In this document: in pieces, positions 1 through 44,944 of the stretch
How the letters are laid out: each line of letters opens with the position of its first letter
How positions within the stretch are numbered: the stretch's first letter is position 1
DNA from: Desulfatibacillum sp.
Lineage (GTDB): Bacteria; Desulfobacterota; Desulfobacteria; Desulfobacterales; Desulfatibacillaceae
Length of the DNA stretch: 44,944 bases
Direction: 5' to 3'
NCBI GenBank assembly: GCA_016342355.1
Contig: JAEINP010000042.1
Coordinates: forward strand, 1-44,944
The notes under the pieces: model-generated
Told to the model about the DNA's origin: nothing
Databases searched by the model: none
What the model saw: only the letters and a program-made list of their open reading frames with translations
Made by a program: the position numbers and the translations under genes

Positions 1-77
1 GATGAACCATAACCATCGCCAAAAGAAGGACGTGCGGACCACTAAACAATTTTACAGAAAGAATCTTGCTCTATCGT

Positions 78-896
78 CTAAAACCTGGAAACCATGGTGA
101 TGGCGTTTTGTGGACACACCACAGCACACAGGCCGCAACCATAACACAATGCTTTATTCACGTGCAATTTTCCAACGCCATTCTCCGGAACAAAACTCCG
201 TGCTCCAAAATGGCAAACCTTGGCGCAATATCCGGTTCCATCACACTGTTTTGAATCAGTGGACGCCAGATATTGCCCCCTTTTGATGACACTGCTTTTT
301 CCCTTGATGGCTCTGTTGGCGATAAAGGGCACACATGTGGCCGAAGAGCAATGGCATATGCCTGCATCTCCTCCAAACATCATGTATACATTGGGTACCA
401 GCCCCATGTTATGACATTCCTTCTCCAGGCGGAGAAGTTCATCCTTGGTGATATACTCGTAAGTATCTAACGATCCGAATTTTTCCGCACAAGTCGCTAT
501 TTGAATATCTACGTTTAAAGGAGATTGCTGACAAAAATCCAGTTCGCCGGCCTCAATATCTATGGCGTCAGGTCCCAAGTCCTCAGCAGTATGGAGCCGA
601 CATGCGCAGGGACCCTTGGCTATCTTAAAATCATCGGGAATCCCTTTGACAAAATCCACAACCTCCTCATAGGTCATCACTGTGGTATTGATGGTCATGC
701 TGGCGAAACGGTCCATAATTTTATGAATGGTCTTGAGGGGATACTTTTTTTCACTATCCAAAAAAGAGAATATTCCATCCATGACCGCAGGCTCACAGGG
801 GGCATATGCTCCAATCATCATTTTTCTGACTGGATTGACCTGCAACTCTTTCCTTTGCGCAGTGTTTAAACGGGCAAGTTCCCAGAGGCTACGCAT
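78..896 (-). CDS. 4Fe-4S ferredoxin-domain protein with Cys-rich N-terminal domain
   Basis: A 272-residue cytoplasmic iron-sulfur protein with no signal peptide or membrane segment. The C-terminal part (about 210-272) is a ferredoxin domain: the second motif (C251-xx-C254-xx-C257-xxx-C261-P) is canonical, while the first reads C218-xx-T221-xx-C224-xxx-C228, so one expected ligand is Thr. The upstream part carries further cysteines in a CxCR motif (97-99), single Cys at 122, 136 and 161, and a CHCSSATC motif (181-188). This arrangement recurs in uncharacterised Fe-S proteins of anaerobes. The start is supported by an AAGGA ribosome site about 7 nt upstream on the minus strand. The 283 bp upstream (897-1179) contain no gene and presumably hold its promoter, which I could not pick out. 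An electron-transfer or Fe-S sensor role is inference; the partner is unknown. Confidence 0.85.
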   Translation of the reverse strand: MRSLWELARLNTAQRKELQVNPVRKMMIGAYAPCEPAVMDGIFSFLDSEKKYPLKTIHKIMDRFASMTINTTVMTYEEVVDFVKGIPDDFKIAKGPCACRLHTAEDLGPDAIDIEAGELDFCQQSPLNVDIQIATCAEKFGSLDTYEYITKDELLRLEKECHNMGLVPNVYMMFGGDAGICHCSSATCVPFIANRAIKGKSSVIKRGQYLASTDSKQCDGTGYCAKVCHFGARSFVPENGVGKLHVNKALCYGCGLCAVVCPQNAITMVSRF

Positions 897-1179
897 AATG
901 AGATCCTTTGTCGCATAGGCAAGTTAGCGTTATCTAAAAGATTACTCTTTAATGGGTAATGATAAAAACCAGACTAATTCATCGATTGGTTAATAACATC
1001 CACACTGAATGAAAACAAGAGAAGATGACGCAACATGTCATAAACGCTGCATGCACCGTTGAAGCGACTGGAATTTGAAAAGAAAGGAACAATGCTTAAG
1101 AATGAATTGCGACAAAGCGGTTTGATTGGCAAACGGATTTAAGGAAACGATTGAAATTTGAAATCCAAGGAAAAGCGCC

Positions 1180-2133
1180 TTAGTTCAGAATATACCTTTG
1201 GGGATTCATGGGTACGCCGTTCAAGTGCACCTCATAGTGGAGATGGGGTCCGGTGCTGCGGCCGGTGTTGCCCACTTCGCCCACTTTTTCACCTCGTTTG
1301 ACCATATCGCCCTTTTTGACTTGGAAAGCGTTAAGATGGGCATACCGGGTAACGATTCCGTGGCCGTGGTCAATCACAATCACCTTGCCAAAGCCGCTCT
1401 TTTTTCCGGCGAAGGAAACCCTGCCATTGGCTGTGGACATAATGGGAGTGCCGAGAGAAGCGCAAAGGTCAAGGCCTTTATGAAATTCCTTAAGCCCGGT
1501 GAACGGGGATGTGCGGTATCCGAATCGGGATGAAAAATACCAATGTTGGTCCTTTTTGACCTTCAGGGGCATAATAGACGGTGTACAGGCCAACACGTCC
1601 TTTTTGTCTTCCAGATAGCCCACCAGGGTGTCCAGGCTGCGTTCGGTGGCCACGGATATGGATTCCAGTTCCTTAACCTGAGTATTCATCTCCCGGACTA
1701 TGTTGGTGGGTTCTGCCTCCGTTAACATTGATGGGTCCAACTCGTCGGGAAAGGATCCGCCAATGGCCAGAAAGGAAGTCGAGTCCTCCGCATCTTCCAG
1801 ATTAGCCAAAAGGCGTATCTTTTTTTCAAATTCATGGAGGCTGGCCAGAGTGTCGTTGAACTTGTTGATGCGTTCGGCGGATTGGGCGAACTGATTCCTC
1901 AGCCGATCAATTTCTTTTTCCTGCATGCTGATAGTGGTTTGGAGACCCGCGGAATCTCCTTTGGAAAGCCTGAGTCTGTGGTTATCCATCCCCAGGTAAA
2001 TTCCGCTTCCGACATTGGCGGTCATTAAGAAAACCACAACCCACAGCATCCATTTGGAAAGGGTGAATTGCTTGGGAGCCGATCCATCCTGCGGAAGTAG
2101 GCATACAGTGTATTTACTTGATTTTGCTGCCAT
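1180..2133 (-). CDS. membrane-anchored LytM/M23 family peptidase
   Basis: A 317-residue protein with a short cytoplasmic N-terminus, one membrane segment (about 27-47), a helical, likely coiled-coil stretch (55-115) and a C-terminal M23 (LytM) domain (about 195-317). Zinc ligands of the family are present: H218 and D222 in HKGLD, and H299 in GPHLHYE; H266 (YAHL) and H297 fit the other catalytic histidines, so the domain looks active. The arrangement (anchor, coiled coil, LytM in the periplasm) resembles septal or cell-shape murein endopeptidases and their regulators. It would cleave peptide cross-links of murein. It is transcribed alone from a well-formed promoter at 2184-2213. Confidence 0.92.
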   Translation of the reverse strand: MAAKSSKYTVCLLPQDGSAPKQFTLSKWMLWVVVFLMTANVGSGIYLGMDNHRLRLSKGDSAGLQTTISMQEKEIDRLRNQFAQSAERINKFNDTLASLHEFEKKIRLLANLEDAEDSTSFLAIGGSFPDELDPSMLTEAEPTNIVREMNTQVKELESISVATERSLDTLVGYLEDKKDVLACTPSIMPLKVKKDQHWYFSSRFGYRTSPFTGLKEFHKGLDLCASLGTPIMSTANGRVSFAGKKSGFGKVIVIDHGHGIVTRYAHLNAFQVKKGDMVKRGEKVGEVGNTGRSTGPHLHYEVHLNGVPMNPQRYILN

Positions 2134-2183
2134 TAATTATTTTCCCGATTGAGCATTTTCGGAATTTTTCAAGGCCTGTTGAC

Positions 2184-2213
2184 ATGATATGCACCAACTT
2201 CAACTTTTGTCAA
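2184..2213 (-). promoter_or_regulatory. sigma-70-type promoter of the LytM gene
   Basis: On the minus strand TTGACA (2208-2213) is followed after 18 bp by TATCAT (2184-2189). The -35 matches consensus at 6 of 6 and the -10 at 5 of 6. The predicted start lies about 45 nt upstream of the LytM ATG. Confidence 0.65.
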
Positions 2214-2340
2214 GGCTTTGGTAAATGTTTCAGGTCCTTATAAGCCAAACTCTCTAAAAAACATTGATGAAACACGAGGGTCAACAGGCATTGGACAGTT
2301 CTGGAAGGATCATCCCCCTTGGTCCGTCTTTTTAAACCCT

Positions 2341-2369
2341 TTGAGTTTTGTTTGTCAAATTGATATATT
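2341..2369 (+). promoter_or_regulatory. putative thiE promoter giving a near-leaderless mRNA
   Basis: TTGAGT (2341-2346), 17 bp, TATATT (2364-2369). Transcription would begin about 2376, at or next to the thiE ATG (2377). No Shine-Dalgarno sequence is visible before that ATG, and I see no TPP-riboswitch consensus upstream. Confidence 0.45.
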
Positions 2370-2376
2370 GCCTTCC

Positions 2377-3018
2377 ATGAAAATGACTATCGATTACAGC
2401 CTTTATTTGGTGACGGACCGCCCCCTATCCCTGGGTAGGGATCTATTGGAAATTATACAAAAAGCCATTGATGGCGGCGTTACCATTGTCCAGCTTCGGG
2501 AAAAAAACTGCGCCACCCGGGAATTTGTGGAGCTTGCCAGAGCCGCCAAAGCAGTCCTGGATCCCAAGAAAATCCCCCTTATTATAAACGACCGCGCTGA
2601 TGTGGCCCTGGCTGCAGGCGCTGCCGGTCTCCACATCGGCCAGACCGACATGGCATACAAAGACGCCAGGAAAATAATGGGGCCGGACGCCATTGTGGGT
2701 CTTTCTGTTGAAAATATTCAACAGGTTGAAGATGCAGGGGCCATTGATCCCGATTATCTGGGAGTGGGTCCGATTTTCGCAACCCAAACCAAACCGGACG
2801 CCGCTCCTCCTATTGGCCTGGACGGCCTGACCAGAATCCGCAAAATTACCAACCGTCCATTGGTAGCCATTGGGGCCATCCATGCGGGAAATGCCCGGGA
2901 TGTCATCCTCGCGGGAGCAGATGGAGTGGCCGTGGTCTCAGCCATATGCTCCCTGCAAGATCCGGCTAAGGCCGCCAAAAATCTTGCACGGGCTATTCGC
3001 CTGGCTCAACAGGGTTAA
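2377..3018 (+). CDS. thiE: thiamine-phosphate synthase
   Basis: A 213-residue TIM-barrel enzyme that joins HMP pyrophosphate and the thiazole phosphate to form thiamine monophosphate in the cytoplasm. Family motifs are present in order: LYLVTDR near the N-terminus, LREKN, LIINDRADVA, GLHIGQTD, VGLSVEN, YLGVGPIFATQTK and the phosphate-binding VAIGAIHAGN near the end. The reading frame is open to 2218, but the extra N-terminal sequence is unlike ThiE, and the family's usual length (about 210) fits ATG 2377 or ATG 2383. No other thiamine genes lie nearby. The signal peptidase gene follows after 55 bp on the same strand and may be cotranscribed. Confidence 0.95.
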   Translation: MKMTIDYSLYLVTDRPLSLGRDLLEIIQKAIDGGVTIVQLREKNCATREFVELARAAKAVLDPKKIPLIINDRADVALAAGAAGLHIGQTDMAYKDARKIMGPDAIVGLSVENIQQVEDAGAIDPDYLGVGPIFATQTKPDAAPPIGLDGLTRIRKITNRPLVAIGAIHAGNARDVILAGADGVAVVSAICSLQDPAKAAKNLARAIRLAQQG

Positions 3019-3073
3019 TCAGGCCCCGGCCTCATTAACCCCAATTCCCACCTTTCAATACAGGAACAGACCC

Positions 3074-3907
3074 ATGCGAGAATTAAAACCCCGCCGTCCT
3101 CTTGTTGCCATTCTTCTTGCCGCCCATATTCCGGGTCTGGGCCAGATGTACAACGGGGAATTACTCATGGGGGCGCTTTTAGTCATTGGCGCTTCCGCTG
3201 GCCTTGCCGGGTTGTTCCAGCTTGGCATCCTTCAAGGAATCAAAGGCCTTGTTTGGGGATCTCTCCTGCTCACTGTTTTTTACGCATATCAGATTGTGGA
3301 TGCGGGCATTGGAGCGTCCAGACGATTTGACTTCATCCTCAAACAGTACAACCACTGGCATTACTATGCCGCTTATACCTTATGTTTTTTACTATGCAGC
3401 GTGTTTGTGTACCCTCCCCTTGCAATACAAAATAATCCGATACAAGTATTTAAAATCCAATCCCAATCCATGGCTCCTGTCCTGTTGAAAGGCGATCACA
3501 TCCTTGCCGATACCCATGCCTTTAGAAAAAATGATCCGAAACGGTGGGATGTCATCCTTTTCGCTGATCCCAAAAAGCCGGACCGGACGTTGCTGAAGCG
3601 GGTAGTTGGTCTGCCCGGTGAAACCCTGGAAATCAGGTTACGGAACCTGATCATCAATGGAAAACCGGTGGCGGACGCACACGCCCAGTATCGGGCGCCT
3701 CTGCCTTCCAACCGGAATGAATTAAAAACGGAGTCCTTTGGGCCGGTTATCATTCCTGATGGAAAGTTTTTTGTCATGGGAGACAATCGGGATAGCAGCA
3801 AGGACAGCCGCCATTTTGGAATGGTTGAAGGGAATGCGATTTCCGCCAGGGCTTGGTTGGTTCTTTTTTCGTGGGATACCAGCCGGGTGGGGATTCCGAT
3901 CCAATAG
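3074..3907 (+). CDS. lepB: signal peptidase I with extra N-terminal membrane domain
   Basis: A 277-residue inner-membrane serine protease that removes Sec and Tat signal peptides on the periplasmic side. Catalytic Ser132 lies in the QSMAP motif and the general-base Lys175 in TLLKRVVGLPGE; the MGDNRDSSKDSR box spans about 235-246. Before the catalytic domain there are about 115 residues with three or four hydrophobic segments, beginning with an IPGLGQMYNGE motif that resembles small TM2-type membrane domains rather than the usual one or two LepB anchors. The frame is open upstream to 2870 through the end of thiE, but the sensible start is ATG 3074, preceded by AGGAACAG. Confidence 0.93.
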   Translation: MRELKPRRPLVAILLAAHIPGLGQMYNGELLMGALLVIGASAGLAGLFQLGILQGIKGLVWGSLLLTVFYAYQIVDAGIGASRRFDFILKQYNHWHYYAAYTLCFLLCSVFVYPPLAIQNNPIQVFKIQSQSMAPVLLKGDHILADTHAFRKNDPKRWDVILFADPKKPDRTLLKRVVGLPGETLEIRLRNLIINGKPVADAHAQYRAPLPSNRNELKTESFGPVIIPDGKFFVMGDNRDSSKDSRHFGMVEGNAISARAWLVLFSWDTSRVGIPIQ

Positions 3908-4037
3908 CGCCCATGGGGCAAAAAGTTAAACAATCACATGAACTATTGCATAATTCATCAATAAAACAAAAGCATTATATAATAATGCCAAGCTCATTCC
4001 GCCCCCCCCTGGTTATCCTCTGGTGCAACCCACATAG

Positions 4038-4071
4038 AAACGGGCTTCCTTATTACAAAGGAAACCCGTTT
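4038..4071. terminator. bidirectional rho-independent terminator
   Basis: An inverted repeat of 14 bp with one mismatch (arms 4038-4051 and 4058-4071, 6-nt loop), with a short T-run on the plus side (TTTT at 4069-4072). It sits between the convergent lepB and GspE/PilB-type genes and can serve both. Confidence 0.7.
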
Positions 4072-4097
4072 TACAATGCCTTGATGGGATAGAGCGC

Positions 4098-6419
4098 TTA
4101 CTTGATGCACACCTTGCGAACCTGCATGAGGTCCAGGCTGCCGCCCAGGATCTTCATGATGCCGTCCTGTTTCAGGGTGGTCATGCCGTCCACGATGGCC
4201 TGGCCGCGCAAGTCCTCCATTTTCGCCTGCATCTGGATGAGCTTTTTCATCTCGTCCGTGCCCAACAACAATTCATGGAGACCCATACGTCCCCGGTAGC
4301 CTGTATTATGGCACCGGTCGCAGCCCTTGGGTTTGCTAATTTTTATGTCTTCTCCATATTTCAGGTCCGGGTATTTGGTGGAAAAATAGTCCATTTTTCC
4401 GTCCCCAAATTCCCGGACAAATTCGTTCCATTCGTCCTCGGAGGGGGTGACTTCCTCTTTGCAGTCCTTGCACAAGGTCCTGGCAAGGCGCTGGGCCAGA
4501 ATGCATAGAATGGCGTCTGCAAAATTGAAGGGGTCCATACCCATGTCCAGAAGACGCGTAATACTTTCAGGGGCCGAGTTGGTATGGAGGGTGGAGAACA
4601 CCAAGTGGCCTGTGAGGGAGGCTTCAATGCCGATACTAGTGGTTTCCTTGTCACGCATTTCACCGACCATAATGACGTCCGGGTCGGCACGAAGAAAGGC
4701 GCGCATGGCCGCGGCAAAGTCAAAGCCAATTTTAGATTGAACCTGAACTTGCCGGAGTCCGGCCTGGGTGATTTCAACAGGATCCTCGGCGGTCCAGATT
4801 TTTGTTTCGGTTTTGTTGATATAACCTAATGCCGAGTGCAGGGTGGTTGTTTTACCCGAACCGGTAGGACCGCAAACAAAGATGATGCCGTAGGGCTGGA
4901 TAATGCAATTCACGAAGTTGGTGAAGTTCCACTCCAAAAGGCCCAGCTTGGCAAGGGGGATGGGCTCTCCGGCAGCCAGGATACGCATGACAACGTCTTC
5001 CATGCCGCCCTGGGTGGGGATGGTGGCCACACGAAGTTCGATGTCCTTGCCGCCGTATTTTTTGAATTTGATCTTGCCGTCCTGGGGTTTGCGCCGTTCT
5101 GCAATGTCCAGGTCCGACATGATCTTGATACGGGAGACCACCGCGTTTCTATACTGGTACGGGATGGTCTGGTACACCGCGCACGCGCCGTCCACGCGAA
5201 TCCGAACCTTGGTGTTTTGCTTGCCAGGATAAGGTTCTATATGAATATCCGAAGCGTTACGGGCATAGGAATCCAGGATGATTTTGTTCACGAGCTGGAC
5301 AACCGCGCTGTCCTCCTCGCCCACACCATGGATTTCATCATCTATCTCCTCTTCTTCAGCCTGGAGTTGCTCCAGGATGGAGTCGATGGAGCCCAGTTCC
5401 TTTTCTTCCGTGGTGAACAGCTTGATGTACAACAGGATGTCTTCCCGGGACGCCACATGGAAAACCAGATCCCGCCCCGGGAACAGGCCCTTTACAATGT
5501 CGATGCGTTGGATATCTGTGGGATTGTCGATGGCGATGATTATCTGGCCGTCTTCCTCCCGCAAAGGCACCCACACATTGTTTTTCATAAAAGGGACTTT
5601 CAGGCCCCTGAGAAGATCGCCGGGAATGGGCACCGTATCGTTGAATTCCTCGTAGGGAACTTTGTAAAACTTGCCCAGAGAGACGCCCACATCCTTTTTG
5701 GGAACCTTGTACTCCCGGATGAGCAGGGTTTCCACAGGCTCCTTGTTGGACCGCGCCTGTGCGATGGCCTTCTCCAGTTCCTTGGAGGTAATGATGCTGT
5801 TGTTGAGCAAAAAATCAAACTTGGTGGGCCGGGCCTTAACCATGCGCCGCTGGTTGTATAGGGCGATACCCAGTGTCTTGGCCAGGGAGGCCGCATCTTG
5901 TTCGTCGTGGGGGGTGAACGGATTGCCGTCCTTGCAATTGATGAGTTGCAACGCTCCCAGCAAAAAGGATTTGAAGGTGATGGGTACGGCCAGGACCTGC
6001 TTTGTCACGAACTTGGCTTTCTTGTCCCACCGGGAGTCAAAACGCAAAGCCGGATCAATAGCTTTCAGCTCGGCTTCGTCATAGACATCCTTAACATTGA
6101 TCACCTTTTGTTTGCTGGCCGCATATCCGGCAATACTCATGTTGGCGATGGGCACACGGATTTCACCGATATCTGCTCCGGATTTGTACCTGGACACCAG
6201 TTCCCGGCGGACTCCGTCCACCACGTAAATGGTGACCCTATCCACATCAAAGATAGTGGTGATGTCGGTTTTGAGATCAATGAGAATTTCATCCAGGTTC
6301 TTGGCCGAATGGATCCTGTTCGTCACTTCCTGGAGCTTGCCGCCTATCTGGGGAGCTGCCTTGAGCGCCGTGACTTCTGATCCGTTGGTAGGCTTCTTGG
6401 TGATTTCTACGACAGCCAT
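4098..6419 (-). CDS. GAF-domain GspE/PilB-type secretion ATPase
   Basis: A 773-residue cytoplasmic hexameric ATPase of the type II secretion/type IV pilus assembly family. Domains in order: GAF (about 25-190), an N-terminal GspE/MshEN-like domain (about 205-350), an acidic linker (350-370) and the ATPase core. Visible motifs are Walker A GPTGSGKTT (about 517-525), Asp-box WTAEDPVE, Walker B VIMVGEMRDKET, His-box TGHLVFSTLHTN, and the zinc-binding pair CKDCKEE / CDRCHNTGYRG typical of PilB/GspE. The N-terminal GAF domain is an unusual addition and suggests control by a small ligand or redox state. Start ATG 6419 is preceded by GGAAGAG; the frame extends nine codons further without a better site. 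No pilin, PilC or PilD gene lies in the window. A small membrane-protein gene is just upstream. Confidence 0.92.
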   Translation of the reverse strand: MAVVEITKKPTNGSEVTALKAAPQIGGKLQEVTNRIHSAKNLDEILIDLKTDITTIFDVDRVTIYVVDGVRRELVSRYKSGADIGEIRVPIANMSIAGYAASKQKVINVKDVYDEAELKAIDPALRFDSRWDKKAKFVTKQVLAVPITFKSFLLGALQLINCKDGNPFTPHDEQDAASLAKTLGIALYNQRRMVKARPTKFDFLLNNSIITSKELEKAIAQARSNKEPVETLLIREYKVPKKDVGVSLGKFYKVPYEEFNDTVPIPGDLLRGLKVPFMKNNVWVPLREEDGQIIIAIDNPTDIQRIDIVKGLFPGRDLVFHVASREDILLYIKLFTTEEKELGSIDSILEQLQAEEEEIDDEIHGVGEEDSAVVQLVNKIILDSYARNASDIHIEPYPGKQNTKVRIRVDGACAVYQTIPYQYRNAVVSRIKIMSDLDIAERRKPQDGKIKFKKYGGKDIELRVATIPTQGGMEDVVMRILAAGEPIPLAKLGLLEWNFTNFVNCIIQPYGIIFVCGPTGSGKTTTLHSALGYINKTETKIWTAEDPVEITQAGLRQVQVQSKIGFDFAAAMRAFLRADPDVIMVGEMRDKETTSIGIEASLTGHLVFSTLHTNSAPESITRLLDMGMDPFNFADAILCILAQRLARTLCKDCKEEVTPSEDEWNEFVREFGDGKMDYFSTKYPDLKYGEDIKISKPKGCDRCHNTGYRGRMGLHELLLGTDEMKKLIQMQAKMEDLRGQAIVDGMTTLKQDGIMKILGGSLDLMQVRKVCIK

Positions 6420-6515
6420 AGCTCTTCCGGTAATCCGACCCTGCAATCAGGTCTATAAAGGGTGAGTATATTGATTTTGAAGTTTCTTCAAACGAACCAA
6501 CTATGTTTTTCAGGT

Positions 6516-6815
6516 TTAACCCTGATCCTTGTCCGAACTATCTTTGCGAGAACTAAAATGGGCAAAAAGTTTACGAATTCCTCCGCCCAAAAGGATAATC
6601 CCCACAAGATACATACAAAAACTGATGAAGGCTTCCCCGGAAGCCAAGTTAACCTTTTGCGCCAATTCGGGCACAATCTGGGGTACCCTGAAAAAAACCG
6701 CTATGCCCATTAGCGTTAGAGCCACACCCCAAACCAACTGGCCCGAGGAACCGGATGTGTTTGACAAATTCCCAATCTCCGCAAGATGTTGTGTTGTTCG
6801 ATTAGCCGATTTCAT
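6516..6815 (-). CDS. small two-helix membrane protein, function unknown
   Basis: 99 residues: a polar Ser/Thr/Asn-rich N-terminus (1-25), a hydrophobic segment (about 27-47), a short amphipathic loop with a VPELAQKV stretch, a second hydrophobic segment (about 62-82) and a basic tail. I do not recognise a family. The gene lies 96 bp upstream of the GAF-GspE ATPase gene on the same strand, so the two may form an operon and the product could be a membrane partner of the ATPase. No clear ribosome site precedes the ATG, which lowers confidence, but the hydrophobic pattern is that of a real protein. Confidence 0.6.
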   Translation of the reverse strand: MKSANRTTQHLAEIGNLSNTSGSSGQLVWGVALTLMGIAVFFRVPQIVPELAQKVNLASGEAFISFCMYLVGIILLGGGIRKLFAHFSSRKDSSDKDQG

Positions 6816-6990
6816 GCCCGGTAGCAGTCAATATCTTTGATTGTTTATCATTACATGAATTGAAAACCAGTGTCAATGTATTATGGTTTAATGGTACGCA
6901 ACATGAAAAAGGAGTTGCCTTGGGACCTTGGCTTTGCTACGTTCCCCCTTTCCTGAAAGAGACATTGTCTGCCCAGGCGGAGGTCATCAT

Positions 6991-9645
6991 ATGCGAATGT
7001 GGAAAAAGATTACGGCATTTATTAGACGTTGGTTGGATAAGGCCCTTCAGGGCACATACGACCATTTTTGGTGTCAACTCCCGGAAAAACGCGGCTGGCT
7101 CACCCGACTCATGCTCCGGCTGCTGTACTCGGGCATTGCCGTGGACGAAGAAGACCTGGACTCCCTCAGGCAAATGGAAAAAGACGGCATCGTGGTCTTT
7201 GCCACCAAATACCGCAGCCTTTTTGAAACCCTTTATTTTCACAATCGATATTCCCAGTTAAAAGCGCCCTTTCCCGAGATCGCCTTTGACAGGAATTTTG
7301 TTATGGGACAGCCCGTATCCCGGTTTTTCCGTATTGTATTGGGCTATGTGGACCACGCTATTCGCTTCCGGGCCACGCACAATCCGTATAAGAACCATTT
7401 TTTCAGGCGCCAATTGTGCGCCGGCAAAAGCGCAGTGCTCAGCCTGGTTAGTGAAAAAGGTTTTTACAAGCGCTATGTTAAGCAAGGTCCCGACCCCCTG
7501 ACCTACCTGCTGCGTATGCAAATGGACCTGGAACGCCCCATTTTCATTGCCCCTCATCTGTTCCTGTACGGCACAAAGCCTCAAAAGACACGGCACAGCA
7601 TGCTGGGAACCAGTTTGGGAACCGAAGAAAAACCCAGCCGGATTAAACGCCTTTCCACCTTGTTCCGCACTCCGGACAAGGTTCTGGTGGAAATGTCCGA
7701 GCCCATCAACCTCAAGAAATTCCTTGATGTTCCGGCCCATCGCAACAGAACTATCGAATATCTTTCCTACGCCCTTCGCCAGAAGATCATAGAAAGAATA
7801 AACCAACACCGGCGGTCCGTGCTAGGGCCAGTGCTTAAAACCCAGTTGGAACTCAAGGAAACGGTCCTCCGTAATGAGGACTTCAGGAGATACCTCCAGG
7901 AACGGGCCATTTCCCAAGGCAAAAGAGTACAGGATTACCATAAGGAAGTGGATAAGTACCTGACCGAAATCGCAGCCAAATACAGCACCAACTACATCGT
8001 CTTTTTAAAAACAATTGTAGGATGGCTCTCGAACACCCTGTTTGACGGCGTGGACCTGGATAACGACAGCCTGCGTAAATTCCGTCGGGCCAGTCAAAAA
8101 GGGCCGGTAATCCTGGTGCCGTGCCACAAGAGCCATATTGATTACCTTATTCTTTCTTACCTGCTTTTTGTGAACAACCTGCCCTGCCCCCTGATTGCAG
8201 CCGGCAAAAACCTTTCGTTCTGGCCCATGGGTCCCATATTCAGGAACTGCGGGGCATTTTTTATCCGAAGGACATTCAAAGGCGCAGCCCTGTATTCCAA
8301 AGTTTTTTCCGAGTATATCCATAGGCTTCTGGAAGAAGGCTTTAACATCGAATTTTTCCTGGAAGGAGGCCGTAGCCGCACAGGCAAGCTGGTTCTCCCC
8401 AAATTCGGACTCCTTTCCATTCTCCTCTCCGCCTATCGGAAAGGGGCCTGTAAAAATCTCCATTTCATGCCTATTTACATCGGGTATGACCGGGTTCTGG
8501 AAGAAGGGGAATACCTCCACGAAGTGGAAGGAGGGCAGAAAAAGGCCGAAAGCCTGAGCGGACTGGTTAAGGCCAGGAAATTCCTTAAAAAACGCTACGG
8601 CAGCATTTTCGTACGCTTTGACGACCCCATCAATATCCAGGATGTTTTGTCCAACTTTGAAACGCCCTTTGAAAAAATGGATATCGAAGAACAAGGGGTG
8701 GTTTGCCGCAATATCGGACATCGGATCATCACATCCATCAACAGAAAGACTGTGGTCACACCCCACTCTCTGGTAGCGGCCGCAGTGCTCACCGGGTTCT
8801 GGGACGGATTTACGGAAGACCAGCTTATTGCACGGACTGACTTGCTCATCCAGCACCTGAAAAACCAAGACGCCGAACTTTCCTCTACCTTGGATGACCC
8901 GGAATTCGCCATAAAATCCTCCTTGGAAGCCTTTATAAACGATAAATTCATAACCCGGGTGGATGAAGACGAGGAATCTGAAAAGGAACAAAAAGGCTCG
9001 GATAATTTGATCAGGGAAAATGGGAAGCCAGTCTATAAAGTTTTGGATAAAAAGCGCGGAAACCTGGAATATTACAAAAATAACTGCATCAGCTTTTTTG
9101 CCCCTTCGGCCCTGGCCTCGCTGTGTGTTTTGGCTGACGAAGACGACACATTCAAGCTGTCCCAAATGCTGGAGCCCTACCAGGAACTCCAGACCCTGTT
9201 CAAAAACGAATTCCACTACGATTTGGACACCCCCCTGGACCAACAGCTTCGCAAAATTTTGAAAAACGCCATTGACCAGGGTTATGTCAGTCCCCATTCC
9301 ACCTTGCCGGAAACCTATACGGTCACTGCTTTGGGTAAGGAAATCATGGGGCATAATGCTGCCTTCCTGAAAAATTTCTTTGAATCCTACCTTCTGGTGC
9401 TCAAGGTGCTTTCGTTGCAACCGGCAAAGGCTCTGGACAAAAAGGACAGGATGAAAAAATTCTCGGCCATGGGATTCAGCCAATACAAAAAGGGTGAACT
9501 CACATGCATGGAAGCCATCTCCAAGATCACCTTTGAAAACGCCTATGATTTTTTTACGGCCCAAGGGATCGCGGATAAGGAAGACGTCGAGAAAATTGAG
9601 CAATATACAGCGAGGTTAAATCATTACCTGTCATTCATTCCCTGA
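6991..9645 (+). CDS. plsB: glycerol-3-phosphate 1-O-acyltransferase
   Basis: An 884-residue membrane-associated enzyme that acylates sn-glycerol-3-phosphate at position 1, the first step of phospholipid synthesis. The four acyltransferase blocks are present: HKSHIDY (H379, D384), GAFFIRR, FFLEGGRSRTGK and PIYIGYDR. The long N-terminal domain and C-terminal helical region fit the PlsB family (E. coli 807 residues), somewhat longer here. An acidic, Glu/Lys-rich linker occurs around residues 650-675. Start ATG 6991 is chosen because GGAGG lies 7 nt upstream; the frame is open 63 bp further up. The MurU-AmgK fusion gene follows after 12 bp. Confidence 0.93.
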   Translation: MRMWKKITAFIRRWLDKALQGTYDHFWCQLPEKRGWLTRLMLRLLYSGIAVDEEDLDSLRQMEKDGIVVFATKYRSLFETLYFHNRYSQLKAPFPEIAFDRNFVMGQPVSRFFRIVLGYVDHAIRFRATHNPYKNHFFRRQLCAGKSAVLSLVSEKGFYKRYVKQGPDPLTYLLRMQMDLERPIFIAPHLFLYGTKPQKTRHSMLGTSLGTEEKPSRIKRLSTLFRTPDKVLVEMSEPINLKKFLDVPAHRNRTIEYLSYALRQKIIERINQHRRSVLGPVLKTQLELKETVLRNEDFRRYLQERAISQGKRVQDYHKEVDKYLTEIAAKYSTNYIVFLKTIVGWLSNTLFDGVDLDNDSLRKFRRASQKGPVILVPCHKSHIDYLILSYLLFVNNLPCPLIAAGKNLSFWPMGPIFRNCGAFFIRRTFKGAALYSKVFSEYIHRLLEEGFNIEFFLEGGRSRTGKLVLPKFGLLSILLSAYRKGACKNLHFMPIYIGYDRVLEEGEYLHEVEGGQKKAESLSGLVKARKFLKKRYGSIFVRFDDPINIQDVLSNFETPFEKMDIEEQGVVCRNIGHRIITSINRKTVVTPHSLVAAAVLTGFWDGFTEDQLIARTDLLIQHLKNQDAELSSTLDDPEFAIKSSLEAFINDKFITRVDEDEESEKEQKGSDNLIRENGKPVYKVLDKKRGNLEYYKNNCISFFAPSALASLCVLADEDDTFKLSQMLEPYQELQTLFKNEFHYDLDTPLDQQLRKILKNAIDQGYVSPHSTLPETYTVTALGKEIMGHNAAFLKNFFESYLLVLKVLSLQPAKALDKKDRMKKFSAMGFSQYKKGELTCMEAISKITFENAYDFFTAQGIADKEDVEKIEQYTARLNHYLSFIP

Positions 9646-9657
9646 TGAGGCCATGTT

Positions 9658-11322
9658 ATGAAAGCCCTGATTCTGGCCGCAGGCTTTGGCGTCAGATTAA
9701 TGCCCCTCACGGAAAAAACACCCAAACCCCTTTTTCCCGTGGGGGGAATCCCCGTGCTCCTGCGCATGATCCGATCCCTGGAAACCACCGGATGTACGGA
9801 AATCGCCATAAACACCCACCACTTGGCCCCCCGGATTCAAGAATTTATTGATAGTCAAAAGTTTTCCATACCCGTCAACTGTTTTCACGAGCCTGAAATC
9901 CTTGGCACGGGCGGCGCCATAAAAAACCTGGAAGACATGTTTTGGGAAGCCCCGTTTATGGTGGTTAACGCCGACGTGGTCACGGACCTTAACTTTGCCA
10001 AACTCATTAAAATCCATAAAGAACATGGCCACGCAGCCACCCTGGTGGTTCACGATTGCCCGCCCTATAACAATGTCCTGGTGCGCGATGATGCCGTAGT
10101 TCGTTTTGCCTCCGAACCCGGCCCGGACATGCTGGCCTTTACGGGAATCCAGATTATTGATCCCATTATCTTTGACTTTCTTAAAAAAGACTGCTTCCAG
10201 TCCTCCATCACCGCCTATGAGGAAATGATGGCTGCAAGGCTCAGGATAACGGCTTGGGAGCCGAATCACATCTGGTGGCACGACATAGGATCTTTTCAAG
10301 GTCTTTCCCGGGCATGCCTGGAAACCGGGGCTATGCAGCTTTTCGCCAAGGCCCTTGGTCTGGCCCACGCCCGGAGTCTTCGGGTAACCCACTTGGCCGG
10401 GGGCGGCTCATCCCGACAGTGGTTCCGCCTAAGCCTGGAAGATCATTCCATGGTTGCCGTGGACCACGGCTTGGCCCAGGATGACTCCTGGACCGAAGCC
10501 GACGCATACAACGCCATAGGAAAACACCTCCACACTTCCGGCGTACCTGTTCCCGAAATCCTGGGGTACGATCGTTTTTCCGGCTTGGTTTACGTCCAGG
10601 ATCTTGGGGATGCCTGTCTGGAGCAGGTGGTTAAGACAAAAGGATACGAACAGGCCTTGCCCTTGTATGAAAAAACAATAAAATCCATTGCGAAAATGGC
10701 TTCCATAGCCGCCAAAGGATTCGATACCACCTGGACGTATCAAACCCCCTCCTACGACGAAGAGCTTATCCTGGAAAAGGAAAGCCGTTATTTTTTTGAA
10801 GCCTGCGTGAACAGATATTTGAACCAACCCGCCAAGTTTGAGGATTATTTGCCAGAGCTTCGCGTCCTTGCCCGCAACACCGTGGAAGGGGCCATACCGG
10901 GATTTCTCCACAGGGATTTCCAGTCCCGCAACATTATGGTGTATCAGGGCCAGTGCTTTTTCATCGATTTCCAGGGGGCACGCATGGGGCCCGTGCAATA
11001 CGATCTGGCCTCCCTGCTCATAGACCCCTACACGGCCCTGCCCTCCGCCATGCAGGACCTTCTCCTGGAATTGTATATGGACGAGTTTTCACAATACAGG
11101 CAGGTGGAGCGAAACGCCTTTCTCAGGCGCTACCAATACTGCGCCCTGCACCGGAACATGCAAATGCTTGGCGCTTTCGCCCATCTTTCCAAAAACATGA
11201 ACAAGCCAGGCTTTGAGGAATTTATATCCCCCGCATTAGCGGGCTTGAAAGAACGCATCAGGCATTTTCCCGAAGCCCCGGGCTTGGCGGCCCTGGTGGA
11301 GTCCTTGCCCTTGCCTCAATGA
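9658..11322 (+). CDS. bifunctional sugar-1-phosphate nucleotidyltransferase / anomeric sugar kinase (MurU-AmgK-type fusion)
   Basis: A 554-residue cytoplasmic protein with two enzyme domains. Residues 1-235 are a nucleotidyltransferase of the MurU type: LILAAGFGVRLMPLTEKTPKPL signature at 4-25, GTGGAIKN at 83-90, and NADVVTD (104-110) with the metal-binding Asp. Residues 245-545 are an aminoglycoside-phosphotransferase-fold kinase: GGGSSRQWFRL loop (248-258), catalytic HRDFQSRN (418-425) and metal-binding DFQGARMGP (437-445), as in AmgK. In Pseudomonas, AmgK phosphorylates the anomeric OH of MurNAc (and GlcNAc) and MurU converts MurNAc-1-P to UDP-MurNAc, bypassing de novo synthesis; there they are separate adjacent genes. 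Here both are one chain. The exact sugar is inferred. A GAGG site precedes ATG 9658. Confidence 0.87.
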   Translation: MKALILAAGFGVRLMPLTEKTPKPLFPVGGIPVLLRMIRSLETTGCTEIAINTHHLAPRIQEFIDSQKFSIPVNCFHEPEILGTGGAIKNLEDMFWEAPFMVVNADVVTDLNFAKLIKIHKEHGHAATLVVHDCPPYNNVLVRDDAVVRFASEPGPDMLAFTGIQIIDPIIFDFLKKDCFQSSITAYEEMMAARLRITAWEPNHIWWHDIGSFQGLSRACLETGAMQLFAKALGLAHARSLRVTHLAGGGSSRQWFRLSLEDHSMVAVDHGLAQDDSWTEADAYNAIGKHLHTSGVPVPEILGYDRFSGLVYVQDLGDACLEQVVKTKGYEQALPLYEKTIKSIAKMASIAAKGFDTTWTYQTPSYDEELILEKESRYFFEACVNRYLNQPAKFEDYLPELRVLARNTVEGAIPGFLHRDFQSRNIMVYQGQCFFIDFQGARMGPVQYDLASLLIDPYTALPSAMQDLLLELYMDEFSQYRQVERNAFLRRYQYCALHRNMQMLGAFAHLSKNMNKPGFEEFISPALAGLKERIRHFPEAPGLAALVESLPLPQ

Positions 11323-11405
11323 TTTGAACATTCATCTCCCCTGTTGCCTGTCCTGCGGGCATTTGGTATGACAGTGTCAACCTTTAATTTGTGGAGACAA
11401 AACAT

Positions 11406-12236
11406 ATGAACACTGTCAAAGTCATGGTCAATGGCCTGCCAGGAAATGTGGCGACGATCATTGCAAAAAATATTGCCAAGGACAGCCGTTTTAACCTGCT
11501 TCCCCAATCCCTGACCGGGCCTGATATTGCAGAAAAAACCATAGATATTGAAGGCATTGCAGTAGCACTTGCCCTGCCCCGGGACCACATAAAAACCCTG
11601 GAGGCCATGCTGGAAAAAGACGGCCCCTTTATCATTGTGGATTACAGCCATCCTTCGGCAGTGAATCCCAACGCCCAGCTTTATTGCAAAATCGGCATCC
11701 CCTTTGTCATGGGCACCACCGGCGGAGACAGGGATGCCCTCATCAAAACCGTGCAAGCCTCGTCCATTCCCGCGGTGATCGCCCCCAACATGGCCAAGCA
11801 GATTGTGGGTTTTCAGGCCATGATGGAGTATGCGGCCAATACTTTTCCCGGACTTTTTGAGGGGTACAGCCTCACCATTGAAGAAAGCCACCAAAATGGC
11901 AAGGCCGATACCAGCGGCACGGCCAAGGCCATGGTGGGGTATTTCAACAAAATGGGAATCCCTTTCGAAGCCAGCCAGATCGCTCAATTGCGTGATCCCC
12001 AACGCCAAAAGGATGAACTGGGTGTGCCCGAGGAATTCCTGGGCGGGCACGGCTGGCATACCTACACCCTGATTTCCCCGGACGAAACCGTCAAGTTCGC
12101 CTTTACCCATAATGTGAACGGCCGGGAGATCTATACCGGCGGCACAGCCGATGCCATTGTTTACTTGAGCCAAAAGGCTGCCCAGGGAGAAAAGGGCCGG
12201 GTTTTTTCCATGATGGATGTGTTGAAAGGGGTATAG
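11406..12236 (+). CDS. dapB: 4-hydroxy-tetrahydrodipicolinate reductase, plant-type
   Basis: A 276-residue NAD(P)H-dependent reductase of the lysine/diaminopimelate pathway. The catalytic stretch reads EESHQNGKADTSGTAKA, matching the plant-type DapB subfamily (bacterial type: HHxxKxDAPSGTA); the conserved His and Lys are both present. The N-terminal dinucleotide loop (NGLPGN) and the VMGTTGGD segment also fit. The frame allows GTG 11391, but ATG 11406 has GGAG 9 nt upstream. No other dap or lys genes are nearby; DAP for murein links it to the preceding cell-wall recycling gene. Confidence 0.9.
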   Translation: MNTVKVMVNGLPGNVATIIAKNIAKDSRFNLLPQSLTGPDIAEKTIDIEGIAVALALPRDHIKTLEAMLEKDGPFIIVDYSHPSAVNPNAQLYCKIGIPFVMGTTGGDRDALIKTVQASSIPAVIAPNMAKQIVGFQAMMEYAANTFPGLFEGYSLTIEESHQNGKADTSGTAKAMVGYFNKMGIPFEASQIAQLRDPQRQKDELGVPEEFLGGHGWHTYTLISPDETVKFAFTHNVNGREIYTGGTADAIVYLSQKAAQGEKGRVFSMMDVLKGV

Positions 12237-12279
12237 TCACCACCCGGTAATCAAAAATATTATTACGTAAGGAGGCTGC

Positions 12280-14067
12280 ATGAAAGGTCTTTTCCAGGTA
12301 ATAGCAATCCTATGCGTCCTGGCCTCAACCGCCTATGGCGACCAGGTTTTTCCAACACCCGACTGGAAGGAACTGCCCGATCCCGTGGCAAGCCCTTATG
12401 CGGTCCCGGGCGGCGAGGTTTCTGTTTATATAGGTCCGTCTCCCAAAAGCCTGAATTATTACCTGGAAAACAGCTCCATTGCCGCCCATGTATTCTCCGG
12501 GCTTTACGAAAGCCTTTTGACCATGAACCCCCGCAACCTGGAGTACAATCCCAACTTGGCGGAAAAATGGTCCATCTCCGACGATCAAAAAACCTTTACC
12601 TTTTGGATCAACAAAAAGGCCGCATGGAACGACGGAACCCCGGTTACCGCCCAGGACGTTAAATGGACCTTTGACGCCATCATGGACCCGAAGAATCAAA
12701 CCGGGGTCCACAAGGTTTCCCTGGCCCGGTTCGACTCTCCCCAAGTGGTGGACGATCATACCATCCGTTTCCAGGCCACCGAGGTCCATTGGAAAAACCT
12801 CCTGGCCATTGGCAGTATGGATATCCTGCCCAAGCATGCCTATGAAAAACTCGATTTCAACAAGATTAATTTCGAATTGCCCGTGGTCTCCGGCCCCTAT
12901 GAAATCGGCGAATTGGTTGAAAACGTTTCCCTCACTCTCAAACGCAGGCATGACTGGTGGAAAAACCAGGCTCCCAGCGTCCAGGGACTCCATAATTTCG
13001 AAACCATCCGCCTGCGCTTTTACGGGGAGAGCGAAAACGCCTTCGAAGCCTTTAAAAAAGGGTTGATCGATGTCTTTGCCGTATCCACGGCCCGCAGGTG
13101 GGTCAAGGAAACCAACGGGGAACAATTCTCTAAAAACTGGATCGTCAAACAAAAAATTCATAATTACGATCCCGTGGGATTTCAGGGATTCGCCATGAAT
13201 ATGCGTAAGCCTCCCTTTGACGACTTACGGGTTCGCAAAGCCATGGCCCATCTGTTGGACCGCAACAAGATGAACGCCACCATCATGTACAACCAATACT
13301 TTTTGCACCGGTCCTATTTTGAAGACCTGTATTCGCCCAAAAATCCCTGCCCCAACCCCTTGTATGAATTCGATAAGGAAAAGGCCCGCAAACTCCTGGC
13401 CGAAGCCGGATGGAAGGTCAATCCCCAAACCGGATACCTGGAAAAAAACGGCAAGCCGCTGGTGGTCCGCTTTCTCACCCGGGATTCCTCAGCCGAAAAA
13501 TTCCTGGCCATCTACGAGGAAGACTTGAAAGACGTGGGAATCCAGATGCTCATGGATAAAAAAGACTGGGCCGCCTGGATCAAGGATATGGACGATTTCA
13601 ATTTTGACATCACCTGGGCCGCCTGGGGCGCGTCCCTGTTCAAGGACCCGGAGGGCATGTGGGATTCCAAGGAAGCGGACCGGAATAGCGGCAACAACAC
13701 TACGGGCTTTAAAGACGCCCGGGTGGACGCCCTCATAGAAAAACAAAAATCCATCTTTGACGTGGAAGAACGCCACGCCATCTGCCGCCAGATAGACCAG
13801 ATCGTATACGACCAATGCCCCTATGTGCTTTTGTGGAACCTCGACTACAAGCGCCTTTTATATTGGAATAAATTCGGTACTCCCGACACGGTCCTGCCCA
13901 AATACGGGGACGCAACTTCCGCCGAATCCTACTGGTGGCTGGACGAATACTCGGTGGCGGACCTGAAGGATGCCATGGAGCAAAACCTCATGCTGCCCCC
14001 CAGGCCTTTGTCCGTGGAGTTTGATGAGGTGTTCAAGGACCAGGCCCTTATCGAGTCCCCGAAATAA
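12280..14067 (+). CDS. yejA: peptide ABC transporter substrate-binding protein (YejA-like)
   Basis: A 595-residue periplasmic binding protein of family 5 (DppA/OppA). A Sec signal peptide spans about 1-20 (ending in AYG). The family pattern is clear: LAEKWSISDDQKTFTFW, WNDGTPVTAQDVKWTFD, and YejA-like features such as ENAFEAFKKGLIDV, the RRWVKET segment and WNKFG...WWLDEYS near the C-terminus. It captures oligopeptides for the downstream YejB/YejE permeases. A strong AAGGAGG site lies 7 nt before the ATG. The gene starts the five-gene transporter operon. Confidence 0.88.
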   Translation: MKGLFQVIAILCVLASTAYGDQVFPTPDWKELPDPVASPYAVPGGEVSVYIGPSPKSLNYYLENSSIAAHVFSGLYESLLTMNPRNLEYNPNLAEKWSISDDQKTFTFWINKKAAWNDGTPVTAQDVKWTFDAIMDPKNQTGVHKVSLARFDSPQVVDDHTIRFQATEVHWKNLLAIGSMDILPKHAYEKLDFNKINFELPVVSGPYEIGELVENVSLTLKRRHDWWKNQAPSVQGLHNFETIRLRFYGESENAFEAFKKGLIDVFAVSTARRWVKETNGEQFSKNWIVKQKIHNYDPVGFQGFAMNMRKPPFDDLRVRKAMAHLLDRNKMNATIMYNQYFLHRSYFEDLYSPKNPCPNPLYEFDKEKARKLLAEAGWKVNPQTGYLEKNGKPLVVRFLTRDSSAEKFLAIYEEDLKDVGIQMLMDKKDWAAWIKDMDDFNFDITWAAWGASLFKDPEGMWDSKEADRNSGNNTTGFKDARVDALIEKQKSIFDVEERHAICRQIDQIVYDQCPYVLLWNLDYKRLLYWNKFGTPDTVLPKYGDATSAESYWWLDEYSVADLKDAMEQNLMLPPRPLSVEFDEVFKDQALIESPK

Positions 14068-14069
14068 CA

Positions 14070-15110
14070 ATGGAAAGAACCGACTACTTTATTCGCCGCC
14101 TTTTGCTGGTGATACCGACTTTTCTGGCCATAACCTTTCTGGTATTCCTGTTGGTCCAGTTTGTTCCCGGGGGACCCGTGGAACAGGCCATGATGGCCAT
14201 GAAAGGCATGGGCTCGGGCGAAATTGGCCAAGGCAGCGGGCTTGTGGGCAGCATTTCCGTGGAGCAGCGCAAGGCCCTGGAAGAGCATTACGGATTTAAC
14301 AAGCCCTTCCACCAACGCTACTGGGAATGGCTGGTGGACAACCGCATCGGCTTTACCATGGAGTCCTACGCATTTCCCAACAAAACCGCCTGGCAGTTGA
14401 TTAAGGAACGTTTTCCCGTTTCCCTTATATTCGGCATTGTGAGCTTTGTACTTTCCTATCTGGTCTGCATTCCCCTGGGCATCATGAAAGCCTTGCGCCA
14501 CGGCAGGCCCTTTGACCTCTTCTCCAGTGTGGTAGTGTTTATTGGCTACGCCATTCCGCCCCTGGCTTTGGGTATGGTCTTGAAAATGCTGTTTTGCGGA
14601 ACCACCACGGGCATGTGGGATATTTTTCCCATAGCCGGGTTCCATTCCCTGGATTACGCCCAAATGAACGCCTTGGGCAAAGCCAAGGATCTTTTCATGC
14701 ACATGTTTTTGCCTGTGCTGTGCTATGTGGTGGGCAACTTTGCGGTTCTGACCCTTTTAATGAAAAACTCCCTCATGGAGCAGGTGGGAAAGGATTATGT
14801 GCGCACGGTCCTGGCCAAGGGCGGCAGCACCCGCCGAGCCATCTGGGGTCATGCGTTCAGGAATTCGCTCATTCCCATTGCCACGGGTTTTGGAGGTATC
14901 CTGACGGTCATGTTCGCCGGATCGGTCATCATCGAGCAAATTTTCGAAATCCCGGGCATGGGGCGGCTGAGCCTGGAAGCCATTGTGGGCAGGGATTATC
15001 CTGTTTTTATGGGAATTCTTTCCATCACTTCCATTTTAGGCCTGCTGGGGAATATTCTATCGGACCTGTGCTATGTACTCATTGACCCCAGGATAAACTT
15101 CCAATCATGA
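14070..15110 (+). CDS. yejB: peptide ABC transporter permease (YejB-like)
   Basis: A 346-residue inner-membrane permease with six predicted helices. The N-terminus (FIRRLLLVIPTFLAITF, then VQFVPGGPVEQA) is typical of YejB/DppB, and the cytoplasmic EAA loop appears as DYVRTVLAKGGSTRRAIWGHAFRNSLIP. It begins 2 bp after the binding-protein stop and its last 4 bp overlap the next permease gene, so the genes are translationally coupled. It forms the pore together with the YejE-like subunit. Confidence 0.9.
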   Translation: MERTDYFIRRLLLVIPTFLAITFLVFLLVQFVPGGPVEQAMMAMKGMGSGEIGQGSGLVGSISVEQRKALEEHYGFNKPFHQRYWEWLVDNRIGFTMESYAFPNKTAWQLIKERFPVSLIFGIVSFVLSYLVCIPLGIMKALRHGRPFDLFSSVVVFIGYAIPPLALGMVLKMLFCGTTTGMWDIFPIAGFHSLDYAQMNALGKAKDLFMHMFLPVLCYVVGNFAVLTLLMKNSLMEQVGKDYVRTVLAKGGSTRRAIWGHAFRNSLIPIATGFGGILTVMFAGSVIIEQIFEIPGMGRLSLEAIVGRDYPVFMGILSITSILGLLGNILSDLCYVLIDPRINFQS

Positions 15111-16705
15111 AAAAAACCCGAACCCTCATAACGCCCATCACCCGCAAAAGGCTTGCCAGGTTCAGGAAGATGAAACTGGCGTGGTGGTCCCTGTGGATTC
15201 TTGTGGGGTTGTATGCATTGAGTCTGGGTTCGGAGCTTTTATGTAACGATAAGCCCCTGTATGTCAGGTACGAGGGAAAATCCCACTTTCCCGTGTTTTT
15301 TTATTATCCCGAAGACACCTTTGTCCTGGACGGCGAAAAAACCAGGCCGGATTATAAAAAAATTGTCCAACTGCCTGCCTTTACGGAACATAGCGAAAAC
15401 TATATGGTTTTTGCGCCAATCCCGTTTGGCCCGTTTGAGACTACGGACCCCAAAAGCATCGAAACTTCGGACCATGTAAAGGTTATCATTACCCAGGTTC
15501 CCCGTGTAGGGACAGTGGGCGTCAACCCGGCCATGGAGATAATTCGCAGCAATCAGGCCGGGACTTTTTTTAGCAAGGACGAACGGACATTGCGTGGAGT
15601 CGAACTATCCCAATACCTTCACTTGCCTGCGGAAATAATCCAGGCCATCAACAAGCGTTTTAGCAACTCGCCCTCCCCTCGCATTGACGGCCCGGCCCAG
15701 GATGCCATGGGGCGGTACTTAGAAATCTCCCTGCCTGCGTTCGAAAAACAATCACGGGCTCCGGCCCTGGTTCGTTTGACTATCCGGGACGCCTTGGAAA
15801 GCGCTGCCTTTACCCAAACCCTTGCTTTTGACCGCAATCTGGATTTGGCGGTTGGTCCCCGGGATTTTTTGGAGGGCCTGCCTGAAGAAACCAGGAACCG
15901 CATTACGGAAAACGTACAAAACATGTATGCCGGATACGCCGAGCCTTTTTTCTTTGTTCACCAGGGTATGCGGCTGCAAGCGGCATTTGGCAAGGAAGAA
16001 GTGCGGTTCCCCTACCCTCCCACCCGCAATCATCTGATGGGGATCGACAGCGCGGGACGGGACGTGCTGGCCCGAATTCTATACGGCCTGCGGACATCCC
16101 TCAGCTTCGGGCTGATTCTGGTCCTGGTGAGCATGCTTATGGGAACCGCCGCAGGTGCTGTTCAGGGCTATTACGGCGGGTTCATTGATATCTCGGGCCA
16201 GCGTTTGACTGAAATATGGAGTGCCATCCCTTTTTTATACGTCATGATCCTTCTGGGCTCGGTCTATGGCCGGAGCTTTATCCTGCTTTTGGTTTGCTAC
16301 GCCATTTTCAACTGGATCGGCATATCCTATTATATGCGGGCGGAATTTTTGCGGCTTAGACGGCAGGCCTTTGTGGAGTCGGCCAAGTGCATGGGCATCC
16401 CGGACTATACAATCATGATCCGGCACATTTTGCCCAACGGCCTGGTGCCCATCATCACCTTTTTTCCATTTTTTCTGGTGGGCGCCATCGGCGCCCTGGC
16501 CGCCCTGGACTACCTGGGTTTCGGCCTGCCCCCCCCCACTCCAAGTTGGGGGGAACTCCTGGCCCAGGCACAGAGTTTCAGGTGGGCATGGTGGCTGATT
16601 TTGTATCCGTCCCTGGCGCTGTTTATCGTCATGCTTTTGGGCGTGTTTATCGGGGAGGGCGTGCGCAACGCCTTTGATCCCAAACAATACAGCAGGCTAC
16701 GATGA
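15107..16705 (+). CDS. yejE: peptide ABC transporter permease (YejE-like) with large periplasmic insertion
   Basis: A 532-residue permease; E. coli YejE is about 340. The N-terminal part (MKLAWWSLW, SELLCNDKPLYVRYEGK, FPVF) and the C-terminal membrane domain from RNHLMGIDSAGRDVLARILYG onward match YejE, including the EAA loop EFLRLRRQAFVESAKCMGI and the terminal IGEGVRNAFDP. Between them, about residues 112-302 form an extra, mostly hydrophilic region placed after helix 1, hence periplasmic by topology. It could be an added peptide-handling or docking domain. ATGA overlaps join the gene to both neighbours. Confidence 0.88.
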   Translation: MKKTRTLITPITRKRLARFRKMKLAWWSLWILVGLYALSLGSELLCNDKPLYVRYEGKSHFPVFFYYPEDTFVLDGEKTRPDYKKIVQLPAFTEHSENYMVFAPIPFGPFETTDPKSIETSDHVKVIITQVPRVGTVGVNPAMEIIRSNQAGTFFSKDERTLRGVELSQYLHLPAEIIQAINKRFSNSPSPRIDGPAQDAMGRYLEISLPAFEKQSRAPALVRLTIRDALESAAFTQTLAFDRNLDLAVGPRDFLEGLPEETRNRITENVQNMYAGYAEPFFFVHQGMRLQAAFGKEEVRFPYPPTRNHLMGIDSAGRDVLARILYGLRTSLSFGLILVLVSMLMGTAAGAVQGYYGGFIDISGQRLTEIWSAIPFLYVMILLGSVYGRSFILLLVCYAIFNWIGISYYMRAEFLRLRRQAFVESAKCMGIPDYTIMIRHILPNGLVPIITFFPFFLVGAIGALAALDYLGFGLPPPTPSWGELLAQAQSFRWAWWLILYPSLALFIVMLLGVFIGEGVRNAFDPKQYSRLR

Positions 16706-17679
16706 GCAAGAACCTGTTAGACATATCAGACTTGTGCGTCGATTTTGTCACGGATGAGGGCGTGCTAAGAGCCGTGGATCATGTCTCTTTTTCCGTGGCG
16801 CCTAACGAAGTCCTGGGCCTTGTGGGGGAATCCGGCTGCGGCAAGTCCGTTACCGCCATGAGCATTCTTTCGTTAATCCCCTCCCCTCCCGGTAAGATAT
16901 GCTCCGGCGCAGCCATGTTCCAAGGCCGAGACCTGCTTACCTTGCCCCATGAAGCCTTACGGAAAATCCGGGGCAAGGATATCAGCATGATTTTCCAGGA
17001 GCCTGGCTCCTGCCTGTCTCCCCTCCACAAGGTGGGAGAGCAATTGGCCGAAGCCGTGCAGCTTCACTATCCCATGCCCCGCGAGAAGGCCCTAAAAAAA
17101 GGGCGACAATGGCTGGAAAAGGTGGGTATTCCCGAACCGGAACGCATGCTCAAGGCCTATCCCTTCCAGCTTTCCGGCGGCATGCAGCAGCGGGTGATGA
17201 TCGCCATGGCCATGATCAACGGGCCGTCCCTCATCATTGCGGACGAGCCCACCACTGCCCTGGACGTGACCATTGCGTCCCAGATTTTTGATTTGATGCG
17301 CCATATGCGAGATGAAAACACGTCCGTGATACTCATTTCCCATGACTTGGGGGTTATTTGGGAGATGTGCGACAGGGTTTTGGTCATGTACGCGGGCAGA
17401 ATTGTGGAGGAAGCGGAAATAAAAAACCTGTTCGAAAACCCTCTCCACCCCTATACCCGGGCGCTTTTGCGATCCGTACCCGTGCTGGATGGGGAAGACA
17501 GGGAACTGGCCACCATAGAAGGCCAGGTGCCTTCGCCTTTGAACTATCCTCCGGGGTGCAGGTTTCACGACCGGTGCCCCCACGCGGTGGAGCAATGCAA
17601 AAAACAATCGCCGGAGTTGCGCACCTTATCTACCGGTAAAAAGGCCGCCTGCTTTTTTGCGGAACAATGGATGAAATGA
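16702..17679 (+). CDS. peptide ABC transporter ATP-binding protein (DppD type)
   Basis: A 325-residue cytoplasmic ATPase. Walker A GESGCGKS (about 42-49), Q-loop IFQEPGS, signature LSGGMQQR, Walker B LIIADEPTTALD and the H-loop SHD are intact. The C-terminal extension carries the Cys motif found in oligopeptide transporter ATPases (GCRFHDRCPHAVEQC). It corresponds to the first half of the fused E. coli YejF; here the halves are separate genes. It starts at an ATGA overlap with the permease gene. Confidence 0.93.
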   Translation: MSKNLLDISDLCVDFVTDEGVLRAVDHVSFSVAPNEVLGLVGESGCGKSVTAMSILSLIPSPPGKICSGAAMFQGRDLLTLPHEALRKIRGKDISMIFQEPGSCLSPLHKVGEQLAEAVQLHYPMPREKALKKGRQWLEKVGIPEPERMLKAYPFQLSGGMQQRVMIAMAMINGPSLIIADEPTTALDVTIASQIFDLMRHMRDENTSVILISHDLGVIWEMCDRVLVMYAGRIVEEAEIKNLFENPLHPYTRALLRSVPVLDGEDRELATIEGQVPSPLNYPPGCRFHDRCPHAVEQCKKQSPELRTLSTGKKAACFFAEQWMK

Positions 17680-18662
17680 CCATGGCCCATACGTCTTCCC
17701 AACCTCCCCTTCTTCAAGTGGAAGGGCTCAAAACCTGGTTTCCCATCCATAAAGGCATACTCAACCGTATCAGCGGTTATGTAAAAGCCGTGGACGGGGT
17801 TTCCTTGCATGTGGAAAAGGGCGAAACCTTGGGTCTGGTGGGGGAATCCGGCTGCGGCAAGACCACCCTGGGGAGAACCCTGGTGGGCCTGGAAAAACCC
17901 CGGGAAGGGAGCATCATCTTTGGGGGGGAATCCATTGTCCAGTCCAAAGGCAAGGCGTCCTGGCGCAAACGCATGCAAATGATCTTTCAGGACCCCTTTG
18001 CCTCCTTGAATCCCCGTATGACGGTCATGGACATCCTCACCGAAGGCATACAGGAGCACAAGCTCCTTAATGGTTCCACCCGGGAAGATGCGGCCCGTAC
18101 GCTCATGGGGGAAGTGGGCATGGACCCGGACGCCATATTCCGGTATCCCCACGAGTTTTCCGGAGGCCAGCGCCAACGCATCAGCGTGGCCAGGGCCATA
18201 TCCCTCAGGCCGGAATTCATCATCTGCGACGAAGCGGTAAGCGCCCTGGATGTTTCGGTCCAGGCCCAGGTCATCCGCCTGCTCATGGATTTGCGGACCC
18301 GGTTCGGTTTATCTTACCTGTTTATTTCTCACGACCTTGCCGTGGTCCGGCATATCTCCCATCGGGTGGCTGTCATGTACCTTGGGGTGATTGTGGAAAC
18401 CGGCCCCACCAAAGATGTGGTCAACAATCCCCTCCATCCCTACACCCGGGCTTTGGTTTCGGCAGCTCCCAGGCCCGGCAAAAAACGCGAAAAACGCATT
18501 GTTTTGGAGGGCGACCCACCCTCCCCTGCCAACCCGCCGCAGGGTTGCCGGTTCCACACCCGGTGCCCCCATGTGATGGATGTTTGCAGGACCCAGGAGC
18601 CGCCATCGGTTAGTAAAGGTTTGCACACCGTAAAATGTCACCTGTACCAAGCTCTGGCGTGA
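17676..18662 (+). CDS. peptide ABC transporter ATP-binding protein (DppF type)
   Basis: A 328-residue ATPase, partner of the preceding one. Walker A GESGCGKTT, Q-loop IFQDPFASLNP, signature FSGGQRQR, Walker B FIICDEAVSALD (Ala replaces the usual Pro) and H-loop SHD are present, followed by the oligopeptide-type Cys motif GCRFHTRCPHVMDVC. Three in-frame ATGs (17667, 17676, 17682) lie together; I choose 17676 because it forms an ATGA overlap with the upstream stop. It is the last gene of the transporter operon; a 90-bp gap follows. Confidence 0.92.
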   Translation: MTMAHTSSQPPLLQVEGLKTWFPIHKGILNRISGYVKAVDGVSLHVEKGETLGLVGESGCGKTTLGRTLVGLEKPREGSIIFGGESIVQSKGKASWRKRMQMIFQDPFASLNPRMTVMDILTEGIQEHKLLNGSTREDAARTLMGEVGMDPDAIFRYPHEFSGGQRQRISVARAISLRPEFIICDEAVSALDVSVQAQVIRLLMDLRTRFGLSYLFISHDLAVVRHISHRVAVMYLGVIVETGPTKDVVNNPLHPYTRALVSAAPRPGKKREKRIVLEGDPPSPANPPQGCRFHTRCPHVMDVCRTQEPPSVSKGLHTVKCHLYQALA

Positions 18663-18752
18663 CAACCAGGATACTTCGTGTTATGGCATGCCCTACGCAG
18701 GAAAATGTAGCGCATTTTTTAAATCCATCAAAACAAAATGGCAGGAGAAATC

Positions 18753-19493
18753 ATGGACTGGTATTACTATATCGACAAGCAGCAAACCGGCCCGATAAGT
18801 GAAGAGGATTTTCATGAGTTAGTCAATTCCGGGGTTGTCCGTCAGGATACCCTGGTCTGGCATGCGGGAATGGAAGGATGGAAGGCATATGGGACGCTGG
18901 TCAATTCCTCCGAATCCCGGGAAGCCATGCTTCCGGAAGGCCAGGTCAAGTGTTCCGAGTGCCAAAAGGTTTTATCGGAAGACGAGGTGATTCGGCACGG
19001 GGAGTCAGTTATCTGCGAAGACTGCAAGCCCATGTTCCTGCAAAAACTCAAGGAAGGTTCCTGGACCGACGGCGCCATGCACTATGCCGGTTTTTGGATC
19101 AGGGCTGGCGCCAAAATTATTGATATGATAATCATTTCCATCATTCAATGGATTTTTTTTATTCCGGCTGGATTTTTGCTTTCCACAACAGACAATCCCT
19201 CAATGGCAATAGTATCCGGCATTGCAATTCAAATTTTCTCCTTGTCGCTTAACATAGGATACCTGACATTTTTCCATGGCAAGTATTCCGCTACACCCGG
19301 CAAAATGGCATGCGGGCTAAAAGTGGTTGTGGCGGACGGGTCCAAAATAACCTACCTCAGGGCTTTTGGAAGAGTTTTCGCCGAATGGCTGAGCGGAATG
19401 ATCCTGGCGATTGGATACATGATGGCTGGCTGGGATAAGGAAAAACGCACCCTCCACGACCGCATCTGCGACACCAGGGTAGTGAGAAAATAA
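18753..19493 (+). CDS. GYF_2-zinc ribbon-RDD membrane protein
   Basis: 246 residues. The N-terminus (1-50) is a GYF_2/DUF4339 domain (WYYYIDKQQTGPIS ... TLVWHAGMEGWKAY), a cytoplasmic peptide-binding type module. Residues 65-95 contain two CxxC pairs (CSECQ and CEDCK), a likely zinc ribbon. The C-terminal half is an RDD domain with its Arg in FWIRAGAKIID, hydrophobic helices, and the TPGKMACGLKVV and RTLHDRICDTRVV motifs. The start is ATG 18753 because AGGAG lies 5 nt upstream; another ATG at 18738 has no such site. It is the first gene of the ten-gene membrane cluster. Function unknown. Confidence 0.85.
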   Translation: MDWYYYIDKQQTGPISEEDFHELVNSGVVRQDTLVWHAGMEGWKAYGTLVNSSESREAMLPEGQVKCSECQKVLSEDEVIRHGESVICEDCKPMFLQKLKEGSWTDGAMHYAGFWIRAGAKIIDMIIISIIQWIFFIPAGFLLSTTDNPSMAIVSGIAIQIFSLSLNIGYLTFFHGKYSATPGKMACGLKVVVADGSKITYLRAFGRVFAEWLSGMILAIGYMMAGWDKEKRTLHDRICDTRVVRK

Positions 19494-19508
19494 CTTGGGA
19501 GATGGCTG

Positions 19509-20075
19509 ATGGTTAACTGCCCCTCATGCGAGGCGCAATTCAGGCCTGCTGTATTTAACTCCGGCAGGCCTGAACCTTGCCCTTTATGTAATAAAAAATT
19601 TCAGACAGAAGTCTTTCCGGCCCTGACTGCAACACAGGAAGAGACTCAGCGTTCCGAGACCCTGGTGGATGAACAGGCGGGCTGTTATTTTCATCCCGCC
19701 AAAAAGGCCGCCACGGTTTGCGAGGTGTGCGGTCGTTTTGTCTGCGCCCTGTGCGACCTGGATATCAACGGCGTCCATATGTGCCCCCATTGCCTGGAAA
19801 CCGGCAAAAAGAAAGGCACGATTGAAGCCTTGGATAATAGCCGGATGTTATATGGCAAGATGGCCTTGTATACGGCATTCTTTTCATTCTTTATTAGCGT
19901 ACTTTCCGGTTTTTTGGCCCCGATAACCTTTTATATTATTATCCGGTATTGGAAGGCGCCCGGTTCCATAACCGGCAGTGGTAAAGGCCGTTTTGTTGTG
20001 GCAGGCATTCTGGCCCTGATCCAGATTTTAGTCACGTTTTTCTTCTTTTTCGCCATTATTACCGAGGGGTCCTAA
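19509..20075 (+). CDS. zinc-finger (B-box-like) two-helix membrane protein
   Basis: 188 residues. It begins with a CPSC...CPLC zinc-ribbon pair (residues 4-27), followed by a B-box-like cluster (about 58-95): CYFHPAKKAATVCEVC, then CALC and MCPHC. Two hydrophobic segments follow (about 118-145 and 160-184). GGGAG precedes the ATG. The product is probably a membrane-anchored protein with its zinc domains in the cytoplasm. I know of no assigned function; similar B-box-like modules recur in the gene at 21175. Confidence 0.8.
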   Translation: MVNCPSCEAQFRPAVFNSGRPEPCPLCNKKFQTEVFPALTATQEETQRSETLVDEQAGCYFHPAKKAATVCEVCGRFVCALCDLDINGVHMCPHCLETGKKKGTIEALDNSRMLYGKMALYTAFFSFFISVLSGFLAPITFYIIIRYWKAPGSITGSGKGRFVVAGILALIQILVTFFFFFAIITEGS

Positions 20076-20098
20076 CGCTTTCCAAATTCGGGACTGGG

Positions 20099-21175
20099 AT
20101 GAAAATGTTTAACAAGAACAACGCATATAAAAAAGTCCGGGGCATGGGACGGCATTTGGCCGGGTATTCGCAACTGTGGATGGGGCCGGATCATCTTCTA
20201 TCGGTCACAACACATTTTGTTGAGGAGCAATATAAACGGTTTTTCTACAAGGACATCCAGGCCATAATTATAAAACCGACCATAACTGGCATTATTTGGT
20301 TGGTTATCGCGCTTTTAATAGCTCTGTTTTCACTCTGGGGAATTCTTTTTTTCGATATCTACGGATTGCTTTGGATTCTCTTGCCCACTGCCTTTTTTAT
20401 TGCATTTATGATATTTCAAAAAGGAACATGTAAATGCTGGATAAAGACATCGGCCCAGTGCGAAGCCCTTCCTTCCGTCAAATATAGACGCAGAGCAAGA
20501 AAACTTATTGAAAAAGTCAGGCCGTTTATCGAGTCGGCTCAGGGCGGTGCATTTAATCCGGAAACCCTTACCACATATGCGTCCAGTCCTGGATTAGCCT
20601 CTCCGAATTTTGCTCCGGGCAACCAGGTTTCAGGGGGAAAGTCTGACACGCAGCCCGTTGAGGGCAACCTGAAAAAAGTTCGGCAATATCACAAACCCCT
20701 CTATGTGCTAACTCTGATTACAGGCGTACTAACCCTGATGGAGTACTGGTTTGATGGAGTGGCATTATCCATTGTAACAATGCCCTTCACATTCGCCCTA
20801 TGGATATTGCTTGTCATCGCCCTGGTACGCCAGGCAGGACCGGGAGTATCCAGCGGATTGAAAAACCTTACATGGGCTAACGGAATTTTTAATCTGCTCA
20901 TTTTATTGGTGGGCTATATTGTGGTAGTAACCATGGTAATCAAAAATCCCGAAATAGGCAACAACCAGTGGTTGATGTTCAAGGCTGTGGCTGAATTCTC
21001 TCCCCATGACTCACCCTTAGCCAATGGGATAAACATCTTCCATATGGCCGGAAGCGTTTTCTTGGGCGTCATCGGCTTGGTTATGGCCCTGGCCCAGAAC
21101 CCGGTCCCCAAAAAGGCCGCGGTTGCCCAGGCAACCTCCGTGCATTTGGAAACCGCTATGGGTGAGGAGTTATAA
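20099..21175 (+). CDS. multi-pass membrane protein of unknown function
   Basis: 358 residues. After a hydrophilic N-terminus (GPDHLLSVTTHFVEEQYKRF and a following YKDIQAI stretch, which suggests a small soluble beta-domain) come two helices (about 55-108), a Lys/Arg- and Ser/Gly-rich cytoplasmic loop (about 120-200) and four more helices (200-225, 225-245, 260-285, 315-335). No family is recognised. The stop overlaps the next ATG by 1 bp (TAATG), so it is coupled to the following zinc-finger gene. Confidence 0.8.
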   Translation: MKMFNKNNAYKKVRGMGRHLAGYSQLWMGPDHLLSVTTHFVEEQYKRFFYKDIQAIIIKPTITGIIWLVIALLIALFSLWGILFFDIYGLLWILLPTAFFIAFMIFQKGTCKCWIKTSAQCEALPSVKYRRRARKLIEKVRPFIESAQGGAFNPETLTTYASSPGLASPNFAPGNQVSGGKSDTQPVEGNLKKVRQYHKPLYVLTLITGVLTLMEYWFDGVALSIVTMPFTFALWILLVIALVRQAGPGVSSGLKNLTWANGIFNLLILLVGYIVVVTMVIKNPEIGNNQWLMFKAVAEFSPHDSPLANGINIFHMAGSVFLGVIGLVMALAQNPVPKKAAVAQATSVHLETAMGEEL

Positions 21176-21534
21176 TGCAGGCGATCTCCCGGGAACGATG
21201 CACCCTCCATGCGAACAGGGAGGCCGTGGCCAGATGCCCGGAATGCCAGCGTTTTTTCTGCCGGGAGTGCATCACCGAGCACGAAGGACGCGTGGTCTGC
21301 TCCCAATGCCTTGAAAAAATCGTCCTGGCAAGCTCCCCCCAACGGGCCGCCTCTTCCGAATTCAGAGCCATATCCAAAAAATTCAAAAAGGGGGCGCTCA
21401 TCACCCTGCAATTGTTCATAGGCATTGCCTTGACCTGGGGTTTTTTCTATTACATGGGCCAATACATGATAGAGATTCCTTCCGCGTTTCACGAAGGGAC
21501 CATTTGGGAAAGCATTGAAGAGGGTCTGCAATGA
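21175..21534 (+). CDS. B-box-like zinc-finger single-helix membrane protein
   Basis: 119 residues: a B-box-like zinc module at 9-45 (RCTLHANREAVARCPECQ, CREC, CSQC), a basic linker and one membrane helix at about 82-100. It resembles the zinc part of the protein encoded at 19509. It begins inside the preceding stop codon and ends in an ATGA overlap with the DUF4129 gene, so it is fixed within the operon. Confidence 0.82.
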   Translation: MQAISRERCTLHANREAVARCPECQRFFCRECITEHEGRVVCSQCLEKIVLASSPQRAASSEFRAISKKFKKGALITLQLFIGIALTWGFFYYMGQYMIEIPSAFHEGTIWESIEEGLQ

Positions 21535-23192
21535 AAAAGGCGGGCAACGAAAAACCTGCCCTGGACCTCATTGAAGAGGCCGTTCAAATCCTCAGGCAGG
21601 GCGGCCTGGCCCTGGCCCTGCCCTATTTGATGGGGACCATCCCCTTTATCCTGGGCTTGTTGTATTTTGTGGCGGATATGAGCAAAAGCCCCTTTGCCGA
21701 AAGCCATTGTATTGCCTTCGCCCTGATTCTGGCCCTCCTGTTTATTTGGATGAAGGCCTGTCATGCCTGGTTTGTCCAGGCCATTCTCGCCAGCCTTCAT
21801 GGCCAGAAAGCACCGGGGCTCTCTCTGGTATTAAAAGTTCTACCCGCCCAAATGTTTCTCCACTCTTTGGGATTCATCGCCTTGCCTATTGCTGCGGTCA
21901 TTATGCTCCCCATGGGTTGGACCTATGCTTTTTTCCAAAATCTTTTATGCGTTGACCTTGGCAAATACAAAAACGTAAAAACCACTTGGTCCCGGGCCTG
22001 GAGCCAATCCTTGCTTTGGCCTCTCCAAAACCATTTTGCTCTTTCAATTCTGGCCTTTTTTTCTTGCGCAGTGTGGCTAAATATTTGCGTGTTTATGCTT
22101 TTTTTGCCCTACATGTTTAAAACGCTTTTTGGAATAGAATCCCAATTTGTGCTGAGCCCCCAATCCACCATTACAAACACCACTTTTTTGTTTACCACCA
22201 TGGGCCTGACCTATTTGTGCACAGACCCATTTATAAAGGCTGTCTACGCACTTCGTTGCTACTACGGCAACGCCATAGCCTCGGGGGAAGATCTCAAGGC
22301 AAGGCTGCGCCTGCTGTTTCCCGCCAAGATCGCACTGGCGGTTGTGGCTGCCTGCATGCTTTGGGCGCCCCTGGCTGGCCATGCCGTGGCGGACGAGGAT
22401 ACCATCCAGACCCAACAGGTTGTTTCCCAACCCCGGTTGGAGGAATCCATCCATGACGTTATGGAGCGGCCTGTTTTCTCGTGGCGGCTCCCCCGGGACA
22501 TTGCGCCTGAATCCTTGGAGGAAGAGCCCGGATTCATCAAGAAGGCCCTGGATTGGTTGAAAGAACAACTAAAAGCTCTATTTACAACCCTTGGGAAATG
22601 GATTCGGGACCTCTGGATATGGTTCGAAGACCTGTTCCCCGATGTTAAAGTCAAACCGGACCTTGACAAAAATGAGTCCTCCTGGAATTGGGCAGGCGGG
22701 CTCAAGATAGCCCTGTGGGTATTATTGGGCCTTGCGCTGGTCGTGATGGTGGTGTGGGCCTTTAAAATTTGGAAAAACCGAGTCAGCGCCCCCGAAAGCC
22801 AGGTCACGAAAGCCGAACCATTAAAACAAGTGGACCTCATGGACGAAGAAGTGACGGCGGACCGCCTTTCCACCAACGCCTGGCTGGATCTGGCAAAAGA
22901 GCTTATGGGGAAAGGCGCCTTCCTGGAAGCGCTCCGGGCGTTTTATCTCTCCGGCCTGGCCCATTTGGCCCAGGAAAACATGATCTCCATTGCACGGTAT
23001 AAATCCAACCTGGAATACAAAACCGAACTTGGCCGGAGGGCCAGGGACAAGGCCGAACTCCTGGATCTGTTTTCCAGGGCCGTCAAGGTGTTTGAAGAAC
23101 ATTGGTACGGCATGTACCCAGTGGATAAAACCATCGTGGGAGAATTCGCCCACTGGCAGCAAAGGATATTTGAGATTGCCCAACAACACTAA
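21531..23192 (+). CDS. DUF4129-domain multi-pass membrane protein
   Basis: 553 residues. The N-terminal half has about six hydrophobic segments (to about 290). It is followed by a periplasmic or cytoplasmic loop with an amphipathic Trp-rich helix (about 340-375), another helix (390-412) and a C-terminal soluble DUF4129-type domain (about 440-545: AWLDLAKELMGKGAFLEALRAFYLSGL, ending with EEHWYGMYPVD and FAHWQQRIF). DUF4129 proteins are commonly encoded next to MoxR and DUF58 genes, as here. Molecular function unknown. Confidence 0.85.
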   Translation: MKKAGNEKPALDLIEEAVQILRQGGLALALPYLMGTIPFILGLLYFVADMSKSPFAESHCIAFALILALLFIWMKACHAWFVQAILASLHGQKAPGLSLVLKVLPAQMFLHSLGFIALPIAAVIMLPMGWTYAFFQNLLCVDLGKYKNVKTTWSRAWSQSLLWPLQNHFALSILAFFSCAVWLNICVFMLFLPYMFKTLFGIESQFVLSPQSTITNTTFLFTTMGLTYLCTDPFIKAVYALRCYYGNAIASGEDLKARLRLLFPAKIALAVVAACMLWAPLAGHAVADEDTIQTQQVVSQPRLEESIHDVMERPVFSWRLPRDIAPESLEEEPGFIKKALDWLKEQLKALFTTLGKWIRDLWIWFEDLFPDVKVKPDLDKNESSWNWAGGLKIALWVLLGLALVVMVVWAFKIWKNRVSAPESQVTKAEPLKQVDLMDEEVTADRLSTNAWLDLAKELMGKGAFLEALRAFYLSGLAHLAQENMISIARYKSNLEYKTELGRRARDKAELLDLFSRAVKVFEEHWYGMYPVDKTIVGEFAHWQQRIFEIAQQH

Positions 23193-24642
23193 AGGAGCAG
23201 TCATAATCATTCCTGCCCTGTTTCTGCTTTTGATGGCAGGTATTGTGCACATGTTTTCCCTGCGCTTTGAATCCGGAGACGTATATCCCCCCTATTCCTC
23301 CTTGCGTAGCGATCCCCTGGGAACCCGGGGCCTCCACGACAGCCTGATTAACCTAAAATCCCTGGATGTCAGCAGAAACTACAAAGATCCCAAACAATTA
23401 GGCAAGCAATCCCCCGGGGTCATCCTTTTTTCGGGCATCCCCTCCAAATGGACGATTCTGGGTGCAAAAAGCCTTTCCAAGGATCTTAAAATGCTGGCTG
23501 CTCAGGGAAACCGGGTGGTGATGACTTTTTCCATCTTTGGGAAATGGTCGCCGGTGGAAGACGAAGAGGCAGCGGACGAAGATACGAAAGAGGAGCCGGA
23601 CGAGGAAATTTCCGAAGAATCCAGGAATCAAACCGAAACCTCAGATACTGAAACCATAGAGCCTGAAGAGATTTCTCAGGCCCAGGATGAAGAATTGTCC
23701 GCAAATGAACAGGACAACTTTGAAGAAGACCTGACCCTGACCGATCAGGACACCGTGGAAAAAGATCTTTCCCTGGACGATCAAAACACCCAGGAAGAGG
23801 AAGAATCCTCCCTGGATGAAGAAAAAGAGGATCAAGAGCTTGACCCAAGAGTGAAGAAAATCAGGGAATTTTTGAAAATCCATGAAAAAGAATCCGGCAA
23901 GGACACCTGGGGCCTGACCCTGAACCAAAGCAAAGGCGCCCGGGATCACCTGGGAACTGCACTCATTTCCCCCGAATTTCAGGATTCTGGGCTTACCCCT
24001 GTTATGGATTGGCACAGTTCCTGGTTTTTCGAAGATCTTTCACACCAATGGAAGACCATCTACACCAAGGACGGCCAGGCGGTCATGGTGGAGCGAAAAA
24101 TGGGCAAAGGCGCCCTGGTCTTTGTTTCCGAGTCCTTTTTTCTCAGCAACGAGGCCCTGGCCGCAGACCCTCCCGCCGAGTTGCTTGTATGGTTGCTTGG
24201 GACACACGACCGTGTTGTTTTTGACGAATGGCACATGGGCATTGCCAAGCAGGATGGGATATCAACCCTTGCCCAAAAATACGGCCTGGCCGGAGCCGGG
24301 GCGGCCCTGCTTGTGTGGGCCTTGTTGTACCTGTGGCACAACGCCGCGCCCCTTGTACCCCGCAAAAGCGCCGATCCCTCCGCCAAAGACAATAGGGAGC
24401 ACATAAGCACCCGGGGTTATGCCGAAGCCATGGCCAGCCTGCTGCGCCGCAATGTCCCCCCGGCCCAGGCGTTGAAGCATTGCCTAACTCTTTGGGAAGG
24501 GTCTGCAATACAGAACAAACGAATCTCCCCGGAAGTTAAAAGGGAGGTGCGAAACGCCATCCTGACCCCGGAAAATCCGGGACAAAAGGAATCGGTGGAA
24601 GCATATAACCGGGCGGTGGAAATCCTTTCCCGGGAACGATAA
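23176..24642 (+). CDS. DUF4350-type membrane protein with acidic insertion
   Basis: About 488 residues. An N-terminal signal-anchor helix (VIIIPALFLLLMAGIVHMF) precedes a periplasmic domain beginning YPPYSSLRSDPLGTRGLHDSL, characteristic of DUF4350, and a second helix lies at about residues 375-395, followed by a cytoplasmic tail. An insertion of about 100 residues (codons near 23560-23850) is dominated by Glu, Asp, Ser and Gln. Start: the frame has no ATG before the anchor's middle. TTG 23176 has AAAGGA 9 nt upstream and leaves the anchor whole, so I prefer it; ATG 23233 would cut the anchor. It overlaps the DUF4129 gene by 17 bp. Confidence 0.78.
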   Translation: MPNNTKGAVIIIPALFLLLMAGIVHMFSLRFESGDVYPPYSSLRSDPLGTRGLHDSLINLKSLDVSRNYKDPKQLGKQSPGVILFSGIPSKWTILGAKSLSKDLKMLAAQGNRVVMTFSIFGKWSPVEDEEAADEDTKEEPDEEISEESRNQTETSDTETIEPEEISQAQDEELSANEQDNFEEDLTLTDQDTVEKDLSLDDQNTQEEEESSLDEEKEDQELDPRVKKIREFLKIHEKESGKDTWGLTLNQSKGARDHLGTALISPEFQDSGLTPVMDWHSSWFFEDLSHQWKTIYTKDGQAVMVERKMGKGALVFVSESFFLSNEALAADPPAELLVWLLGTHDRVVFDEWHMGIAKQDGISTLAQKYGLAGAGAALLVWALLYLWHNAAPLVPRKSADPSAKDNREHISTRGYAEAMASLLRRNVPPAQALKHCLTLWEGSAIQNKRISPEVKREVRNAILTPENPGQKESVEAYNRAVEILSRER

Positions 24643-24663
24643 CAATGATGAATTGAGGAGCCA

Positions 24664-25629
24664 ATGAACGCAGACACCCGCGCATTACAGGAAACCCTGG
24701 CCAAGGCCCGGGAAGAGGTGGCCAAGGTGATTATCGGCCAGGAACACGTGGTCAGGATGTGCCTGATAGCCATTTTTACCCGTCAGCACGCTCTCATAGA
24801 AGGGGTGCCGGGCCTGGGAAAAACCCTGCTGGTAAGGACCCTGGCTAAGGTCCTGGGTTGCGAGTTCTCCCGCATCCAGTTCACACCGGACCTCATGCCT
24901 GCCGACATCACGGGCACCCATATGTTCAATATGAGTAAAAATGTCTTCTCCCTGGTAAGGGGGCCTGTATTCACCACTTTTTGCCTGGCAGATGAAATCA
25001 ACCGCGCCCCTGCCAAGACCCAGTCGGCCCTGTTGCAGGCCATGCAGGAACGGGAAGTGAGCATCGACCGCAAAACCTATCCCCTGGACAAGAATTTTAC
25101 AGTCTTCGCCACCCAGAACCCCATTGAATTTGAGGGCACATACCCTCTTCCCGAGGCTCAAAAAGACCGCTTCATGCTTAAAATAGTCATGGAGCCGCCC
25201 TTGAAAGAGGAGGAACTGACCCTGGCAAGAAGGGTTGTTTCGGATGACGCCCCGGAAAAAACCCTTGCCGAAAACGCAGTGAACATGGTGGCCAGCCCCG
25301 AAAGCCTGACTACCCTGGCCAAATGCCTGAACGATGTGGTTATCAAGGAAGAACTCATCAACTACGCGGTGGACATAGTCCGGAAAACCCGTTCCCACAA
25401 GGCGGTCCTGGTAGGTTCCAGCCCCCGGGGAACCCAGGGGCTGCTCCTGGCCTCCCGTGCTTTCGCCGCCATGTCGGAACGGGATTTCGTCACGCCCGAC
25501 GATATCAAGGCCACTGCGGTTCCCGTACTTGCCCACAGGCTGGTTTTAAGGCCGGAATTCGAGTTGGAAGGCCTGACAGTCAACGAGGTCATAGAAAGAA
25601 TTTTGCAGGACGTTACCGTTCCCCGGTAA
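24664..25629 (+). CDS. MoxR-family AAA+ ATPase
   Basis: A 321-residue cytoplasmic AAA+ protein. Walker A GVPGLGKT (47-54), Walker B LADEINRAPAKTQSALLQAM, sensor 1 in FAVFATQNPIE and the MoxR-typical GTYPLPEAQKDRF are present; the C-terminal lid domain follows. MoxR proteins act as chaperone-like ATPases that mature or remodel protein complexes, usually with a DUF58 or VWA partner, which is the next gene. GAGGAG precedes the ATG. Confidence 0.95.
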   Translation: MNADTRALQETLAKAREEVAKVIIGQEHVVRMCLIAIFTRQHALIEGVPGLGKTLLVRTLAKVLGCEFSRIQFTPDLMPADITGTHMFNMSKNVFSLVRGPVFTTFCLADEINRAPAKTQSALLQAMQEREVSIDRKTYPLDKNFTVFATQNPIEFEGTYPLPEAQKDRFMLKIVMEPPLKEEELTLARRVVSDDAPEKTLAENAVNMVASPESLTTLAKCLNDVVIKEELINYAVDIVRKTRSHKAVLVGSSPRGTQGLLLASRAFAAMSERDFVTPDDIKATAVPVLAHRLVLRPEFELEGLTVNEVIERILQDVTVPR

Positions 25630-25665
25630 ACAACCTGAATCCAAGGATACCATGCAGGACAATGG

Positions 25666-27039
25666 ATGATTGCTCCTTCTAAAAAACTGATCTTCTGGTT
25701 CGGCGTTACCATTGTGCCCTTCGCCGCCATTGCAGGGCTCGTGCCCCGAGCGGTTATTCCTGCCTTGGGCATTATAGGCCTCTGCCTCCTCATCGCCTGC
25801 ATGGACGCCATGGCTGGCCGAAAGGTGCTCCAGGGTGTGACAATCAGCCTGCCGGAACTGGTGCGGGCATCCACTGGCCGCAGCGTCAGGATTCCCCTGA
25901 CCATCCATGACGAAAGGGAGCGGAGCTTGTTGTTGCGTCTGGGTATTTCCTTCCCGGCGGCCGTCACGCCGGAATCGCCCACATTGGAGGTCCGCCTGCC
26001 CGGGGGCGTCCAGTCGTCATTGGCTTATTGGCCGGTTTCCGCCACCCGCACAGGGCGGCACGCCATAGAAGGGGTTTATGTGGAGACCGCCTCGCCTTGG
26101 GGATTGTGGGTGGCAAGGACCAAGGACCAAGCCAGCACCCTGGTTTGCGTGTTCCCCAACCTTCTCAAGGAAAAGGACGGCCTGGCCAGCCTGTTCCTGC
26201 GCACCAGTCTGGGCCAGCACACCCAAAGACAGGTGGGCAAGGGCCGGGATTTCGACCAGTTGCGGGATTACATCCCCGGAGATTCCTACGGTGACATTCA
26301 CTGGAAAGCCACCGCAAAACGGGGCCGCCCGGTCACCAAGGTGTTCCAGATCGAACGGACCCAGGAAGTTTACGTAGTTCTGGATTCCTCCCGGCTTTCC
26401 GCCCGCGCCCTCAGCCATTTCCTCCCCCCCGAGGCGGTGAACGCCCAAGCAGGAGAAGACGATCCGACCAACACCACCATCATGGAACGCTTTGTGGCGG
26501 CCTCCCTGGTCATGGGTTTGGCTACCCAACGCATGGGCGACATGTTCGGCCTCATCACCTATTCCGACAAGGTGGACACCTTTGTGCGAGCCAGGAGCGG
26601 CAAGGTCCAGTACGATGCCTGCCGGGACGCCCTCTACACCCTGGAACCCCGGATCGCCAGCCCGGATTTCGCCGAGCTTTTTACCTTTATCGGAACCAAT
26701 CTGAGGCGCCGCGCCCTGCTCCTGTTTCTCACCAACCTGGACGACGCCGTGCTTTCCAGCGATTTTGTGAACCAAATGGGCGTGGTCAGTCAAAGGCACC
26801 TTATGGTGGTCAATACGCCCAAAATGCCTGGGGTGCATCCATTGTTCACCGCCGCCGAGGCAACCGGCATGGACGACCTGTATCGCAGCATGGCAGGGCA
26901 TTTATTGTGGGAACGGACCCGTCACCTGCAAAAGGAGCTTGGCGGCAAAGGGGTTAATTTTTACGAATTGGATAACGAAAAAATGTGCGCCCAACTGGTT
27001 TCCCAATACCTGAGAATCAAACAGCGCCAGTTGATATGA
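25666..27039 (+). CDS. DUF58-domain protein, MoxR partner
   Basis: 457 residues. Two N-terminal hydrophobic segments (about 8-25 and 30-45) anchor the protein. The DUF58 signature follows: GKGRDFDQLRDYIPGDS then IHWKATAKRGRPVTK. The region after it (EVYVVLDSSRLSA ... GLITYSDKV ... ALLLFLTNLDD) has a VWA-like fold, although the MIDAS DxSxS reads DSSRLS. It lies directly after moxR in the usual order and likely acts with it. Confidence 0.92.
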   Translation: MIAPSKKLIFWFGVTIVPFAAIAGLVPRAVIPALGIIGLCLLIACMDAMAGRKVLQGVTISLPELVRASTGRSVRIPLTIHDERERSLLLRLGISFPAAVTPESPTLEVRLPGGVQSSLAYWPVSATRTGRHAIEGVYVETASPWGLWVARTKDQASTLVCVFPNLLKEKDGLASLFLRTSLGQHTQRQVGKGRDFDQLRDYIPGDSYGDIHWKATAKRGRPVTKVFQIERTQEVYVVLDSSRLSARALSHFLPPEAVNAQAGEDDPTNTTIMERFVAASLVMGLATQRMGDMFGLITYSDKVDTFVRARSGKVQYDACRDALYTLEPRIASPDFAELFTFIGTNLRRRALLLFLTNLDDAVLSSDFVNQMGVVSQRHLMVVNTPKMPGVHPLFTAAEATGMDDLYRSMAGHLLWERTRHLQKELGGKGVNFYELDNEKMCAQLVSQYLRIKQRQLI

Positions 27040-27051
27040 AAGGCCCTTACT

Positions 27052-28083
27052 GTGATCATTGACCTACAAAAATTCATCAAGGAACAACGGCCAGCCTGGA
27101 CGCGTCTGGAAAAATTCCTGGATTTGCTGGAAAGAAACCAGGCGCGGCGTCTTTCCCTGGATGAAGTGCGGGAGTTTCACACCCTGTACCAACGAGCTTC
27201 GGCGGATCTCGCCCGCATCGCTACGTTCTCGTCCGAACAAAGCGTGAGAAGGTACCTGGAAACCCTGGTCGCCCGGGCTTATGCCGAAATTTACGAAAGC
27301 CGGAAAAAAGGCCAAAAATTATCGCCCTTCAAATGGTTTTTTATAACCTTTCCCCGGACATTCCGAAAACACATCGCCGCTTTTTGGGTGGCCTTGCTCA
27401 TTACCATGATAGGAGGCGCTTTTGGAGGCGTTGCCCTGATGCTGGACAGCGAAGCCAAGGAAGTCATCATGCCCTGGTCCCACCTTACGGGAAGTCCAGC
27501 AGAACGGGTGCAGGAAGAGGAAACCGCCGAAGAGGACCGGCTGGCTGGAAGAAAGGCCTCTTTTTCGTCCCAGCTTATGGTGAACAATATCTCGGTTTCC
27601 CTGCGGGCCGTGGCCTTTGGCATGACCTGGGGCATAGGAACCATCCTCCTGCTTTTTTACAATGGAATCATCCTGGGAGCCGTCGCCGTTGATTATATTG
27701 CGGCCGGGCAAACCCGATTTCTGCTGGGCTGGCTATTGCCCCACGGGTCCGTGGAAATCCCTTCCATCCTCATTGCCGGGCAGGCGGGATTCATGCTGGC
27801 CCAGGCTCTTATTGGAAGAAACGATCCCGGCGGGCTCAAGCAACGTATGAAAAATATCTCCGCCGATGTCATCAACCTGGTTGGCGGGCTGGCTGTCCTG
27901 TTGGTTTGGGCCGGGATCATCGAGTCCTATATGTCCCAATACCACGAGCCGGTTTTGCCCTATTGGCTGAAAATCACCTTTGGCAGTTTCCAATTGCTCC
28001 TGCTTTTTGCATTTTTGGGATGGTCGGGAAGAAACCTGGAAACCGTTGCCAAAAAGCCGCAACAAACGCTGGCCGGGGGTTGA
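27052..28083 (+). CDS. SpoIIM/DUF95-like membrane protein
   Basis: 343 residues starting at GTG (27052) with AAAGG 8 nt upstream. A helical N-terminal region (1-95) precedes a hydrophobic part with about five helices typical of the stage II sporulation protein M family (LRAVAFGMTWGIGTILLLFYNGIILGAV, PHGSVEIPSILIAGQAG). SpoIIM-like proteins in non-spore formers are frequent neighbours of MoxR/DUF58 genes; in Bacillus SpoIIM belongs to a murein-degrading engulfment complex. Its role here is unknown. Confidence 0.88.
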   Translation: MIIDLQKFIKEQRPAWTRLEKFLDLLERNQARRLSLDEVREFHTLYQRASADLARIATFSSEQSVRRYLETLVARAYAEIYESRKKGQKLSPFKWFFITFPRTFRKHIAAFWVALLITMIGGAFGGVALMLDSEAKEVIMPWSHLTGSPAERVQEEETAEEDRLAGRKASFSSQLMVNNISVSLRAVAFGMTWGIGTILLLFYNGIILGAVAVDYIAAGQTRFLLGWLLPHGSVEIPSILIAGQAGFMLAQALIGRNDPGGLKQRMKNISADVINLVGGLAVLLVWAGIIESYMSQYHEPVLPYWLKITFGSFQLLLLFAFLGWSGRNLETVAKKPQQTLAGG

Positions 28084-28087
28084 CGCC

Positions 28088-28852
28088 ATGAACGACCTGC
28101 AAACCCAATCCCTTGTTATCAGGACTCCCGAAGGCATAGTTTTTCCTTTGCTGCTGGCCTCGCCGGTCACCCGGTTTCTGGCGCTCTTTATCGATTCCCT
28201 GGCGATCCAGGCCATCACCATAGCCTTGGGGACCGCCACTGCATTATTAATGCCCCTGGGAGGCACGGACATGGCCTTTGCCTTATATGCCGTGGCCGCC
28301 TTTGTGGTGACCATTGGGTACAGCATGTTCCTGGAATGGGCGTGGAGAGGTCAAACCGTGGGCAAGCGTCTGCTTGGCCTGCGGGTTATGGACGAAAACG
28401 GATTTCACCTTACAGGCTCCCAGATTATTATCCGCAACCTTCTCCGGTTCGCGGACATGCTTCCTGTCTATTACATGCTTGGCGGGCTGTTCTGCCTCGT
28501 TTCCCCCAAGTCCCAGCGCATCGGCGACATGGTGGCCAATACCGTAGTCATCAGGATGCCCAAAATCTCCGAGCCGGACCTGGAACAAATCATGGAAGGC
28601 AAGTTCAATTCCCTCAAAGAATATCCCCATATTGCAGCCCGGCTGCGGCAACGCACTTCCCAGGATTTGGCGGGCATCGCCCTGGCCGCCCTGTTGCGCC
28701 GGGACGAACTGAATCCCCAAGACCGCCTGGAACTTTTCCAGGCCATCGCAGAGCGCTTGCGGGAGACAGTGACCTTTCCCCAGGAAGCCACGGACGGCCT
28801 GTCCCACGAGCAATACATAAGAAACACCGTGGACATCCTGTTTCGCGCTTAA
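28088..28852 (+). CDS. RDD-family membrane protein
   Basis: 254 residues from ATG 28088; the frame is open upstream but inside the previous gene. The N-terminal strand (LVIRTPEGIVFPLLLASPVTRF) and Asp-containing first helix (ALFIDSLAIQ) fit the RDD family, with the conserved GQTVGKRLLGLRVMDENG and QRIGDMVANTVVIR motifs. The C-terminal 80 residues are soluble and helical. It is the last gene before a terminator hairpin and closes the ten-gene cluster, which thus has RDD proteins at both ends. Confidence 0.9.
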   Translation: MNDLQTQSLVIRTPEGIVFPLLLASPVTRFLALFIDSLAIQAITIALGTATALLMPLGGTDMAFALYAVAAFVVTIGYSMFLEWAWRGQTVGKRLLGLRVMDENGFHLTGSQIIIRNLLRFADMLPVYYMLGGLFCLVSPKSQRIGDMVANTVVIRMPKISEPDLEQIMEGKFNSLKEYPHIAARLRQRTSQDLAGIALAALLRRDELNPQDRLELFQAIAERLRETVTFPQEATDGLSHEQYIRNTVDILFRA

Positions 28853-28907
28853 AGGCACATGCCCCCGCCGGACTATTGGCCCCTATAATGCATTAAGAAC
28901 TCAAATC

Positions 28908-28933
28908 AGCCCCGTTTTCAGTTTCTCGGGGCT
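28908..28933 (+). terminator. terminator-like hairpin after the MoxR cluster
   Basis: Arms AGCCCCG (28908-28914) and CGGGGCT (28927-28933) with a 12-nt loop, followed by TTG rather than a long T-run. It ends the cluster 55 bp after the RDD gene. The rest of the gap (28853-29081) shows only a TTGACA at 28934 without a convincing -10. Confidence 0.5.
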
Positions 28934-29081
28934 TTGACACAACAGGCGGATGGGACCCGTCATGTCATGATTTTGCTTTATCAGCCTTTCCTTTAGGGGT
29001 ATATTGGAACCATGTTTTTCTGGCGGCCGGGCTTTCCTCCATGGCTCGGCATGGACACCGAGGGGTTTTGCGGATTATTTC

Positions 29082-30533
29082 ATGATTACCAGCTTCTTGC
29101 ATAATATCCTGGGATGGCGGCCTTTAATCGACATCACCCTCATCACGTTGGGGATGTTTTTTGTCTACCACACCCTCCGCAGGCTGGGCACCTGGAAGAT
29201 ATTCCTTGGTATGGTGATGGCCATGTTGGTGTATGTGGCGGCCAATCTTCTGGGCCTGGAAGGCATCACATGGATTTTTTCCAACCTGAGCCATGTGGCG
29301 CTCATCGGCATCATCATTATTTTTCAACCGGAAATTCGGAAAATGCTGGAAAGCTCCGTGTCTCCGGCGCGCCGGGAACAGGGAGGACCCGATGGAGAGG
29401 AGCTGCCGCTGTTAATCGCTGACTCCTTGTTTTCCCTTGCCCAAAACCCATGCGGCGCCATCATGGTTTTCCCAGGGCGCGATCCCTTGGAGCGATTCCT
29501 GACCGGAGGAATTTCCCTGAATGCCGACCCAAGCCAGGAGTTGATTCTTAGCATTTTTGACACCCACTCCCCGGGACACGACGGAGCGCTCCTTATCCGG
29601 GATGGGCGATTGGCCGGCTATGGATTCCGCCTGCCCATTTCCAAATCTTCCCGGCTTCCCAGGGAAATGGGGACACGGCATCATGCGGGCATGGGGCTTT
29701 CCGAAACTACCGACGCCCTGGTTTTTGTGGTTTCGGAAGAACGAAAGACCGTCACGTGTTTTAAAAACGGCAAACCCACCCCGGTCATGAACCGGCAAGA
29801 GGCCGTAGAGTTGATTACAGGCCATTGGGATGCCACGGCCTCCTATCTGCCTCAGCAGGAAAAGGGCGCGAAGAAGTGGGCCACCTCCCTGGAACTGGTG
29901 GCCGCCTTTATATTGACTATTTTCATTTGGTCCGGCGTGGTCATAGGCCGTATGGAAATTGTGGAAAAAGGCTTGGTGACTCCCATTGTATATGTGTCCC
30001 TACCCTCCAATAACGCTCTGGCCGGGGCCAAGCCCACCGAAACCCGCGTCCATCTGGCAGGCCCCAAATCGCAAATGGACGGCATGACCGCGGAAAATTT
30101 GCGGGTGCGCATAGACCTTTCCAACGCAAAACCCGGCAAGCAGACCTTTTTCGTTTCCCGTGAGAACTTGAATCTTCCCAAAAAGGTGGACCTCCTGGAC
30201 GCGGACCCCTCTGAAATCAATCTGGCTATTGAGGAAACCGTGGACATTGAAGTTCCCGTGACGCCCCAGTTGGTGGGCCAGCCCAGGCAAGGCATGGTAG
30301 TGGCGGAGGTTGCTGTGAAGCCCCAAAAGGTCCGGGTTGTCATGAAAAAGGGCGATGGCGCGCTGGAAGGACTTTCCGTGACAACCACTCCCATTTACCT
30401 GGACAGCCTAAGCTCCAGCACGACTCTGCTGTGCAAAATTATCGCCCCTCCGGGAAGTCAACCTTCGGACAAACCCTGGCCGGACGTGGAAGTGCAAATC
30501 CGCCTGACGCCCGCTAATAAAACAGCTGAATAG
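29082..30533 (+). CDS. diadenylate cyclase (CdaA-type) fused to a YbbR/CdaR-like region
   Basis: 483 residues from ATG 29082 (ATG 29004 adds an unlikely polar extension). Three N-terminal helices (about 14-85) precede a DAC domain (about 90-235): HDGALLIRDGRLAGYGFRLP contains the DGA motif (167-169), and MGTRHHAGMGLSETTDALVFVVSEE holds the second motif as R199-H200-H201 where most cyclases have RHR. A fourth helix (about 267-290) leads to a YbbR-like, beta-rich region (295-480) with repeats such as VHLAGPKSQMDGMTAENLRVRIDLS. CdaA makes c-di-AMP from two ATP; in Firmicutes a separate YbbR protein (CdaR) encoded next door regulates it. By topology the YbbR part is periplasmic. Confidence 0.88.
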   Translation: MITSFLHNILGWRPLIDITLITLGMFFVYHTLRRLGTWKIFLGMVMAMLVYVAANLLGLEGITWIFSNLSHVALIGIIIIFQPEIRKMLESSVSPARREQGGPDGEELPLLIADSLFSLAQNPCGAIMVFPGRDPLERFLTGGISLNADPSQELILSIFDTHSPGHDGALLIRDGRLAGYGFRLPISKSSRLPREMGTRHHAGMGLSETTDALVFVVSEERKTVTCFKNGKPTPVMNRQEAVELITGHWDATASYLPQQEKGAKKWATSLELVAAFILTIFIWSGVVIGRMEIVEKGLVTPIVYVSLPSNNALAGAKPTETRVHLAGPKSQMDGMTAENLRVRIDLSNAKPGKQTFFVSRENLNLPKKVDLLDADPSEINLAIEETVDIEVPVTPQLVGQPRQGMVVAEVAVKPQKVRVVMKKGDGALEGLSVTTTPIYLDSLSSSTTLLCKIIAPPGSQPSDKPWPDVEVQIRLTPANKTAE

Positions 30534-30741
30534 CATCAACGGGGAAGGGCAATAAAGAAGCCTGAATACCATTCCACAAAATGGGCTTGCTCTATTATCA
30601 CCCGGAGTTGGGTTCCGGTTGTTCTTCCTTTGGTCTTTACGATTTTTACCTGCCTTGCCGGGTGTTTTTGCATCTTGACTGCAGCAGGTTTTTCTCTATC
30701 TTCCCATTTTGACTATCAGGCTGACAAGAAAAGGAGTGCTT

Positions 30742-32376
30742 CTAATAACTCCCGCTGGAATCGGCCTTTAAACCGCTTACAATTTCAACCCCGGCGCCTG
30801 CTCCGATCCTTGTTGCGCCAGCCTTAATCATTGCCATGGCCGTTTCCGCGTCCTTGATTCCGCCGCTGGCTTTCACCCCCATGGTTGGGCCCACCGTTTT
30901 TCTCATAAGCGCGATGTCCGCCAATGATGCTCCGCCGGTGGAAAAGCCCGTGCTGGTTTTAACAAAATCGGCGCCTGCTTTTTTGGAAATCTCACAAGCC
31001 AGAACCTTTTCCTCGTCCGTAAGAAGGCAGGTTTCTATGATTACCTTGAGGACCACGGGAGAAGGCGCCGAATCCCTTACCGCCTTGATGTCGTTAAACA
31101 CACCGTCCGAATTCCCGGATTTGAGGGCGCCAACGTTGATGACCATATCCACTTCGGCGGCGCCGTCTTCCACCGCCTGTTTCGCCTCAAAGGATTTTGC
31201 AGGGGAACTCATGGCGCCAAGGGGAAATCCCACCACCGCGCACACATCCACTCCGGTTCCATTCAGTTTTTTGGCTATGTAAGGAACCATGTACGAGTTG
31301 ACGCACACGGACCTGAATTGATATTGAATCGCTTCCTCGCAGATTTTGTCAAAAGCAGGAAGTTGACCGTCCGGCTTGAGCAATGTGTGGTCTATGTATT
31401 GCGCCAGTTCCTTGGCGCCCATGGCCGGGGTTTTGGATTGGGTGGGGGCAATATCGTCAAGAATCCCCTGCCCAAGTTCCCCTGCATCGGGAAAACTGGA
31501 CTGGGTGCCCTGAGCGCAAACGCTGACAGCCGCGATTTTATTGGCGCGTTCAATGGAGTCCTCCAGAGATTTTCCCGCCGCCAGGAAAAAGGCCAGGCTT
31601 CCCACAAAGCAGTCTCCGGCGCCTGTCGTGTCGATTGCGGAAACTTTTTGGGTGGGAATGTGTTTTGCGCCGTCTTTGTCGACCAGAAGGCAGCCGCGCT
31701 CGCCAAGCGTGAGGATCACTGTGCGGGGGCCGCGATCCAACAACACTTTGGCCGCTTTTTCCGCCTGCTCCATTGTTTTTACGGGCATCCCTGTCAGGAT
31801 TTCCGTTTCGCTTTCATTGGGGCAGAAAATATCGCTTAATTCATATAATTCCTGGGGCAGATCAGGCTGTGCTGGGGCCGGGTTGAATATGGTTGTAACG
31901 CCCTCCTCCCTGGCTATGCGCAGAGCTTCCAGGTTCAGCTCCATGGGGATTTCCAACTGGCACACAAGCACGCCGGAATCTGCAATGGCTTTTCGTGCGG
32001 ACCGGATTTCCTCCGTAGTGAGAAGGTCGTTGGCACCGGTGACGATTATGATTGAGTTGGCCCCATTGTCGTCCACCGCAATGGGCGCAACCCCGGAAAA
32101 AGCCACGTCCGTAAAATGAACATGCTCCACGTTAACGCCCAATTTTTTAAAGTTGGACAAGGTGTTTTCGCCAAAAACATCCCGGCCAAGTTTTCCCACC
32201 ATGGAGACGCAACCTCCCAGCTTTGCGGCCATTGCCGCCTGATTGGCGCCTTTGCCCCCAAAACCCATGGAGAATTTCCTCCCATGCAGAGTTTCCCCCA
32301 GCACGGGAAGCCTTTCCACGTAGCTTATCAAGTCAATGTTGCATGCTCCTACGACACAAATCTTCGGTCCGTTCAT
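30742..32376 (-). CDS. fused PfkB-family ribokinase / deoxyribose-phosphate aldolase
   Basis: 544 residues with two complete domains. Residues 1-308 are a ribokinase-type PfkB kinase: [17 protein letters not shown] (38-54), FNPAPA, NESE, and the catalytic [12 protein letters not shown] (249-260, base D255). Residues 320-540 are Deo[10 protein letters not shown] (328-336), [18 protein letters not shown], Schiff-base K473 in [13 protein letters not shown] and VKASGGIKD. DeoC cleaves 2-deoxyribose-5-phosphate to glyceraldehyde-3-phosphate and acetaldehyde. The fused kinase therefore probably phosphorylates deoxyribose (or ribose); substrate preference cannot be read from sequence. A GGAGGGGG site precedes the ATG. 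The 208-bp gap (30534-30741) to the convergent cyclase gene shows no clear terminator. Confidence 0.93.
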
Positions 32377-32539
32377 TAAATCCCCCTCCGCTATTCAATT
32401 GAAATAAAAGGCCAGACCCCAATTTGTTCATGATCTTCAATGTTTTTCAATTGATTTTGCGATTTCAGGGGAAAAACCGGCAAAAACCCAATAAATTGGC
32501 TGCTATCAAAAAATTGGCTCGAAACCGGGCAGAGGGCGC

Positions 32540-33538
32540 TCAGGGAACCCTGGCCTGGATAATGCCCGACTCGGTGGGTCCCTTGAAATCCAACCTTTGG
32601 ATGTTTGTCATGCCTGCCTTGCGCATCATGTCCGCCAGTTGCCCCTGGGAATACGCCTGACCGGAATCCGTGCCCAAGAGCATATTGATGGAAAACAGCG
32701 CGGGAAAAAGGGGGCCGTCCATAGCGTCATTCAGAATGAATTCGTGAATCCATACCACGGCTCCGGGCTGGGCCGCCTTGGCGGTTTTATCCAGGATGGC
32801 TTGGCAATCCTCCGGGCCTTCTCCATGGAGGATATGGGAAAGCCATGCCGCGTCAAAGCTGGTTGGCAGAGGGTTTTCCAGGTAGCTTCCCGGCGCGAAA
32901 TCAATCCGATCCCCTACGCCGAAACGCTCCACAGTCTGACGCATGAAAGGTTCTGTGGTGGGCAGGTCAAAAACCGTGGCCTTGAGTTCGGGGTTTTCCT
33001 TGCAAAAATGAATGGCGTAGGTGCCGGGGCCGCCTCCCAGGTCCAGGAGGTGTTTTCTGCCGCTCAGGTCCAGAATTTTGGATACCTTGGGCGCTATACC
33101 CATGGCGTTGTTGAACATGCCCATGAGGAAGCTCTTGCGGACGTCTTCATCTTCAAAAGACGCCCTGCCCCGTATGGGTTTTCCGGTTTCAATGGCCTCG
33201 GTCATACGATTGAAGGAATCCACCAAGTGCTGGTGGTGCATGATCATGAACCCGATGTACTGGGGCGATTCCTTGCACAGGAGGTTTTTAGCTGCATCCG
33301 TGTTGGCATAACCATGCTCTGATTTTTCCAGGAGATCCATGGCTGCAAGCGCGTTCAGGAGTATGGCAAGCGCACGCTTTTCCAACCCCAATTTTTCCGC
33401 CAGATCCCGGGCTGAAATGATGCTGCCCCCAATGGCTGAGAAAAGTTCCAGTTTCACACCGGCGTGCAGGGTGCAGGTTTTCCAATAATACCCCGAGAGT
33501 TCCAAAAGACTGCCCGGATTCCATTGTGATTGCTGCAT
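32540..33538 (-). CDS. SAM-dependent O-methyltransferase (Methyltransf_2 type)
   Basis: 332 residues. An N-terminal winged-helix dimerisation domain (about 10-100) is followed by a class I methyltransferase fold with motif I LLDLGGGPGTYAIHF, an acidic residue after strand 2 (TVFDLPT) and a SHILHGEG segment at the usual catalytic His position. The overall order resembles acetylserotonin/hydroxyneurosporene O-methyltransferases. The substrate is unknown, and no biosynthetic cluster surrounds it. ATG 33538 is chosen for its AGGAGG; an ATG nine codons upstream lacks one. The 163-bp gap after it contains no gene. Confidence 0.88.
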   Translation of the reverse strand: MQQSQWNPGSLLELSGYYWKTCTLHAGVKLELFSAIGGSIISARDLAEKLGLEKRALAILLNALAAMDLLEKSEHGYANTDAAKNLLCKESPQYIGFMIMHHQHLVDSFNRMTEAIETGKPIRGRASFEDEDVRKSFLMGMFNNAMGIAPKVSKILDLSGRKHLLDLGGGPGTYAIHFCKENPELKATVFDLPTTEPFMRQTVERFGVGDRIDFAPGSYLENPLPTSFDAAWLSHILHGEGPEDCQAILDKTAKAAQPGAVVWIHEFILNDAMDGPLFPALFSINMLLGTDSGQAYSQGQLADMMRKAGMTNIQRLDFKGPTESGIIQARVP

Positions 33539-33674
33539 CGTGTTTTCCTCCTTTTTTCCCATCATAATACCTCATATTTCCTCTTCCTGGAAAGAATCGG
33601 TTAACAAAATAATTTTTCACATTTTGACCGCTTGCCTTAAAAAATCAAATCTGTTAACTGGTACTAACAACTAT

Positions 33675-33704
33675 TTGATTTCATTCTCAACAGTTTTCTA
33701 TAAA
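33675..33704 (+). promoter_or_regulatory. putative promoter of the lipid-kinase gene
   Basis: TTGATT (33675-33680), 18 bp, TATAAA (33699-33704), giving a leader of about 25 nt before ATG 33736. It lies in the 197-bp region between the divergent methyltransferase and lipid-kinase genes. Confidence 0.5.
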
Positions 33705-33735
33705 ACGCACGACCATCACCCCGGTTCGTTGGTAT

Positions 33736-34695
33736 ATGAAAAAATTCCTGTTTTTAGTCAACCCGATTTCAGGCAGCAGCCCCGGCACTATTGTGGCTTC
33801 CCGGATTGCCCATGCGCTGACGGGCCGTTTACCCTCTTCCCAATACGATATTTTTTTTACCGAAAAGGATATCCCGGGACAGGCAAGGGCTCTTGCCCCC
33901 CATTACGAGGCCATTATCGGCGCCGGGGGCGACGGCACTTTCGGGGCTCTGGTCCAGGCTGTAGACCAAATGCCAAATCCTCCCAAGGTGGGGATCATCC
34001 CCTTTGGGGTGGGCAATGATTTCGCCCGGTCCCTGGGATTGCTGGACGTGCTCAAGCATTGGGGGATTCCCGGCATGGTTAATATGTTTTTGGCCGGAAA
34101 AACCAAGATGGTGGATGTGCTCACCATCAACGGCCAGTTTCTCTTTACCAGCTATTTGGGAATCGGCAACGACGCCAAGATATCAAATACATTCAATAAT
34201 TTAAGACCAAGAACGCCGCGGACCGTGGCGGGCGTGCGCATTGGCATCAATAGAATCCTGTATACGGGCCTTAGCCTGAGAAATCTGGCCTATACCATAC
34301 CCTTTGGCTTTGAACTCTGGTACAGAAACTCCAACGGTCGTGAGACCTGCGTGAACGTGCCCGTAGGCCTCCATGGGTTGCTGGTCACCAATTCCGCCAT
34401 TTACGCCGGGGGAGCGAAAATGTCGTCCAGGACAGACCTATCCGACGGAAAGTTCGAGGTAACGGTTATCAAGGACATTCGTCACTGGTGGGCCATGCAT
34501 TTTACGCGCTTTTTCAAGATGCCCCTGGACGAACTGTCTCCTATGGTTTATCAAATATCCACGGACTGGCTGAGAATCACCCTCAATGGAGAGACTTTTT
34601 TCCAATTGGATGGTGAAGAACCTGGCCCGGAGATTTCCCGGGCAAAGACTTTGGATATCAGTGTTTCTCATCAAATGGAAATGTTTGTGCCTTGA
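33736..34695 (+). CDS. diacylglycerol kinase-family lipid kinase
   Basis: 319 residues of the DAGK catalytic fold (YegS/DgkB/sphingosine kinase family). N-terminal FLFLVNPISG, nucleotide-binding GAGGDGTFGALV (about 62-73) and IPFGVGNDFARSLGLLD are diagnostic; the C-terminal beta-sandwich domain (from about 130) includes DLSDGKFEV and the FFQLDGE motif. It probably phosphorylates a membrane lipid such as diacylglycerol or a sphingoid-like base. No strong ribosome site is seen. The gene is not clearly linked to its neighbours. Confidence 0.92.
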   Translation: MKKFLFLVNPISGSSPGTIVASRIAHALTGRLPSSQYDIFFTEKDIPGQARALAPHYEAIIGAGGDGTFGALVQAVDQMPNPPKVGIIPFGVGNDFARSLGLLDVLKHWGIPGMVNMFLAGKTKMVDVLTINGQFLFTSYLGIGNDAKISNTFNNLRPRTPRTVAGVRIGINRILYTGLSLRNLAYTIPFGFELWYRNSNGRETCVNVPVGLHGLLVTNSAIYAGGAKMSSRTDLSDGKFEVTVIKDIRHWWAMHFTRFFKMPLDELSPMVYQISTDWLRITLNGETFFQLDGEEPGPEISRAKTLDISVSHQMEMFVP

Positions 34696-34730
34696 GAAAG
34701 GAGATTGTTCTGGAATAAACAGCAAAAAAT

Positions 34731-34794
34731 TTTTAGCACCACAAAGAGCCTTGCAACAACAAAATTTTAAGCACCAAGAAGAGCCTTGCCGCAA
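34731..34794 (+). repeat. imperfect direct repeat in the TRAP receptor leader
   Basis: Two adjacent copies of about 30 bp (34731-34759 and 34765-34794) share the core AGCACCA-(n)-AGAGCCTTGC and a preceding TTTTA. They end 26 bp before the ATG of the TRAP receptor gene at 34821. Confidence 0.7.
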
Positions 34795-34820
34795 GAAAAA
34801 CAATAACCAAGGGGGGTATT

Positions 34821-35870
34821 ATGTTTACCAAGTGGACACGCGCTTTTTTAACCTTAACCTGTATCATCCTGCTCACACCTGTTTTTTGTCTTGCCAAAGA
34901 TTACGGAAACAAAGACACAGCTAAAGTAATCTGGAAAACCGCCACCATGGCGCCCAAGGGAATCGGGTATTCCCAACTCTTCGAAGAAATTCTGATGCCG
35001 GAAATCGAAAAGCAAACCAAGGGCGAACTGTACCTCAAAATCTATTGGGGCGGGGTCATGGGCGACGACAAGCAGATTTTGAAAAAAATGCGCATCAACC
35101 AGTTGCAGGGCGCCGGTCTGTCCGGCCAGGGCACCTTTGAACTGTCCAAGGAAATCGCCGTGCTTGGCCTGCCCTTTATGTTCAACAGCTACGAGGAAAT
35201 CGATTATGTGAAAACCAAGATGATCGATACCTACGACAACGTTGTGCAGGAGGAATCAGGATTCAAAATGCTCCAGTGGCTGGACCAGGATTTTGACCAG
35301 ATTTATTCCGCCAAATTTCCCATGGACAAAGTGGAAAATTTCAGCAAAGTCCGATTCATTACATGGTACGGAGACCTGGAAGGCAAGCTCCTGGAAAAAC
35401 TGGGTGCCAGCCCCATCCCCATTGATGTGGCGGAAATTCCCTCCACAGTGCGGGCCGGAGCCGGTGAAGGCCTCATCGCCCCTGCCATCTGGGTGGCCGC
35501 CACTCAATTGTACAATTCCTTTGAATACGTAAACTCCGCCAAAATTCGCTACACTCCCGCCTTTGTGGTGGTAACCCAAACTGCCTGGGATGAAGTCCCG
35601 GAAGAACACCGGAAAAAGGTTGCGGAACTCCGGGTTCCCCTTTCCAAATCCTTTTGCGAACGCTCCAGATTAGAATCCGAAAAATATCTTAAAGCCATCA
35701 TGAGCCGAGGCATCAAGGCCGCAAACCCCTGCCCCGAAGAAATGGCCCTGTTAAAGGAAAAAACCATGCCTTTGTGGGGGGAACTGGCCGGAGAACTCTA
35801 TTCCCAGGAAATCCTGGACGAACTGGAAGCACACCTTAAGGAATACCGCAACATGCAAAAGGGCGGTTGA
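34821..35870 (+). CDS. TRAP transporter solute-binding protein (DctP family)
   Basis: 349 residues with a Sec signal peptide (about 1-25, ending CLA). The DctP fold is visible: VIWKTATMAPKGIGYSQLFEEI, LKIYWGGVMGDDKQILKKM, LGLPFMFNSYEEIDYV, and the conserved Arg region VRFITWYGD with the helix ENFSKVRF before it. TRAP receptors bind organic acids in the periplasm and deliver them to DctQ/DctM membrane subunits; neither is encoded in the window. The ligand is unknown. A GGGGGG stretch 6 nt before the ATG serves as ribosome site. Confidence 0.88.
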   Translation: MFTKWTRAFLTLTCIILLTPVFCLAKDYGNKDTAKVIWKTATMAPKGIGYSQLFEEILMPEIEKQTKGELYLKIYWGGVMGDDKQILKKMRINQLQGAGLSGQGTFELSKEIAVLGLPFMFNSYEEIDYVKTKMIDTYDNVVQEESGFKMLQWLDQDFDQIYSAKFPMDKVENFSKVRFITWYGDLEGKLLEKLGASPIPIDVAEIPSTVRAGAGEGLIAPAIWVAATQLYNSFEYVNSAKIRYTPAFVVVTQTAWDEVPEEHRKKVAELRVPLSKSFCERSRLESEKYLKAIMSRGIKAANPCPEEMALLKEKTMPLWGELAGELYSQEILDELEAHLKEYRNMQKGG

Positions 35871-36050
35871 CCACCAAAATCCATGGTTTAAAGGAACCGC
35901 CACTGTAAAACTTTTGTCACAGACTCCCCGAACCTTTCTTTCAAAGCCTTTTATTGGTATATTTGACTTTTTGGTAAAGAAATATCGGGTTTGTTACAAA
36001 AAGGGACGTGGCGTCGCACTGCCTCAGCCCTTTGAACCGGGAATGGATTT

Positions 36051-37607
36051 ATGCTGTCAAATATCAGACAACTGGAAGGGCGTTTCCCGGGAATGCATCG
36101 GGATTCCCGGGGACGCCATGTCAAAATCGTAGACCGGTATGTCATTCATGGAAACCCCATGGATTTCAGGGACTTATGCGGACGCATTGTGCGTGCTGAC
36201 ACCAAATACCTGGTCCTGGATCTGGACGGAACCTTCCACAAAGGCCTCAATCCGGGGGTGATGCTGGGATGGGACCTGTGCGCCTACCAGGCATACGGCA
36301 TGGATTACCTCGACTCTTTGGACGATAAAGGCCGCAAGGGCTCTTTTGTCCTGAATTGGAGAGACCAGGCAGCCCAGGGCCGCTATGCCAAAAACGGGGC
36401 CAAACAGTGGCTCCTGCCCGGTGTCCTGTACTATTCCCTGGCCCGGATGGGTTGGAAATCCTCGCCAGTCCGCAAAACCCTCCGCCAGTCCCTCGGCCCC
36501 CATGCCATGGACAAGATGCTGGCCCTCATGCGCCTGAGCCTCATGCATCAAATGGCGGGCATTCCCCTGGATGACGTTTATAAGCTGGTGCGGAGCTTGT
36601 GGAAGCGGCATGGAGATCGGCAGGTGATCGAGCCGGACGATATTCAGTGGCTCCGCCACTCCTTTCCCAATCTGAAAATCATTGTGAGCAGCGCCTCTCC
36701 CAGGGCCTTGCTGGAGATCGTCAGGGAGGACTTTCCGGTGCACGATATTTTCGCCACGGAAATTGAAACCCGCAACGGCATAACCAGCTCCCCCCACTGG
36801 ATGCATCGGCTGTTTGGGAACAAACAGCCCAGGCGCATTGCGCCTCCGGCTTCCCTGCGCCAAAACGCCTATTACAATAAAATCAAATATTTATGCTTGA
36901 AGTATCCTGATTTTCCGGACCCGGATGTCCATACGGTTGGCATTACGGACACCAAGCATGGGGAAGACTATCCCTGGTCCGAGTATTTCAAGTGCGTGGC
37001 GGACATAAACAGCCACGATCCCTTTTCTCCCCTGGTGTCCACGGCGTCCCCTCTCGAAGAAATCCATTCCGCCAAAATCATGACCCGGCAGGACAAGGAA
37101 GAAACCCGGGATCAGGAGGACGCCCAGCCATGGGACATGCCCTCCCCCATGGGTCCTTCGGATGTTTTTGAATTCTCCCGCCAGGAACTGGAAAAAACTC
37201 TGGAAGCGGAACTGACCAGGGCCGAGGCCATGGCTAAAGAATGCTATGATGCTGTTCCCGGAGTGTTGCAGGACCTGGACGATTTTTCCCAAGACGTGTT
37301 TGTGACGGCCCAGGCCCTGGAAAACACCGTCATCGGGTACAATGCAAGCCATGGCGAAGACCGCAACAGGTATTTTGACAAAGTCCGGGCTGTTTTAAAG
37401 CAGACCTACCGGTTGAACCGGCATCTGAATCAGGGCATGAATCCGGTTTCCCAAAAATGGTCCGGGATCGAAAAAATCATGGAATCCGCCAGAACCCGAA
37501 TCCATAAAATGGCCGGAAGCGCCATCGAAGACCCAACGCCTCCCGCCTTCACTGATGAAGATTTCACCTTCCCTGTAAAAACGCCCCATAGGCCTTATAG
37601 GCCATGA
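36051..37607 (+). CDS. HAD-superfamily protein with C-terminal helical extension
   Basis: 518 residues. HAD motif I is YLVLDLDGTF (nucleophile D57, acid D59); motif II is the IIVSSASPRALLEIV segment (about 218-232); the motif IV acids lie in VGITDTKHGEDYPW (about 313-326). The long cap between motifs I and II (about 75-210) is helical and basic. After about residue 345 a charged linker leads to a helical, probably coiled C-terminal region (375-500). A phosphatase-like activity is likely; the substrate is unknown. The start could also be ATG 36093. The last 44 bp overlap the convergent M18 gene. The 180 bp before it (35871-36050) have no gene. Confidence 0.78.
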   Translation: MLSNIRQLEGRFPGMHRDSRGRHVKIVDRYVIHGNPMDFRDLCGRIVRADTKYLVLDLDGTFHKGLNPGVMLGWDLCAYQAYGMDYLDSLDDKGRKGSFVLNWRDQAAQGRYAKNGAKQWLLPGVLYYSLARMGWKSSPVRKTLRQSLGPHAMDKMLALMRLSLMHQMAGIPLDDVYKLVRSLWKRHGDRQVIEPDDIQWLRHSFPNLKIIVSSASPRALLEIVREDFPVHDIFATEIETRNGITSSPHWMHRLFGNKQPRRIAPPASLRQNAYYNKIKYLCLKYPDFPDPDVHTVGITDTKHGEDYPWSEYFKCVADINSHDPFSPLVSTASPLEEIHSAKIMTRQDKEETRDQEDAQPWDMPSPMGPSDVFEFSRQELEKTLEAELTRAEAMAKECYDAVPGVLQDLDDFSQDVFVTAQALENTVIGYNASHGEDRNRYFDKVRAVLKQTYRLNRHLNQGMNPVSQKWSGIEKIMESARTRIHKMAGSAIEDPTPPAFTDEDFTFPVKTPHRPYRP

Positions 37608-38988
37608 AGATATCGGCTTTGGAGGCAATCTCAAAGGGCGAATGCATTCCCAGGATAGCCGGGCCGCAGTCGACCACGTCCATGCCATGGGTCGCCAAAA
37701 ACTTGGCGATGGTGCCGCCGCCGCCTTCGTCCACCTTGCCCAATTGGCCGATTTGCCAGACGATTTTATTGGCCTCGAAAATTCCGCGCACATAGCCCAG
37801 GTGTTCGGCGTTGGCGTCGGAGGCCCCGGACTTCCCTGCCGACCCCGTGTATTTGGTCATGCACATGCCATATCCCAGCTTGGCGGCGTTGTTCTTTTCG
37901 TGGACCGACTGGTAATCCGGGTCCAGGGCCGGAGCCACATCGCCGGACAGGCCCTTGGACGCCATGAGTGTGGCTGTCAGGTCTCGTGACGAAGCCCCCT
38001 GCCCCGCCAGTTTTAGCAGATCGGAAATAAAAGATTCCAAAAATCGGGATTTGGCGCCGGTATTACCCTCGCTGCCGATTTCCTCCTTGTCCGCCAAAAA
38101 AACCACGCTGGTGAATTCGGGCTTGCTCTTGGCGTCCAGCAATGCGCGAACCGCGCAATAGGAGCATACCCGGTCGTCCTGGCCATAGGCTCCGATCAGG
38201 CTGCGATCCAGCCCCACATCCCGGGCCTGGCCTGCGGGAACCGCCTCGATTTCAGCCGTGAGGAAATCCTCTTCCACCAGCCCGTATTTCTCGTGGAGCA
38301 GATTCATGGCCATGAGCTTGAAACGGTCCGGGGTTTTCTCCGGCCCCAGGGGAAGGCTGCCCAAAAGGATATTGAGCTTTTCCCCCTCAAAGGCGATAGC
38401 CAGGGTCTTGCCTGCCTGGATTTTGCGGGCCAGGTGGGGTAACAGGTCCAGGACGGTGAAAACAGGATCGCCGGGGTCTTCCCCCAGGCGGATATCAATG
38501 GATTTGCCGTCCTTGTCCACAGCCACCCCGTGGAGGGCAAGAGGCCGGGCAAACCACTGGTGCTTGCGAACTCCGCCGTAATAGTGGGTCTTGAAAAAGG
38601 CCATGTCTGTTTCTTCATACAGGGGGTTGGCCTTCAGATCCAGGCGGGGAGAATCCACATGGGAGGCCACAATATGCACCCCTTCTGTCACAGGGCGGAC
38701 TCCCAGACGAGCCAGGGCGATGCATTTGTTTTTCCAGGTGCGAAAAACCAGGCCGTTTTCTCCTGCTTCATCCACGGGAAAAAAACCGGTCTTCCGGGCC
38801 AGTTGTTCCACCGTGGCCACGGCCCTGCGTTCGGTCTTGGAATTATCCAGGAATGTTTTGTATTCATCCCCAAACTTCATGGCCTTATTCCGGTCCGCCT
38901 TGGTCAACTCATCCCAGACCAGTTTGGACTTGCGCATGAGTTTCTTGGATAAATCCTGGGCCTGCTTTTTGGTCATATCTCCGGCCAT
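37564..38988 (-). CDS. M18-family aminopeptidase
   Basis: A 474-residue cytoplasmic zinc metallo-aminopeptidase. The binuclear-metal motifs are present: SHVDSPRLDLK (His and Asp), GAYGQDDRVCSY, VFLADKEEIGSEGNTG (Glu pair) and the C-terminal LGMHSPFE. Family members remove N-terminal residues, often acidic ones, from peptides, which would complement peptide import. AGGAG precedes the ATG. It is the last gene of the tex-dtd-sodN run; the 46 bp between sodN and this gene hold no terminator. Confidence 0.93.
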   Translation of the reverse strand: MAGDMTKKQAQDLSKKLMRKSKLVWDELTKADRNKAMKFGDEYKTFLDNSKTERRAVATVEQLARKTGFFPVDEAGENGLVFRTWKNKCIALARLGVRPVTEGVHIVASHVDSPRLDLKANPLYEETDMAFFKTHYYGGVRKHQWFARPLALHGVAVDKDGKSIDIRLGEDPGDPVFTVLDLLPHLARKIQAGKTLAIAFEGEKLNILLGSLPLGPEKTPDRFKLMAMNLLHEKYGLVEEDFLTAEIEAVPAGQARDVGLDRSLIGAYGQDDRVCSYCAVRALLDAKSKPEFTSVVFLADKEEIGSEGNTGAKSRFLESFISDLLKLAGQGASSRDLTATLMASKGLSGDVAPALDPDYQSVHEKNNAAKLGYGMCMTKYTGSAGKSGASDANAEHLGYVRGIFEANKIVWQIGQLGKVDEGGGGTIAKFLATHGMDVVDCGPAILGMHSPFEIASKADIFMAYKAYGAFLQGR

Positions 38989-39034
38989 ACAATCTCCTGT
39001 ATCACTTTAGGAAAACTATACCAATCATATGGTT

Positions 39035-39475
39035 TTATTTGGCAAAATATAAATCCGAAAACTGTTTGACTACATCCCTCAGGTTGTTCACATAGCCCAG
39101 GTCGGTGGTTTGCTTGCAGTTCATGGCGTACACCAGCATTTTGTGCAACAGGGCGATCTTCTTATCGTAGTCCGGGGCGTCCAGCTTGATCCTTTGAGTC
39201 ATGAAATACTGGCTGACGATTTCCTGGAACTTGTTGGCGTGATCCTCTTTATTGGTGATCCAACGCACCAACTGGTTGTAGTGGGGGTGGTCCGCCTTTT
39301 CCAGTTCTATGATCTGCTTCATGGATTTTTCAATGGTGTCGATGTGCTCGTTGAGCATGCTGATGCGCATTTGGTCATCGTAAATGCCGCAGGGGATTTC
39401 GCAATGGGCATAAGCGTTTGCAGACAATCCAAGGACTGCCAGGATAACCAAAATTCCGGTCCATGTCTTTTTCAT
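39035..39475 (-). CDS. sodN: nickel superoxide dismutase with Sec signal peptide
   Basis: A 146-residue precursor. Residues 1-23 form a Sec signal peptide (MKK, hydrophobic core ILVILAVLGL, AYA cleavage site). The next residues are HCEIPCGIYD, the Ni-hook motif H1-C2-x-x-P5-C6-G7-x-Y9-D10 of Ni-SOD, so cleavage would create exactly the His1 N-terminus needed to bind nickel. The remaining 113 residues are helical, as in the Ni-SOD four-helix bundle, with QLVRWITNKEDHANKF and SQYFMTQRIKL. It would dismutate superoxide in the periplasm. Other Ni-SODs need the SodX protease; none is encoded here. AAGGAGG lies 6 nt before ATG 39475; it starts 10 bp after dtd. Confidence 0.92.
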   Translation of the reverse strand: MKKTWTGILVILAVLGLSANAYAHCEIPCGIYDDQMRISMLNEHIDTIEKSMKQIIELEKADHPHYNQLVRWITNKEDHANKFQEIVSQYFMTQRIKLDAPDYDKKIALLHKMLVYAMNCKQTTDLGYVNNLRDVVKQFSDLYFAK

Positions 39476-39485
39476 GCCATCCTCC

Positions 39486-39926
39486 TTATTTGCTTTCCAC
39501 AATCAAGGTTACAGGGCCCTGATTCACCAGGGCGACATCCATCATGGCCCCAAATTTGCCGGTGGCTATTTTGATGCCCAACATATCCACGGCGCTCACA
39601 AATTCCTCGTAGAGCTTTTCCGCCAGTTCCGGTGGCGCCGCGCTAATAAAGGAAGGCCTTCTTCCTTTGCGACAATCCCCGTAGAGAGTGAATTGGGAAA
39701 CCACCAGCATTTCGCCTTGAATTTCGTCCAGGGAGCGGTTCATCTTGCCAGCATCATCTTCAAATATTCGAAGACCGACAATTTTTTTTGCAAGAAACTC
39801 CACTTCCTTGGAGGTGTCTTCCGGGGCTACCCCCAAAAGCACCAAAAGGCCCGATTCAATGGCCCCCACCACTTGCCCGTCCACTGTAACACTGGATTTG
39901 CCTACCCGCTGCACCACTGCCCGCAT
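39486..39926 (-). CDS. dtd: D-aminoacyl-tRNA deacylase
   Basis: 146 residues, the standard family length. The enzyme hydrolyses D-Tyr-tRNA and other mischarged tRNAs in the cytoplasm. Both active-site motifs are present: SQFTLYGD (SQxT) and NQGPVT (GPxT), and the N-terminus MRAVVQRV is typical. It lies 34 bp after tex and 10 bp before sodN on the same strand. Confidence 0.96.
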
Positions 39927-39960
39927 GAATTTGCCTCCTGATTCAAAGGCTGTAAAACCG

Positions 39961-42210
39961 TTATTTTTTCAATTTGCCCAAGTTGGCAAAGGGATTGTTA
40001 AAGGGCGCGTCTTCCTTTTTTTGCTGGGGAGGACGGCCGCCGCCCTTGGGTCCTTTCTGAAAATCCCTTTCATCGATCTTCTTTTTCATGGAAAGGGCTA
40101 TCCGCTTCCTGTCCAGGTCGATTTCCAGCACCCGAACTGTAACCCTTTGTTGTACTTTTACCACGTCAGCCGCGTTCTTGACAAAATTATCGGACAACTG
40201 GCTCACGTGCACCAATCCGTCCTGATGCACCCCCACGTCCACAAAGGCTCCGAAGTTGGTCACGTTGGTGACGATGCCCGGCAGTTCCATGCCGATTTCC
40301 AGGTCCTTCATTTCCATGACGTCCTTGGAAAACGAAAAGGCTTCCAGGGCCTGCCTGGGGTCCCGGCCCGGTTTGGCAAGTTCGGCCATAATGTCTGTGA
40401 GGGTGGGCAGGCCCAGTTTGTCGGTCACATATTTGTTCAACTCGATTTTTTTCCGCAGGGTTTCATCCCCCATGAGATGGGGAATTTCGCACCCTATGTC
40501 CTTAGCCATGGACTCCACCACATGATAGGTTTCCGGGTGAACGGCGCTGCTGTCCAGGGGATTGTCGGCGTCGGGAATCCTTAAAAAACCCGCTGCCTGT
40601 TCAAAGGCCTTGGGGCCAAGGCGGGGGATTTTTTTCAAGGCGTCCCGGGAGCGAAACGGGCCGTTTTCCGTCCTGAAATCCACAATCCGCTGGGCCAGTC
40701 GGGAGCCCAGGCCGGAGACATAGCTGAGCAACTGGGGGCTGGCCATATTTACATCCACGCCCACGTTGTTCACGCAACTGATCACCACATCGTCTAATGT
40801 ATCCTTGAGTTTGATCTGATCCACATCGTGCTGATACTGGCCCACGCCAATGGACTTGGGATCGATCTTCACCAGTTCGGCCAGGGGGTCCATGAGCCTG
40901 CGGCCAATGGAAACCGCCCCGCGCACGGTTACGTCCTGGTCGGGAAATTCTTTTCTGGCCACATCCGAGGCCGAATAAATGGAAGCCCCGCTTTCATCCA
41001 CCGAAAGCACCATGACCTCCACAGGCAGATTGCAGCGCCTTACGAACGCCTCGGTCTCCCGGCCTGCGGTGCCGTTTCCGATGGCGATAGCCTCGATCTG
41101 GTGCTGTCTCACGAGATTTTTAAGGGTTTCTTCCGCTTCCATCACCTGGCGGTCCGAAGAATGGGGAAAAATGGCGGTATAGTGGAGCAAAGTCCCCTGA
41201 CGATCCAGGGCGACCACCTTGCAGCCTGTCCGAAAACCCGGGTCCAGGGCAAGCACCCGTTTGCGGCCCAGGGGAGGCGCCAAAAGAAGATGCCGGAGGT
41301 TGTCGGCGAAAACCCTGACCGCCTCTTCGTCGGCCCTTTCCTTGGAAGCCAAACGGACTTCGGTTTCCATGGCACGGAACAGGAGGCGCTTGTAGCCATC
41401 GGCGATGGCCAGCTTCACCTGCTGGGAAGCGGGGGAATCGCCCTTAAGATAATACTGATGAATGATATCCAGGGCTTGGTCATCCTCCACCACCACTTCC
41501 AGGTTGAGCATTTCCTCGTTTTCGCCCCGGCGCATGGCTAAAATCCGGTGGGAAGGGGCTTTGGCTGCGGACTCTTCCCACTGGAAATAGTCCTTGAACT
41601 TGGCCCCAAGTTCCTCTTTTCCGGCTACCATGGTGCTTCGGAACAAGGCGGTCTTAAAAAAGAAATCACGCATGGAGGCGCGGACCTGGGTGTCTTCACT
41701 CACCATTTCCGCAATGATATCCCGGGCGCCGGCCACAGCGTCCTCGGCGCTTTCCACGCCATTTTCCGGGTCCACATGGTTGGCTGCCAGAGCCATGGGG
41801 TCGATGCTCTCATCCTGTTCCAATATAACCAGAGCCAGGGGCTCCAGGCCCTTTTCCCGAGCGATGGTGGCCTTGGTTCTGCGCTTGGGCCGGTACGGAA
41901 GATATATATCCTCCAGTTCGGACATGGTTTGGGCGGCCGTGACTTGATCCTTGAGTTCCTCGGTGAGGTGGCCGTTTTTTTCCAAAGAACGCAAAATGGT
42001 TTCCCTGCGGTCGTCCATGGCCGCCAGTTGGGCCAGCCTGTCCCGAATGGCTGTGATCTCCACCTCATCCAGACTGCCTGTGGCCTCCTTTCGGTACCGG
42101 GAGATAAAAGGCACGGTAGCGCCTTCGGAAAGCAACAGGGCCGTGGCTTCCACCGACCTTCCGGGAATGGCCAATTCTGAGGCGACAATCACAACATGCT
42201 CTGGGTTCAT
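39961..42210 (-). CDS. tex: Tex family transcription accessory / RNA-binding protein
   Basis: 749 residues. The N-terminal Tex region ([28 protein letters not shown]), a YqgF/RNase H-like domain ([18 protein letters not shown] ... [12 protein letters not shown]), helix-hairpin-helix repeats ([36 protein letters not shown]) and a C-terminal S1 domain (about 645-715, [25 protein letters not shown]) appear in order. Tex binds nucleic acids and affects transcription and translation. The tail is Lys/Gly/Pro rich. AAGGA precedes the ATG, and a promoter lies at 42260-42288. Confidence 0.95.
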
Positions 42211-42259
42211 GGAAAATCCTTTCCGTATGACAGAGGTTAAAAGTGTCTATGGGAGGCCT

Positions 42260-42288
42260 TTCATAGCACTATGGAAAGGGGGGGTCAA
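42260..42288 (-). promoter_or_regulatory. putative tex operon promoter
   Basis: On the minus strand TTGACC (42283-42288), 17 bp, TATGAA (42260-42265), with a predicted leader of about 43 nt before tex. A perfect 6-bp inverted repeat with a 3-nt loop (42299-42313) lies just upstream of the -35 and could be an operator. Confidence 0.5.
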
Positions 42289-42396
42289 TGCCTATGATAC
42301 CACATGCTGTGGTCAAAATTCAGAAACCTCTATTACCCGAACTCAAAAAATAATTTAACTTTTTTTTCGGTGCGCACCTGCCCGATTCCACATATG

Positions 42397-42497
42397 TTTT
42401 CGCCTGTTGGGCAGTCAGGAAGTCATTTTTCGCCTGGATCGCAGGTTGACATCCATGAGCCTAATGGGCTATTGATTTATGACTTCTTCCTTATAAT
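42397..42497 (+). promoter_or_regulatory. pyrG upstream region: -10 box and spaced direct repeat
   Basis: A perfect TATAAT (42492-42497) lies 24 bp before the pyrG ATG, but the sequence before it offers only TTGATT with 14-bp spacing, so a -35 is weak. A TTGACA at 42446-42451 is too far for this box. TTTTCGCCTG occurs twice (42397-42406 and 42427-42436), spaced by 30 bp. The 311-bp tex-pyrG gap contains no gene. Confidence 0.45.
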
Positions 42498-42518
42498 ATA
42501 TCCGAATACGAGGGCTAA

Positions 42519-44171
<1,653 letters not shown>

Positions 44172-44180
44172 CCAGCTAAT

Positions 44181-44206
44181 CGGGCCGGACTTCTGTGTCC
44201 GGCCCG
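44181..44206 (+). terminator. strong GC hairpin after pyrG
   Basis: A perfect 10-bp inverted repeat (44181-44190 and 44197-44206) with a 6-nt loop, 9 bp after the pyrG stop. No T-run follows, so it may end transcription inefficiently or stabilise the 3' end. Confidence 0.6.
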
Positions 44207-44215
44207 CCTCACAGA

Positions 44216-44249
44216 GTAGGCGTTGTCGCTCCCGGCCGGCGCATCCTAC
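44216..44249. repeat. imperfect palindrome, possible intergenic repeat unit
   Basis: GTAGG (44216-44220) pairs with CCTAC (44245-44249), and a CCGGCCGG palindrome lies within. Its compact, GC-rich palindromic form resembles dispersed intergenic repeats, but there is no second copy in this window. Confidence 0.35.
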
Positions 44250-44343
44250 CCCATGTTTTCTGTTCCAAATTGTTGGAAAAACTTACCGTCTTGATCTACA
44301 AAGCAATCACTATCTCTAATTTTACGAGCAGAGGTACAAAACA

Positions 44344-44493
44344 GTGACGTTAAGTCCAAAAGTTGTTTCTGACCTGATTTCGTCTTGGGGTGAAGCCAAT
44401 AATGAACATAGCCAAAGGGTCAACTCCTTATTGGAAAAAGTCAAGCAGAGTCGCTCCGTACCCGGTGGCGCCACGGATGTAAAACCCCTTTAA
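44344..44493 (+). CDS. possible 49-residue small protein, unknown function
   Basis: An open frame from GTG 44344 to TAA 44491-44493, with GAGG 9 nt upstream. The predicted peptide is helical and polar (core SDLISSWGEANNEHSQRVNSLLEKVKQSR), with a Gly/Pro-containing tail. Its composition looks protein-like rather than random, but it is short, has no recognised family, and stands alone between pyrG and the tRNA. Confidence 0.4.
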   Translation: MTLSPKVVSDLISSWGEANNEHSQRVNSLLEKVKQSRSVPGGATDVKPL

Positions 44494-44500
44494 ACAAAAA

Positions 44501-44528
44501 GAGCCAGGCGGTTGTTTCCACCTGGCTC
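44501..44528 (-). terminator. rho-independent terminator oriented to the minus strand
   Basis: Arms GAGCCAGG (44501-44508) and CCTGGCTC (44521-44528). On the minus strand the stem is followed by TTTTTGTTT; on the plus strand no T-run follows. It would end a leftward transcript, yet no gene is evident between it and the tRNA terminator at 44855. It could also act weakly after the small frame at 44344. Confidence 0.55.
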
Positions 44529-44738
44529 CCTTCCCTATATGACGTTGCCAATTGGCAAACTGTTTCAACTGGTACTAAACCGCCTGCAATTTTCGGGCTT
44601 TTTCCGGCTTTTTAGGAGGGCAGTCCCAAACCGCAAATTTTTCAGACCATCCCGAAACCTGATCGCCAAAACCCGCGCCAAACCTAACCCTTCCCACCAA
44701 TTCCCGCCAAATCCCGTCTAATCCCGCCTTCTTTGACC

Positions 44739-44788
44739 AGTCCCAAACCAACCGCCACGCAATAGTCCCAAACCAACCGCCACACAAT
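44739..44788. repeat. 25-bp tandem duplication
   Basis: Two adjacent 25-bp copies (44739-44763 and 44764-44788) differ at one base. A shorter pair, CAGTCGAAAA/CAGTCGAAAC, follows at 44796-44815, and related CCCAAACC and AATCCCG words are scattered through 44620-44730. The stretch from 44529 to 44854 is C-rich on this strand and holds no convincing gene. Confidence 0.8.
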
Positions 44789-44854
44789 AAAAAGGCAGTC
44801 GAAAACAGTCGAAACCGGTAGGAAATGGGTAAAAACGCCCCATAAAAAACAAAG

Positions 44855-44885
44855 CGGGAAATCAGTGTAAGTACCTGATTTCCCG
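44855..44885 (-). terminator. terminator of the tRNA-Thr gene
   Basis: A perfect 11-bp inverted repeat (44855-44865 and 44875-44885) with a 9-nt loop. On the minus strand it is followed by CTTTGTTTTTT and begins 10 bp after the tRNA 3' end. Confidence 0.8.
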
Positions 44886-44895
44886 TATGTTTTCT

Positions 44896-44944
44896 TGGAG
44901 CCGACGAGCGGATTCGAACCGCTGGCCTGCTGATTACGAATCAG
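44896..44944 (-). tRNA. tRNA-Thr(CGT), 3' part, cut by the window edge
   Basis: Read on the minus strand: anticodon stem CTGA/TCAG around loop TTCGTAA (anticodon CGT, reading ACG), variable loop AGGCC, T arm AGCGG-TTCGAAT-CCGCT, acceptor strand CGTCGGC, discriminator T and an encoded CCA. The D arm and 5' acceptor strand lie beyond the window. Confidence 0.88.

Follow-up and report, generated by a model that had tools for sequence, protein, structure and literature searches.

A nickel superoxide dismutase whose signal peptide ends directly before its predicted nickel-binding histidine, and the apparently SodX-free clade to which it belongs

Nickel superoxide dismutases (Ni-SODs) hold their metal in an N-terminal hook with His1, Cys2, and Cys6 as ligands, and in the Streptomyces enzyme the amine of His1 is one of the groups that bind nickel. 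The usual account of Ni-SOD maturation has the protease SodX remove a propeptide. The window analyzed here, a stretch of 44,944 nucleotides from a Desulfatibacillum genome, encodes a Ni-SOD with an apparent signal peptide in place of the short propeptide of classical systems, and raises the question of which enzyme exposes His1 and on which side of the inner membrane nickel is bound. We consider it very likely that the protein is exported, that a signal peptidase I cut after the motif A-Y-A exposes His1, that nickel is loaded in the periplasm, and that SodX takes no part.

The gene and its product

The sodN gene encodes 146 residues on the minus strand (positions 39475 to 39035). Codons 1 to 24 occupy exactly 39404 to 39475 and specify MKKTWTGILVILAVLGLSANAYA followed by His, such that the product begins MKKTWTGILVILAVLGLSANAYA|HCEIPCGIYDD and its leader ends in AYA; the earlier note had placed the AYA of a signal peptide directly before HCEIPCGIYD, and the translation confirms this. 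Signal peptides were judged from hydrophobicity and the −3/−1 rule, and the kinds of leader were sorted by eye. Residues 1 to 23 (39407 to 39475, minus strand) have the basic start, hydrophobic core, and small residues at −3 and −1 of a Sec signal peptide of the signal peptidase I type: a lysine pair is followed by a strongly hydrophobic stretch (best 9-residue Kyte-Doolittle mean, 3.36), with alanine at both −3 and −1. The leader is thus unlike the classical short propeptide, which lacks a signal-peptide core. The codon of His24 (39404 to 39406, minus strand) would specify His1 of the mature protein, a nickel ligand, on the evidence of an alignment in which it coincides with His1 of PDB entries 1t6q and 1q0d. 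The mature domain of 123 residues (39038 to 39406, minus strand) comprises the nickel hook HCEIPCGIY and then a predicted four-helix bundle.

A Shine-Dalgarno-like AAGGAGG (39487 to 39481, minus strand) lies five bases 5′ of the sodN ATG at 39475 and overlaps the stop codon of dtd, the gene for D-aminoacyl-tRNA deacylase (39486 to 39926, minus strand), which is 10 bases upstream of sodN. From this overlap sodN is probably transcribed with dtd, and the gene spacing likewise makes cotranscription likely. The gene of a 749-residue S1-domain protein upstream of dtd (39961 to 42210), which we take to be tex, and that of an M18 family aminopeptidase downstream of sodN (37564 to 38988, minus strand) are perhaps part of the same transcript. 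Comparison of the locus and of neighbor clusters gave no sign of a role in Ni-SOD maturation for either dtd or the M18 aminopeptidase. On the plus strand, an open reading frame (ORF) of 518 residues (36051 to 37607) converges on the M18 aminopeptidase ORF and shares 44 bases with its end; the match of the 518-residue product to a HAD hydrolase is weak (21.3 bits, below the cut-off).

The product scores 120.9 bits with the Pfam family Sod_Ni (PF09055; curated cut-off, 25), and it keeps His1, Cys2, and Cys6 of the hook as well as Tyr9. His24 is invariant in 45 aligned sequences, the window protein and 44 relatives. An AlphaFold2 model of the mature protein has a mean pLDDT of 91.9, with most of the hook below 50, and folds as a four-helix bundle; among solved structures, both Foldseek and VIA-align rank Ni-SODs first. 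The first 14 Foldseek ranks are all Ni-SODs, with query TM-scores of 0.71 to 0.79 and a best E value of 0.009, none being below 0.001. The top seven VIA-align rows are also all Ni-SODs (Z of 14.7 to 15.2), with unrelated rows starting at 13.0, although Z alone is treacherous for helical bundles. We assign the Ni-SOD fold because of the hook and of a profile match to these same Ni-SOD chains (E of 0.0012). By family and predicted fold, then, the sodN product is a Ni-SOD, presumably an active one.

Leader types and the register of cleavage

Scanning the genome collection gave 49 loci with relatives, and further ones came from the window's own phylum (395 genomes, 20 with Sod_Ni), from Planctomycetota (246 genomes, 43 with Sod_Ni), and from two records of the plasmid collection. 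Collapsing identical mature sequences gave 112 distinct Ni-SODs, 90 with a signal peptide ending directly before His1, 16 with a short and weakly hydrophobic propeptide, and six in which a linker separates the signal peptide from His1, the six having been set apart by eye before the 90 were counted. Outside the 112 stand L034, L143, and L144 (cut or beyond the length filter, by eye of the signal-peptide type), L058 (no hook found), the repeats L066 and L109 (identical to L013 and L057, respectively), and SodX loci that repeat a sodN already counted. Residue 1 is His in all 112, at a position that the search pattern left free; the pattern demanded C2, P5, C6, and an aromatic residue at 9, which are therefore not independent evidence. 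Tyr9 is found in 84 of the 90 signal-peptide proteins, with Phe in the rest, and position 3 is E or Q in that type compared to D in all 16 propeptide types.

Sod_Ni occurs in two of the nine genomes of the window's own family, and both belong to the window's genus. A mobile context was rejected: the phage collection gave no match, and the one matching record in the plasmid collection is an Ilyobacter replicon of 962 kb. At least three histidines fall among the last 15 residues of 32 of the 90 signal-peptide proteins (L027, L037, and L044, for example), where they may form nickel-binding tails.

The window protein might be an exported metal binder with the Sod_Ni fold whose main role is something other than superoxide dismutation, for instance the storage of nickel in the periplasm. 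Such a role would suit the E or Q at position 3, the histidine-rich C termini of those 32 relatives, the 12 to 20% identity of the window protein to solved Ni-SODs, and its score of 43.8 bits with the NCBI equivalog model for sodN (TIGR02753), far under the cut-off of 90. The window protein itself, however, has no histidine-rich C-terminal tail, and it retains His1, Cys2, Cys6, and Tyr9. It is also the product of the only SOD-type gene found in its genome: searches at an E value of ≤0.001 that did find matches in control genomes detected no Fe/Mn-SOD, Cu/Zn-SOD, or desulfoferrodoxin-type superoxide reductase there, and the exported Ni-SOD may be the genome's only superoxide-removing enzyme of these kinds. 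We regard the nickel store as unlikely and take the protein to be a Ni-SOD in what follows.

The position of the cut can be read from the relatives. A −3/−1 motif stands exactly before His in 89 of the 90 signal-peptide proteins, and when shifted by up to six residues in either direction from the bond preceding His it fits in no more than 40 of the 90; the sequences are related, and the counts are accordingly not independent trials, while the leaders otherwise vary freely. Residue −1 is A, G, or S in 89 of the 90 (T in the remaining one), compared with 19 at −2 and 13 at −4, and residue −3 is small or aliphatic in every one. The register is thus kept exactly at His1, in agreement with the cleavage between residues 23 and 24 that the earlier note had predicted. 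The hydrophobic cores likewise set the leaders apart, with a median of 2.93 for signal peptides versus 0.79 for propeptides, although the two ranges touch (L044 at 1.77 and L094 at 1.89). Propeptides, too, end in a recognizable motif, with A at −1 and A or V at −3 in 16 of 16.

Two other export routes were considered and rejected. The window protein contains no twin-arginine pair, and a pattern search among the 90 returned a single twin-arginine-like motif (L040). Processing as a lipoprotein by signal peptidase II would need a lipobox, with a small residue directly before Cys, and here that residue is His.

A site two residues earlier, ANA|Y, also fits the −3/−1 rule in the window protein, and signal peptidase could cut there, at ANA|YAH, leaving a further peptidase to remove Tyr-Ala before nickel binds; an M18 aminopeptidase gene does follow sodN. 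Only 38 of the 90 signal-peptide proteins satisfy the rule at this position, compared with 89 at His, and it is because of this register that we favor His24 as the mature start. M18 aminopeptidases are, moreover, cytoplasmic enzymes. ORFs lying within 1.5 to 3 kb on either side of sodN in the signal-peptide and linker types were also clustered, and the 25 largest of the resulting clusters were inspected. The largest is Ni-SOD itself (101 loci), and clusters of 73, 24, and 7 loci were taken as shadow frames over sodN. The largest remaining cluster is a CBS-domain protein at eight loci (two in Desulfobacteraceae and six in planctomycetes), followed by response regulators at five and a universal-stress-like protein at four, the rest being lineage specific or shadows. 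No general partner gene, and no peptidase gene, recurs beside sodN in these clusters; the M18 aminopeptidase was rejected as a maturation enzyme on this ground, and we hold the two-step route to be improbable.

A single signal peptidase cut that exposes His1 would suit the leaders of 90 of the 112 Ni-SODs; the rule is not universal. The six linker types (L056, L057, L135, L136, L139, and L140) are all from Planctomycetota and fall within the exported clade in at least two places. By eye, about 12 to 25 residues separate the likely signal peptidase site from His (about 3 in L136), and the residue directly before His is P, R, L, or W. No SodX was found at threshold in the five Planctomycetota genomes concerned (1e-10) or in G447 (1e-6). 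These proteins may need a second cut, may work differently, or may be dead.

SodX and the two clades

SodX was sought with the model TIGR02754 (curated cut-off, 63.25 bits), at E values of ≤1 in the window's own genome, 1e-12 in its phylum, 1e-6 in the genomes of relatives, and 1e-10 in Planctomycetota, and its absence below means that nothing exceeded the stated threshold. The window genome (5.26 Mb, completeness 100) holds no SodX over the cut-off, either adjoining sodN or elsewhere, the best match in this search reaching 26.4 bits, as expected from the earlier note. Its seven matches correspond to five proteins that by eye are signal peptidase I-like in three cases (L001, L003, and L004), an HTH-S24 regulator in one (L002), and unrelated in one (L007); a separate annotation of the window confirms L003 as signal peptidase I. 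The lepB-like signal peptidase I gene in the window (2870 to 3907, plus strand) is the candidate processing enzyme, which supports the view that an ordinary signal peptidase would expose His1.

The same pattern extends to the relatives. The congener G001 has no SodX at 1e-12, and none of the 395 genomes of the phylum has one over the curated cut-off. The phylum's only match at 1e-12, in G037 (54.3 bits, under the cut-off), lies about 135 bases downstream of a sodN that reads MYKLIKALDSKFGFDQAKA|HCDVPC, the sample's only propeptide type in the phylum; counted by genome, SodX accompanies one of one propeptide type (under the cut-off) and none of 19 signal-peptide types. The 49 genomes of relatives likewise hold no SodX over the cut-off. 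They show six weak places in five genomes, the best of which (47.8 bits, in G443) is beside a second, propeptide-type sodN; the other five, read by eye, score 30 to 41 bits, and one of them (40.6 bits) is also in G443. The four signal-peptide genomes besides G443 have weak S26-like matches of 30 to 40 bits. Among Planctomycetota, 13 genomes have a propeptide copy and 11 of these gave a SodX match (nine over the cut-off), compared with 0 of 30 that carry only signal-peptide or linker types (Fisher p of 1.4e-8, uncorrected for kinship). Two genomes with no sodN (G460 and G469) gave 44 and 46 bits for proteins that have membrane segments and resemble ordinary signal peptidases; the match in G549, at 45.7 bits, is no stronger and was counted since it is beside sodN.

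Four genomes (G443, G549, G618, and G640) carry both kinds of sodN, and in all four the SodX match is beside the propeptide copy, two of these matches being under the cut-off. SodX was matched for 13 of the 16 propeptide types; in one of the genomes searched, G521, the SodX match is interrupted by a stop codon and lies on a different contig from sodN. The three types with no matched SodX are those of Nonomuraea, G551, and G493. In G551 the sodN match is 86 bases from the contig end. Nonomuraea (L078) has no SodX within 4 kb, and a tblastn search of the plasmid collection with a planctomycete SodX, a weak probe, returned five records, none from Nonomuraea, with a best E value of 0.04. The gene that follows the propeptide-type sodN in G493 (L095; ORF within 1586 to 2458, plus strand) encodes a peptidase that has a membrane segment and scores 54.0 bits as signal peptidase I (cut-off, 47) and 35.1 bits as SodX (cut-off, 63.25). 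Its best 15-residue hydrophobicity mean is 2.28, compared with 0.43 to 1.74 in 11 SodX frames at propeptide loci, which have no strong membrane segment.

SodX thus tracks the propeptide types, and none was found over threshold where signal-peptide types occur alone, in line with the claim that the latter need no sodX. It is very improbable that a SodX-like protease missed by the model cleaves the leader in the cytoplasm and that the Ni-SOD stays inside, as the weak S26/S24-like matches (26.4 bits at best in the own genome and 30 to 48 in relatives) might suggest, since the own-genome matches are signal peptidase I-like proteins, an HTH-S24 regulator, and an unrelated protein, the leaders are well above propeptides in median hydrophobicity, and the same search does detect SodX in propeptide-type genomes. 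A large clade with signal-peptide leaders appears, from these genome comparisons, to do without a dedicated maturation protease.

In a tree of the mature domains, with the leaders left out, a branch supported at 100/99 separates all 16 propeptide types from the rest, and Ni-SODs appear to split into two clades by leader and by association with SodX. The two child branches of the root measure 2.36 and 2.47 changes per column; the tree has few columns, a bootstrap that is not quite settled, and a long branch for L078, and its midpoint rooting does not give the relative age of the clades. The split amounts to one deep branch, for which kinship is controlled only by the four genomes holding both kinds. 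By record titles, the exported clade spans Thermodesulfobacteriota, Nitrospirota, Acidobacteriota, Bacteroidota, Calditrichota, Lentisphaerota, Kiritimatiellota, Gemmatimonadota, Planctomycetota, Fusobacteriota, and several candidate phyla, and its members come mostly from metagenome-assembled genomes. The window gene is an ordinary member of this widespread, poorly described, exported, and apparently SodX-free clade.

Nickel loading outside the cytoplasm and known systems

Sec translocates unfolded chains, and in the scheme that we propose this pathway would carry the Ni-SOD precursor unfolded across the inner membrane. The housekeeping signal peptidase I would then cut after AYA, and this single cut would both release the protein and free His1, whose amine and side chain would bind nickel on the outer side of the membrane, no SodX being used. 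If the cut is at His24, nickel loading would take place outside the cytoplasm because the amine ligand is absent until the cut is made at the outer face. Cleavage at A23|H24, Sec export, periplasmic loading, and activity are inferred from the sequence and its relatives.

A possible source of nickel is found elsewhere in the genome, where an operon for a nickel/cobalt ECF importer (L146, contig C81:55500-64500, positions 1030 to 4796, minus strand) contains CbiM-, CbiQ-, ATPase-, and NikL-like genes and one for a DUF4198 protein. The leaders of the DUF4198 and NikL-like proteins also read as signal peptides ending just before His (GPAAA|HFGM and GPSLA|HKVN, respectively). A DUF4198 protein has been reported to bind nickel with a Kd of 18 nM (PMC12537917). 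That the DUF4198 or the NikL-like protein hands nickel to Ni-SOD is speculation on our part.

SodX and signal peptidase I are S26 kin, and each is recognized to some degree by the model of the other: against the SodX model the window's signal peptidase I reaches 38.8 bits, and against that for signal peptidase I the G037 SodX reaches 42.2 bits, both under the respective cut-offs. Taken with the A-x-A or V-x-A ends of all 16 propeptides, these mutual matches suggest that the two clades, in separate compartments, share one kind of cut and one kind of protease. A broader conjecture, which we put forward tentatively and think somewhat doubtful, is that Ni-SODs lead two compartment-specific lives, with a single protease family serving both. 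The exported clade would be old and would rely on signal peptidase I and periplasmic loading, perhaps by way of DUF4198 or NikL-like proteins, and a cytoplasmic clade would rely on SodX, an anchorless signal peptidase acting on a coreless signal peptide, with G493 as an intermediate.

The window Ni-SOD resembles classical SodN (PDB entries 1q0d and 1t6u), the partner of SodX, in its nickel hook, its four-helix fold, and a His1 exposed after an A-x-A-like motif. It differs in having a signal peptide for a leader, in a genome with no SodX over the cut-off, in its separate clade, in its score below the NCBI sodN cut-off, and in its clade's E or Q at position 3. LPMO, CopC, and DUF4198 proteins, which are copper or nickel carriers or oxygenases, belong to other protein families; in these secreted proteins, as is likely here, signal peptidase exposes a metal-binding N-terminal His (PMC12537917). 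The closest precedent is the Ni-SOD of Roseiconus lacunae, a Pfam 09055 protein whose signal peptide also ends directly before His; a search that used this signal peptide with the His appended recovered many Ni-SODs (PMC12537917). The combination of signal peptide and His1 in a Ni-SOD is therefore already in print, in a 2025 paper, and is not peculiar to the window. As far as the available text of that paper goes, the Roseiconus protein is a search tool, and SodX, a separate clade, and maturation lie outside its discussion. In the open-licence literature we found no text that links signal peptides, the absence of SodX, and a separate clade, and earlier descriptions of Ni-SODs with signal peptides are possible elsewhere.

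Cyanobacterial Ni-SOD has been called cytoplasmic, and it has been proposed that the lack of sodX in ten cyanobacterial strains may leave their Ni-SOD unusable (PMC8346466). An apparently SodX-free clade breaks this inference from missing sodX to unusable Ni-SOD wherever the leader is a signal peptide, and an exported one would place nickel metallation outside the cytoplasm. Periplasmic supply and insertion of nickel, and whether the absence of sodX predicts loss of function, can now be tested.

The two clades also differ in how the NCBI sodN model treats them. In a trial sample, TIGR02753 (cut-off, 90) gave four propeptide types 151 to 188 bits and gave four signal-peptide types and one linker type 32 to 47 bits; with the window protein counted, the model accepted all four propeptide types, and all six proteins with a signal peptide or a linker fell below its cut-off. 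The Ilyobacter member of the exported clade is nonetheless named "superoxide dismutase [Ni]" in RefSeq.
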